From NCBI RefSeq assembly GCF_026210795.1, contig NC_089453.1, positions 1,614,501-1,678,500 on the forward strand: a stretch of 64,000 bases of DNA, in the 5' to 3' direction. Source of the DNA: Rhizophagus irregularis (Eukaryota > Glomeromycota > Glomeromycetes > Glomerales > Glomeraceae). The notes under the pieces were generated by a model that was not told where the DNA came from, did not search any database, and was given only the letters and a program-made list of their open reading frames with translations. Made by a program: the position numbers and the translations under genes. Shown piece by piece: positions 1 to 64,000 of this stretch; the first letter of the stretch is position 1, and each line of letters begins with the position of its first letter.

Positions 1-880
1 GCAGGAAAATGAGACGACAAGAAATGTTAAAATAGTTTCTGACATTTTAAGAGAAAGACAGCCGATAAATTTCTTTGGTGGAAAAAATTCTTTGTTTGAG
101 TGAAATTACTCAGTATACTTACTAAGCACTGGTTGTACAGAATCATCAACTATGTTTACCATCACGTATCAAAAATGATAAATAAAATAGATTCTCGACA
201 ATTTGACTAAATGATTCAGGGTTAATGATAAATTCAAAGACACCAATAGGAAAACTATAACTTTTATTATAAAAACATGTTATCTATCTAGGATTTTTTT
301 CCGATGCAGAAATTGTAATAATCCCCAGCATTCACATGTCTGAAAATAGATGGAGATGTGATATAAACATTTATCCGAAATCAATAAAACTCATCGAAAT
401 GACGTGATACCACATGATACAAAATAAACGATAAACCGACCAACGTATCAATACTCTGAGGGTGATTCATAACAACCGTCTAGGTGTGAGCTATACCATG
501 GTTTTATGCCGTTATAGATCTGGCCCACCAGATGAAGCTTTAATTGCTGCTCGTGCAGCTGGAAAAAAATCAAAAACTTCGCCTTCTTTTACAAACAATA
601 TAAATGTCTCAAATTTGACGTGGAAATGTAGAATGTCCAAAACAGCAAATGAAGAGGTGGAATTATGTAATACGTGCACAGGTCTCACCTTTAAATCCAG
701 ATGTTATTGTCAACGATCGAAGCAGATCTCATATCCCTTTTGAAAATGAATCGATAATCAAACATGTCCAACATTTACCAGTGAAATTCAGTTTTCCATT
801 ACCACCCTTTCAGATGAAATGAAATTCCGTCTCAAAAAAAAATCGGAATTATAAGAAAAACAAGAAGAAACGTCTAAAGA
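1..880. other. no supported gene
   Basis: AT-rich sequence with scattered stops on both strands. A 93-codon open frame at 462-743 (+) has more balanced base composition than its surroundings and may be the decayed upstream part of the non-LTR-like remnant that follows. I recognise no domain in it. Confidence 0.3.
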
Positions 881-1490
881 AATTGAGAGAACGTTTCGTT
901 GCTGTGGCTTAACGAGTGTCACAATCAGCTACCACAGTAACATACCTACTGTAGAGAGGATGCATTTCTACGATTGTAGAAGACCTAACTCATACCATTA
1001 ATCCCAATTTTAAATATAGCTAATCTGAAAAAACAGACGCGTTCCTAGACCAACTGGACGTGTTCTTACGTCAATCCAAATCACCACTGCTCCACCAACT
1101 CGCAAACCCTGAAATAATGCAAGACGTCGTATGTTCCTCCAACTCCTCCTTCTATCTAAAAAACGATACCTATACTTACGCTAAATCATTTCATGCCTGA
1201 AAGGTACCTTTGGGTAAAGACCAATACGGCTAGTGGGGACTTTCGTTTTGTTTGTTTTTTTCCCTAGTGTCGTGAGTTATCTCAGCGGCGTAGTTTCACT
1301 GACGACAGCTCTTTTTTTTTTTTCTCTTTCCTCACGAAGGGTGATCCCTTTACACGGGAAACACGTCTGTTAACTTTAGTTAGTTTTTCTTTACTATGCA
1401 CCTCTAGTAGTTTTTCTACACAAAGTTAGTCCAGATTTCACCTTTAAAGAATAAAATAAAATAAAAATCAAATCAAATCAAATCATCCAA
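880..1490 (+). mobile_element. 3' end of a decayed non-LTR-like retrotransposon
   Basis: A stretch of higher GC than the surroundings reads as one frame from about 909 to 1200 with internal stops. Its last ~57 codons (1030-1200, ending HA-stop) are open and use C-ending codons unlike the host genes. A GC-balanced 3' UTR-like region follows and ends in an A-rich simple tail of AAATA and AAATC units at about 1447-1485. A coding tail, UTR and simple A-rich tail is the usual layout of LINE-type 3' ends. A remnant of the same style lies at 49810-51245. No reverse transcriptase motif remains, so the class is inferred from structure only. Confidence 0.42.
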
Positions 1491-1553
1491 AAATATCTAT
1501 TCTATGTTAAATAAAATAGTATAAAAATCATATAAAATCTTTTAATCCAAAAT

Positions 1554-2150
1554 AACTTGAAATTTTAAATAAAAAAACTTTTAACATTTGGTCTTTTTTA
1601 TTATTAATGTTACAGAATTTTTTTAAAGTTGCCAATTAGCATAATTTTAGTATAATTTGTGAAAAAATTTCTCACTTTTTTTTTCGTCTAATAAAAGTCT
1701 TAGCAAGAGGCTTATAGATTTATATAAAAACACTGTTAAATATGTAACTATTATTTGTTTTTTTAAAAAAAAATAGTTTAAAACCGTTGAGTATTCTATA
1801 AGTTTGAGATTTTTAAAGTTAATTCGTGAGATTAATACGTCAGTAATCTTTTTCTGATACCCAGTTCATTCCTTAAATGATGCTCTTTATGTGAACCCAT
1901 TCAACTCCAACATATTTTAATACATAATATTTATCCCAAAGTTTCAAATAATCTTTTTTTTTTTTAAAATAAATTTTTCACATAATTTTTCACTTTCATT
2001 TGACGCCATGCCAGATTCCCATTTTCTGCAGGTCCTTTTAAAGTTGGTTCACGAATTAAATAATTCTATAAGATAAAATTTTGGAAATTTCTCATATTAG
2101 CCCTCTCAATAAAGTATATATTTCCAATATGGCAATATTTACATGGATAC
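1554..2150. repeat. direct repeat, copy 1 (partner 5020-5430)
   Basis: This block and 5020-5430 share an ordered series of matching segments: AACTTGAAATTTTAA, an AATTAGCATAATTT segment, a GTTGAGTATT segment, and CTCTCAATAA followed by TATATATTTCCAATAT. The order and direction are the same. They flank F-box gene 1 as diverged direct repeats about 3.4 kb apart. Confidence 0.55.
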
Positions 2151-2203
2151 ATGCATCAATAATTTTAATATAATTTTCAAGTGGTTTAAAAACAAACTAA
2201 ACC

Positions 2204-2334
2204 TTATAAAAAAAGAATGTCCGGAAATTAAAATATGTCCAGAAATTGCAATATTCCGGTCACTTTCTGGACACCAGGCCTGAGTCCTCCTAGACATTTT
2301 CTAGACATTTTGATGATATTCTTTTTTTTTATAG
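2204..2334. mobile_element. MITE with TGTCCGGAA iterons (small copy)
   Basis: The ends are inverted: CTTATAAAAAAAGAATGTCC on the left and an ATATTCTTTTTTTTATAG sequence on the right. Inside are several direct and inverted copies of a GTCCGGAA/GTCTAGAA-like motif. A paralogous sequence near 6060-6095 (GAAACAAACATGCACTATCC) lacks the insert, which supports insertion here. Termini and iterons resemble the 655-bp element at 62126-62780. Confidence 0.55.
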
Positions 2335-2404
2335 AGAAACATGCATTATCCCAATAGAAGATTTTGATATACTGTATAGAATTAAATATATAAATGTACA
2401 ATGG

Positions 2405-2760
2405 ATTTCAGAGTCATTGAGCAGACTTTTTTAAAATGTTAAACCACATTAATTCATCGTCCAGCGATCATAGAAAGATTATCAAATCTTATTAGATGTG
2501 ACGCATTGAATGGTGGTATTTTCATGTCTTCATTAGATGAAAAAGTTAGGTATAAACTATAAATATGTTTAACAAAGTCTCCCTTCTTGAAATATTTCTT
2601 GAAATATTTCTTAATAAATATAATTGGTAAAATCATGTGATTGCTTAAATTTTTAAATTTCAGAAGCCTTTCCCTTAATTTTTAAAACTCTAATTTCTTG
2701 TCAAACATATTTAGTTTAGAGACTTTTGCGAATTACTCATTATATATCAAGGCTAAAAAT
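2405..2760. repeat. dispersed repeat, copy 1 (partner 31173-31380)
   Basis: Several ordered blocks recur at 31173-31380: GAGCAGACTTTTTT against GAGTAGACTTTTTT, TTCATCGTCCAGCGATC against TCCTCGTCCAGTGATC, and the AATTACTCATTATAT..AAGGCTA segment. No coding potential is visible. It may be a degraded element or part of an old segmental duplication. Confidence 0.5.
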
Positions 2761-3101
2761 GGATTCAAACCGATGTATCCATTCCTATCCCTAATCCCTA
2801 TGCACATTCCAATGATAATGTATTACTAGAAACGTGTGTTTTACACGTTATAATCATTTGATACACTTTATCAATTAATTACTAACAAAATCACTGAATT
2901 TTATAACAAGATATTAAAAAATTAGATAAACGTATTAAAAATCAGGAACTAAGATATTTCAATTACAAATGAAATTTTTATTAATTGTTATCATAATTCA
3001 TAAAATCATATTAAATATATAACTACTAGTGTTTCTAAATTATATACTATAAATGAAAATTCGTAATCTGTTATTTAAAATGAGTAATTCAATAAGTTTA
3101 T

Positions 3102-4574
3102 CTATTTAATTACTTTTTCAATTTTATATTTATCAATCAGTCTCATATATGAATCATTTCGATAAAAATAATAATCTTCAAAAATAATGGAAATTGCAGG
3201 TCGTCCTTTCCATTTTTCAAAGAATGTTTCTAAAGTTTTTAAAGAAAACTTAATGCCATAAGGAATTGATATTTTTCTTAGATTTTTTGATGCATCTTTA
3301 ATTAAAGCATTTGACAAATAATCCCCATATTCTAACTCTACCTCTTTATCATAATACGTGTCTATAAAATATAATGATCGCAAATTCTGACATTTTTTAA
3401 GTAATTTTTCAAATTCAATAAAATGATTCTCTGATAATGGAAACATAGGAATTGATAAATGTTCAACTAAATAACAATTTTCACAAATTATACGTATAAA
3501 ATGAAGAGTGGTATCATCTAAACTATCGTAATCCCAGTAAAAATCATTGATCCATAATTCTTTAAGAAATGGGCTATTTTTTATTAAGCAAGAAACTTGG
3601 CAAATATCTACAAAACCCCTTAAGATCTCAAGGTCATGATAAGCCATCATTTCCATTTTTACAATAAAATCATAAGTATCTAAAAATGGAGGGGAACATA
3701 TTTCTAATGTTTTTAAATTATCAAATTCCAAAAGCGTATATTGTAAAAACGAATAATCATACTTATGAATATTGTAATTGTCGGAATAATGGTTATCATA
3801 ATGGTTATCAAACTGAAGGCTTATTTCAAGATGATTAAGAGTATTTGCATGTTTTTTTAATACGTTAAAAATTCCTGTATATGGGTCTTCTAATACTTCC
3901 CAGTAACAAAAGCCATCTTCTACTTCAAACTCATCTAACCATTTAAAATATTTTAAATTTTTTTGAAATTCGATTAGCTTAATAGTTCCCTGATTAGCTT
4001 TTAAATTTTTGTTAATAATGTTAATTCTTTGTATTTGTTGACAGATATTTGCTAATCTGTAAAAGTATCTAGGATCAATCAATGTGTCACAAGTTAATTC
4101 ACAAAGTGATTCAAGACGAACCTTTGCTTCTGGAAGATATACTATATCATAGGTACCAAATATACTTAAGTACTTTATTTCCGGACATTTATTTATCAAG
4201 AAACTGTAAATTTCCTCTTGTAAAAGAAATTTATTATATTCTGATGATGATCCAACGGAAATGATAATGTCTATAATTTCCATATCGATACTTATACAGA
4301 AAGACAAATAATCAAATGCAAGTGATCGGTCTGAAACTAGAATTCCTTTCTTTCTTAAGTATTCTTTGATATCATTGGATAAATAAGAAGTAATAATGGA
4401 GTATAAAGAATTTTTTTTATAACTAATAAAATAACACCAAGGATTCCTCCATAAAATTGGAATCACAGTTTCACACCAAATTTTATTAACCATTAGGCAT
4501 GAAAAGAGGAATTGTGGATCATCTTGTAATTCTTCAAATATCAAAAAAAGTGTATCTTTATTAAGTTTGAACAT
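3102..4574 (-). CDS. F-box protein, paralog 1
   Basis: A 490-residue single-exon protein. Residues 1-45 fit an F-box: the DTLFLIFEEL helix, a conserved SCLMVNKIWCETVIP segment and LWRNPW. The rest is Leu/Ile-rich with repeated 'L..L.I..' spacing, as in degenerate leucine-rich repeats that would bind substrate. F-box proteins of this kind join Skp1 and cullin in SCF ubiquitin ligases; the substrate is unknown. The start is the first Met in frame, 10 residues before the F-box core. It is the most distant of the five minus-strand paralogs and lies 28 kb from the next. Its promoter keeps the TATA and GTGAAACAT elements but lacks the GGTCGTACACCGGAG box of the others. Family assignment is strong; the specific role is unknown. 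Confidence 0.85.
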   Translation of the reverse strand: MFKLNKDTLFLIFEELQDDPQFLFSCLMVNKIWCETVIPILWRNPWCYFISYKKNSLYSIITSYLSNDIKEYLRKKGILVSDRSLAFDYLSFCISIDMEIIDIIISVGSSSEYNKFLLQEEIYSFLINKCPEIKYLSIFGTYDIVYLPEAKVRLESLCELTCDTLIDPRYFYRLANICQQIQRINIINKNLKANQGTIKLIEFQKNLKYFKWLDEFEVEDGFCYWEVLEDPYTGIFNVLKKHANTLNHLEISLQFDNHYDNHYSDNYNIHKYDYSFLQYTLLEFDNLKTLEICSPPFLDTYDFIVKMEMMAYHDLEILRGFVDICQVSCLIKNSPFLKELWINDFYWDYDSLDDTTLHFIRIICENCYLVEHLSIPMFPLSENHFIEFEKLLKKCQNLRSLYFIDTYYDKEVELEYGDYLSNALIKDASKNLRKISIPYGIKFSLKTLETFFEKWKGRPAISIIFEDYYFYRNDSYMRLIDKYKIEKVIK

Positions 4575-4642
4575 TTTTCTCCAAAAAAAAGAAAATAGAA
4601 ATAATAATAGGGAGAAAAAAAAACAAATAAATAATGTTAGTA

Positions 4643-4680
4643 CGTTTTATATAAAAATTCCCATAAATGATGTTTCACTA
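4643..4680 (-). promoter_or_regulatory. partial F-box family promoter
   Basis: On the minus strand a GTGAAACAT box precedes TTTTTATATAAAA, about 75 nt upstream of the ATG at 4574. The spacing resembles the other four paralogs, but the GGTCGTACACCGG box is absent here. Confidence 0.45.
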
Positions 4681-4721
4681 TAATATATATGGTAAATTTA
4701 AGTCCAGTAAAATTGATCACA

Positions 4722-5020
4722 AAATTTTTGTGATTCATTAATTGCTGATCCGCCTATAATTGGAGATAAAGAGGTAACGAGTGATCGGCGATTAGCTCTA
4801 CGCACAATTCCAGTAGATGATTTTAGGGTATCACAAAACTCTGGCTGGCATTATCCAAAAAAAAAGATCTACTACGCAAACTCGATTGTAGGTTTTAATC
4901 AAATTATTGAAAAATCTCGACGAGTATTTAATATAAATATTATCACTCAAAATTTTTTTTACGAAAAAAAATCATATGAAATCTGTTACTCCCTTATAGA
5001 TAAATCCATTAATTTTTAGC
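4722..5020 (+). pseudogene. orphan open frame without start codon
   Basis: About 100 codons are open with no ATG at the beginning. The first part has a balanced, protein-like composition (ADPPIIGDKEV, then RLALRTIPVDDFRV, then NSGWHYP). It lies upstream of F-box gene 1 on the other strand. I do not recognise the family. It could be an exon of an unannotated gene or a fragment of a transposon protein. Confidence 0.3.
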
Positions 5021-5430
5021 CAAATTAACTTGAAATTTTAATAAATAACTTTGACATTGGATCTTTTATTTAATATAAAAGTTTAACTTTTACAGATGAT
5101 CTTTTAAGTTACCATTTGCCGATTAGCATAATTTAGCTTAATTTGAGAAAAAATTGCCTCATTTTTTCGCTTACTAAAAGTATCAGCAAGAAGTCTATAA
5201 ATTTCTTCTAAATATATAATTCTTATTTTTTTTTAAAAAAAAATAAATAAATAAAATAGTTAAAACGTTGAGTATTTTATAAATTTGGATAATAACTCTA
5301 AATCTGCAAAAATCATATAAATTTTAAAATTTTCATTTTTTCATTTTAACGTTAAACAATTTTGTTAAAATAAAATTTTGAGAAATTCTCAAATTAGCTC
5401 TCTCAATAATATATATATTTCCAATATTTA
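5020..5430. repeat. direct repeat, copy 2 (partner 1554-2150)
   Basis: A diverged copy of 1554-2150 in the same orientation, with indels. See that entry for the matching blocks. Confidence 0.55.
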
Positions 5431-7658
5431 CAAGATTTTTATTTTTAAAGTATTAAGTAAAAGAAAATTTTTATTAATACTTCCTATTATATGTATATGA
5501 ACTATCTGCTAAATGTTAAGGTTCAAAAGTAGTGAGAAAATAAAATCTATAGAAATTAAAAATTAAAAAGATATTTTTATTCCTAGAATTAAGTCAAAGT
5601 TTTTAATTACTCCATTTTAGATTTACTAAAATGATGGTATTTAATATTTGTTATCGTAGACTGAGGCACACATGATTGAAATAATAAAGTGGAGTAAAAA
5701 AGTATAGTGTATATGAATAATTTGTAGGAAAAGCTTATAAAGTGGGCTAAAAATAACATAAAAATGAAATTTATAGAAAGTTAAATAAAATTATTTATGA
5801 TGTTATTAGTTAATGCATAATCAAAAACGTCAGTTCGATTAACACTTTTATTGGATATGAGGCTACGTGGCCCATTTTGTCCAATCATTCGGTCCTGTGA
5901 CCGATATAGCTACTCCCCATCCAATAATTATTTAATATTGTTAATAACAATGATGGAATCAAGTTTTTAAAGAACTTTTCGTAATTATTAAGTTTTCAAA
6001 ATCACTGAGAATGAATCATTCTTTATAATTTACAAATAAGAATAATTGCCAATAATTTTTGAGTGGTTTGAAACAAACATGCACTATCCAAATTCCTTAA
6101 TAGAAGATTTCTGATATATAGAGATTAATGGCCACAATCTCAAAAACGAATGTACACATTTGAAACGTAAAGTTTTTTTATATCTAATTTTTTTGCTACA
6201 ATTGCAAAATATCAAGTTTCATTCACTCAAATTCGTTTTGCAAAAGAATTGATATATTTATAAATTCCAAATTTTAATTATAGTATTGATAATAATTTTG
6301 CATGTAATGCTTGGTTTAATTTAACTTACTTGGCTTATTTAATATTTTATTTCTATTATATACATTAAAACCTAACAGTATTCGTAGCATTTGAAATGCC
6401 AACATTAGAAATTTTTATATTAGAAATATTACCATGATTAGCCTCATTTATTGAACTTGTTTATTAACCAATAATAACACTTCATAATTATAGCTAATTA
6501 TGGCTGTTATATACAAAATTACAAATATAATATTAGTAAAAATGAGTAATATATGATATCATATAAATTTCTTGTTTCAATTTCAAGATTTTGAGATTAA
6601 ATTTTGAGATACTTACAAATCTGTGAAAATTAATTATTTTTGCCTTCATATCTTAACTCTGTTTTTTTTTCTGTTAAACAAAAATTAATTAACCATAGGA
6701 ACACGAATTCTGCAACAAAGAGTTTAATAGGAGGAATAAGTGCGAGTCAGTACACCTATGAGTACTTTGTTTGCATGTATTAACAATGTGTCAGAGTTTC
6801 TTTGCAAATTTTATATGATTATTCTTCAAGTAAGATATATGAATACTTGATTTAGTTCTTGCAGCTAAATTCGTTGAGGCGTTATGAAAAAAGATACGTA
6901 TAAGCCTCTCGTATCTTTAAAGAAAATGTTCTGATATGATCATCAAAGGCATATATCATTATGACTGATCCAACAAGAAAATTTTTTGCCAGTGTTAATT
7001 TGAAGCGCACACGAAGGTTATATTACTGTATGACGGCACGGTCAGAATAATTTATGATAAAGTACTTGCAATGTGTGAAACGAATAGAAGAATTAAGATT
7101 GCAAAACGCAGTGATTGATTATGTTGATGGTGGGATAGAAAAGAAGCAAGATTTTTGACTATTTAACTTTAAATTTTAAGCATGTGAATCATAGTTAATA
7201 TATCCCTATATTAAAAATAACTCAAAAACTGGTTTGCAAATCCCTTTTATTAATCTGTCTTTTTCTTTTTCTTATTGCTTGTAGTAAAATTATAATGTAC
7301 AATAAAAAACCAGAATAAAATAATTGTCATTACGAATTGCTTGCATTTTATGGTTTTTTGGGTATATTGATGCATTTATTCTATATAAAGTACTAGAAAA
7401 TCGTTGTGATAAATAAAGCTACAATTTGCTGTTATCCAGAATACATCTGCATGAATTTAACCCCATCACACTATTTATTGATCTTGGAATTTCTTACGTA
7501 TCCGGTCTCTGAAAATTGTTGATCAACTATTTAGGCGACCATCATGATTTTTATCACGTGATCAGCTGAACTTGGTAATAAACTAGCGTAACCCGTCGCG
7601 GCTCTGGAAGAGAGTGATAATAGCACACTTATGTTTTATTTGCCATGCAGTGTGAATA
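5431..7658. other. intergenic, no supported gene
   Basis: AT-rich sequence with stops in all frames. It includes at about 6040-6140 an uninterrupted copy of the sequence hit by the MITE at 2204-2334. A stretch of more balanced composition at 6900-7150 has no long frame. No RNA gene was recognised. Confidence 0.4.
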
Positions 7659-7666
7659 GGTCTAGT

Positions 7667-7879
7667 AGGACCCCCGAAATATACATAAAAGGGTCAGGTC
7701 AGAGTTTGCGTATAATGAGTCAAAAAATCATGTAGATCATTCCTTTTATGGATAATCCCAGCCAAAATAATATTTCCTAATTTAGATAATGGCTGAAATT
7801 ATCGTAATTCCGGCCCTGAAAGAATGCGTATTTTGGACCACTTCTGGACCTGACCTCTACATATATATTTCGGGGTCCT
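7667..7879. mobile_element. 213-bp hAT-like MITE with perfect 8-bp TSD
   Basis: Inverted ends read AGGACCCCCGAAATATACAT on the left; on the right the complement reads AGGACCCCGAAATATATATG. A further GGTCAGGTC match lies inside. The element is bounded by an identical 8-bp direct repeat, GGTCTAGT, at 7659-7666 and 7880-7887. An 8-bp target duplication with short TIRs is typical of hAT elements. It has no coding capacity. Confidence 0.8.
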
Positions 7880-8296
7880 GGTCTAGTTTTCTACTATTGT
7901 TATGATGGCATTAGTAGGGAATAAATGTAATAATTACAGTATATGCTTATGCAAATAACGATGAATTGTGTGCGAGTGTTATACAGTATATGAAATATTA
8001 CTATTAAATGAAATTTTATTTATCACACGAAACAAATGTTGCAGTACTGTGAAATTTATGATTTATTTATATATTTACAAATTCATTACAAAGACAATTT
8101 TGTATAACAATTTATTGTTTACATTGTTACAAAAAATTTTTTTTTTTATCTTAAAAAAATTCCATTGTAGCATTAATACATATACAGTGGTGTGCAAAAA
8201 AAATGATAATTTTTACTATGGCAGATTGTCATTATTTAACTACAATTTTAGTCGTATACTAGCAGTTACCCGTTGCTCCGCACCGGGACCAATGAG

Positions 8297-8588
8297 TAGT
8301 ATTTTTAACGGTCCGGTTGGTCCAACTTGGAGCCAAAGTCAAACCAAACCGATTGACTTGGACCTCCAAGTTGAACTGATGGGGTCATTAATATCAGTCC
8401 CATTGACTTTCCATCTGTCCCATCAACTTGCCTATTGACCCCATCAACCCCATCAGTTTGATCCCATCAACTTGACAAGTCAAGTTGAACCGAACTGGAC
8501 CATGACTTAAAAATCTTTAAGTCAAACCAAGTCGACTCCATCAGTCCAGTTTGGCTTGGTTCAGTTTGACTTGTACTTAACAACACTA
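8297..8588. mobile_element. 292-bp hAT-like MITE with 8-bp TSD
   Basis: The ends are TAGTATTTTTAA on the left; the right complement reads TAGTGTTGTTAAG. Flanks are an identical 8-bp repeat CCAATGAG at 8289-8296 and 8589-8596. The undisturbed target, ACCGGGACCAATGAGTTTGT, is present once at 19641-19660 in Helitron copy B. The interior is full of direct and inverted CCAACTTGA/CAAGTTGA/GTCAAACCAA words, so it can fold back on itself. Confidence 0.8.
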
Positions 8589-8889
8589 CCAATGAGTTTG
8601 TTTAAATAGAAAAATATAAAATTTTAGTATTATAATTAAATTAAAGATAGTTACAGCAGTTTTTTGTTTATAATTAGGAATTTAATATAGGTAATAATAG
8701 TTAACATAAATTAATAAAAGAATATGTACTAAATTATAATTATAATATTAGAATGATATAAATTATATTGGGTATCGCCTGGGTCTTTGATCATGCGGCA
8801 GATTTAATATTTTTGATTGGCCAGATTGGCCACATGATCGCGTCATATTTATTTGTTTATCGAATCTCATTTTCATTATAGGTTCAAGA

Positions 8890-9620
8890 TTCGTTTTCTC
8901 AGTTATTTCGGTCTCGAGGTATTTTTCTTTTTTTCTTTTTATTTTTATTTCTAACTTACATCCTTACATTTTGTTTCTTACTAACTCTATTTCATTATTT
9001 TTAGGTCTTTTAGTCCTTTTGGTTCTGCAATTAAGGTTCAGTTATTTTTCACTTTACATTTCGTTTTTGTTTCTGGTTCATATTTCGTTTTTCACTAATT
9101 TTATTTCATTTTTTTTAGATCTTTTAGTTCTTTCGGTTCTACAATTAATAAAGGTATGTTTTTTATTTTTTATTTATCTTTTTATTTTGTTTCTATCTTA
9201 TATTTCGTTTCTTACTAACTTCACTTTTTTTAATTTATGGTTTATTTTTACTTGGTTTCCTATCATTATCTTTTGTTACCCAACCTCCTATCATGATCAT
9301 TTTTTTATTTTTTGTCTCTCATCGTTTTTCACTTCCTATTACTTCTCATTATTCCATTCTTTCGTCTCCCATCATTCCTCTTCATCTCCCATCACTTCTT
9401 TTTGTCGCCCATCACTCCTCTTTATCTCCCATCACTCCTCTTCATCTCCCATCATGTCCTATTTCTCCTTTTTGCTTCCTATCACTTCTCATTACTTTTT
9501 TTACTCCCTTTCATCTTCTATTACTTCTCATTACTCCATTGTTATTTCATTTTTTATTAGCATCTTTTTTCTTGATCATTGTAATTTACTATCTTTTCTT
9601 TTATTTGTATCACTTCATTG
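8890..9620 (+). repeat. pyrimidine-rich tract with tandem repeats
   Basis: A strongly T/C-biased + strand. Between 9000 and 9160 a roughly 120-bp unit occurs twice, each with a TTTTTAG then TCTTTTAGT..TTTCGGTTCT core ending near a GT, so it looks like a duplicated small exon. From 9360 to 9470 a CTCCCATCACTCCTCTT-like unit of about 18-21 bp is repeated several times. The open frames here are composition artefacts. It lies in the part of Helitron A missing from copy B. Confidence 0.5.
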
Positions 9621-10688
9621 AAAAATAAATACAGTGATTTTTTCTTTAAAATCGTAAATGTGTGATTTAAATTTTAATATTTGCAAATAAAATTTCATTA
9701 GATAAGATTATTTTGGATAAATATGTTTGCAAAAAAAAAATTTTTTTTTAAATAGATCTTTGCGATAAAATTTTTAAGTTTAGCCGATCTAAAATTAGCT
9801 AAGTTTGAAAAAATCAGCCGTCAGCTGATTAATAAATTTACTCTTTATATATTGTACATCATGTGACATATTTACAGTAATGTATTTATTTATATAAATG
9901 ATTTGACATTTAAGCGTAGAAATGTAGAATGAAATTCGTATTAATTAAGGAATTGTAAAAAAATAATTATCAATAAAAATTGATTAACTTTTTAGAAGTA
10001 TTTAATATTTTTATTAATTAATTATAAATTTTATAATTATTTCTTATTATTTCAGTATATTGTTCATAATCAGAATTGCTCAAATATTCTGTTCCTGAAT
10101 GTTCGAGCATAATTTGTGAGCGATTTGCGTAGCTTCTTGAGCAGTTAGGAAAATATTTGAAGAATTAAATGTGTTAGAATTTGTTCATTTCATTTATTAT
10201 TATTCTTTTTGATATTCATTTTACTCATTTTACTTGATAAATTGTTAATTTAACTAAATCATTTGAATTAAAATCTTTATTCAAAAATCTGGTGATTATT
10301 TAGAGAATTTCGGATATGGATTTGGTTATCAGTTATAATAATCTATTATTAAATCATCAATTTCTTCAATTAATTAAATTATAAAATATTGTAAAAATAT
10401 CAATTTTTTTTTTGATTTTTATGAATTTGAAAATCAGACTATTTATCCAGCATTCAATTTATAGCTGTTTTCAAAAAGGTGTGTTCAGATGTAGATCATT
10501 ATATCATGGGAAAATCGCGTGATTTCCAAGATTTCCGCCCTTTTCAAAACTTTGTCCTGATTAAACTTTGTAACAATAAAGATTTCCTGGTGAATATTGT
10601 TACTACAACCCTGTCTTGAACCTTATATCAAGCTAAAATCGAATTAATCTCAATATTTTCGTGAAAATTTAAAGGTTTCTTTTTCAAA

Positions 10689-11840
10689 ATGCCTCCAACA
10701 TACAGTAGTGATTTGAAGTGGCGTATAATATATCTTAAAAATGATGGCTATTCTAAGAGAAGAATTTCCGAAATTCTTTATGTCAGTATAAGCCTAATAA
10801 ACAAAATACTTCGCTTGTATATAAAGTGGGGAACTGTAGAAAACCCCTGGAGAAAAATACCAGGACGACGCAAAACTTTCGATTTTAATGACATGAATGT
10901 AGGTATTGATAACATATATAGCTATAATTTTGTTATGTTACTAATAAAATTTTATAAACAGATACTGCGGGGTATAGTTCAGACAAATGCAGATTTGTAT
11001 CTTGGTGAAATTGCCCAGGAAATGGAAGTCCAAAGTGGTAAACATGTTTCTATACCTACACTTTGGAGATCATTGGCATATTGTGGAATAACACGAAAGA
11101 AGGTTTTTATCTCATTTTATATCATGCAAATATAACACGTTTTCTCATATATTTATTTATTTTTAGCTACACAAAATAGCCAAAGAACGTAATGAATTAC
11201 TTCGCAGTGCCTTTATGGCACGTATAGGAATTCAATACCAACGTGAACAGCTAATTTTCTTAGACGAATCAGCAAAAGATGATCGAACAATTTCGCGTAG
11301 ATACGGTTATTCAGAAATCAATACAAGAGCCATTAAAAAAGTTGTATTTATTCGTGGGAAGCGTTATACACTTTTACCAGCACTTTCTTTAGATGGTATT
11401 ATTGCTGTGGACATTATGGAAGGTGGTTGTACGAAGGAGAAATTTAAGGAATTTGTAATTTCTCAAGTGGTATGTAATAATTTGACTTTATTATTTTTAT
11501 TAACAATTAAATAATCCAATTTATTATTTTTTAGTTGCCTCAGATGAATTCATATCCACAAGCAAGAAGTGTTCTAATTTTAGATAATGCAAGAATCCAT
11601 CATGATGATGGATTACTAGAATATTTGGATGCATTTGGTGTACGTGTAGAATTTCTTCCACCATATTCACCAGATCTTAATCCTATTGAAAATGCTTTTT
11701 CATACATAAAAAGTTATTTGAGAAAATATAATTATTTCGTAGAAAGCTGTTCAGACCCGATATATCCTTTATTAGTTGCTTGCTCTCAAATCTCTCCATC
11801 ACTTTCTAATGCATTTTTTAATGGATCAGGTTACAAATAA
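10689..11840 (+). CDS. Tc1/mariner DD34E transposase
   Basis: Four exons are predicted: 10689-10898, 10962-11102, 11167-11469 and 11535-11840. All junctions are phase 0 with GT..AG introns of 63-65 nt, giving 319 residues. The N-terminus (about 1-65) is a helix-turn-helix DNA-binding region (YSSDLKWRIIYL, then KRRISEILYVS) followed by a basic GRRK motif. The catalytic DDE residues are Asp about 150 (LIFLDES), Asp about 235 (VLILDNARIHH) and Glu about 270 (SPDLNPIE). Exactly 34 residues separate the last two, the Tc1/mariner signature. It would cut and rejoin the element at TA sites in the nucleus. No stop or frameshift was seen and all three catalytic residues are present, so it may be functional. 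Confidence 0.92.
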
Positions 11841-11858
11841 AGAATTTACATTAAAGGA

Positions 11859-13526
11859 TTAGTTGTATAATGAAATATTATTATATCTTTTAGCGTAATC
11901 AAGAAGAGTTTTTTGTGCGCTGATAGTGTCTACTCCACATATTTTAAATTCTTCCATTGATAACTTTGAAAGTATTTGCACTGAAATCCTTTGCTTTTCT
12001 AATCCTTCTAAAAAACTCTGATAATAATTATTTGTACCTTCATTGTCATCTATTTGTTTTAAGAAATCGCTAATCGTAGGTAATTTTGTAGTCATGGTAG
12101 GTGTTTGTTCTAAAACATGAGCAGTATAAGGTGCTGGAAACATTTGCAATGAATTGTATAATGAAAACGGTATGTATGAGCTTGATGGTAAAAGTGAATT
12201 TTCTGCTGATGGTTGTAAATAAGATGGTTTTGTTTTAGATGGATGCCGGTATGCAAATAATGGATGTGTTGGTGGATTCATTGGTGTTGCCAATCCTTTG
12301 TTCTGTAATTAATAATAAAATAAATAAATGCTCTCATTTATTTTATATGGTGTAATAACAAAATTACCATTTCAGATGCCCAAATTGAAAGCATCATAAA
12401 AGTAATTTCAACATGGTTTTCTTTACTATTATCTCTGTTTAAACAAGCCCGATTATGAATGTTGCAATGGTTAATAGTACAAATTTCTGAAACATTTTTT
12501 GCTATTTGTGTTTCTTCTGATGTAAGACTAGATGTTTTTGGAACCCGATTTTTATTTTTATGCTCTTCAGCAGGATTATCTATATCAGTCTCAGTTTCAG
12601 AACAAATATCCTAAACAATATAAGTTAGTTTTAGTTCAATCAAGATTAAAATTAAAACTTACAAATAAATATACTACCTTCTTTTTACGTTTATTTTTAT
12701 TTAGATCTTGAGATTTGATAGTTATGAAGATTCCCATATTGGTGTTTCTCTTTTTGAACTTAGAATAATCTAAACAGAATTTCTGAAAATCCTGAGCATC
12801 AACTAATTGAGTTCCAGCTCCTAGGGCTTTTTCTGATTTGAATGCTACATGATAGTCACATGCTTCGATTGACTCTTTTTGTGTTAACGTGACTACATTG
12901 GTATGAATCTCTGCAAGAAACTCGTCTATCCCAGACACTACAACTTTATACCATTTAGCTGGTTGAAGCTTTCCATCCAATTTTATAAAGATTCCATATT
13001 GAAACTCGTATTCAAAGTCATCATCAGCAGAATATGCATTATCTTCACTATTTTTATCAGATTCTAAAGTCTCCAATGAATTTTGTGTTGATGCTCCATC
13101 TAATATAGTAAGATCACATACTTCTGGCTTTGATTGTGTATTCTGAGATACTTCTAGATTAGGAAGAGTTTCGGTTGGTTTCACTATAGATTTGATGTTT
13201 TTAGAATTTTTGGGAGTTAATCTTGATAAGGTGTTGTTACACTTTGAACAAAGTGAAAGGTTGAAAGTATTTTTCAGGTTTATCGAATAATTATATTTCA
13301 GCGCTTTCTCTTGAATAAAAGAAAATTTATCTTTTGTCCAATCAGGACTAAAAATTCGTGTAAAAGCATACTTGACAGCAGTAGTTCGATTTTTTTTATT
13401 AGGTATCGTAGAAGTTTTACATTTGCACTTTTGTTGCTGTAAATCGACTCCACAATATAAACATTTTTGGCATCCAAAGCAAGTTCCTCTTTTATACCTG
13501 AGCTTTATACCTTGTGTATCGGCCAT
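11859..13526 (-). CDS. transposon-borne Cys-rich, SAM-domain protein
   Basis: Three exons on the minus strand, 13526-12678, 12610-12368 and 12302-11859, join in phase 0 to about 511 residues. The N-terminus has a cysteine cluster (C16, C19, C22, C25, C34, C36, then C93 and C96) that looks like zinc-binding fingers. A middle acidic region follows, then a basic KNKNKRKKK patch that may be a nuclear signal. Residues about 440-505 (TISDFLKQIDD, then FLEGLEKQRI, then LSMEEFKICGV) fit a SAM domain, a protein- or RNA-binding helical bundle. The gene sits inside the mariner TIRs and converges on the transposase. A second gene is unusual for Tc1/mariner; it could aid transposition or be captured cargo. 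Function is unknown. Confidence 0.75.
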
Positions 13527-14765
13527 TATTAATAAAAGATTCTTTATTTTTATTTTTTACGGGTTATATAAATAATGTAAACGAAAGTAGTTTTGATAAA
13601 AAGATAAAAATTTTATTTTTTTTTACGGGTTATATAAATAATGAAGTTTTGATAAAAGATAAAAAAAAAGTTTAAATTTGATTTGTAATCTGATTTCTGA
13701 TTTCCTGATTTCCCATATATATATACATGATGAAAATCATCTGAACACACCTTTTTGAAAACAGCTATAATTGAAAACCTTTTAAATCATCACGTCGGCC
13801 AATCTTCCTACATGTTACTTGATTTTTTTTTAAAAAAATAATAATTTTGCAAATATATATAGTACAATATTTTATATCTTTATTTAATAATAAAAAAATT
13901 AAAAAAAATTTGGGGGAAAGAAAAAGGATAAAGAAAGAATTCAGTTTAAAAGAATGGAAATTTCCAAAAAAAAAAGAAATCTGAAAAAAATAAATACCAA
14001 AAAAATTCTGAAATAATTCAGTGCAAAAAAAAGTTAAAAAAATTTTTTTTTAAAAAAATAACAATATGGTCTAAATCGGTCTTAAAAGACCGAAACAATA
14101 GGATAATTTTTTCAGTTTGGGGAAAAGAATGAGAAAAATCAAATTTTTCGGTATGAAAAAAGATGAAAAATTTAAAAAAAAGGAACCAAAAAAAGCTAAA
14201 AATATTTGAAAAAAAAATCGGAAAAAAAAATTCTGATTTAAAGATAAAATTTCTGAAATTGGATTAGTTGATTGGAATGCAACATGGATCGATTAGTTTT
14301 TAACCATAAATAGATCAGGCGGAGGCATGTCACGGGTTTAATTATATGGCGTAGGATTTCAAGTTACACAATTTAAACTATTTATACATGCTAGTCTAAA
14401 CGTTGCGATTTTTTTATGTATTTTTTTAGTCATATAGATTTAGTTATATAGATATATAAATAAATATGCAAATGAAAGCCTTTATAATTAAATATTATTT
14501 TCAAGTAAACTTTTCCTATACTTTAATAAAAATTTTAGTTTATTGAACTTTAAAGTGATCTCATCCAGGCAAAAAACTTAATATTGAATAAGATTACATT
14601 TCCAAAGACAGAAAATACACAGTGCTACTTAAATATACTTATTAATAAAGTTTCCACATAAAACTATCACTGAAACTTAAAAAAATTGTTAGCAAGATAG
14701 CATTTTAGTTATTTTAGCTGTTTTATTAAGTAATCTTTTGAAAATAATATATTTGAGGATATGGA

Positions 14766-14943
14766 TTGATCTTTAATAATTTAGATCTAAAACTTATTGA
14801 AAACCATGGGGCAATTATTAAAAGGAATGTGGAGTTGTATGAGCTAAAAAACCTTAGTGAATTTAAAAGTTTTTTAAATGAAGAGTTAAGAAAAAGAATA
14901 CAAAATAGCCTTGTAATTGATTTTGTAAATTTAATATCACAAC
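14766..14943 (+). pseudogene. coding exon cut by the hAT element
   Basis: About 59 open codons with protein-like charged composition (LDLKLIENHG, then LKNLSEFKSFLNEELRKR). The frame runs to the boundary of the hAT terminus at about 14940 and stops just inside it. This could be a host exon interrupted by the insertion. I do not recognise the family, and no clear continuation was found after 15972. Confidence 0.3.
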
Positions 14944-15184
14944 TAGTGTTCTGAAAGGTCGGGTCAAACCCGGGTCATTTGATCCGACTCGTGTTTAAAA
15001 TCTGAATCAGGTTTATCATTATTTGATCTGAGTCCTGTTTTCAACCCTACTCGTCGGGTCAGGGTCATGCCTTTGCTTAACCCAGGCTGACCCGGGTTTT
15101 AATAGGATATTTCAGAGTAATATATCTACGTTACGAGTATTGTGTATAAAATGAGAAAACATGATAGATTCTTAGATCATATTT

Positions 15185-15676
15185 TGGTAAAAGTAAATTA
15201 CCAACAAAATGAAGTAGAAATGTATTTAAAAATCCTTGAGCAGATCAAAATCAAGATGTTCTACCATGTAAGAAGTTATATTATTTAATCTTATTAATTT
15301 ATTAATAAAAATGAAGTAGAGTATTCATACCTAGCAGCAGTGGCAGGTAATTTATCTATTTTTAATATTGCTAAATATTAACTAATTAAATGATTTTGCC
15401 AGTAGAACGGATCTTTTCCGGTGGAGCTGATTTGATAACAGCAGCAAAAAGAAGCAATCTCAAAACAAATACAATTCGTACTTGCCCAGTAAATAGTTTT
15501 TGTATAAATTTATACCAAACGGGCTCATTGGCTCAAAATTAGCTCAAATTTATGCAAAAAATAATCCAAATTTTAGCCAATCTAGAGCCAATTATATATG
15601 GATGAGCCCATTTGGTACAAATTTATACAAAAACTATTTACTGGGTTGTATGATTTTGAAATCATGGTGGGAGTAA
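15185..15676 (+). pseudogene. hAT transposase C-terminal (dimerisation) remnant
   Basis: Two diagnostic blocks remain. At 15205-15262 the sequence encodes EVEMYLKI-like residues typical of the region before hATC. At 15322-15480 the reading is YLAAVAVERIFSGGADLITA followed by AKRSNLKTNTIR, with a 56-nt intron at 15347-15402. This matches the hATC core 'sERiFS..g.i....Rs.L'. The final residues ILKSWWE and a stop (15653-15676) lie beyond the nested MITE and are in frame once that insert and one TTG copy are ignored. Upstream catalytic parts are missing, so the protein is dead. Confidence 0.7.
15485..15645. mobile_element. 161-bp MITE inside the hAT pseudogene, TTG TSD
   Basis: Near-perfect inverted repeats of about 44 bp begin CCCAGTAAATAGTTTTTGTA. 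Flanks are TTG at 15482-15484 and TTG at 15646-15648, a 3-bp target duplication as made by PIF/Harbinger-type elements. The reading frame of the hAT C-terminus is continuous across the site when the insert is ignored, which fixes the boundaries. Confidence 0.8.
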
Positions 15677-16092
15677 GGAAGAATTATGTGTTTTATAACT
15701 TTATAATAAAAATTTAAATAAAACTTATCAAAATCGCTTTTTGTAAAAGTTGTGCGACATACATATACTATTGTCTTGTGATCATGAACAAATTTGTTAA
15801 AAATTTTATTTGACCGGGTCATCTGGGGGTTAAACTATAACGGGTCAGGTCAGAGGTCGGGTTATATAAATATCAACCTGGGTATTTGTGCGGGTTGGTT
15901 TTTATAGTCGGGTCGAGTTCAAATATATCCTCAAATCCGACCCGATTCAACCCTTTCGGAACACTAGTTGTATGACTATCTCAATTTTAAAAATTGTCAT
16001 TTTTTTTGCACACCGTTGTATATTGTTACCATATCTCAACGAAATTCATTGTGCAATTTATTGTTATAGAAAAAAATATCTCACTAATTAAT

Positions 16093-16189
16093 ATGAAAAA
16101 AAAATTCCCAGAAAAACTAATTATAACGATCTATTGACATGAAAAAAAAAAATTCCCCAGAAATATTAATTATAACGATCTATTGTTAC
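16093..16189. repeat. two-copy tandem repeat
   Basis: An approximately 53-bp unit (GAAAAAAAA, then ATTCCC, then TAATTATAACGATCTATTG) occurs twice in direct tandem. There is no coding potential. Confidence 0.6.
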
Positions 16190-18470
16190 AAAGATAAATA
16201 AATAATTATGTAGTCTATTATTGAGCTTGATACAGCCTAAATTATTATTAATAGTAAAATTGCCGTAGTGACGCAGCATCGATCCTGGTGAAAGAATGAA
16301 TTCGGGAAAAAAAATTCGGTTTGAAAAAAGCCAAACCGAAAAAAGAAAAGGGGAAAAAATTTTTTTGGATTGGAAAAAAGCCAACCGCATCGGGAGTTAT
16401 ATTCTATGTATATTTATGTGAAAAAATATATGTAAAATCTACATGTACTATTCTATGTAGTTTTAAGGACCCAACATGGATTTCATGTGAATCTGATTTT
16501 ATGTGTAAAATATATCTATATAGAATTATATAATTTTTTTATTTAACATTCAATAAATTTTATTGTATGTATATTTTATATAATCATTATTTAATATTAT
16601 AAATTCGTAAATTGTAAATTTATTGTAAACAAATTTTTATTTTTAATATTACACAACAACAAAGACATGATTTCCTTATTAAATTCTAATAATTCGAATA
16701 CAATATCACCTAATAATCCTAAATTATTATGGCCATGAAAATCCCTTAAATACTGATACCACGGGTTACAGAGGAGTTAGTTGTACGTGTACCATAATAT
16801 CTAGTTGGCTGTTGATACAGTATCATTGTGGTAAATGTCTTTATTTTATTAAGCAATATGATCACTTCATTTTGTTAGTAGAATCTTCCCTAGTAGAGAT
16901 TGATCGTATTACCTACAAAAATAAAGAAATTAATCATTAAAAAACATTTCACCAACAAATAACAAATACGAAATTTCCCATCTAATTTATACCTATCTTC
17001 TCTTCAATAAGTCCAGTTCGTTAATCTTTGCATTTCTGTAGGAAAAAAAAAGGAATATAAATATGTTTCTCAAATCAAAAAAAGAAATCCAGCTAATATA
17101 TACTTACACCATATCTTCCATTAAATTCTCAAATCCAGTCCGTTAAACCCAGTATTTTTACAAAAAAAAATCAATGCTCTCTTAAACGAATAAATAAAAA
17201 AAAATTCTCACATCATTCTTCTTTTGGTTTACGCACCTTTGACTAAGGTGGGAACAGCCGCACTGCAGCAGAATATTCACTTGTTTCCCTTCTCAATAGA
17301 GTTTGACGGTGTTTTATCTGGTTTTTTTTCATTTTCTTTTTTAGGTCTATCTTCTCTCTCTTTTTACTTATTCTCACTTGCTCAAGTTCAGTTTGTTAAC
17401 AGTTCATAGGCAATGTAAAAGTTTTTAATAATTTTATTTCAATAAAGTGTGCTATTTAGAGAGTAAAGAAAGTTTTTAGTATTATACTTTTCCATCAGAA
17501 TGAATTTATTCAATTTGGTCACGTATCAATATTGGATATTTGATATTTATACAGGATTAAAAATTTTTTTTTTTTTTAATAAATTGTTTTTTTTAATGAA
17601 ATATTAAAATTTTCATATTTGATAATGTGTAATAATGGTAATTAAAATAGAGAAAGTACAAATAAAATGAAAGAATTTTTTTATTGACAGAGTAAAAAAG
17701 TAAAAGACTGCAAAGTTTTTTTTTACTGTGAGCGAAGTAAAAAAAAGTTTATCAGTTAAAGTAAATGGTTAGTAAAATTTTTTTAGTATAAATTAGTTTA
17801 TTCCATTCCTAAAAAGGAAATCACTCAAAGACAAAGTTTATGTACAGTACAATATATATACAATACAATACGTTCAGCTGTTATTCTAATAACTTCCCAG
17901 TATCACCGCAGAAAAATGTCATGTTCACGTGATTTAATGCCAATCATTTCTAAAAGTGTATACTCATGATAAGATTAAAACAATTATGTTCCTATGTTTT
18001 CTTTCTCTAATAGACATGTAGCGTTTTATGTATAGCTCTACCTACTACTAGTTATTTTTACTGTCTAATTTCGGTCATGGTCAGAATAATGAGAATATAC
18101 ATGATTACTTTATACTGATGTAAAAGTATTTTTAAATGATTTATTTATTGTACTTGGTTATTTTTTTATTGGCACGAAAAAAATTAATTATTACATTGTC
18201 ATTTGTCTTTTAGTACTTTATTTCTTTGAGCATCATTTATTAGAATAATTTTATCTTAAAAATATTGTATGTCTTTTAAAATCTTTATATATTTGTCCTC
18301 TATTTCATCAATCAAATATACTGTGCCACACTGCACTCTTGACGCATGTACTAATGGTACGAGTAAATATAGAGGATGCCACACTTTTGAGAATACACCA
18401 TATAAAACATCCACTGCCAATATCTTATATATGTAGTATGTAGAATTATATAAATCAAAAAAAAATTACT
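16190..18470. other. intergenic; possible minus-strand non-coding exons
   Basis: No protein gene is supported. On the minus strand between about 17160 and 16880, two short segments share a TTAACG-[AG]-ACTGGA-TT core and are followed by GTGTAAGT and GTATAAAT donor-like sites. The one at about 17040 also has a CTACAG acceptor. They could be duplicated small exons of a non-coding transcript. The rest is A/T-rich, and the open frame at 17224-17409 shows no recognisable domain. Confidence 0.25.
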
Positions 18471-18479
18471 TGTATTAGG

Positions 18480-18950
18480 TGGTATAATATAGGTATATTT
18501 CTGAATTATGGAATCAGATAGTTTTGTATTATATATATATTTTACTTTAAATTTTATACTTATTTAAAATTTAAATAAAATATATAAATGTTTCTAAATC
18601 TATACAAATTTATATGAAATTTTATACAAAATATGTACTTGAATTTTATATTCATGTAATTAGTATATAACATATTTGTATAATATTTATTTAATTAAAT
18701 ATTATATATAAATTTATATTTAAATAATTCTATATCTAAATAATTTTATTCAAAACATTTGTATAAATTTATTTGGCTATAAATTACACATATATTTATA
18801 TTTAAATAATTTTATATTTATATAGATTTTATATAAATTATTTATAATAATTTTATATTTATGTAAAAAATAAATAAATTATTTATATATATTACGGATT
18901 TATAAAAATTTATATAACAAATTTATATTGGATATATATAGGTTTATAGA
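18480..18950. repeat. AT-only low-complexity block
   Basis: Almost only A and T, with recurring TTTATATTTAAATAATTTTA-like units. It is a simple-sequence region and nothing else is visible. Confidence 0.6.
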
Positions 18951-18989
18951 TGTTGCATAGATTTTATAAAAAATACAACTCCTGATGCG

Positions 18990-19615
18990 GAAAAAAAATA
19001 AAAAAATAAAAACGAAAAAAAAAATTGTGGGAGGGACAAAGAGAAAAATCGGGTTGAAAAAAGAAACCGAAAAAGGAAAAGGAAAGAAAAAATAAAAAAA
19101 AATTCGGAAGAAAAGACAAAAAAATTGGGGTTAAAAGAAAAAGAATAAAGAAAGAAATCGGTTTAAAAAGGGAAATTTTCGAATCCGAAAAAAAATAAGT
19201 ACCGAAAAACAGTCCAAAAAGACCGAAAAAAAAATTCAAAGAAAAATAATAATACGGTCTAAAAAAAAAGACCAAAAAAAAAAATCGGGATTATCTAATA
19301 AAAAAAAATAATAATTTTTAGATTGGTTGGAAATATTTGAAAAAAAAAAATTCCGATTAAAATTTCATTAAAACTTGCTCAGTTGCTCTGTGATATATAA
19401 ATTTTAATTTCAACAGTATCCATTTTGTTGCCAGTTTAAAAAAAAAGATCATATAAATCAACATTTAATTAAATTTCCGGAATTGGATTAGATGTAGAAC
19501 ATGACTTGCCGATCAAGCGAGTCTTAACTATAAAAAATACGGATCAGCCATTCAAAATTAATTTATACAGGCTAATCTAAAACGTTAGTCACACAAACAC
19601 CATTTTTTTAATAGA
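18990..19615 (-). mobile_element. Helitron-like element C, 5' part
   Basis: An A-rich body with GGAAAAAAAATCGG-like words, also found in copies A and B, leads to the family's 5' end. On the minus strand this end is TCTATTAAAAAAA at 19615-19603. It abuts the 3' end of copy B with only a few nucleotides between, so two members lie head-to-tail. The other end of this copy was not identified. Confidence 0.45.
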
Positions 19616-19618
19616 TAA

Positions 19619-20980
19619 CTAGCAGTCACCCGTGCTTCGCACCGGGACCAATGAGTTTGTTTAAATAGAAAAAGTTAGTATTATAATAATGTAATACTAA
19701 GTAAATTAAAGAATGGTTACAGTTTATAATTAGAAATTTAATATATCTACTATATAATAATTACAAATTTATACCTGTGCACCCGAAAGACTGTATAAAA
19801 TCGCGTATAGCATTTAACCGTCGTACCAATCACGTGTATGTTTATCTGACGTTGCGAAGCAACGGGTTCAACGGCTAGTAGTTAATAATTAGTTAACAAA
19901 AAAATAATAGAATAAGTTATATTAAATCATATTTATAATATTAGAATGATATAAATTATATTTACAATAATGTAGATATTTTATATTAATGATTTGACGT
20001 TTGAGTGTAGAATAAAATTCGGATTAATTAAGAAATTGTGAAAAATAATTATCAATAATATCAATAAAAATTGATTAATTTTTTAGATATTATGAAAATA
20101 CTACAAATATTTTTATTAATTAATTTCTTATTATTTTATATTACGTCAATCTTAAACTTATAACAAACTTATTAAAAATATTTGAATATTTAAATATATT
20201 AGAATCTGTTCATTTCACTTATTATTATTCTTTCGATACTCATTTTACTCGATAAGTTATTAATTTAATTAAACCATTTGAATTAAAATATTTATTCAAA
20301 AATCTGGGATTATTTAGAGGATTTCGGATATGGATTTAGTTATAACAATCTATTATTAAATTAACAATTTTTTCAATTAATTAATTATAAAATATTGTAA
20401 AAATATCAATTTTTTTTGATTTTTATTAATTTGAAAATCAAACTACTTATTCAGCGTTCAATTTAATTAATTATCTTTTTATCAACGTCGGTCAATTTTC
20501 CTACATGTTATATTGATTTTTATAAAAAATAATAATTTTGTAAATATATTTAATATAATATTTTATTTCTTTCCGAAATTGTAGCCCAAGCCGGCCAAAT
20601 CGGAGCCATTATTATTTCGCATGAAAAAAAACTTCTTAAATTGAGTAAAAAAAAATCAAAAAAAAATTTGGGGAAAAGAAAAAGGATAAAGAAAGAAATC
20701 GGTTTATAAAAGGGAAATTTCTGGAAAAAAAAAGGAATCTGAAAAAAAGTACCGCCTAAAAAAAAAGATCGAAAAAAAATAATATAAAAAAAAATCGGGA
20801 TTATTTAAAGATAAAATTTTCAGTTTGGGAAAAAAAATTAAACCTAAATGGGAAAAGAATGAGAGAAAAATTTTTCGGTTTGAAAAAAAAGAAGGAACCA
20901 AACTGAAATTGGATTAACCATAAATAGGCATGTCACGGGTATTTATCCAAACGTCAAACAAATTTTTTTAGCTATATAGA
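19619..20980 (-). mobile_element. Helitron-like element B (reference copy)
   Basis: On the minus strand it starts TCTATATAGCTAAAAAAA (20980-20963) after an A. It ends with a hairpin (GTGC-GAA-GCAC), a 9-nt spacer and CTAG (19622-19619) followed by T. It encodes no Rep/helicase. It aligns collinearly with copy A. It carries a nested 133-bp Helitron of opposite strand and preserves the empty sites CCAATGAG (19648-19655) and TA (20474-20475) that are occupied in copy A. Confidence 0.65.
19746..19878 (+). mobile_element. 133-bp non-autonomous Helitron nested in copy B
   Basis: It starts with TCTACTATATAATAA, a canonical Helitron 5' end, immediately after an A. It ends CGTTGC-GAA-GCAACG hairpin, 10-nt spacer, CTAG, then T. 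Copy A continues across this position without it (near 8685, AATTTAATATAGG). There is no room for any gene, so it must have been mobilised in trans. Confidence 0.75.
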
Positions 20981-21429
20981 TAAGTAGATGTGTTATATAC
21001 TGTATATGGAAATTTGATGCAAATCTTATTATTACACGAAGGAGATGTTGCAGTATTGTAGAATTTATTAATTTTAAATTGATATAAAAACAAAAATACC
21101 ATCATAATGTTGTATTTTTCAATTATATAGATTAATATAGATTTTTTTAACAATAGATCTCAAAAAAAACATCCATTATAGGGATCTATCATTATTGCTA
21201 AAGATAGTTAATTACTTATTGCTTATCAGTATTAGAAAAATGTCAGTTACCGATCCATTATTATAAAAAAAATTATTTTTTTATATTTAAATTTTATTTA
21301 TTTATTATATAAAATATAGATTATACTGATCTATTGTTATTCCTATAAAGTTAATTTCCTATCATTTATAAGTATTAGTGAAAGGGTGATTACCGAGAAT
21401 CAAAATTAATTCTCCCATACGTTAGTAAT

Positions 21430-21622
21430 TAGAATGAATTTGCCGATCAAGTGGTCTTAACTATTAAGCGTAGATCAGGCGTGAACACATTAACATTAGT
21501 AATGAGAACGTAATAGGTCAGGTGCAGAGGCGCAGATGAATAACACATTGGACAATTCAAACATTATTTATACAGGCTAATCTAAATGTTAGTCACACAA
21601 ACAATTTTTTTAATTATATAGA
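21430..21622 (-). mobile_element. Helitron-like family 5' end, copy D
   Basis: It contains the family words GATCAGGCG, ATTTATACAGGCTAATCTAA and GTTAGTCACACAAACA, then a terminus that on the minus strand reads TCTATATAATTAAAAAAA after an A. Partial copies without a clear end lie near 22100-22180 and 60000-60100. Confidence 0.5.
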
Positions 21623-22733
21623 TTTGGTTTTATTATAAATAAATTTTATTTTTAAATTTACATAATAATAAAAATAATTTATTTTAAAAAAAAAATTCAA
21701 AAGAATTACATTATTTATTCATATTTTTAAATGGTTTCAAAAAGTTGTTAATTAAAAATAATTTTAAAAATAAATCAAGAAATCATCATCGGTTATAATA
21801 AAAAATTTATGTAAAAAAACAACAAAAAGTTGCAACAAAAAAATAATAAAAAAAATAATAATAATAACGGTTATCAATAAAATAATGGGTTCAGTTTATA
21901 AAAAAAATAGCTGATTTGACCTTCTCAGGACCGATGATCTTAACAAAAAAGGTTTTATTAATTGTATAATTAAAATTAGTAATCAACAAATGATTTAATT
22001 TCGGTAACAATAGTGATGATCTGTAATCCGGGATTAATACCTTATTAACCTTAATAATCTAGAAAACAAAAAGCAAAAAAAAACTTATGCTAACATGGAA
22101 TAGATTAGGTGCAAGCAGATAATATATTACACAATTCAAAAGTATTTATACATGCAAGTCTAAACGTTATGGTTACATGGTTACATAAATTCAATTCAAA
22201 AAGTTTGAACCAATATTCAAAAACTTAACTGGCTTATTAAAAAATTAAAAATAATTCAATTAATATTGATCTTATAATTTATTAATTTAATTAATTAATA
22301 ATTTTTTTTAAAAAAACCTTTTTTTTTGTTACATTACATTAGCTATTATTTCTGCGGGTCGTAGATCCTAATGTTCTTTCGAAATCACGTCTTTGTTCTG
22401 AAGACTCATTTTCGGTTATGCCAATTTCATCATATATAGTTGTATTCAAAATAAAAGACGATAAAATTTTCAATGTCCTCGAGATTCATTTATTATATAA
22501 CTTCATAAAGGAATAGTTTTCTATAGAAACATCTCTTATTATTGCGTGTTGAACGAAAGTGCCTTAACTCAAATTCATAAAATAAATTTACTGCAGGAAT
22601 TTACAAAATTAGAACATTTACATGTGCAGGACCAAATTTTTATTTTATGAATTTCCGGTTTATTACATGATTTTGATAACATAATTTTCCATCCTCGTTT
22701 GTGTAACATATACTTGTGTCCAAAATTATTTTA
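21623..22733. other. intergenic, no supported gene
   Basis: A/T-rich sequence with A-runs and a weak family remnant of the Helitron-like repeat at 22100-22180. No open frame or RNA gene was recognised. Confidence 0.4.
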
Positions 22734-23064
22734 GTATGGTGGCTGTCACCTGTAAATTCCGAAATTTGAAATTTTATTTATTTATATTGTGTAACTTATT
22801 TTTAAAAGTACTTTGTTATAATTGCCATGTGAGCGGCAAAATTCTTTTTTAAAATCCATAAAAATTACATGAAAACTAGTCTTAACCCATAATATTAATT
22901 AAAATTCTTATATTAAATTCTATAAATAACCCGATAGAAATGTTCAGTACATGTTGTTCTATCATTTTAATGGTTTAGTTTTTGCTTTTTATTATTCAAT
23001 TTACAATTTATAAAAACTTAAAGTCACATAATATTAGTGTGGTTATATGTGACAGTCACCATAC
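22734..23064. mobile_element. 331-bp mariner-type MITE
   Basis: Inverted ends GTATGGTGGCTGTCAC on the left; the right complement reads GTATGGTGACTGTCAC. Each is flanked by TA (22732-22733 and 23065-23066), as in Tc1/mariner insertion. The interior has no coding capacity. Confidence 0.6.
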
Positions 23065-23164
23065 TATGAATACGTAATTACGTAATTCTGTCACTTAAAA
23101 AAAATTCCGTATTCTGGCGTAATTAGTTACTAATCTTAATTTTGGCCGAATTATATTTAAAAAC

Positions 23165-23560
23165 TTTAATAAATAATAACTCGGCATCTAGTGATCTGTT
23201 TTTGATGATTTTACCACCATTCAATTCGTCTTGATGAGACGATTCTAATGGTAATAAGATCATCTGAGTTCAATTACTATATTGTGATCTGATATCAATA
23301 GTTAATAAATATTTATAGCATCGTATCTCTGTCAATATAAATGCTAGAAAAATGGTCTTATCAACATTAGAATCGTCTCATCGAGATGAATCGAATGGTG
23401 GTAAATTCATTCAAATTCAATAACTAGATCGTGCTCTGACATCAATAATCATTAAATATTAGTTCATAGCGTTTAACTCCATCAATATCAATGCTAGAGG
23501 AATGAAATACACAAACACTTATTACCATTGGATTCGTTTTGGTGAGACGAATCGAATGGT
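23165..23560. repeat. three degenerate tandem repeats with palindromic core
   Basis: A roughly 160-bp unit recurs about three times. Each has a near-palindrome of the type TTCGTCT-n-AGACGAA (23227-23247, 23365-23385 and 23531-23551), then AATGGTRGTAA. Further shared words are ATCAATA-TTAA, ATAGC and CAATATAAATGCTAGA. It lies 260 bp upstream of the tandem-exon kinase gene. Confidence 0.6.
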
Positions 23561-23819
23561 AGTAAAATTATCAAAATAAATTCACTAGATCTCGAGAAAT
23601 TTGTTTTTTCGCACTGTTACACGAACTTCAGAATTTCGGGAGTACATAATTAATTTCGTAATACGTAAATAATTACGGAATTACGATTTCGTAATTTTGG
23701 ATTTCCGAATTCCGGAAACAATTATAATGTAACATACTATTATTAATAATCCTCTATAAATTAATCATAACTCCACACCTAAGCAGTATTTTACTTGATC
23801 ATAACTTTATCCAAAAAAA

Positions 23820-26800
23820 ATGGATGATGACACAAGTAATATAAAGTCTTTGAAATTTCAAATGATTATAAAACTTTGTTTAGGATGTAAATTTAAATCA
23901 AATTTCTTTAATTGGTGTGACGCATGTAAATTAAACCACTTTAAATTAAATTATGATAAATCCCCAAGTGGAAATAATGAAATTGACAATGGACTCAAAT
24001 ATTGTTATTCCAAAAGTGGATTATCAGAAGAATTTATTGAATGGATACCTTATAAAGAATTCAAAGATATTACGCATAATGTAATCATTAAAGAAACTTT
24101 TAGTGCTTTGTGGTCAAAAGGTTGCATTTGTGATTGGAATAAAGATAAATTTAACTGGAATCGAAAAATTAAAAAAGTAGTATTAGTGAATTTTAAGTAT
24201 AATATCGTTGATTTTTATGGGGTAAGTTATATTACTTTCTAAATCGTTCATCTTCTGCCTATAAATGATTCTATTTTAAGTGATATTTTATTATAAACAC
24301 CAACATTAGGTATTAAAAGAAAAAGAAAAATATAAACTTTATGGAATATCTAAGGATTTAACATCACATAGTTATGTATTGGTATTTGATGATGAAGGCT
24401 ATAATCAAAACTTATGTATAAAATGTCAAGTTTTATCCTATTTTTTTGACTGGTGTGAGAGTTGTAAACTGAATCATTTTCAATTAAATTATGGTGAATT
24501 TCCAAGTGGAAATAATGAAATTGACAAGATTCTTGAATATAATTATTGTAAAAGTAGATCATCAGGAGAATTAATTGAATGGATACCTTATGATGAATTT
24601 AAAGATATTGTACATATTGCGCATCATAAAGAAATTTACAGTGCTGATTGGCCAAAAGGTTATATCTGTGATTGGACTAGTAACAATCTTAACTGGGATC
24701 GAAGGACTAAAAATTTTAAAGTAATACTAATAAATTCTAAAGATTTAGACCATATATATAAGGTGAGTATTTTTACTAAATGAAACTTATGATTTTAATA
24801 AAATGGCCATATAGTAAAAAGTAACTATATTAAAAATTACACATTACAGATATTAAAAGCAGAAAAATATGTATATCAAGTTTATGGAATATCTAAGGAT
24901 CCAACATCACATAGTTATATATTGGTATTTGATTATGAAGGCTATAATCAAAACTTATGTATAAAATGTCAAGTTTTATCCTATTTTTTTGACTGGTGTG
25001 AGAGTTGTAAATTGAATCATTTTCAATTAAATTATGGAGAGTTTCCAAGTGGAAATAATGAAATTGACAAGATTCTTAAAGATAACTATTGTAAAAGTAG
25101 ATCACCAGGAGAATTAATTGAATGGATACCTTATGATGAATTTAAAGATATTGTACATATTGCGCATCATAAAGAAATTTACAGTGCTGATTGGCCAAAA
25201 GGTTATATCTGTGATTGGACTAGTAACAATCTTAACTGGGATCGAAGGACTAAAAATTTTAAAGTAATACTAATAAATTCTGAAGATTTAGACCATATAT
25301 ATAAGGTGAGTATTTTTACTAAATGAAACTTATGATTTTAATAAATAAAATGGCCATATAGTAAAAAGTAACTATATTAAAAATTACACATTACAGATAT
25401 TAAAAGCAGAAAAATATGTATATCAAGTTTATGGAATATCTAAGGATCCAACATCACATAGTTATATATTGGTATTTGATTATGAAGGCTATAATCAAAA
25501 CTTATGTATAAAATGTCAAGTTTTATCCTATTTTTTTGACTGGTGTGAGAGTTGTAAATTGAATCATTTTCAATTAAATTATGGAGAGTTTCCAAGTGGA
25601 AATAATGAAATTGACAAGATTCTTAAAGATAACTATTGTAAAAGTAGATCACCAGGAGAATTAATTAAATGGATACCTTATAAAGAATTTTATTATATTA
25701 AACCTATTGCAGATGATAAAAATAGTGCTATATGGTTGAATGATCATATCTACGATTGGAATAGTAATAATCTTAACTGGGATCGAAAGATTGAACATTT
25801 TAATGTAATGCTAATAAATTCTGAAGATTTAGACCATATATATGAAGTGAGTATTTTTTTCTAAATGAAACTTATAATTTTAATAAATTGACCATATAGT
25901 AAAAGTAACTATATTAAAATTACACATTACAGATATTAAAAGCAGGAAGATATGTGTATCAAATTTATGGAATATCTAAGGATCCAACATCACATAGTTA
26001 TATATTGATATTTGACGAAGAAGGCTATAATAACTTATGTATAAAATGTCAAATATTGTCCTATTTTTTTGACTGGTGTAAGAGTTGTAAACTGAATAAT
26101 TTTCAATTAAATTATGGAGAATTTCCAAGTGGAAATAATGAAATTGACAAGATTCTTAAAGATAATTATTGTAAAAGTAGATCACCAAGAGAATTAATTA
26201 AATGGATACCCTATAAAGAATTTTATTATATTAAACCTATTGCAGATGATAAAAATAGTGCTATATGGTTGAATCATCATATCTACGATTGGAATAGTAA
26301 TAATCTTAACTGGGATCGAAAGATTGAACATTTTAATGTAATGCTAATAAATTCTCAAGATTTAGACCATATATATGAAGTGAGTATTTTTTTCTAAATG
26401 AAACTTATAATTTTAATAAATTGACCATATAGTAAAAAGTAACTATATTAAAATTGTACATTACAGATATTAAAAGCAGGAAAATATGTGTATCAAATTT
26501 ATGGAATATCTAAGGATCCAACATCACATAGTTATATATTGATATTTGACGAAGAAAGCTATAATAAAAACTTATGTATAAAATGTCAAATATTGTCCAG
26601 TTTTTTTGACTGGTGTAAAAGTTGTAAACTGGACAATTTTCAATTAAATTACGGAGAATTTCCTAGTGAAAATGATGAAATTGACAAGATTCTTAAAGAT
26701 AATTATTGTAAAAGTAGATCATCAAAAGAATTTATTGAATGGATACCTTATGATGAATTTTATTATATTAAACCTATTGCAGATGATAAAAATAGTGCTA

Positions 26801-29718
26801 TATGGTTAAATGGTTATATCTGTGATTGGAATAGTAATAATCTTAACTGGAATCGAAAGATTAAAAACTTTAAAGTAATGTTAATAAATTCTGAAGATTT
26901 AGACCACATATATAAGGTGAGTATTTTTTCTAAACGAAACTTATAATTTTAATAAATTGACCATATAGTAAAAAGTAACTATATTAAAATTACACATTAC
27001 AGATATTAAAAGCTGGAAAGTATGTGTATCAAATTTATGGAATATCTAAGGATCCAACATCACATATTTATATATTGGTATTTGGCGATGAAGGCTATAA
27101 TCAAAACTTATGTATAAAGTGTCAAATATTGTCCAGTTTTTTTGACTGGTGTAAAAGTTGTAAGCTGGACAATTTTCAATTAAATTACGGAGAATTTCCT
27201 AGTGAAAATGATGAAATTGACAAGATTCTTAAAGATAATTATTGTAAAAGTAGATCATCAGAAGAATTTATTGAATGGATACCTTATGATGAATTTAAAG
27301 ATATAATACATATTGCAGATGATAAAAATAGTGCTATATGGTTAAATGGTTATATCTGTGATTGGAATAGTAATAATCTAAACTGGAATCGAAAGATTAA
27401 AAACTTTAAAGTAATGTTAATAAATTCTGAAGATTTAGACCATATATATAAGGTGAGTATTTTTTCTAAACGAAACTTATAATTTTAATAAATTGACCAT
27501 ATAGTAAAAAGTAACTATATTAAAATTACACATTACAGATATTAAAAGCTGGAAAATATGTGTATCAAATTTATGGAATATCTAAGGATCCAACATCACA
27601 TATTTATATATTGGTATTTGACGATGAAGGCTATAATCAAAACTTATGTATAAAGTGTCAAATATTGTCCAGTTTTTTTGACTGGTGTAAAAGTTGTAAG
27701 CTGGACAATTTTAAATTAAATTACGGAGAATTTCCTAGTGAAAATGATGAAATTGACAAGATTCTTAAAGATAATTATTGTAAAAGTAGATCATCAGAAG
27801 AATTTATTGAATGGATACCTTATGATGAATTTAAAGATATAATACATATTGCGTATCATGAAGAAATTTACAGTGCTGATTGGCCAAAAGGTTGTATTCG
27901 TAGTTGGGATAAAGATAAATTTAACTGGAGTCGAGAAGTTAAAAGAGTAATACTGGTGAATTTTAAGTATAACGTCAATGATTTTGATAAGGTAAGTTAC
28001 AATACTTATTAAAACTTCATCTTCTTTGAATGATTATATTTTAACTAAAGAGATATTTCATTAATATAAACGTCATGCATTAGGTGTTAATTGAAAAAAA
28101 AAAATGTAAATTTTATGGAATATCTAAAGATTTGTCATCATTAGTATCTAATTATATACTAGTGTTTGATGATAAAGGCTATAATCAAAACTTATGTATA
28201 AAATGTCAATTCTTATCCTATTTTTTTAACTGGTGTAAGAGGTGTAAACTGTGTCATTTTCAATTAAATTATGGTAAACTTTTAAGTGAAAATAAGGATA
28301 TTGACGTTATTCTTAAAGGTAATTATTGTAAAAGTAATAAAATGAGCGAATTCATTGAATGGATACCATATAGTTCATTTATTGATATTAGTTATATTAA
28401 CCAAGGAGGGTTTTCAAAAGTATATAGTGCTTTATGGCTAAATAATAATATATACGAATGGGATCAAATAGAATTAGAATGGAAGCGTTTAAGTGGATAT
28501 AAAAAGGTAGTTTTAAAAGTTCTTGAAAGTTCTTGTTATAATATTTCAGGATTTTTACAAGAAGTAAGTGTGAATTGTAAATTTTATTTTTTATATCAGC
28601 ATATACTTAATATTTTATTTATTTTTAGGTACAATCATATTGTAAAATAGGATTTTCTCATAAAATCACTAAGCTTTATGGTATATCAAAAGAACCAAAT
28701 ACACAAAATTATGTATTAGTATTAGAATATATAAATCACGGAAGTTTGCGAGGTTTTTTAGATAAATATAACAAATATTTGATTACAACATATAAAATTA
28801 GAATATTAAAAAATATTGCTGAAGGCATTAAAGAAATTCATTCAAAAAATATCATTCATCAAGATATTCATTCTGAAAATATATTAACTAAAGATTTTGA
28901 TAGAGCTAAAATAACTGATCTTGGATTAAGTAAATTTGTCAGCCGTGATGAAAAGAAAGAAAATGTTTATAAGGTATATGGAAATTTACCTTATATTGCT
29001 CCAGAAGTATTAAGAGGAAAACGATATACCCAAAACGCGGATATTTATGCGTTTGGAATTATTATTAATGAAGTATTCACTGGAGAAAGACCTTTTCATG
29101 ATGTAATTGATGATAACCTTATGTTAGATATCTGTAAAAATGGGTTGAGACCAAAAATTGGTAAAAATACACCTAAATCTTTAGTTCATTTATTAAATAA
29201 ATGTTGGGATGCAACACCTTCAAATCGACCAACAGTAGATGAAATAATTCAAAAATTAAACCATTTTGAAACTGATGATATTATTTTTGAAGAGTTAAGA
29301 AATTACAACAATGGAGTAATAAAACAATATTTTGAATTAACTAGTAAATCAGATCATTTAAAAACATCGAATAGTAGTAAATTACATTCAATAAACCCAT
29401 CAAATTTTACAGGTAATTTTAATAATTATTCATTTTATAATTGGCTACTATTAATTAATATAAAATTATCACGATCAGGGGTTTTATACTGTTGCATTTC
29501 AAATGAAAATGAAGAAATTGGTAGTGCGTCAACTTCTAGGAACAATTATCAAGTAACTAATTTATCAAGTGAAACAGGTAAATTTATCAAAATTTATTAT
29601 TGCATATATAAAATTACTCTTAACAACAATTTATTGTATATTAAAAGTAATAATAGATGATAGTTCAGAATGTGATAATTGCATTATTAAATTGAATTTA
29701 TCAGGTAATTATACATAA
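23820..29718 (+). CDS. tandem-exon zinc-motif/pseudo-N-lobe kinase
   Basis: Eleven exons are predicted: 23820-24221, 24310-24762, 24850-25305, 25397-25846, 25933-26379, 26467-26916, 27003-27452, 27539-27991, 28084-28563, 28629-29577 and 29648-29718. That gives about 1686 residues (1664 if a 66-nt intron at 29413-29478 is also removed). Introns between repeats are phase 0. Exons 1-9 each encode a zinc motif (CxxC, then WCxxC, KL..F.LNYG), an EWIPY-type linker and a kinase N-lobe. Only exon 9 keeps the glycine loop (NQGGFSKVY) and the VAIK-type lysine (VVLKVL); exons 1-8 have V or I there and no glycine loop. Exon 10 supplies the rest of the kinase: EYINHGSLR hinge, HQDIHSEN (HRD Arg replaced by Gln), DLG and APE. 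Tyrosine-kinase-like family; substrate unknown. The exon chain is inferred from splice sites and phase. Confidence 0.75.
24310..28083 (+). repeat. tandem exon-intron array, about 540-bp unit, seven copies
   Basis: Units start at 24310, 24850, 25397, 25933, 26467, 27003 and 27539 (period 534-547 bp). Each is an exon of 149-152 codons plus an intron of 86-92 nt. The inner introns are almost identical, with GTGAGTATTTTT donors and ACATTACAG acceptors; the last intron differs. The near identity of exons 3 and 4, introns included, points to recent unequal crossing-over or gene conversion. Confidence 0.9.
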
Positions 29719-30654
29719 ATTTATTATATCTGTTTAAGTCATTCCAAATTAATTTTAGTATGTTAAACTAAATTCTGATGATGCTAACTACTACTTTTTA
29801 AGATAATTTGCCTGATTGATAAAGAATGTTAGATTATTTTAAACCCGTCGTACGTGTTATTTTAAGGAAAATATTCAGACGTTATTATTTTTATCTCTTG
29901 TCAAACAATTGGAAATATAGAGTACAGTTTTATTTTTAAAACAGACCAATTATGTAATTTGGCAAGAAATTATATTACATCAATAAATACTTTATATTTA
30001 TATTTCAATGTGACTATGATATGTAATATAAAAAACTTTTTTTAAATTAAAGCAAAAGTTCTTTATTGCTAAAATATTAATTTTTAAAAGAATTGTTCGT
30101 AAGAAATTTTTTTTTGCCAATCTAATTTTGCATCCAAAATATTTAAATCATTGTAAAGCGGTAAGAATTATATTAAATAAATGAAACTAAGTTTAATTCG
30201 GGTTACTGAAATTTATTAATAAATTTTTAATTTATGCTAAAATAGTATAATGATTTAAAATACTAATTCGTATAAAATGATAAATATAGTAATGTTTGTT
30301 AAAATAATCCTCTATCATGTGTTATTAGCCCGTTCAAAATAATTTATTAGGTAGAAAAATTATTATTTATATTAAAATTTGTAAATATACACTTTACAAT
30401 TAATCTTTATTAGCGTAATCACAACAATCAGTAGCACACTGGATCATTATTGTACAATGTGATTTTTTGTAAATTGTGAAGAATAAATTCAATATTCAGC
30501 TTGATTTACAAACAAATTTTTCTATATTTACTAATTCACAGTTAATAATTTATAAATTAATGTAAAATATAAACATCTATTGATATAATTTATTGTAGAT
30601 TTTATTTTCGCAAATGTTGCCTTAAAAATTACATTATTATAAATTTTACTTATT
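29719..30654. other. intergenic, no supported gene
   Basis: A/T-rich 3' flank of the tandem-exon kinase gene. No frame or repeat of note was seen. Confidence 0.4.
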
Positions 30655-30775
30655 CAAAGATAATTTTATTAAAATTTCAAATTGAATCAATATTTTATAC
30701 ATTTCATCGACTGTTGGTTGATTAAAAGGATTTGTATCACGGTATTCGCTTAATAAGTCACGTCCTGTTAGTTTT
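30655..30775 (-). pseudogene. kinase C-lobe fragment
   Basis: The minus strand encodes RDLLSEY, then DTNPFNQPTVDEMYKILIQF and E. This is the end of a kinase domain of the same family (subdomain XI, normally CWD.NP..RPT.DE). The invariant Arg is Gln, and no other kinase parts are readable nearby. It is probably what remains of a neighbouring kinase paralog. Confidence 0.65.
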
Positions 30776-31172
30776 AACTTAAAATTTCATATAGTTTGAT
30801 ATTTTCACTAATTTCATAGTTTATATTGCTTTTAATACAATTACACTAGCTTTTTTTGTCATAGGTAAATATATTACTGTAGCTCGTGAATCTCACTGTA
30901 ATTCACTCTGATATAATATTTTTTGGTTAGCTTGCCATCTACTACGTTGTATGTTAAATAGTTGTAAGAAACTTTTGATTGATAAAACGATGAGTTACAT
31001 ACTGTAAGTCACTTAGACTAAATCATTTGAGCGGCTTCTATTCAGTTTGATACTAATATTTACATTATAAATCTCCCGATATTAAATTTTGTACAACTTT
31101 AATGGTGTCTAAGTAATTTATTTTATTTATGAGATGTATTTTAATTTGTCAATGTACTACTGTACAATGTAT

Positions 31173-31380
31173 AGTGGAATTCAAAAGTCACCGAGTAGAC
31201 TTTTTTTATAAATATTAAACCGCATAATTCCTCGTCCAGTGATCGTAAATAATCAATCAAACTCTCATATGATGTGATGCATTGGATGGTTGCGCTTTAT
31301 CTTCGTTAGACGAAAAGTTATTGGTAATTTCAAGTTTAAAGTCTTTTGCAAATTACTCATTATATTAAGGCTAGAGACAT
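31173..31380. repeat. dispersed repeat, copy 2 (partner 2405-2760)
   Basis: Matching blocks occur in the same order as at 2405-2760. No coding potential. Confidence 0.5.
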
Positions 31381-32764
31381 GAACATAATGCCATTCTACG
31401 CGTCTTATCATGACATTTTATTAGACTTTCTATGATTACTTGTGACAAATTAATGCGGTTAACTTTCAAATAAAGTTTGCCAGTGACTTTGATATCCCAC
31501 TGTAAAGTAACATCCAAAATCACTGTAGACCAATTCCAATACCTGCAATCCGATTAAATTTATTATTTAAGATGGAAGAATAAATGTTTTTATATTTATA
31601 CAGTAATACTAATACGTGATGGATTACGTTAAGGACCAATATTAGTTTTACCATAATTCTCTGGAAATTAAAGGATTAGAATAAGTTATATGTAAGTTGA
31701 CTATAATGTTAAGACATTTTAAAAATAATTTTACCTATCGTAGATGTAATTAAAAATACAAATACAATGCTTTGTAATTATCAGAAAAAAAAATCTTTAT
31801 TAAAAGGAAAGGAGTGGAAGAGGGAGGATAGAAAAATAAAAAGTGAGCATAATACATACAATAAGTGATAAGATCAAAAGCGCAAAAAGAGTAATCGATC
31901 AATAATAGACAAATAATTGAATCACTAAAACTTTTATTCTCATTTTTATTTCAGAAACGAAAACAGGTTCTTTGTATTTTAACATAAATTGTTTCAAACA
32001 TAACATGATAAAGTGAAAATAAATTTTTACTATAACGAAGTTAAAATATTTTTTTCTAATCAAAAAACAAAAAAAATAAATTTACTATAAAATGCCCTGC
32101 TAACATTATATATATTAGAATATAAAGAAAAAGTCATAAGAGACTTTTTGTTGGCAACACACCAACTATATGAGAGTTAAAAAAGGGGAAAGAGTTAATT
32201 ATACAAACATTAAATACTATTGTTATGGATGAATCAAATCATGTTATCTACCGATAATGTTACGCAAATTTATTATGTACTGTAGCTTAAGATAGTTTAT
32301 TGATGTAGTATAGTTTAGTTTATAGTTAATTTTCATAGTTTATTATATAATCGAAAGATTAACTGGAAGTGGCTTAATTGGACAAAATTGGCAATCGACA
32401 AATTGGTTAGTGAACAAAATTATACTTTATATGATTTAGCCATTCGACAAATTGTTCTTTGGATGGATATTGATTGGTAGTTGGTTTGGATTATTTGATT
32501 AGTATATTTTTGAACGTATGAAGCTTTTGTTTAGTAAAGAATGATATTAATTTATCATTTATTTTTTTTAAAAAAAAATACAAAATCGGTTCTTTGGATT
32601 CAATTTTTTTTATTTTATAATTTTAATACATAGTTGATTTAATAATTGTAAATCTTGTAAGTGGTCTTTTATTTAAAATGGATAATTCAGTAATACAATT
32701 AAATTATCTATAAGTTTACCCTATAAAAAATTTTCGTGAAAACTATAAAAATAAAGAATTTTTT
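31381..32764. other. intergenic, includes 3' flank of F-box gene 2
   Basis: No gene is supported. The end (32650-32760) is shared with the 3' flanks of the other F-box genes: TCTTTTATTTAAAATG, then AATTCAGTAAT. Confidence 0.4.
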
Positions 32765-34222
32765 TTATAGGAAAATATCTTTAATTACTTTTTCAACTTT
32801 ATATTTATCAAACAGTTTCACATATGAATCATCTTTTTGATAAAAATAATAATCATCAAAATGAATGGAAATTGCAGGTCGTCCTTTCCATTTTTCAAAG
32901 AATGTCTCTAAAGTTTTTAAAGAAAACCTAATATCAAAAGGAATTATTAATTTTCTTAGATTTGTTGATGCTACTTTAATTAATACATTTGATAAATAAT
33001 CCCCAAACTCAAGCTCATTCCCTCCTTTAATATTTGTTGTGTGTTTTAAATATAATAATCGCAAATTTTGACAATTTTTAAGTAATTTTTCAAATTCAAT
33101 AAATTGATTTTCTAAAAACATAGGGACTGTTAAATGTTCAATTAAAAAACAATTTTCACAAATTGTACGAAAAAAATTAAGTGAGTCATTATAATAATTA
33201 TCATAATTCCAGTCAAAATCATTAACCCTTAATTCTCTAAGACATAAACTATTTTTAACTATGCAAGTAACTTGATAAATATCTATAACATCTATCTCTA
33301 TAATTTCAAGGTTACGATAAGCTACCATTTCCAATTCTTTACTGAAATAATCATCATTATTTAGAAATATAGGAGCCTCAATTTCTAATATTTTTAAATT
33401 ATAAAGTTCTAGGAATGCATCTTGTAGAAATGAATAATCATATTCGTTGAAAAACTCATCATCAAACTGAAGGTTTATATCAAAATGATTAAGAGTATTT
33501 GCATGTTTTTTTAATACGTTAAAATTTTCTGTATAAGGATCTTCCAATAATTCCCAAAAATCATCTTCTTTAAATTCATCTACCCATTTAAAATATTTTA
33601 TATTCTTTTGAAATTCGATTAACTTAATAGTTCCATGATTAACTTTTAAATTTTTGTTAATAATGATAATTCTTTGTATTTGTTGACAAATATGCGCTAA
33701 TCTGTAAAAGTACTTAGGATCAATCAATGTGTCACATGTTAATTCACAAAGTGATTCAAGGCGGACCTTTGCTTCTGGAAGATGTACTATCTCATAGGTA
33801 CCACATATGTTCAAGTATTTTATTTCTGGACATTTCTTTATCAATAAACTGTAAATTTCCTCTTGTAAAAGAAATTTATTATATTCTAATGATGATCCAA
33901 TGGAAATTATATCATTTATAATTTTTATATCGATACTCCTACAGAAAGACAAATAATCAAATGCAAGTGATTGACCTGAAATTTGAATTCCTTTCTTTGT
34001 TAAGAATTCTTTAATATCATTGGATAAATAAGAAGTAAGAATATAATATAAAGAAAATTTTTTATGATAATCAATAGCATAGTGCCAAGGTTTCCTCCAT
34101 AAAATTGGAATCACGGTTTCACACCATATTCTATTAACCATTAGGCATGAAAAGAGTAATGTTGAATCATCTTGTAATTCCTCAAATATTAAGAAAAGAA
34201 TATCCTTATTAAGTTTAGACAT
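32765..34222 (-). CDS. F-box protein, paralog 2
   Basis: A 485-residue single-exon protein. The N-terminus (LNKDILFLIFEELQDD, then SCLMVNRIWCETVIP and LWRKPW) is an F-box that would bind Skp1. The remainder is Leu-rich with degenerate repeats, including a conserved block KCPEIKYLNICGTYEI near residue 130 and KKHANTLNHF near residue 235. The C-terminus (FFEKWKGRPAISI) is near-invariant among the paralogs. It would act as a substrate receptor of an SCF ubiquitin ligase; the target is unknown. The start Met immediately precedes the F-box and lies about 85 nt downstream of the shared promoter motif. Compared with paralogs 1, 3 and 4 it lacks a few residues around 215-225. It appears intact. Confidence 0.87.
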   Translation of the reverse strand: MSKLNKDILFLIFEELQDDSTLLFSCLMVNRIWCETVIPILWRKPWHYAIDYHKKFSLYYILTSYLSNDIKEFLTKKGIQISGQSLAFDYLSFCRSIDIKIINDIISIGSSLEYNKFLLQEEIYSLLIKKCPEIKYLNICGTYEIVHLPEAKVRLESLCELTCDTLIDPKYFYRLAHICQQIQRIIIINKNLKVNHGTIKLIEFQKNIKYFKWVDEFKEDDFWELLEDPYTENFNVLKKHANTLNHFDINLQFDDEFFNEYDYSFLQDAFLELYNLKILEIEAPIFLNNDDYFSKELEMVAYRNLEIIEIDVIDIYQVTCIVKNSLCLRELRVNDFDWNYDNYYNDSLNFFRTICENCFLIEHLTVPMFLENQFIEFEKLLKNCQNLRLLYLKHTTNIKGGNELEFGDYLSNVLIKVASTNLRKLIIPFDIRFSLKTLETFFEKWKGRPAISIHFDDYYFYQKDDSYVKLFDKYKVEKVIKDIFL

Positions 34223-34304
34223 TTTTCTTCTTCAAAAAAAAAATAGAAATAATAGGGAGAGAAAAAATAAACGAATTAAGAATAATGAATGAGCAACGAT
34301 GTCA

Positions 34305-34356
34305 TATTTATATAAAAAGCTCCGGTGTACGACCATAGTGTGACAATGTTTCACCG
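34305..34356 (-). promoter_or_regulatory. conserved F-box family promoter
   Basis: On the minus strand: GGTGAAACATTGTCA, then TATGGTCGTACACCGGAGC, then a TTTTTATATAAATA TATA-like box about 90 nt before the ATG at 34222. The same series lies upstream of paralogs 3, 4 and 5. Confidence 0.65.
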
Positions 34357-34435
34357 GAATATATTAAAAGGTACACAGTTACACATGTATGTAGATCACA
34401 AAAGTGTATCACGTGGCTATATGACTTGTCACCGA

Positions 34436-34640
34436 AACCCATTTCGCCGAATCCATTTGGTTATTTTATGGTTTTTATACTAAATGCATAAAAAAATCTT
34501 TTCTAGAAAAATTTTTGAATTAGCTGATTTTTATGATTTTTATTAAATTTCTTGTTGTTTATTAAGCCTTAAAGCGGTTTGCAGCTAAATTTGGCTGCGA
34601 TTTACCACTACTCATGTGCCGATCTAAACTAGTGTTACGG
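34436..34640. repeat. fragment of the TTCGCCGAA-iteron element
   Basis: Contains CCGAAACCCATTTCGCCGAA, then the same downstream sequence (TTTGGTTATTTTAT, CTTTTCTAGAAAAATTTTTG, AATTAGCTGATTTTTAT) found at 40050-40140 upstream of F-box gene 3. Most iterons are absent in this copy. Confidence 0.6.
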
Positions 34641-34734
34641 CTGTTACGCGGAATGATGATCGATCTGCGCCACACCGAAACTCCAAGAAATTCGCAGGTA
34701 ATCTAAATGATCGGCGGCGTAATAGTATAATTTA

Positions 34735-34830
34735 CACATAGTATAATTTATACTTGGTATAATTTAGATTTTATATAATTTATAAAGAATATAATTTATA
34801 ATTGGTATAATTTATACCAAAATTCCGAAT
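34735..34830. repeat. TATAATTTA short tandem repeat
   Basis: About six copies of a TATAATTTA-containing unit of roughly 15-18 bp. Simple sequence with no other feature. Confidence 0.6.
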
Positions 34831-36289
34831 AATATATATAGAATGGGCGAACGATGAAGAAAAAGGATTTTATGAAGTATTAATTTTTAGTTTAGTTTAG
34901 TTTTATTGGTAATATTGCAGATCGCCGGTGGACATGTTTATTATTTGACATAGATCGTTAGTATTTTATTTCATTATTTGAGATTCAAATCTACATAATT
35001 ATGAGTTGAAAATATAGTATCATTTTAATAATAATTGACTGAAATATTGATCTGAAATTATAATGTTTTTATGGGAGAAATTGAGAAGAGGAGGGGATTA
35101 CACTCCGTAATTCCATTCTCGATTTCCTTAAAATGTATGATAACAAAGGGGATATGGATCTTAATATTGTACGACCAGTCTTTTTTGATCATATATCAAT
35201 AATAACATCAAGATCGATATTTTTTTGCGGGGAAAGGTCAAAATCGAAATGCATAATTAGCCATTTTTGGTTCAAAATTATTTAATGTTGCACATATTGC
35301 GCATGTTTCGAAAAGTATTTGTTCTTAAAAAAATTTTTTTTTTTATATTTAGTGATATATTTTTTATCTAATGATTAAATAATACTGATTAGTATTAACC
35401 TTCATTATATATTTGAAATATAATTTAAGAAAATTTTGTTCTTGATTTAAGCCATGAATGAATACAAAGATTAATAACTTATAGTAATACGTAATTTTTA
35501 TTTTCTTTAAGAGTAAGATAAATTGTTACTGCCAAATCTTCTTAGTTCTTATAGGTTAGGTTTAATAACCATCATATTAATTAATACTTCAGAGAATTCT
35601 AACGATGAAATAAATAAATACACCAGGTATAGCAAATTTCAATAATTAATTGAAGAAAGTGCATTTTTAAAATAATCAAATATGTACAAATTATCAACTT
35701 ATCGTAAATTCAACATTTTCAAATTTGAAGAAATTAAAAATTTTCAACAACTTATAATGAGACTTAGAGCTGGTCATCTGTTTAAAAAGTTGCTGTTGAT
35801 GAAAATTTATTCACTCTGAATTAGTGATGTCGACTTATTCCTCCAACAACATTTGTATAATATTCTTTGTTTTCTCTAAAATTCTCTAAAATTCTTATAT
35901 TCCTTCCATTCTCCAACAATATAATAAATAGTGTATATTTAATTATATTGTTAGTTTGTTACTGATATCATTATTTGTTCTCTATGACCACCTAATAATT
36001 GTATAACCAAATCAATCAATGGAATAAATCTCCGTTGGCGTTAAATTTCAATTTCCATGAATTTAATGTATATATTTATATAATTTTCTATGACATGAAT
36101 TATAATCAGCATAATTTTCCTGTAAAATCTAAGCCATATTCATGGAGGATAGGAGGGTGCTTAAAAATTATGGAAGTATAATTTTATTCATTTATGTTAA
36201 TATATCTAAATTTATTTTTATGATATTTTACCAATATATAATCTGGTGTATCTGAATTTGTTGTATCTGAATCTGTGCAAAAAATAACT
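34831..36289. other. intergenic, no supported gene
   Basis: A/T-rich. The small open frame at 35999-36181 has no recognisable features. No RNA gene was recognised. Confidence 0.4.
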
Positions 36290-36295
36290 ACTACT

Positions 36296-36785
36296 CTAAG
36301 AGGGGAGCTATTCAATAGAATCCCACTATAACACAAATCTGACGCTCACAATCATGACAAATCATAACCCTGAATGATTAAAATTCTGACTCTCATTATC
36401 CCACCCAACATTTATTATCTTTTTTTTGATTTTTTTTAGACGTAATAATTTTGTTATACTTTGTAGTGAATAACATTTCTATTAATATATAATAATATTA
36501 AAAATATTTCGCAAGAATTAATTGATGTCTTTATTGTAAAAATTAACTTTTTTTTTTAATTGTTATTAATGTTATTAAAAAATAAATTTCAATTTTTTAC
36601 TTTATATTAAATAAAAATGTAATGTTTTGCATATAAAGATATAATTTCTTTTTTATTCATGAAGAAATTAAGTGTCGGAATAATGAGTGTTGGGATTTTG
36701 AACTTTCAGGATTATGAGTGTCGGGTTAGTGTTATAACGAAATTCTGATCATCGGATTTCGTAGTAAATCTCCTCTTAATCTCAG
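36296..36785. mobile_element. MITE with long imperfect inverted repeats
   Basis: The left arm, from CTAAGAGGGGAGCTATTCAA, and the right arm, whose complement starts CTGAGATTAAGAGGAGATTT, match in several blocks over about 110 bp. Shared blocks include TATAACAC and iterated GACACTCATAATC/GACTCTCATTATC words. The centre is A/T-rich. The target duplication was not resolved. Confidence 0.55.
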
Positions 36786-36814
36786 AGGGATCATTATTAA
36801 ATAAATATAATTAT

Positions 36815-37150
36815 ACGTTTACATTTTTTGAAGTACTTGAGAAAGTGGAAGAACCTAATGAGGAAATACCAAATGAAGAAGAAATTGATAAGGAAACTTA
36901 TTAAATCCATCAAAATAGGACGATGAAAATATTGGATTAGAATATGAAGATATAGAAAGTTAAGAAAAATCTGAAGATACCTGATTACAATATTTGGGAT
37001 AATAATGAAGAGGAACTATTATAAATTCGGAGGATTTAGGACTTTCAGAACAGAATCCAGAAAATTCAAAACAGAATTCAAAAAGAAATTCAAATAAAAA
37101 TTCAGAACACCGAAAGAAAGAATCAGAAAGTGAATTATCAGATATAATTT
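36815..37150 (+). pseudogene. decayed acidic low-complexity coding region
   Basis: Glu/Asn/Ser-rich coding-like sequence broken by stops and frame changes: VEEPNEEIPNEEEIDKE in one frame and SEDLGLSEQNPENSK later in another. No domain was recognised. It may be the end of a disordered acidic protein. Confidence 0.35.
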
Positions 37151-37570
37151 AGAAAATTTATGTAGTAGTTATTGGCATTCTGTAAATAAATTTAATTTCA
37201 GCCAGCATTAAGTGAAAAATTTACCTTTTTTGAGTCCCACGTTTGATAAATAGAAATTGCGTAAAACAATATATGAAAATGTTAAGTCACTTCTCCTCTA
37301 TCTAATAATGTTAAAAGTGATTTAAGCCAGGGACGGAACTGGTATTAAGTCCGAAGTGGACATAGGTTCAGTTTCTGGGATGAGCAGAATAATTGGAAAT
37401 TACCGAATATTGGATCATAATGTCATCATCAAGCGTAGAAATATAAAGTCCTTCGTTACACTTCGGACTAATGACCTAATAAATTAGTATTATTTATTTC
37501 ATGGGGAATTGGGAATAATGGGGTTTTTTTCTCAAAGGGAAAAATCCTAATGTTCTGAAATAAATGGGTA

Positions 37571-37772
37571 ATCCCCTGGAGCCGTGTCACTCACTAAATA
37601 TTAACTATTTTAAACTTTTAAACTATTTTAAACTAAAATTAGTAATTTCCCGACTATCTATATGAGGCCGGAAAATAAGTAAATGAAGGTTCCCGGTCAT
37701 TTATAAACTCAGCTAATAACTCGCAATTTTTAAAAATTAGTATGATGAGTGACACTTAGTGCGACAGGGGAT
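37571..37772. mobile_element. 202-bp mariner-type MITE
   Basis: Inverted ends ATCCCCTGGAGC, then GTGTCACTCA on the left; the right complement reads ATCCCCTGTCGC, then GTGTCACTCA. TA lies on each side (37569-37570 and 37773-37774). No coding capacity. A smaller imperfect hairpin (AGTCCGAAGTG and its complement) lies nearby at about 37357-37473. Confidence 0.6.
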
Positions 37773-38292
37773 TATTATATGTAAATACGGATAGATCAAT
37801 AGGGCAAAGTTCAATAAATGAGAGTTATAAATAAATTTCCACGCCTTAAAATTTAACGGGAGATGAATTGTTTAAGAAAAGAGAATATCCATATGATAAA
37901 CTTTTCAATTAATAGCAAATAATCACTATAATTTGGCTAACCCTTTATATATTTTGCAAACAAATAGTATATTTGAATAAATTATTACATTTAAAATAAA
38001 ATATTATGCCTTACAAAGTTCAAGTTAAATTAACCGTAAGTCGAAAATTTATATCATACTCTGAAAAATTTTTAAAATTGTTAAACAGTAATTAGGATAA
38101 ATTTATAATATAATATAAGATATTAAAAATATATTAATCATATAAGTCGAAACTGAGATTTATTCGGTTATAGATGAAAATCTTTTATTGAATTGTTCTC
38201 ATAAATCATAATACATAGATATATTCTAAATTTATACAACAATTGAAAATTGGAGTCTTTTATTTAAAATGTACATCCAGTAATTGAATTAT

Positions 38293-39756
38293 CTATACGT
38301 TTATATCTTTAACTACCCCTTCAATCTTATATTTATTGATCAGTTTCCTATATGAATCAGTTTGATAAATATGAAAATCAACTAAATAGATGGAAATTGC
38401 AGGTCGTCCTTTCCATTTTTCAAAGAATGCCTCTAAAGTTTCTAAAGAAAACCTAATGCCAAAAGGAATTCCTATTTCTTTTAGATTTGTTGATGCTTCT
38501 TTAATTAACACATTCGACAAATAATCCCAATACTCGAACTCATTCCCTTCTCTAATACATGACGTGTATATAAAATATAATGATCGCAAATTTTGACATC
38601 TTTTAAGTAATTTTTCAAATTCAATAAAGTAATTTTCCAATAATGGAAACATAGGGATTGTTAAATATTCAATTAAAAAACAATTTTCATAAATTGTACG
38701 AATAAAATTAAGAGAGTCATCATTAAAAGAATCTTTTTCTGTGTAAAAATAATTGATCTTTAATTCTCTAAGAAATAAGCTATTTTTAATTATGTAATTA
38801 ACTTGGTAAATATATATAAACTCAATTTCTATGAATTCAAGGTTACGAAAAGTCATCATTTCCAATTCATTATTAAAATCATCATTATTTGACAATAGAG
38901 GAGAATTAATTTTTATTATTTTTAAATTATGAAGTCCTAGGAGTGCGTCTTGTAGAAATGTATAATCACCATCATTATTGTAATTATCGGAATAACTAAC
39001 AAACTGAAAATGATTAAGAGTATTTGCATGCTTCTTTAATACATTAAAAATTTCTGTATAAGGATCTACCAATAATTCCCAATAATGAAAGCCAACTTCT
39101 ACTTTAAATTCATCTACCCATCGAAAATATTTTAAATTTTTTTGAAATTCGAGTAACTTAGTAGTTCCATGATTAACTTTTACGTTTTTATTAATAATAA
39201 TAATTCTTTGTATTTGTTGACAGATATGTGCTAATCCGTAAAAATACTTAGGATCGATCAATGTGTCACATGTTAATTCATAAAGTGATTCAAGATGTGC
39301 CTTTGCTTCTGGAAGATATAATATCTCATAGGTGCCACATATATTTAAGTACTTTATTTCTGGACATTTCTTTATCAACAAACTATAAATTTCCTCTTGT
39401 AAAAGAAATCGATTATATTCTAATGGTGATCCAATGGAAATTATTTCATCTATAGTTTCTATATTGATACTCCTACAGAAAGACAAATAATCAAACGCAA
39501 ATGATTGGCTTGAAATTTGAATTCCTTTCTTTGTTAAGAATTCTTTAATATCATTGGATAAATAAGAAGTAAGAATAGAATATAAAGAATTTCTTGTATG
39601 ATAATCAACAGCATAGTACCAAGGATTCCTCCATAAAATTGGAATCACGGTTTCACACCAAATTTTATTAACCATTAGGCATGAAAAGAGGAATGTTGAA
39701 TCATCTTGTAATTCCTCAAATATCAAGAAAAGAATATTTTTATCAAGTTTGGACAT
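38293..39756 (-). CDS. F-box protein, paralog 3
   Basis: A 487-residue single-exon protein. The N-terminal F-box (LDKNILFLIFEELQDD, then SCLMVNKIWCETVIP) is followed by Leu/Ile-rich degenerate repeats and the FFEKWKGRPAISI C-terminal block. Long stretches, for example ENCFLIEYLTIPMFPLLENY, are identical to paralog 4, so these two arose from the latest duplication. Predicted role: Skp1-binding substrate receptor in an SCF complex, target unknown. The Met chosen directly precedes the F-box and lies just downstream of an A-rich leader and the conserved promoter. Intact frame. Confidence 0.87.
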   Translation of the reverse strand: MSKLDKNILFLIFEELQDDSTFLFSCLMVNKIWCETVIPILWRNPWYYAVDYHTRNSLYSILTSYLSNDIKEFLTKKGIQISSQSFAFDYLSFCRSINIETIDEIISIGSPLEYNRFLLQEEIYSLLIKKCPEIKYLNICGTYEILYLPEAKAHLESLYELTCDTLIDPKYFYGLAHICQQIQRIIIINKNVKVNHGTTKLLEFQKNLKYFRWVDEFKVEVGFHYWELLVDPYTEIFNVLKKHANTLNHFQFVSYSDNYNNDGDYTFLQDALLGLHNLKIIKINSPLLSNNDDFNNELEMMTFRNLEFIEIEFIYIYQVNYIIKNSLFLRELKINYFYTEKDSFNDDSLNFIRTIYENCFLIEYLTIPMFPLLENYFIEFEKLLKRCQNLRSLYFIYTSCIREGNEFEYWDYLSNVLIKEASTNLKEIGIPFGIRFSLETLEAFFEKWKGRPAISIYLVDFHIYQTDSYRKLINKYKIEGVVKDINV

Positions 39757-39816
39757 TTTTCTTCAAAAAAAAAAAAATAGAAATAATAGGGAGAAAAAAA
39801 ATAAACGAATTATTGA

Positions 39817-39860
39817 ATATATATAAAAGCTCCGTGTGCGACCATAAGCTGATCGACCGG
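39817..39860 (-). promoter_or_regulatory. conserved F-box family promoter
   Basis: Minus strand: GTCGATCAGCTTATGGTCGC, then ACACGGAGC, then TTTTATATATA, about 60 nt upstream of the ATG. It matches the elements of paralogs 2, 4 and 5, with one gap in the ACACCGGAG box. Confidence 0.6.
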
Positions 39861-39903
39861 ATTTGGATCTTTAAAACGTGTATCACGTGACTATGACTTG
39901 CCT

Positions 39904-40482
39904 GTATGCGAAACCCATTTCGCCGAAGCCATTTCGACGAAGAGATAATCACCGAAGGGATATTTCGCCGAAAGGACGTTTCGCCGAAATACCATTTTAC
40001 CGAATTCCATTTCGTCGAAGCCATTTTATCGAATGGACATTTCGCCAAAAAATTATTCCATTTGGTTATTTTATTGTTTTTATAAAGAAATCTTTTCTAG
40101 AAAAATTTTTGAATTAGCTGATTTTTATTAAATTTATCTTGTTCATAATAAATGTTTTCAGAAAAATAAAGTTGTTTATTTATTGCTTAGTAACAAATAA
40201 TATCAGTTATTTGAATGTTAAAGTGATAATATCCTGGAAAAAAAATCTCTAAAAATAATTTAATTTTTACTTTCATTGTGTGATGAATATTTTTTATAAA
40301 AATGTTAATCGCTACCATTTTCGGCTTGGCGAAATGAAATGGAATTCGGCGAAATGGACAATTCGATGAAATGGATTCGATAAAATGCACTTGTACCTTC
40401 GGTGAAACATCCCTTTGGCGAAATGGCTTCGGCGAAATGGGTTTCGGTAAAATGGGGTTCAGCAAAATGTACCGTAACCGTT
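39904..40482. mobile_element. element with inverted arrays of TTCGCCGAA iterons
   Basis: The left arm (39907-40050) repeats CATTTCGCCGAA-like words about every 16-18 bp. The right arm (40316-40475) carries the same words in inverted orientation (TTCGGCGAAATGG). The outermost iterons are complementary across the two arms (ACCCATTTCGCCGAAGCC). The centre is A/T-rich. This is a MITE-like structure, and the short open frames across it are read-through of the iterons. It sits directly upstream of the F-box gene 3 promoter. Confidence 0.65.
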
Positions 40483-41427
40483 CATAGGGAGCTTTAACAT
40501 CATCAGCCTCAGCCTCAGCCTTATCAGTACTAAGATTTTATTTGTTCATTGTTTATACATATACACGGTGCACGTTGTTTTTTCTCTTTCCTTCCCTCTT
40601 CTTTTCTCACTTCTTTTTTCCCTTTTCTTTTTTATTTCAAAATATCTTTCAAAAGAACTAAATATTATCTAGAAGTGCTTATAGGTATTGTTTATAAAGC
40701 TGAAAATATTTTCCCAACTTTTTTTTATATATAAGGCGCGTTTTTTTATAAAGAAATTTCATTTACTTTAGCCAAAATAAAACGACTTTATTAAATAAGC
40801 AATGTTATTTAGAAGAAGAAAGTACAAAGTTATTAATTTTTACCAAGCTAGTTTGCATATTCATAAAGCTATATTCATTATTTGTAATAATATTATCATA
40901 CTGTGTTTTATGACGTAATTTAAGTACTGTACTTTGGTCAAGGAAAACTGGCTTTTATTGAATAAGTAAAGTTTTTTAATTTTCAATGATGTTTGAATAA
41001 ATGTTTGTGGAGTTATTATTATTTTTTTTTATTGCGATTAAATTTATTACGCGTATAAACTTTTTATTTACAGAATAATTGCTAAAATATTACTGAGTTT
41101 TGTCAAATAATTAGAATTTTTCAATTGGTTCGGGAATACTTGGACACTAAATTATACTGAATTGAATATTTATTAATAGAAATTGTGTTTTAGTTTAAAA
41201 AATATTTATATGTATATTGAACATTTAATTTGAAATGTATTACTAAAATATTTAATATATTAAAATTTTATTATAACTTATAAATAATTATAATATTAAT
41301 ATAAATCTTTGAAATTTTTAATTTTTTTAAAATGCCAATTAATTTTGTGAGGATAATAATGATCAAATGTGTTCACATTTTGAGCCAATTATAGAATAAG
41401 ATAATAACCTAATACCTGGGGAGTCTA
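40483..41427. other. intergenic, no supported gene
   Basis: Pyrimidine-rich at 40570-40630, otherwise A/T-rich. No gene or RNA was recognised. Confidence 0.4.
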
Positions 41428-42561
41428 AGGGACTGGAATCGAATCTAAAATTGATCACGATTAATCATTTCTCAAAATTCGATTCTGAGATTTTATTTTC
41501 AGTTTCGATTAGTCGATTCTAATCGATTTTCTGCACCATGAAAAATATGATTTGTGGCGCAATAAGTAGTCACATAACTTCTATTTATTTATTATTATTA
41601 TGTTTATTTTTTTATTATAACTCTTTATCGGCCAAAATACAAAATTTACGACGATTTTCTTGTAATTTTAATGAGGATTCTATATATAAGAAAAATTCCA
41701 TCTCTTTTTCATGAATATTCAGAAGTACCATCTAATCACAAATCTATTCCAATGTATCACAATGATTAATTAATTTGTGTAATAGCGGTTATTTTCATTG
41801 TAAAGCAAATCAAATAAAGAAAATTAATACCATTGAATTAATTACCTCAATAATTATAATCGTTATAAGGAAATCCATATAAAGAACATAAATACTATAT
41901 AAATAATAATTTATTAAATAATCATATAATATCTAAAATAAGAAATTAAAATAAACGACATAACATGTGATCATTCGACCAAGATTTTCTTCAGAATATC
42001 GGCAATTTCGTCGTATAGACGACTTAGCCCAAATTTCGTGTAACAGTAAAAAAATCATATGGTTAGTTTAGAAGGAAATAAGTGAATTGTTTACTTATAA
42101 TAATTTATTGTACGTTTGAATTCTTTTTAATTTGATTACATTAAGCAATAAATTAATATATATATTCATTTTAGCACGCACATTTGTACTTGTACATCAA
42201 AATAGAATAAAGTTAGAAGACTTTAGTTTATCAAGAAAAAAAAAATAACTGATGCATTATATATAAAAGTCAACAAATATAGATTAAATACAATTAGCTA
42301 TTAAAATAAGAATAAAAATTTTACATTATCATTGAAAATAGTTTTATATTGTTATTTTGATAATTTATATTTCATAATTGGAAAAGTTATAAAAAAAAAG
42401 ATTTATTTAAATTACAAACTAAAAAACTTGTAAAATATTTACTACTCTAATCTTAGTGTTTTAAATAATTCTAAGTATAATAAAAAAAGTGTATATAAAT
42501 ATATAAGCTAAAAAAAAAGAATTATTTAAATTACAAACTAAGAAACTTGTAAAATATTTTG

Positions 42562-43936
42562 CTACTCTAGCCTTAGTGTTTAAATAAATTTAAAAAGAAT
42601 AAAATAAAACAATTTCTTTTGAATGTGTAATATCAAATATCACTTAAAAAAAAATTATAAATTTTTTTAAAAACAAACAATGATTAGTTAATTTTCATCT
42701 AGTATTAATATCTAAATAATTAAATAAAAGAAATCAATTTTACATAAATAATTTACAAGATTTCTTTATATATTACATACCTAATAGCTTCAAATTAACC
42801 ATACATTCGCTCAAACCTTCACTTTCAAGAACTTCATTCAATTTTTCACTAGTAAAATCAAGTAAGCGACTTGTATAATATGCTTCTGGATGTGATTCAG
42901 TAACAGGATTGCTATGCTGCCCAATTGGTGCATTTATAAATTCCATAATGTTGCTTTTTAATTCTTCACTGACTTCATAATTATGAGGAGGGAAAATCCA
43001 TTTTTCAATAATTTCAGATACTTCTTTAGAAGATGGTCTTTTTGATGAATCCTCATTCCAACATTTTTTCATTAATTCTACATAACATTGTGGAATATTT
43101 TCAATAATTTCAGGACGTTCACCTCTACAAATACTTAAACTAAGTTGAATATCATGTGCTCTGTTATTAAATGGTGGTACCCCGGATGTAAGTTCCCACA
43201 TAATCATAGAAAAACTATATATATCACTAGCTGGCGTATAAGATTTGCCTCTTAAAACTTCAGGAGCCATAAATGGCACTACACCATAAATATCATACTT
43301 TTTCAAAAATGATTTTACAGGTTGGCATAATCCTAAATCACTAATAAAAATTTTATCACTATTCTCATAATTATAATTTAAAATATTACCATCATGAATA
43401 TCACAATGAATAAGATTTTCTCTATGTATCCCACTTAGTCCAGAAATAATTTCGTACAACATATATAATTTTCGATTCCAATTATTTTTGACTATTCTTG
43501 TTAAATTTTCTCTTAAATTACCTTTATTTGCGTAATCCATTACTACCATATATTTTGAAATATTTGGATCTTTTGTAAATCCATAAAAATATATAATATT
43601 GACTGAACTTAAAACACTTGAATTATGATATTCCCACTATAAAAAATAATAATAATTTATTAATATAAATAAATAAATTATAATTTAAATTAAGAATAGA
43701 AAATAATATACTATCATACTTCTTTTAAAAATTCATTTAAATTTTCATTTAAATTCTTGTGACATTTAAGAATTACTTCTTTATCTTCATAATTATTTAA
43801 CCAAGTAACTTTATATATAGTACCAAATCCTCCTTCATTAAGATATTCAACATTTTTAAATTTGTTATATGGAATCCATCTTAAATTTTTTTTAAGAATA
43901 AAATCATCTATAATCGTATTTCCACTTTTCCCAAAT
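42562..43936 (-). CDS. TKL-type protein kinase, 5' exon(s) not identified
   Basis: Predicted exons (minus): 43936-43720, 43636-42781 and a 5-nt terminal exon 42566-42562 (AG TAG). Exon 1 encodes SGNTIIDDFI, the linker RWIPYNKF, glycine loop NEGGFGTIY and lysine VILKC. Exon 2 gives the rest: hinge MDYANKGNLRENL, catalytic loop HCDIHDGN (HRD Arg is Cys), DLG, MAPEVLRG and CWNEDSSKRPS. Ser/Thr or dual specificity is expected from the family. The first exon begins in phase 2, so at least one upstream exon with the zinc motif is missing; it should lie beyond the minisatellite at 44265-46260. The terminal exon is inferred by analogy with kinase gene 3, which has the same CTAAG..TAG|AGTAG sequence. 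Confidence 0.7.
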
Positions 43937-44139
43937 CTATAAATTTGAATAATTAAAATTATATTATAGATATTATAGATTGTATTATAATTTACACAAA
44001 ACAAATTATTACTTACTCTAAATTTAAATAGGAATTTAATGTAATATATATAAGTCTTAATTTTTGGAAAAATACATATAATAACCTATAATTAACAACT
44101 TACCAACTAAAGTAATATATATTTTTCAAATGAAAGAAT

Positions 44140-46300
44140 TCAGTTAACTAATAAATATTACATAAAGTATATAATGATAGAGATACATACAAACTAGATC
44201 ATAAATAATTTTTTTAATAAAGAAATTAATTAGTTTAAATTATATGTAAATATTATAACAATAAGTAATGATAGAATTAAATAAATAATTTATAACTTAC
44301 AATCTATTAAATAAAGAAATTAGTTAGTTTAAATTATATGTAAATATTATAACAAGAAGTAATAATAGAATTAAATAAATAACTTACTCCCTATATTATT
44401 TAATAATTTTTAAATAAGGAAATTAATTAGTTTAAATTATATGTAAATATTATAACAATAAGTAATAATAGAATTAAATAAATAACTTATAACTTACGAT
44501 CTATTAAATAAAGAAATTAGTTAGTTTAAATTATATATAAATATTATAACAATAAATAATAGTAGAATTAAATAACAAACTTACTTCCTATATTATTTAA
44601 TAATTTTTTAAATAAAGAAAGAAATTAGTTTAAATTATATGTAAATATTATGACAATAAGTAATAATAGAATTAAATAAATAACTTACTCCCTATATTAT
44701 TAATAATTTTTTAAATAAAGAAATTAATTAGATGTAAATATTATAACAATGAGTAATAATAGAATCAAATAAATAACTTATAACTTACAATCTATTAAAT
44801 AAAGAAATTAGTTAGTTTAAATTATATGTAAATATTATAACAATAAGTAATAATAGAATTAAATAAATAACTTACTCCCTATATTATTTAATAATTTTTT
44901 AAATAAAAAAATTAGATAGTTTCAGTTATTATATGTAAATATTATAACAATAAGTAATAATAGGATTAAATAAATAACTTACTCCCTATATTATTCAATA
45001 ATTTTTTAAACAAAGAAATTAATTAGTTTAAATATATGTAAATATTATAACAATAAGTAATAATAGAATTAAATAAATAACTTATAACTTACAACCTATT
45101 AAATAAAGAAATTAGATAGTTTAAATTATATGTAAATATTATGACAATAAGTAATAATAGAATTAAATAAATAACTTACTCCCTATATTATTAATAATTT
45201 TTTAAATAAAGAAATTAATTAGATGTAAATATTATAACAATGAGTAATAATAGAATTAAATAAATAACTTATAACTTACGATCTATTAAATAAAAAGATT
45301 AGTTAGTTTAAATTAGCATATGTAAATATTATAATAATAAAGTAATAATAGAATTAAATAAATAACTTATGACTTACTAACTAAATTGAATTACAAAATA
45401 ATTTTTTAGATAAAGAAATTAGTTAGTTTAAATTATATGTAAATATTATAATAATAAGTAATAATAGAATTAAATAAATAATTTATAACTTACAATCTAT
45501 TAAATAAAGAAATTAGTTAGTTTAAATTATATGTAAATATTATAACAATAGTAAGTAATAATAGAATTAAATAAATAACTTATGACTTATTACAATCTAT
45601 TAAATAAAGAAATTAGTTAGTTTAAATTATATGTAAATATTATAAGTAATAATAGAATTAAATAAATAACTTATAACTTACAATCTATTAAATAAAGAAA
45701 TTAGTTAGTTTAAAATTATATGTAAATATTATAACAATAAGTAATAATGGAATTAATAAGTAAATAACTCATGACTTACCAACTAAATTAAATTACAAAA
45801 TAATTTTTTAAATAAAGAAATTAGTTAGTTTAAATTATATGTAAATATTATAACAATAAGTAATAATAGAATTAAATAGGTAATTTACCATCTGTAAATA
45901 ATTTTTTAAATAAAGAAATTAGTTAGTTTAAATTATATGTAAATATTATAACAATAAGTAATAATAGAATTAAATAAATAACTTACCATCTATGAAATAA
46001 TTTTTTAAATAAAGAAATTAGATAGTTTAAATTATATATAAATATTATAACAATAAGTAATAATAGAATTAAATAAATAACTTATAACTTACAATCTATT
46101 AAATAAAGAATTAGTTAGTTTAAATTATATGTAAATATTATAACAATAAGTAATAATAGAATTAAATAAATAATTATAACTTACGATCTATTAAATAAAG
46201 AAATTAGTTATTTTTAATTATATGTAAATATTATAACAATAAGTAATAATAGAATTAAATAAATAACTTACGCCCTATATTATTTAATAATTTTAAATAA
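44140..46300 (-). repeat. about 21-unit minisatellite carrying splice-like sites
   Basis: A unit of about 99 bp repeats from about 44265 to 46260. Each contains TAATAATAGAATTAAATAAA and TTAGTTTAAATTATATGTAA or close variants. On the minus strand many units contain an acceptor-like TTTAATAG, three nucleotides (ATT, ATC, GGA, ATG or TTG), and a strong donor-like GTAAGTTAT. The array lies upstream, in the transcription direction, of the first readable exon of kinase gene 2, so it may be intronic. Confidence 0.8.
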
Positions 46301-47311
46301 AGAAATTAGTTAAATTATATAAATATATAAATATAGATATCATATAACTTACACCCTGTAGTATTATTAATTACTAATTAGTTAAATAAATGATAATATA
46401 AAATTATTTACTGTAAATTATATATATATTACTTACAATCTAGTTATTTAAATTAAGAATGTAATTAGTTGAATTATGTAAAATATTAAACATGAACTGT
46501 TTATAAATAAATAAAAAAAAAAATTTCGGCTTGTTTGATGTACCTTTAATACATTGATCCATTACTATATCAAAATTCTCAAATTCTCCCCAACTGGAAA
46601 GATAAAGTAAATATCTTTTTTTCTTTTCTTTTTTTTTATTATTGAGCGCCTTTATTAGTATGAATAAATATGGTATAATACTTATGCAAAATACATTATG
46701 TGAAAAGCGATCACAAGTACAAGCATTGCATCATTGCATATATGACAAATAAATAAACTGGAATGTAGATCAATTATTACAAAATCGCAGCTTTTCTATA
46801 TTAATATGATCGGCAGCTTTTTTTATGCAATTTTTGATTAATCGATTTTAAATCAATTTTGATTAATTTGATTATCGCAGATTTGATTCCAATCCCTACT
46901 GGGTACATTTGAAATGAAAATTTTAAATTGATTTATAAGAATTTAGTTGTATATTCATAATATAATATAACCGATTCCCTACAATAAAATAATATAAAAA
47001 AACGTTTATTGAAAAATTTTCTGCATTAACCTTATTTACTGTAATCGATAAGCGATCAATTTTATACCTATCAGCCTTAGTATGATAAGTCAATATAAAA
47101 AAGGACTAGAATATTAAAAAATATATTATTCATAAGAATAGAAACTGAGATTTATTCGATTATAGATGAAAATCTTTTATTAAATTGTTCTTGTAAATCA
47201 TAATACATAGATATATAATTAGTATTTCTAAATTTTATACCGCAAAAGAACAAAAATTGTAGTCTTTATTTAAAATGAGTAGTAATTCCATCAGTAATAC
47301 AATTGAATTAT

Positions 47312-48757
47312 CTATATATTTATATCTTTAATTACTCCTTCAATCTTATATTTATCGACCAGTTTCATATATGAATCAGTTTGATAAATATAATACTCAA
47401 CTATATGAATGGAAATTGCTTGTCGTCCTTTCCATTTTTCAAAGAATGCTTCCAAAGTTTCTAAAGAAAACCTAATGCCACGAGGAATTCCTATTTTACT
47501 TAGATTTGTTGGAGCTTCTTTAATTAACACATTTGATAAGTAATCCCCATATTCTAAATCTTTTCCTTTTTCATGTTCTTTTTCAAAATATAAAGATCGT
47601 AAATTCTGACATTTTTTAAGTAATATTTCAAATTCAATAAAGTAATTTTCCAATAATGGAAACATAGGGATTGTTAAATATTCAATTAAAAAACAATTTT
47701 CATAAATTGTACGAATAAAATTGAGAGAATCATAATTAAAAGAATCTTTTTCTACGCAAAAATGATTGATCCTTAATTCTCTAAGAAATAAGCTATTTTT
47801 AATTATGTAATTAACTTGGTAAATATATATAAAATCTATTTCTATAAACTCAAGGTTACGATAAGCCACCATTTCCAATTTTTTATTAAAATCATCATTT
47901 GAAAATGGAGGAGAACTAATCTTTAATACTTTTATATTATGAAGTTCTAGGAGTACGTCTTGTAGAAATGTATAATCACCATCATCATGGTAATTATCTA
48001 ATGAATTATCAAACTGGAAATGATTAAGAGTATTTACATGCTTCTTCAATGCATTAAAAATTTCTGTATAAGGATCTTCCAACATGTCCCAATAATACAT
48101 GTCATTTTCTACTTCAAATTCATCTACCCATTCAAAATATTTCAAATTTTTTTGAAATTCGATTAATTTAGTAGTTCCAGGATTAACTTTAAAGTTTTTA
48201 TTAATAATGATGATTCTTTGTATTTTTTGACAGATATGTGCTAATCTGTAAAAATACTTAGGATTAATCAATGTGTGACACGTTAATTCACAAAGTGATT
48301 CAAGGCGGAACTTTGCTTCTGGAAGATGTAGTATATCATAGGTGCCACATATATTTAAACACTTTATTTCTGGACATTTCTTCATCAAGAAACTATAAAT
48401 TTCATCTTGTAAAAAAAATCGTTGTAATGATCCAATGGAAATTATAACATCTATAATTTCTATATTAATACTCCTACAGAAAGACAAATAATCAAATGCA
48501 AGTGATTGACCTGGAATGTTGATTTTTTTCTTTGTGAATAATTCTTTAATATCATTGGACAAGTAAGAAGTAAGAATAAAATATAAAGAATTTTTATTAT
48601 AATAATCAATAGAATAGCGCCAGGGGTTCCTCCATAAAATTGGAATCACGGTTTCACACCAAACTCTATTAACCATTAAGCATGAAAAGAGGAATTTTGG
48701 ATTATCTTGTAATTCCTCAAATATCAAAAAAAGAATATCTCTATTAAGTTTAGACAT
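47312..48757 (-). CDS. F-box protein, paralog 4
   Basis: 481 residues from the Met at 48757. The in-frame upstream Met adds only a Phe-rich stretch translated from the leader's T-run and is rejected. F-box at residues 1-45 (LNRDILFLIFEELQDN, then SCLMVNRVWCETVIP and LWRNPW), then Leu-rich degenerate repeats. The FFEKWKGR.AISI block near the C-terminus has Gln where the others have Pro. It is closest to paralog 3. Predicted SCF substrate receptor. The conserved promoter lies 55-110 nt upstream. Intact frame. Confidence 0.86.
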   Translation of the reverse strand: MSKLNRDILFLIFEELQDNPKFLFSCLMVNRVWCETVIPILWRNPWRYSIDYYNKNSLYFILTSYLSNDIKELFTKKKINIPGQSLAFDYLSFCRSINIEIIDVIISIGSLQRFFLQDEIYSFLMKKCPEIKCLNICGTYDILHLPEAKFRLESLCELTCHTLINPKYFYRLAHICQKIQRIIIINKNFKVNPGTTKLIEFQKNLKYFEWVDEFEVENDMYYWDMLEDPYTEIFNALKKHVNTLNHFQFDNSLDNYHDDGDYTFLQDVLLELHNIKVLKISSPPFSNDDFNKKLEMVAYRNLEFIEIDFIYIYQVNYIIKNSLFLRELRINHFCVEKDSFNYDSLNFIRTIYENCFLIEYLTIPMFPLLENYFIEFEILLKKCQNLRSLYFEKEHEKGKDLEYGDYLSNVLIKEAPTNLSKIGIPRGIRFSLETLEAFFEKWKGRQAISIHIVEYYIYQTDSYMKLVDKYKIEGVIKDINI

Positions 48758-48810
48758 TTTTCTTTGAAAGAAAAAAAAAAAATAGGGGGAAAATAAACAA
48801 ATAGAATACA

Positions 48811-48865
48811 TATTTATATATTTCGGTGTACGACCATTATGTTGATCGACAATGTTTCACCGATG
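48811..48865 (-). promoter_or_regulatory. conserved F-box family promoter
   Basis: Minus strand: CATCGGTGAAACATTG, then TCGATCAACATAATGGTCG, then TACACCGAAATATATAAATA, ending about 55 nt upstream of the ATG. It is the longest version of the family motif, with GGTGAAACATTG, GTCGATCA and GGTCGTACACCG all present. Confidence 0.65.
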
Positions 48866-49809
48866 TAAAAAACCGCGTTAAAAATTGGTAGTTTAGGTAA
48901 TGTAGATCAAACAAAAATTTTAAAATAATTCGGTCGATACTTGATATCTATTTTCTTCATTAAATGTTAAAAGGTTCAAAAGAAGTATAAAAGCAAATAA
49001 GATCCGTAGAGACTATTTTTATTTTCGAAATCAAATCTAAAATTTGTAGTTGTTTCATTTTAAATTTATCAATTGATGTTCTTTCCATAATTGTCGAATT
49101 ATTTTTTTAAAAATTAACAAATAAGATAAACGCGTTATTAGTTAAAATTGTTTTAATATTTACAAAAAATTATGTTTTAATAATATTTTCTTAGATAATA
49201 TCCTTTATTATTTTGACCATACAAGTGGATATATGCCGTATATTAATATTGCGAGTGGCTGAAAATAACATGCACTATTTATGACAATAAGACGGAACAT
49301 TACTTTCTTTAATAAATGATTTAAGATATAGAAAGAATTAATTTCTTTATAATACGGTAAGAATTATTATTATTAACTTTATCATTAATTTTCTAGAAAG
49401 TTAAAGCATTAGAATAAATCAAATGTAACGTTAAGACTATTGAAAAAATGATTTTTACCTTCATTCTAATATAAGTACAAATTTACAATATCAGAAATTA
49501 GGCTTGATTTAATTTTAAAATAGATCTTCCCATATTAATTAAATAAACGAATACAATTTCTCATAATTATCAGGTGAATTTCCTAGAAATTTTTTTATTA
49601 TAAGTTTTAGTCAATAAATTCATTTGATATTCTTACATTAGGATAACTATTTAAAGATTGAAATATTGGTGGTTTTAAAATAGTAAATAAAATATAGCTC
49701 ATTTTATTTTAAAAAAAATGTTATACTTCAGTACATAAATAGTACACAGTTGTTTCAAATATGTATCACGTGGCCTATAACAAAAATCAATGAATATAAC
49801 TTAAAAAGA
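48866..49809. other. intergenic, no supported gene
   Basis: A/T-rich upstream flank of F-box gene 4. No frame, RNA or repeat was recognised. Confidence 0.4.
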
Positions 49810-51245
49810 ATGTGATCCTCCCACCCGCCTTCGTGATGTCAAAAAACCGCTGGCGTTGTGGACACCGCATCAAATCTATGCCATTATTTCACCCAAGCCA
49901 TGGATTAGTGAAAGACCCACGCTTTTACAAAGAGCAAATGAAAAAAATGCTAAAAAAAATAGCATCGATCAACAAAAAAATGTCAAAGAAATTCACTCAG
50001 CTCGTCTCAGCATAGGTTACACCGTTACGATTAGAAAATACAATCCTGGACTCGGAAATCGTAACCCTGAACTTAAACGCATTGTCGAACAAACCACAAG
50101 AATAGATAGTCGTAACCGACCCAACACTAGCGTACGACGACCACTCATACTATAAAGAATATTCCAAGTTACGATTCGATGTCGTTCGATCACCACAACA
50201 AATTGAACGATGGAACCGTCTTACACGAAGCACTTTAAATCTTAAGAAGAAGAGTTCTTTCATCACACAAAGCCTGGAGGAAATCATTCAACCCCTTGGT
50301 GTTTAAACAAATCCAACTTCTACCTGAAAAATTATACCGACATCTCACGTTATGGCGCACCTTTAAATAATCCTACACAATAGTTGATCAAACTTAAACG
50401 ACGTGAAAAGAATTGGTTACGCAGAACCAAAAGGCGAAATAAAAAAAGAAATCTTTACCTCCTTTGCCACCTGGTACTCCCGGGAACCCTCGTGTATACT
50501 ACAAAAACACCTACATATTAACCTTTTTGATTACAAAGTTAGACGACGTTACGACGTCAGCTCAATTCCACGATATAACTATGGCTACGCCCACGCTATT
50601 CAACTCTATCATCTCTACAATGACAAAATTCCGAAGATGTTACGCACAAATCTAAGGCCAACGTGCGTTACTCCATATCAAAAAAAAAAGGATCAAGAAA
50701 TTATCAACGATACAAACGTATTTTTACGCAGAACACCTCCTCCTGATAATGATTCACACACCACCATGAGCGATGTCTCATATGTATCCGCTGCAGAATC
50801 AGTAGCGACCATCATCTACCCGCCGACTCCGGCGCAAGAATAATTTATCATCATACTAAAAAAAACAACGGACCTTTAACGATACATAATTCTATACATG
50901 ACAGTATTTACGTGTAGCATCGGTAGATGAAAGAAAAATACGAATATATGATTTAGTTAGCAACAAGTCTTTTTTGGTTTTTTTTATTTTTAATTATGAT
51001 AATTACTTTCGTGGTTCGTTTTTTCCTCTATATTGCTTTGTCTCCGTTTTCTTACAATGCAGGTCATGCCTAGTGTTGTTTTTTATAAATAACAGGCAAG
51101 ACGATTTCTTCTTTGAGGAGGTTGGGTTTATACGTGTATTGTGGGTAAAGTAGTTTTCCTTTTGTAAGGGCTCAGCCCACAGACTTGTATGGCTCCCGTC
51201 ATTGTCTAAATTTTTAAAATAAAATAAAATAAAATGTGCAGAAAG
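49810..51245 (+). mobile_element. frameshifted non-LTR-like remnant with A-rich tail
   Basis: GC is visibly higher than the surroundings. Coding-like frames run 49812-50155 in two alternating frames, then 50403-50843, ending in a Pro/Ser-rich tail (YPPTPAQE) and stop. A 3' UTR-like region of about 390 bp ends in an AAAATAAAATAAAATAAAATG tail at about 51218-51238. Codon choice differs from the host genes. No reverse transcriptase or endonuclease motif is present, so this is the 3' part of a dead copy; the class is inferred from the tail and the matching layout at 880-1490. Confidence 0.42.
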
Positions 51246-52673
51246 CAAGTTTATTTAAAGTGTCAAAGATCATTTGAATGTCATTTTTAACTTTTTAGCA
51301 AATTTTTTTTTCGCGTAAGACAAGTATTTTATTTGGTTATTGTTAAAGAGATCAGTAACACAGGATCATGTGCGCATGGAATAATTAACAATTATATTTT
51401 TAACAAATACAATTCGAAAATCCAACAACAGATACACTCCTATAGATCAGTTGAAGAAAAGACTATCTTTGTAGTAATTTTTATTATTTATTAATCCTCG
51501 GTATATTTTACATAAGGAATTCTTAGTCGCCTAACTACTTGATCATAACTTATAAGCAAATATCCAAGTTTTGACAAACTCAAATTTAAGCAATTTTTTT
51601 TTAGTAAATAAGCTTTCTTAAATTATTCCTAAACCTATTAAGTTAAACCTAATAATTTCTATATTTTTAAGAAAATTTTAAGATTGGACTTTTAGTTTCA
51701 ACATGAAAAATATATTTCAGACGGCATTACTACGCTCAATATTTAGAATATAAACGATCCAAGTCATTAAATAAAATTTTAATTTGATAAATATCTTGTA
51801 ATTTATAATATACATGGCTGTTAACGACGCGAATAACTTGGATAATACTCGCCGCATTGGTAAAAATTACTGAATAACTGATTTGATAATTACACATACA
51901 ATAGCCAATTATACAGTATACAATATAGAAAATTAGAATGTTGATAATCTGTCATCAGAATATTCGTTAAATTTTTTTGGACGTAAAATCTTTGATAGGA
52001 CATTATCTTCCTTTTACTTTCTGACCTTGTAATTAATTTTTTTTCAATTATGGATTTTCGATACTATTATGTTAATGATACGTTTATTTATTCAATACTT
52101 ACATTTTTAATGATTAAACTAATAATAAAATTCAAATTATCGTATAATACAGAATACATGCTGTAACTGTAGGTAAACAATACGGAAATGTATTATATCT
52201 CAAATTCATAGAAATAAAATATTTAAGAATAAAAATACGACTTGGAATCTGATCAACAAATACGACCGTAATATTAACATATTTTCCGATTTTAAATTGA
52301 CATGGTCGGTATAGTATGAATTTTTTTAGATGTGGCGCAAATAATCATGGAAATATTATTATACAGTATGTAATGCTTCCGAGTTAAACAGCCGATGTTA
52401 TGCTTTGGAAAATAACCAAAAAACGTGAATTTATTACTAGTTTTTTTTAAATAATATATTGTTTATAATTTATTAATAATATATTATCCATATTAGATAA
52501 AAAAAAAATCAGAAACTGAAATACTGTATATTCGGTTATAGATAAAAAATTTTTTATTGAATTGCCCTCATAAAATCATAATACATAGATATATTTTAAA
52601 TTTATACCACGAATGAAAATTTGTGGTCTTTTTAATTAAAACGAATAATTCAGTATAGTAATTGGAATTATCC
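51246..52673. other. intergenic, includes 3' flank of F-box gene 5
   Basis: No gene is supported. The end shares with the flanks of paralogs 3 and 4 the words ATTCGGTTATAGAT and AATCATAATACATAGATATA, so duplicated segments extend at least 150 bp past the stop codons. Confidence 0.4.
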
Positions 52674-54146
52674 TTACACATTCATTTCTTTAATTACTCC
52701 TTCAATTTTATATTTATCGATCAATTTCATATATGAATCATTTTTTTGATAAAAATAATACTCATCGACATATATAGAAACTGCAGGTCGTCCTTTCCAT
52801 TTTTCAAAAAATACCTCTAAATCTTTTAAAGAAAATCTAATATCATTAGGAATTCCAATTTCTCTTAGATTTTTTGATGCTTCTTTAACTAATATATTTA
52901 ACAAATAATCTCCAAATTCTAATTCTCTCTGTTCTTCATAATATGCTTCTTGAAAATATAATGATCGCAAATTTTGACATTTTTTAAGTAATTTTTCAAA
53001 TTCAGTTAAATGATTCTCAAATAATGGAAAAACAGGAATTGTTAAATATTCAATTAAAAAACAATTTTCATTAATTGTATGTATAAAATTAAGAGAGCCA
53101 TCAATAATATTATCATTCCAGTGAAAATCATTGATCCTTAATTCTTTAAGATTTAAGCAATTTTTTATTATATAAGTAACTTGATAAATATCCATATAAT
53201 CTATCTTTAAAATCTCAAGGTCACGATAAGTTACCATTTCCAATTTTTCATTAAAATCATCATTACTTAAAAATAAAGGTGAATCAATATCTATTATTTT
53301 TAAATTATGAAGTCTTAAGAGTGTATATTGTAGAAATGAATAATCATAATTACTGTAATTGCAATTATTGTCATAATCAAATAGAAGGGTTATTTCAAAA
53401 TGATTAATAGTATTTGCATGTTTTTCTAACATGTTAAAAATTTTTGTATAAGGATCTTCCAATAATTCCCAATAATAAAAGCCATCTTCTTCTTTAAAAT
53501 CATCTATCCATTTAAAATATTTTAAATTTTTTTGTAATTCAATTAATTTAGTAGTTCCAGGATTAGCTCTTATGTTTTTGTTAATAATGATTATTCTTTG
53601 TATTTGTTGACAAATATTTGCTAATTTGTAAAAGTACCTAGGATCGATCAATGTGTTAATTGTTAATTCACAAAGTGATTCGAGACGGTTCTTTGTTTCT
53701 GGAAGATATAATATCTCACGGGTACCACATATACTCAAATACTTTATTTCTGGACATTTCTTTATTAATAAACTATAAATTTCTTCTTGTAAAAGGAATT
53801 GATTATATTCTGATGATGTTCCAATGGAAATTATGTTATCTATAATTTTTGTATCAATACTCTTACAGAATGACAAATAATCAAATGTAAGTGATTGGCT
53901 TGAAATTAGAATTTCTTTTTTTGTTAAGAATTCTTTAATATCATTTAATAAATAAGAAGTAAGAATAGAATATAAAGAATTTTTTTTATGATAATTAATA
54001 TTATAGCACCAAGGATTTTTCCATAAAATTGGAATCATGATTTCACACCAAATTCTATTAACCATTATGCATGAAAAGAGGAATATTGAATTATCTTGTA
54101 ATTCCTCAAATATCAAGAAAAGAATATCTTTATTAAGTTTGGACAT
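52674..54146 (-). CDS. F-box protein, paralog 5
   Basis: 490 residues from the Met at 54146. A 91-residue upstream extension in the same frame is rejected: it runs through the conserved promoter and a T-run, is hydrophobic and Phe-rich, and has no counterpart in paralogs 1-3. F-box at residues 1-45 (LNKDILFLIFEELQDN, then SCIMVNRIWCEIMIP), with two substitutions in the normally invariant CETVIP. Leu-rich repeats follow, then FFEKWKGRPAVSI. Predicted Skp1-binding SCF substrate receptor. Intact frame. Confidence 0.86.
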   Translation of the reverse strand: MSKLNKDILFLIFEELQDNSIFLFSCIMVNRIWCEIMIPILWKNPWCYNINYHKKNSLYSILTSYLLNDIKEFLTKKEILISSQSLTFDYLSFCKSIDTKIIDNIISIGTSSEYNQFLLQEEIYSLLIKKCPEIKYLSICGTREILYLPETKNRLESLCELTINTLIDPRYFYKLANICQQIQRIIIINKNIRANPGTTKLIELQKNLKYFKWIDDFKEEDGFYYWELLEDPYTKIFNMLEKHANTINHFEITLLFDYDNNCNYSNYDYSFLQYTLLRLHNLKIIDIDSPLFLSNDDFNEKLEMVTYRDLEILKIDYMDIYQVTYIIKNCLNLKELRINDFHWNDNIIDGSLNFIHTINENCFLIEYLTIPVFPLFENHLTEFEKLLKKCQNLRSLYFQEAYYEEQRELEFGDYLLNILVKEASKNLREIGIPNDIRFSLKDLEVFFEKWKGRPAVSIYVDEYYFYQKNDSYMKLIDKYKIEGVIKEMNV

Positions 54147-54222
54147 TTTTTCTTCGAAAAAAAAAAAAAAAAATAGGGGAGAGAAAAAAAATAAATGATT
54201 AATAAATAAACAATGAAATATA

Positions 54223-54285
54223 CCGTATTTATATGAAACTCCGGTGTACGACCTGTATGACCATAATGCTGATCGATAATGAATA
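54223..54285 (-). promoter_or_regulatory. conserved F-box family promoter
   Basis: Minus strand: ATTATCGATCAGCATTATGG, then a duplicated TCATACA/GGTCGTACACCGGAG box, then TTTCATATAAATA, about 80 nt upstream of the ATG. Confidence 0.62.
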
Positions 54286-54289
54286 TATA

Positions 54290-55242
54290 TGGTAAATGTA
54301 GGATCTTCGGTTTTAGGGTAATTTAAACAATATATAAACATACAAATAAAATTATTCTGAATGAAAAAAATCAATAAATAAAATGTTAAAATTCTTAAAA
54401 AATTCTGATTTTGAAACATATCTAAGTTTAATTAAAAGCTGAGCAAAGAAAAAAAAAGTAATACTATTTTTAAAAAAAATAATTTTAGTTTTTCGTCAAA
54501 AAGTAGTTTAAAAGCTTACCATCCCTAGTCAAGGAGTGACCCAATTTATTGAGAACCATAAATGAGAATTCCTACTTATGTGCAGAACTGGATATTAATG
54601 TTTCTTCTTTACTTAATTTCATCAAAATTAATTTGTTTCTTTTTTTATGTTTAGAAAAAAAATATAGAAATTAACTTACTGATTACTATAATACTTAAAT
54701 TATTACTATTTTTAAATTAACATTCCATGTATAATACAGTAATAAACTACTGGGTTAAACCTTTGGTTTGAATCAGTTTAATTAAAGTGAAATTACACAG
54801 TTCCAAAATGCGCTGTTAGTTGGTTTCAACCCAAACTAATACGCTCTAATTTTAAATAACCAATAATCTTCATATAAAATAATAAATATTAGTATTTTGC
54901 ACTAGTAAATTTTATTACCATGTGTAAGATTATTATTATTAACAATTTTAATTACAAATTTTTAAAATTAACTTTATTAAAGTCTAATGTCGCGAATAAA
55001 TTTTTATAATTTGCAATAAGATTGGATAACGTTCGATAATTTAAAAGTATTGTTTATTAACGTTGATTTTTTTTTTTTTTGAAAAATAAAATTTTCTATT
55101 GAATACTCGAATCTAAATTTTAGCTAATAAAGTGACTTTAATTTGTACTATCATCGAAATATTAATCTTTTTTTTCTTAATATAATAGAAGAATCAAAAT
55201 CAACATTAAAAAATTTGAATAATTTAAATAAATAAATATATA
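54290..55242. other. intergenic, no supported gene
   Basis: A/T-rich. No gene, RNA or clear repeat was recognised. Confidence 0.4.
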
Positions 55243-56163
55243 CAGTGTGTTGCAAAAAAAACCAGAAAACTGTTCACGTGATAAAAATGCATGTTATACG
55301 CCCAAAATAAATTCAATTTACATTATGTAAATTATATAATAAATCTGAGACCCAAGGCTACATTTTGATATCTTTTGAAGTTATAAACACTTCATTATCT
55401 TTTGAAAAAATCAGCAATAATTATTTATTTCAAATTAAAAAATATAACAGAAAATTAAATTACATTTATAAAACATTGGTGGATTAGATTTAATTTAAAA
55501 TACTCAAATATTATTAAGAATAATGCCAAAAAATAAATATCAAAAAATTTGCAGTAAATAAACCTTTATGATAAAATGATGAGAGTTTTATTCATTAAGT
55601 TATCACAATTTCGGTATATAGTAAAAAATGCTAATAAATGGTTCAAATTACAAAAATGCGTGTAGTTTACTTAAAACAAAACCAATTTTTATCATTTAAA
55701 ATGCAAAATAAACTTGAATATTGGGGCTACGTTTTGACATTATTTAGGGCTCTAGTACATTTTTACTTTTTGAGAAAATTAACTACAAATGTTGATTTTA
55801 AAGAAAAATTTGACATGAAATTCTTAAATTAAAAAATGGATGCAAATTCACTAGAAATTTCTCAAATTTTATCAAGATAAATGGGAAAATTGCGAATAAA
55901 AAAAAATTTTTTTAATATTATTTAGTATTATGCAAAAAAAATATAAATTTGCTCTAAAATAGTTATAAAAAATTTTTAAATAAGAAAAATATAATTATAA
56001 GCTTAATTATAGAAAAATTACTAAAATAAATTCCATATTAATTTATTATTGATAAAATCTATGGGTTTCCATCTTTCAAATAAGCTATTTTACGTACAAT
56101 TTGGTGAGATCATCATGGTGTTATGACTGATTTTTTAATTCCGGTTTTTTTTGCAACACACTG
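55243..56163. mobile_element. decayed Tc1/mariner element
   Basis: 921 bp between inverted ends CAGTGTGTTGCAAAAAAAAC (left), repeated as complement at the right with the following CAGAAAA/CGGAATT diverged. TA lies on each side at 55241-55242 and 56164-56165. No DDE motif survives; a short MPKNKYQK-like start at 55523 stops quickly. The interior contains two related direct segments (55285-55380 and 55650-55745, both with GGCTAC[AG]TTTTGA[TC]AT), an odd layout for a single element. Confidence 0.7.
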
Positions 56164-56798
56164 TATATATATATTATATATAGTTTATTACAATTACTGT
56201 ATATTTACTAATAACTTAAAATTTATCAGATAACAAATTACAGGATAAGAAATTTTATATATGAAATCTTACTATTCTAATCTTAGTGTTGAAGATAATT
56301 TTTTCGGTATCTAAATGTTTTTGAAAAAATTCTTTATCATTTTGCATCAGTAATTCCATATTAGGATTATTGTGATTTTCATAGAAAAATGTTTGTTACT
56401 TGTTATATGAATTGTTTTGCATATTATCAATAACTAAGGATCATAATTTTATTTTATTTGATGTTAACTATAAATATTGATTATACGTTAAATTATTAAG
56501 AAACTTATAAATTTAAACAAGATGTTATTGTACAATCTAAATTATTTATTATAAATAAAGAACGTGTGCACAATATTTACGTCGCTTCTTGCCATACTTT
56601 CATGAGTTTAAAGATATTCTTTCAACTTGTTTAATAAATTCATGTATAACGAATGGAATAATCTATCGTGATTTTACAATGTTTATGACATAAATTTACG
56701 TTAAGATAATTAATTTTAAATCAATATACGATTTACAAATTTGAATAAATTTATTAAAATTATTTAAATTACAAACTAAGAATTTTGTAAAACAATTA
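56164..56798 (-). other. downstream flank of kinase gene 3 with an orphan exon
   Basis: The minus strand at about 56390-56270 encodes a clean stretch (ENHNNPNMELLMQNDKEFFQ, then KHLDTEKI) followed by a CTAAGATTAGAATAG sequence similar to the terminal exon of the kinases. It could be an extra tail exon or the end of a lost paralog. The rest shows nothing. Confidence 0.35.
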
Positions 56799-59325
56799 CT
56801 ACTCTAGTCTTAGTGTTTAAATAACCCAAAATAAATAAATAGAATAGATAAATAAATAATTGATAATAATTTAAAATATAACAAAAAATTGTTAAATGAT
56901 TTAAAATCCATCTAAAGATAAAAAATAAATTATAAATTAATTATTTGCTTTAAAAAGAAATTTAATTTATTTAAGAACTTACCATCAGGAATTTCCAGTT
57001 CATCTTGTTCTTCTGAATGAAGATTTGGATTATTATATACTTCGTCTTCATCTATAAGAAATAAATAATTAAATTAAAAAATAATATAAAAATTAAATTA
57101 AAAATTAGCATACCATCAATATCACCAATATTTTGTCTTTTCGTTCTTTGTTGAATTATTTCTTTTTCATCATCTAAATTTTTAAATTAAAGCTACATTA
57201 AATAAAATATATTGACAAAATAATTTTTATTTTTTTTTTTGCTTACCATCAATATCAATATCTTTCCTTTTCATTTGTTGTTGAATTATTTCTTTTTCGT
57301 CATATTATTTTTTAAAATAAAAGTCACGTTATTTAATAAATGAAACTGATACAATGAATATTATTATTTCGCTTATTTACTTACTATTTGAATTTATCTG
57401 CAAATTTATAAATTCTTTGGGTAATTTTTCACTATCACCTAAAATTAAAAACATAGAAATAGATTTTAATATTTTTAAAATCTATTATTTCAAACAAATC
57501 ATCTTTAAAATATTTATTAATAATTTCTTACTATACTGCTTATTTGATCCAAAATCGTTAACTAAACAAATATTAATTGTTAAACATTATTATATAATAC
57601 TTCAACGCTATAACATTAAATACAGTACTTACTATTTTTAGGAATGTTAAAATCATACAATTTACTATGAAACACTATTAGTAGTAAATTAAAGTATTAA
57701 ATATTTTAAAAACTGAATTATTATAAAAAATTGTAGAAATTATTATTTATACGGTTATACCTTCTTGTTCTTCTATTATAATATAAATTCAAAAATAGAT
57801 AATATTAATAATATATTTTAAAATAAATACATTCATTAATAAATATTATACACTTATACCTTCTGTTGCATTTCTTGGTTCAGGTAGATTTCCAAAGTTG
57901 TGGATTTTACTTGTAAATAATCTGCTACTCGTATAATTTTCTTCTGCTTTATTCATTTCTAATTTATCCACTATTTCTGATTTGAATAATTCATCTGACA
58001 TATTTTGATAATCTAAATTAATTCTTCTCATTTTTCTCTCAAGTGCATAAACGTCAGGTCTTTTTAATGGATCAACATCCCAACATTCTTTCATTAAATT
58101 TTTATATTCAAATGGAGTTCCTGGCACAATTTTTGGTCTTATACCGTTAATAATATTCATTACAATATCATTTTCATGTTCATAATTTATAAATGGTGGT
58201 TGTCCAGATGAAATTTCCCACATAAGAATTGCAATACTATAAATATCAGATGCAAAAGTATATTCTCTTCCAACAATAACTTCGGGTGCTATGTAAGGAA
58301 GATTTCCATATATACTTGTTGAAGATTTATCAGCAGGTCCACAAAATCCAAGATCACTAACATGCCAAGAATTATTAAGTTGAGAATGTAATATATTTCC
58401 AGAATGTAAATCTCTATGAATTGCTTCCTCATCATGAATATAACTAAGTGCAAGAATTATTTCATAAGCAATATTAATTCTCTTTTTCCATGTAAGTTGA
58501 TTATGATTTTGTTGTAAATATTTTCTTAAATCTATATCCATTTTCTCTATTACAAGCATGTAATTTCCATTTGATGGATTTTGCGTTAAACCAAAACATC
58601 GAACAACATCTGCCCATTTATTACTTATAGTTAAATGTGATTTAGCCTAAAAGACAATAATTTGTAAAAATGCTTATATTAATACAAAGTGTGCATAATT
58701 TCATGCAATAAATTTAGAATATAATTATACAAACCTCTTCAAACCATCTTTGATTTGCACTTTCAACATTTTCTAATTTTTTTAATATTACTTTGAAATT
58801 TCCAAATCTTTTTAATTGTTTTTTTTCAAAATCCCATTCTTTATACTTTCCATTAATCCAATCTGCTGTATAAATTTCTGAGAATCCACCTTTTGTTAAA
58901 TATTTAATATTTTCTAAATTACTATATGGGATCCATTCAACAATCATGAATGGATTAAGTGATTCCATTTGACATTTCTGTATTAAATTATCAATATCAT
59001 CATTTCCAGATGTCCAATTTGAAAAATCTTCTTTTAAATAATTTCGAACACAATATTCACAATATAATGTGGCTAAACATTCTTGGTTACAATTTTCACA
59101 AATTCTTGTTGTTCCTGAATTAAAAATAACTTTATTTCGATCATAATTTTTAACTAATATTCTTATTGCATAAGTTTTTTCATCATTTGTAAGAATTTTA
59201 TCAGCAAGGACTGTTTGTTTTTGAAATTCAAATCGTTTGTGTATATCATCGTAAATATTAGTATCTGTTAATGTTGTTGCTCTATTATTTGTTGCATTAA
59301 TTAACCCATATCGAAGAGTGGACAT
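56799..59325 (-). CDS. TKL-type protein kinase with zinc motif and multi-exon tail
   Basis: Predicted exons (minus): 59325-58735, 58646-57860, 57772-57761 (12 nt), 57674-57633, 57438-57385, 57173-57114, 57051-56983 and 56803-56799. After the first, all junctions are phase 1, and the total is 539 residues. Exon 1 starts MSTLRYGLINAT and has a CENCNQECLATLYCEYC zinc motif, SGNDDIDNLI, the EWIPYSNL linker, glycine loop TKGGFSEIY and lysine VILKKLE. Exon 2 has HRDLHSGN (HRD intact), SDLGFCG and APEVIVG, so the catalytic motifs are complete. The tail exons encode short acidic/polar peptides such as DSEKLPKEFI and DEKEIIQQR. A further tail-exon copy at 57303-57247 lacks an AG acceptor. The closest thing here to a normal family member. 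Confidence 0.8.
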
Positions 59326-59409
59326 AATGTAATCAATAAGAAAGAAATAAATAATTATTTTAAGTTCGTTACTCGATAGATTAGTAAAATGCAAATTGTT
59401 GATCAAACT

Positions 59410-60772
59410 TCATGTTGTGCCCTTGTGACCTTGAGGAGTATTTACGCCTCATAGCCAAAAAAAGAAAAATATTACTACGATTTATTATTGTACTTTCTAT
59501 ATTTAGCATAATTTAAAATTAAAAATTTACTTTTTTTATTTTTTTTTTCAGCGAATACAATTTATGTTTAACAAATTTGATTGTCATACTTAATGAATTG
59601 ATAGTATCCTTGTTATTGATTAATATTCAAATAATTTGAAAAACAAAATCAATGGTTGTTATTTAATAGACTATTAATTTATTGTTATTTTTAAATCTTA
59701 CTTAAAAATTAATATGAACAAAGGTCAATTTTTTTAATTTGAATTTATTTTAAATAATGGTGAGTAACGAGCGTGAAAGATTAAGAAATCATTCAACTTA
59801 TTATTTCTACAAAAAAAGTCATATCTAAGAGAAGAATTTCTGTAGAATTATAATAATTATCGCAAATATAAGTAATATAAGTTTGAACAAAATATATGGG
59901 TAATGGTTAATAAAAAAAAAATAAATGAAAGAAATTATTACATCATAAATTACATTATGTGTGGTACTTAGCAATTTAGTGTAATAATAACAGATAAATA
60001 AGGAATAGATCAGGCGCAGGGATTTTCATATATTACACAATTCAAATTATTTATATGGAGACTATTCTAAACGTCAGACAAATTTTTTTAGTTATATAAT
60101 AAATTTAAAATTGCAAATTTCCTAATTTCCTTTGTTTACGAAATAATCTCGTGATAATTATGTTTAGAAACTTTAGTCACTTAATACACTTAAAATTGAT
60201 GCATACGAATTATAAATAATTGAATTTTTGAATTTATAATTGATAACAATAAACAATTAATTAACAGCAATTTATTCTTAAAATATAAACTGTCAAAATT
60301 TAAAGTATTGATGAATTGATTAGATGATTTTTAAATTCAACTATTCTATGCCTACATGGGAGTGAAAGTTTCAAGAAGTTTGGCCAATCAATCGTGATGA
60401 CTTCCTCACCAAATTTATCCTGAGAAGCCTATGCGACACGATGATAGGATTTTTATCTATATTTGTATCATGTAATAGCGATATATTCACAATTTTTTAT
60501 GTATTGTTGTCCGCTACTGGCGAAGTTTATTTCATAAATAATAAAGCACCAATATTGCACTTTCGTTAAAAGTCACGCAATGTCTGTGGCTCTGTTGATA
60601 TAAAAGCAAATATTTATGCTCAGTACTTTCCCAGAAATAAATTTATATTTCACTCCGAAATGTAACAATATTTTTATTTGAGCCAAATACCCCTAATAAA
60701 AACACTATGTTCCACCTCTATCTCTATTACTGGAAATGAGATGGTCATACTGGTGGACAATATTAAAATTAT
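59410..60772. other. intergenic; partial Helitron-like repeat at about 60000-60100
   Basis: A/T-rich. At 60000-60100 the words GATCAGGCGCAGG, ATTACACAATTCAAA and ACGTCAGACAAATTTTTTTA belong to the Helitron-like family, but the terminus is worn. No gene is supported. Confidence 0.4.
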
Positions 60773-61320
60773 GAAACAAAAGAGCTTATTGATTTCTTGC
60801 GTAAGGAGGAGAACTTAGGGCTTGAACCGGAAGATTACGATATAACTAAGAAGGAGAGAATAAATGGCCGTGACTTTCTCAAGCTAACCGCCGAAGAAAA
60901 ATTTGAGTTCATAGAATGAAAATGGACTTACTTCAAGGCTTGCGGGCTTCACTAAGGTGTGCAAGGAGAAAAAATTTAAAAGCGTTTTCATTGTGCCACA
61001 GTTTGAGTTGAGGTATTAAGAAATACGACATAAATAGTGATAGTATAAAAAATATTCCACAATTCAAGCCAGATAAGCGAAGTTTTTGTGTAAAATTTTG
61101 GATAATTAGTTTCATTGCTATAGAATACCAGACTAATCCATCTCTATTAATTTTCATTATAGAAATCCTCCTAATTGAGGAAAATAATCTGGAATTTAAG
61201 CTCTGCATTGACAACATTATTCACAGGATAAAAAATATGAGTCGAGTTCTGATAAAAACAAAACTATGTGTCGTGAATATATTTCAACAATCCTTCACAT
61301 AACTATCGGTCTTAATAAAA
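60773..61320 (+). pseudogene. SAM-domain protein pseudogene
   Basis: The first 48 codons are open and fit a SAM-like domain (TKELIDFLRKEENLGLEPED, then TKKERINGRDFLKLTAEEKF). The last helix follows in another frame (RLAGFTKVCKEKKFK) after a stop at 60917-60919. Weaker coding-like sequence continues to about 61320 in shifting frames. The order is that of a SAM-led multi-domain family common in Glomeromycotina, to my knowledge. Stops and frameshifts show it is dead. Confidence 0.6.
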
Positions 61321-61399
61321 AAAGGAAATGATCGAGATTACAAGATTAAATTATTTAATATTCAATAAATTACTACCTATTTTATTGTAATAACAAGGA

Positions 61400-63010
61400 T
61401 AACGCTGATAATAACTTTGTTGTCAAAAAGGAGCATCATTTGGCCCAAAAGATTCAAAAACTTCACGCTATTGTGCTATGCATAAGCCAGTTGGTTATGT
61501 TCACGTAAAGACATAGTAGTTTCAAAAAGATGGCTGTTACAAGTTTCCTCATTTTGGTTTCCCCAGCTCTAAAGCAACTTCATGCGTCACTAATATGAAA
61601 GAAGGGATTATTCACTTAAAGGTCAGAAAATACTTAGAACTACACGTGCAGTTTTTGATGTTATTGGCTCAGATAAGATAAATTCTGCGCTAAATGCAAA
61701 AAACCAGTAATGATTGATATCCAAATTAAACTCTGAATTGTCAAGTGCTCTTTACTGTAGAGTAATCATCACGAACTTCCTGTAATCAATATAAGCAGGA
61801 TGGTATGATTAATGTTGCAAGCAGAAAGTGCATACACTCAGATTGTTATACTCATCCTAATTTTAATGTCTCAGGAAAAACACAAGGCCAATGCTACACT
61901 AGATTCAAAACAGATAGTATAGTTAACATAGTAAATTAGTGGTGTGAGAAAGCTTGTTGTATAATATACCAACTTTTAATCATTTAGGAGAAAAAAGTGA
62001 CCGTTTTTGTCAAGCCCACTGAAATCCTGGTAATGTTGTTGGCCCAAAGTGTAATAATTTTAATTACCAAAAAGAGTACTATATGGAATACCCGGATATA
62101 AAATATCGCGACGCTTCACGCATAACTACGAAAAAAATGCGTCCGGAAAATATTCTGAAATTGTCCGGAATATAATTTTACAAAATAAGTGTCCTGAAAA
62201 CATACGAAAACGCGCAAGATTTGGAACATTTTCCGGACATTGATTTTTGTCCGAAATTTGTCCGGATTTGGAATTTGTCCGGAAAAAAATTTTCTCTGAA
62301 ATGATCGGCAAGTCATATCAGTAGTATATCAGTGATATTCTTTTATACAAATACTTAACTGATAACTGTTTATAGCAGTTTAAATTAACATCATAGATAG
62401 TATTTTGCTTGCTCTTTAAGTTTACATAGTATACACACAAAGGTTTTAAATACCAGTTTTTTGCTTTTTACATTTTTTGATTTTTTATTGTTCAGAATTT
62501 GTCTGGAATTTTTTCTCGTCTAACTACCAGAATTTGTCCAGGTTTTTTTGTCCAGAGATTGTCCAAAATGTGTCCAGGATTTTTTGTGTCCAGAATTTGT
62601 CCAGTTTTGTCTATCCGAAATTTGTCCTGAATTTTTCATGTCTGGACAAATTCCGGACTTCAAAAAATTCCGGACACCATATTTTTTCATAATTTCGGAC
62701 ATTTTCCAGACATTTTATAGGTATACTGGACAATTTCCGAACAGTTTTGGTGACAAATTCCGGACATTCTTTTTTCGTAGGGCAAAGGTATGATGGCACA
62801 ATATTCACGTTTATACATGATCCCAGATTGTAAAAATCCTGCTGTGAAAAACACTCTATGATGAGCGAAAGCAAAAGTGTGTTTAGCAAAACAACTTTGA
62901 GTTAAAAATATTTTAGATGAAAACATTATTCTATACGAGATGGAGTGTGTTCAAAAAAGCATCCTGATTTTATCATTGATGTATACACACACGTAAAGTT
63001 GACTTAGAAA
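61400..63010 (+). pseudogene. EsV-1-7-like cysteine-repeat pseudogene
   Basis: Successive segments fit the repeat C-x4-C-x15/16-C-x2-H. At 61427-61510 there is an exact C-x16-C-x2-H (RYCAMHKPVGYVHV at its end). At 61525-61620 one Cys and the His are lost. At 61829-61939 C-x4-C-x15-C is present with His replaced by Arg. At 61945-62030 the repeat ends FCQAH after a frameshift. Further weak matches lie at 62815-62990, beyond an inserted MITE. The domain is named from a brown-algal virus protein and also occurs in eukaryotes; its role is unclear. In-frame stops separate the repeats, so it is not functional. Whether the origin is viral or fungal cannot be told from this. Confidence 0.6.
62126..62780. 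mobile_element. 655-bp MITE with TGTCCGGAA iterons
   Basis: Inverted ends CTACGAAAAAAATGCGTCCGG on the left; the right complement reads CTACGAAAAAAGAATGTCCG. Both arms are filled with GTCCGGAATTTGTCC-type words: direct copies on the left (62140-62290) and both orientations on the right (62490-62770). The overlapping short open frames are artefacts of these iterons. It interrupts the EsV-1-7-like pseudogene. It is related to 2204-2334. Confidence 0.65.
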
Positions 63011-64000
63011 TGGATGAGTTTCAATTAGGTAAAAAGAATGTGAGACATTGCGCAAGCTCCTAGCATCCTTACTCTCTTTATTTGCTATAACTGAAGCTTG
63101 ATAGTTACAGAATGTTTAACAGAATTAAAAGATAATAATGATAAAGAAAGAAAACAAGAATTGTTAATGTACTTAGCCATTTATTGTTCTAATAGCAAAG
63201 GTTGCACAGGCATCGTAGCAATGATAATTATGTTGATTATAACTAGGAAATGGAAACCATTGTAGATCTGGTGCGAAAAAGATAAAATTAAAATTTGCGA
63301 TTTCATTGGACGGGACATATGGCCCATGTGTACGATATTAACGTACGCACGGTACGATTTTGAAAACCAGTACGGTACTGAATATCTATATAATCTATAT
63401 AGACTATATAGTCCTTACAATGATACTTATGGTAAATCTTAAGGTATTTTAAATGTTTAGTTTTGAAGGACTACAATGTATTTTGAGTGATTACTGTAGG
63501 AAAAAATATAAATGTATACTTTACTATGCTTTTTTTTAATATAAATTTTATTGGAATCTTCGCAAATTCATTTAAGAAAACCGAATATTTGCAATTTAAT
63601 AATTATATGTTTTTTATATAAAATAGAATTTTTCTATCACCGGGGTGGTGACTGAAATTATGATGATCGACCAGCATTAAAAAATATAGTGCCGGTAAAA
63701 ATTAATAATTCCGGCCAACGGTGATGATCACCCACGGTGATTTGAAGTAAAAATTAAAAAAAAACATTTTTGATTATTTGTTCTTATTAACATTCAATTA
63801 TTATGAATTCTTAAAAGGAAATATTTAACTTTAGGGCTTTAAAAATTGTTATTAAAATAGAAAATAATTACTTATTGCAGAAAATAATTATAACATTTGT
63901 AAATATAAATTATTTTTAAAACTATCAAAATAATTAATCAACTTAAAATTATAGTTGATTTTTTCTTTAATAAAGAAATAAGAGCTGTTACACATGCAGT
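63011..64000. other. intergenic, no supported gene
   Basis: A/T-rich with some balanced segments at 63160-63380. An imperfect inverted pair of CACC..GGTGA words lies at 63638-63742. No gene was recognised. Confidence 0.35.

Follow-up and report, generated by a model that had tools for sequence, protein, structure and literature searches.

Can half of a kinase domain serve as a tandem repeat? This question is raised by a 64,000-nucleotide stretch of the Rhizophagus irregularis genome (hereafter the window), in which nine related modules, each with a CxxC...WCxxC cysteine motif, appear to precede one kinase within a single predicted gene. The first-pass annotation of the window described this layout and treated it as a single oddity. 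The layout stood up to analysis; the gene is not alone, as it belongs to a large class in the same genome.

A predicted gene of nine modules and one kinase

Twelve exons could be joined in frame on the forward strand (23820-29718), giving a predicted open gene of 4,974 nt that encodes 1,657 amino acids plus a stop, rather than the approximately 1,690 residues first estimated. The exon-intron structure and the splicing are predicted from the sequence, as follows.

Exon 1, 23820..24221, +: starts with Met; carries Cys motif 1, then N-lobe 1 from beta1-beta3 into the first half of alphaC, with no beta4-5 upstream
Exon 2, 24310..24762, +: N-lobe 1 beta4-beta5, Cys motif 2, N-lobe 2 beta1-beta3/alphaC (dead)
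Exon 3, 24850..25305, +: module 3 (dead)
Exon 4, 25397..25846, +: module 4 (dead); front resembles module 3, back resembles module 5
Exon 5, 25933..26379, +: module 5 (dead)
Exon 6, 26467..26916, +: module 6 (dead)
Exon 7, 27003..27452, +: module 7 (dead)
Exon 8, 27539..27991, +: module 8 (dead); 3' end and intron 8 similar to exon 1 and intron 1
Exon 9, 28084..28563, +: module 9, the sole module with glycine loop (QGGF), beta3 Lys (VVLK) and alphaC Glu
Exon 10, 28629..29412, +: beta4-beta5 and kinase C-lobe (HQD, DLG, APE); PF07714 E 1.3e-45
Exon 11, 29479..29577, +: C-terminal tail, predicted; the alternative is read-through to 29660
Exon 12, 29669..29718, +: tail end and stop, predicted

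In the joined model, as in the first description, the nine modules and the one terminal kinase lie in one predicted gene. Exons 2-8 are 151, 152, 150, 149, 150, 150 and 151 codons long, matching the seven tandem phase-0 exons of 149-152 codons originally placed between a related first exon and a last one; these two have 134 and 160 codons. Every length in exons 1-9 is a multiple of three, and the predicted introns are phase 0 with GT-AG borders. Introns 1-8 measure 86-92 nt, offering little space between modules for promoters or terminators of their own; intron 9 is 65 nt. Exons 10-12 (784, 99 and 50 nt) are not phase 0, and this tail is the least certain part of the model. The cysteine motif occurs nine times in the window protein, against a mean of 0.0005 per protein across 2,000 shuffles, and the nine modules contain no stop codons. 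Tandem Repeats Finder did not report the array, the period of which (~535-547 nt) exceeds the maximum of 500 nt.

Across the aligned columns of modules 1-9, the glycine-loop residue is I, H, H, D, D, D, D, H and G, and the VAIK residue is V, I, I, I, I, I, I, V and K. Module 9 alone retains both the glycine and the lysine, which agrees with the claim that the other eight N-lobes lack them. Its glycine loop is minimal (NQGGFSKV), and HQD replaces HRD in its kinase. In pairwise protein comparisons exons 2-8 are 7-32% apart, and neighbouring modules differ by at least 4% at the nucleotide level. Identity was 92, 93, 87 and 93% for module pairs 2-3, 4-5, 5-6 and 6-7, all exceeding 85% over at least 100 residues, the level that marks NLR-type repeats of high internal conservation; pair 3-4 stood at 85%, and the remaining pairs did not reach that level. 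Elsewhere in the same 64-kb window there are two single-module relatives, one with a Cys motif (58.7-59.4 kb).

Unit boundaries and domain recognition

The exon unit begins just past one alphaC-Glu position and ends at the next; in between lie beta4-beta5, the Cys motif and beta1-beta3, in that order, so each N-lobe is split across two adjacent exons. This refines the earlier description, as the unit is not a zinc motif followed by an N-lobe. In 263 of 276 modules, a GT comes immediately 3' of the codon position for alphaC Glu.

Exons 9-10 together gave a full kinase domain above the Pfam cut-off (PF07714, E 4.9e-50, 170.7 bits against a cut-off of 23.1). The terminal unit has the catalytic residues (QGGF, VVLK, Glu, HQD, DLG and APE), by which it is a working-looking kinase. 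Pfam returned no kinase match for any single module exon 1-9, live exon 9 included, or for joined units from the window and two other arrays (L012 and L004); over exons 1-10, the kinase families of exon 10 alone exceeded curated cut-offs. Domain annotation therefore sees only the C-lobe end of such a gene.

Searched against PDB sequences, a profile of 32 spliced dead N-lobes produced chance matches only (best E 0.34, HLA). A control search with the live N-lobe alone produced one match, a kinase, at E 0.48, and since the control was equally weak, the silence of the PDB on the dead N-lobes says little. The internal units did align with the terminal module (hhalign 99.3%, E 1.6e-20), and it is by this similarity that we take them to be kinase N-lobes. 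The Cys motif is probably a zinc knuckle, although the zn-ribbon_14 match was far below its Pfam cut-off (E 0.33, 10.9 bits against 34.9) and the Zn_ribbon_3CxxC match for an L012 unit (E 0.01) was also below cut-off. AlphaFold models of module 7 (pLDDT 40.1) and of exon 9, built from the nine window rows (pLDDT 44.6), were unusable for fold or cysteine geometry.

The same layout across the genome

We read 31 stitched genome regions, the window included, and each contained an array of 3-14 modules with a kinase C-lobe after it. Every array (31/31) had a single C-lobe, and up to 13 N-lobes that lack one come before the kinase. The glycine-loop Gly and Phe, the beta3 Lys and the alphaC Glu were jointly intact in all 31 last modules, compared with 3 of the 265 other modules. 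The C-lobes carried HxD..HxxN in 30 arrays, DxG in 29 and APE in 28; the other three are short-frame matches.

Among 234 internal modules, the beta3 Lys was retained in 196 and the glycine-loop Gly in 23, while the alphaC Glu position was E in 119 and K in 82. The array-wide loss is thus of the glycine loop and, often, of the alphaC Glu, rather than of the beta3 Lys; only in the window gene and its neighbour (L001) was the VAIK Lys lost from every non-terminal module. One truncated internal module, in L032, is an exception with a live-type loop (QGGFDKVY). The first, second and last Cys were retained in 224, 225 and 226 internal modules. The third was a gap in 126, so the metal site may differ among subfamilies. 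For 27 of 31 last modules the nearest relative was the last module of another array, whereas for 156 of 234 internal modules it was an internal module from the same array. The ends thus appear fixed, and the middle multiplies locally.

The first 20 regions and ten new later ones were picked for their array-like look, and eight others extend earlier regions. A random draw supplied ten further places; it was made from 69 single-hit clusters, the remaining two of the 71 lying in a region already read (L019). All ten were multi-module, with GG[FY] in 9/9 last modules against 0/41 other modules; one of them, L048, overlaps L016, where two of its six modules had already been read. Left out of the module counts are HMM matches that were shorter than 100 residues and stopped at or before profile position 54; these were beta4-5 stretches from the C-lobe exon, along with a few fragments. 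For the random places, pieces short of position 95 were dropped as well. Split modules count as two hits, and two near-identical copies 3.6 kb apart (L025 and L015) were taken as one array of 14. A genome census found at least 353 distinct exons in at least 145 clusters, at least 74 of them with two or more exons. These are lower bounds, as the census pools the best 150 of 3,180, of 4,336 and of 4,950 candidates and keeps those reaching the beta4-5 part (90, 148 and 143 of each 150). No relatives were found in scans of viral contigs and prokaryote genomes.

Constraint on the modules

Coding constraint on the modules was moderate. The median within-array dN/dS was 0.58 over 926 non-independent pairs, 56 of which were above 1. 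An early hint of diversifying selection, amino acid identity lower than nucleotide identity, was rejected as a general feature (dN/dS 0.24-1.0 among exons 2-8; array medians 0.40-0.85). Introns were slightly less diverged than synonymous sites in 27/27 arrays tested, so constraint relative to the intron rate is weaker still.

This constraint was uneven along the unit. The lowest pN/pS windows (0.30-0.42) covered FQQNFTNWTSGN...IDKFIQDTQL and EWIPYDQF, and the Cys windows lay at 0.46-0.58. The beta3 strand (VILK), at 0.51-0.55, was about equal to the cysteine windows, and the N-lobe is therefore not simply slack. The glycine-loop and beta2-hairpin part was mostly at 0.7-1.0. Four of 33 windows exceeded 1, at the exon start (1.28), before EWIPY (1.43 and 1.05) and before beta3 (1.04). 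A neutral copy at distance 0.1 would be expected to hold approximately 3.7 stops per module; among 296 module hits in the 31 regions, four modules were interrupted by a gap of 3 nt, the size expected of a single stop.

What the string of modules may do

The predicted exon layout, the residue pattern, its generality within the genome, the conservation specific to array ends and the coding constraint are the observations from which we argue. Our preferred reading, held tentatively, is that the window gene belongs to a class of array kinases in which the string is a multivalent docking or sensing array that controls the terminal kinase. Such a gene would have arisen by tandem multiplication, upstream of one complete kinase, of one exon comprising the stretch after the alphaC Glu to beta4-5, the Cys knuckle, a helix (the NWTSGN..ID.FIQ segment is probably helical) and beta1-beta3. 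The N-lobe of each unit would be completed by the first strands of the next exon, so that the chain would consist of knuckle-helix domains, each seated on an N-lobe with neither glycine loop nor C-lobe. We propose that the last N-lobe alone stays intact because it alone is joined to a C-lobe. The knuckle-helix repeats would be docking or recognition sites, the string could bring together multiple copies of a partner or ligand, and clustering would then control the kinase, with avidity set by the number of units. The "scaffold or sensor" role originally suggested for the window gene is likewise one that we infer.

It is unlikely, on balance, that the kinase alone matters and that the string is functionless, its in-frame modules added by unequal crossing-over between near-identical introns, then tolerated and slowly decaying. 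The local mosaic duplication seen in module 4, the moderate dN/dS, the absence of the glycine loop nearly everywhere except the array end, and intron divergence no higher than that of synonymous sites would all fit slow decay. However, the cysteines persist almost throughout the internal modules, pN/pS reaches its minimum in the helix segment, stops are far rarer than the neutral expectation, and dozens of loci share the layout.

We give less credence to two further explanations. In one, the exons form a bank from which alternative choice among near-equal phase-0 exons yields many short kinases differing in one or a few knuckle/N-lobe modules; the frame would survive any subset of exons 1-9, and exons 2-8 do vary in protein sequence (7-32%). 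Yet short introns favour constitutive, intron-defined splicing, to which the 86-92 nt inter-module introns point, and any kinase made by joining an internal module straight to the C-lobe exon would have a dead N-lobe.

The other, about equally improbable, is that the dead N-lobes are regulators that use the alphaC/N-lobe face to pair with a kinase, be it the terminal one or another, or decoys that bait kinase-targeting factors. RAF/KSR and HER kinases pair through this face. Retention of the beta3 Lys (196/234) and the alphaC Glu (119/234) in internal modules is consistent with such a role, as are the constrained beta3 windows and an N-lobe that can be aligned to the live one over its entire length. 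A decoy role has also been proposed for the pseudokinases of wheat tandem kinases (PMC11153570, as far as the text available to us goes). Against this, constraint is weaker in the glycine-loop and beta2-hairpin part than in the knuckle-helix part, the alphaC Glu has become Lys in 82/234 internal modules, and overall diversifying selection is absent.

A misassembly, or a row of separate genes, is very improbable: arrays are hard to assemble, but neighbouring modules are at least 4% apart, the layout is repeated in 30 more regions and at nine additional random places, the Nanopore reads behind a published assembly that resembles this one had an N50 of 24,957 bp, longer than the 5.9-kb gene (PMC10234402, in the part available), and there is little space between modules for gene ends.

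If many of these genes really are such strings, a kinase N-lobe, half of a globular domain with a mid-helix intron, would be usable as the unit of a tandem repeat, and domain-based annotation would miss most of such proteins, Pfam detecting the kinase end only. Units could be gained, lost and shuffled, making the arrays a plausible substrate for host, partner or nonself recognition. The kinase expansion of arbuscular mycorrhizal (AM) fungi has been counted in the literature, and the parts of it available to us gave no explanation; if many such genes are strings of 3-14 units with one kinase, the expansion is a repeat-based system and not merely more kinases. It is possible, if rather doubtful at this breadth, that AM fungi possess a class of receptor-like kinases that has gone undescribed, with at least 40 genes here (31 arrays and nine random picks) and perhaps more than 100, in which half a kinase domain was turned into a tandem recognition repeat by exon duplication at a fixed alphaC intron; up to 13 units of knuckle and dead N-lobe would then feed one live kinase, providing repeat-based sensors of self, host or microbe.

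Comparison with known systems

As first claimed, the layout seems undescribed: we found no paper on it among the matches of literature searches directed mostly at AM-fungal kinases and kinase-lobe repeats. Tandem kinase-pseudokinase proteins are known, the JAK family among them. The wheat tandem kinases (WTKs) Pm57 and Lr9, like the window gene, carry a live kinase and a dead kinase unit on the same chain. WTKs have two kinase domains, one a pseudokinase (PMC11153570, in the part available), whereas the arrays here have up to 13 C-lobe-less N-lobes and one kinase; with a single C-lobe in 31/31 arrays, none has two complete kinase folds in a chain.

The window's terminal module and exon 10 form a kinase of the TKL-like (PF07714) type that is expanded in R. 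irregularis. In the portions available of the papers on this expansion, 2,533 kinases are counted (PMC10234402), PF07714 is the most frequent motif among inflated genes (PMC6123716) and expanded families occasionally form tandem arrays of duplicate genes (PMC8647823). Those portions describe kinase genes and gene arrays, and do not mention N-lobe arrays inside one gene.

Fungal NLRs of the HET-E type share with these arrays long runs of similar units within a gene, local duplication and a unit number that varies between paralogues. Their repeats are of the WD, ANK or TPR kind with sites under positive selection (PMC4986451, in the part available), whereas the unit here is a putative knuckle plus kinase N-lobe, with an overall dN/dS below 1.

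Structure of the predicted array gene

The window spans G000:C25:1614501-1678500. Twelve exons at window positions 23820-29718 (+) form one stop-free predicted gene model. The first-pass annotation had described nine zinc-motif modules in a single gene, and the predicted protein indeed contains nine CxxC…WCxxC motifs (mean in shuffled proteins, 0.0005). The annotation's long chain ending in a kinase also stood, with its length revised from about 1,690 to 1,657 residues. Exons 1-9, which carry the modules, are all phase 0; exons 2-8 measure 149-152 codons and introns 1-8 measure 86-92 nt. Phase 0 does not extend to the tail introns, which are the least certain portion of the model.

When joined exons 9-10 were aligned to PDB sequences, the final residue of exon 9 sat on the glutamate of the EGFR ILDEAY stretch, which we take to be the alphaC glutamate, so that each inner exon would start just past the alphaC-Glu position and end at the next one. 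The predicted order within an inner exon is beta4-beta5, Cys motif, a probably helical stretch, beta1-beta3 and the next alphaC-Glu position. Only 17-25 residues separate the beta4 YG glycine from the first Cys, which would put the knuckle (the Cys motif) in the place of the hinge to the C-lobe. In the sampled arrays, GT directly followed the codon at the alphaC-Glu position in 263 of the 276 modules that carry a residue there (164 of them Glu), which fits a splice donor, short of proving splicing.

The aligned columns of modules 1-9 read I,H,H,D,D,D,D,H,G at the glycine loop and V,I,I,I,I,I,I,V,K at the beta3 lysine, in agreement with the earlier claim that module 9 alone keeps the ATP-binding residues. 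Exon 10 possesses HQD, DLG and APE (PF07714, E 1.3e-45). No kinase match was found in Pfam scans of modules 1-8 or of joined units from the window and two other array regions, L012 and L004, and a profile search of PDB sequences also found no kinase when seeded with 32 spliced dead N-lobes, those lacking an intact set of ATP-binding residues (one from the window gene, one from the sister array L001). As controls, the live exon 9 alone had no Pfam match either, and the live N-lobe alone had one distinct match in PDB sequences, a kinase, at E 0.48. Thus, the silence of Pfam and PDB on the inner units reflects a short, divergent N-lobe, not death as such. The kinase descent of the inner units is suggested by their similarity to the terminal module: the dead-N-lobe profile aligned full-length to the terminal N-lobe of the window gene (hhalign, 99.3%, E 1.6e-20, 35% identity). 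Two structure models were made, neither usable.

Array genes across the genome

We searched the genome (146,748,485 bases, 32 contigs) with one window module; among the best 150 scored of 3,180 candidates, many lay about 0.5 kb apart. Two further module queries gave the same outcome, with many of the matches listed at about 0.5-kb spacing. Pooled, the three queries yielded at least 353 distinct exons in at least 145 clusters, at least 74 of which had two or more exons. We fetched 38 regions, which together with the window made 31 stitched regions. All 31 contained an array of 3-14 modules on one strand (296 module hits) with a C-lobe after it. The glycine-loop Gly and Phe, the beta3 Lys and the alphaC Glu were all present in 31/31 last modules v 3/265 others; the three exceptions read QGDFF, and two are copies of each other. 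By the cruder GG[FY] test the figures were 30/31 and 1/265, the exceptions being the last module of array L035 (KGCF) and one truncated module of array L032. C-lobes carried HxD..HxxN in 30/31, DxG in 29/31 and APE in 28/31 arrays, and three C-lobe frames were short.

As a check on selection bias, ten clusters were drawn at random from 69 single-hit clusters and fetched. All ten were multi-module and nine reached a C-lobe, with GG[FY] in 9/9 last v 0/41 other modules. The tenth pick, L048, overlaps region L016 and has six modules, the C-lobe being absent from the stretch fetched. The window gene is therefore no lone case and belongs to a gene class in the same genome.

Irregular arrays were also seen. 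In L048/L016 (G000:C7:1062500-1071495, minus), a gap of about 3.5 kb separates four modules from the three that follow and the kinase; this may be one interrupted array or two genes. The joined region L025+L015 (G000:C14:710000-723999) holds one array twice, in near-identical copies that lie about 7.6 kb apart; within the stretch read, a C-lobe is seen for the downstream copy only, and the upstream one breaks off with a fragment and a 3.6-kb gap. In L032 (G000:C5:5264500-5272000), the truncated module 5 is internal and has a live-type loop, QGGFDKVY, the sole GG[FY] among 265 non-terminal modules; the HxD..HxxN pattern is absent from the L032 C-lobe.

Selection and probable exchange among modules

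Within-array dN/dS had a median of 0.58 over 926 non-independent non-terminal pairs (56 above 1), and the medians of the 31 arrays ranged from 0.40 to 0.85. A simulation of neutral evolution on modules 2-8 of the window gene gave about 3.7 stops per module at a change of 0.1 per site and left 2% of modules stop-free; the nine modules of that gene, which are not independent, have no stops. Four modules in the 31 regions were interrupted by a 3-nt gap, and a few more were truncated or in two pieces. The dN/dS values and the rarity of stops thus indicate selection on the array protein that is clear but not strong.

Conservation was uneven along the 234 internal modules. The first, second, third and last Cys were kept in 224, 225, 106 and 226, the beta3 Lys in 196, and the glycine-loop Gly in 23. 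The alphaC Glu was kept in 119, with Lys in 82, a frequent charge reversal. Among the 31 arrays, only the window gene and L001 had lost the beta3 Lys from every non-terminal module. Windowed pN/pS (715 pairs, 30 arrays) was lowest from IHFQQNF to IQDTQLS and at EWIPYDQF (0.30-0.42, with one window between at 0.58). It was 0.46-0.58 in the Cys windows, 0.51-0.55 in beta3 and mostly 0.7-1.0 in the glycine loop and beta2 hairpin. It exceeded 1 in 4 of 33 windows, reaching 1.43 in the linker before EWIPY and 1.28 at the exon start.

The neighbours of the window gene were as follows; the long open frames are 488-585 aa, with no Pfam match at E 0.01.

G000:C25:1685000-1692500, minus (opposite to the window gene), about 42 kb downstream: sister array L001
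57849-59409, minus: single-module relative, split past the alphaC glutamate, that has a Cys motif, a live glycine loop and the NWTSGN segment
42776-44085, minus: second kinase (PF07714, E 1.4e-33), live-type N-lobe, Cys motif absent from the upstream open frame
32768-34231, 38296-39762, 3105-4646, 47315-48856, 52677-54431 (minus): five long open frames, the first F-box-like by eye

The closest relative of a last module was the last module of a different array in 27/31, and that of a first module was a first module elsewhere in 14/31. For the 234 internal modules it was an internal module of the same array in 156 and one elsewhere in 58. Window module 4 has a module-3-like front and a module-5-like back, introns 2-7 are 93-100% alike, and the first exon of L001, which has five modules, is the same as that of the window gene at 119/134 residues. 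Together these point to arrays evolving by exchange through introns while their ends stay fixed. The 5' parts of introns differed slightly less than synonymous sites in 27/27 arrays with enough pairs, a figure that gapped AT-rich alignment lowers for introns. The L001 kinase has HQD/DLG, as in the window gene; the two arrays form an inverted pair, with nine units in the window gene and five in L001. The single-module kinase (57.8-59.4 kb, minus strand) has the break at the alphaC-Glu position seen in the arrays, …FEE then Val with a codon starting GT, and plausibly represents the ancestral layout.

Possible function and comparison with known kinases

We tentatively suggest that the array protein is a multivalent string. 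Its working element would be the knuckle-helix part, which has the lowest pN/pS; the N-lobe of each unit would serve as seat and spacer for it, and whatever the string gathers would control the end kinase. Such a string competes with three live rivals: slack expansion of the modules, an exon bank, and kinase decoys.

The earlier statement that no described protein is known to have this layout accords with a literature search of openly available main texts, in which no description of such intragenic arrays surfaced among the papers listed. Kinase expansion in R. irregularis is published (PMC10234402, PMC6123716, PMC8647823); in the available portions of these papers, one mentions tandem arrays of duplicate genes and none describes N-lobe arrays within a gene. 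Thus, the kinases themselves are known, and the use of half a kinase domain as a repeat looks new.
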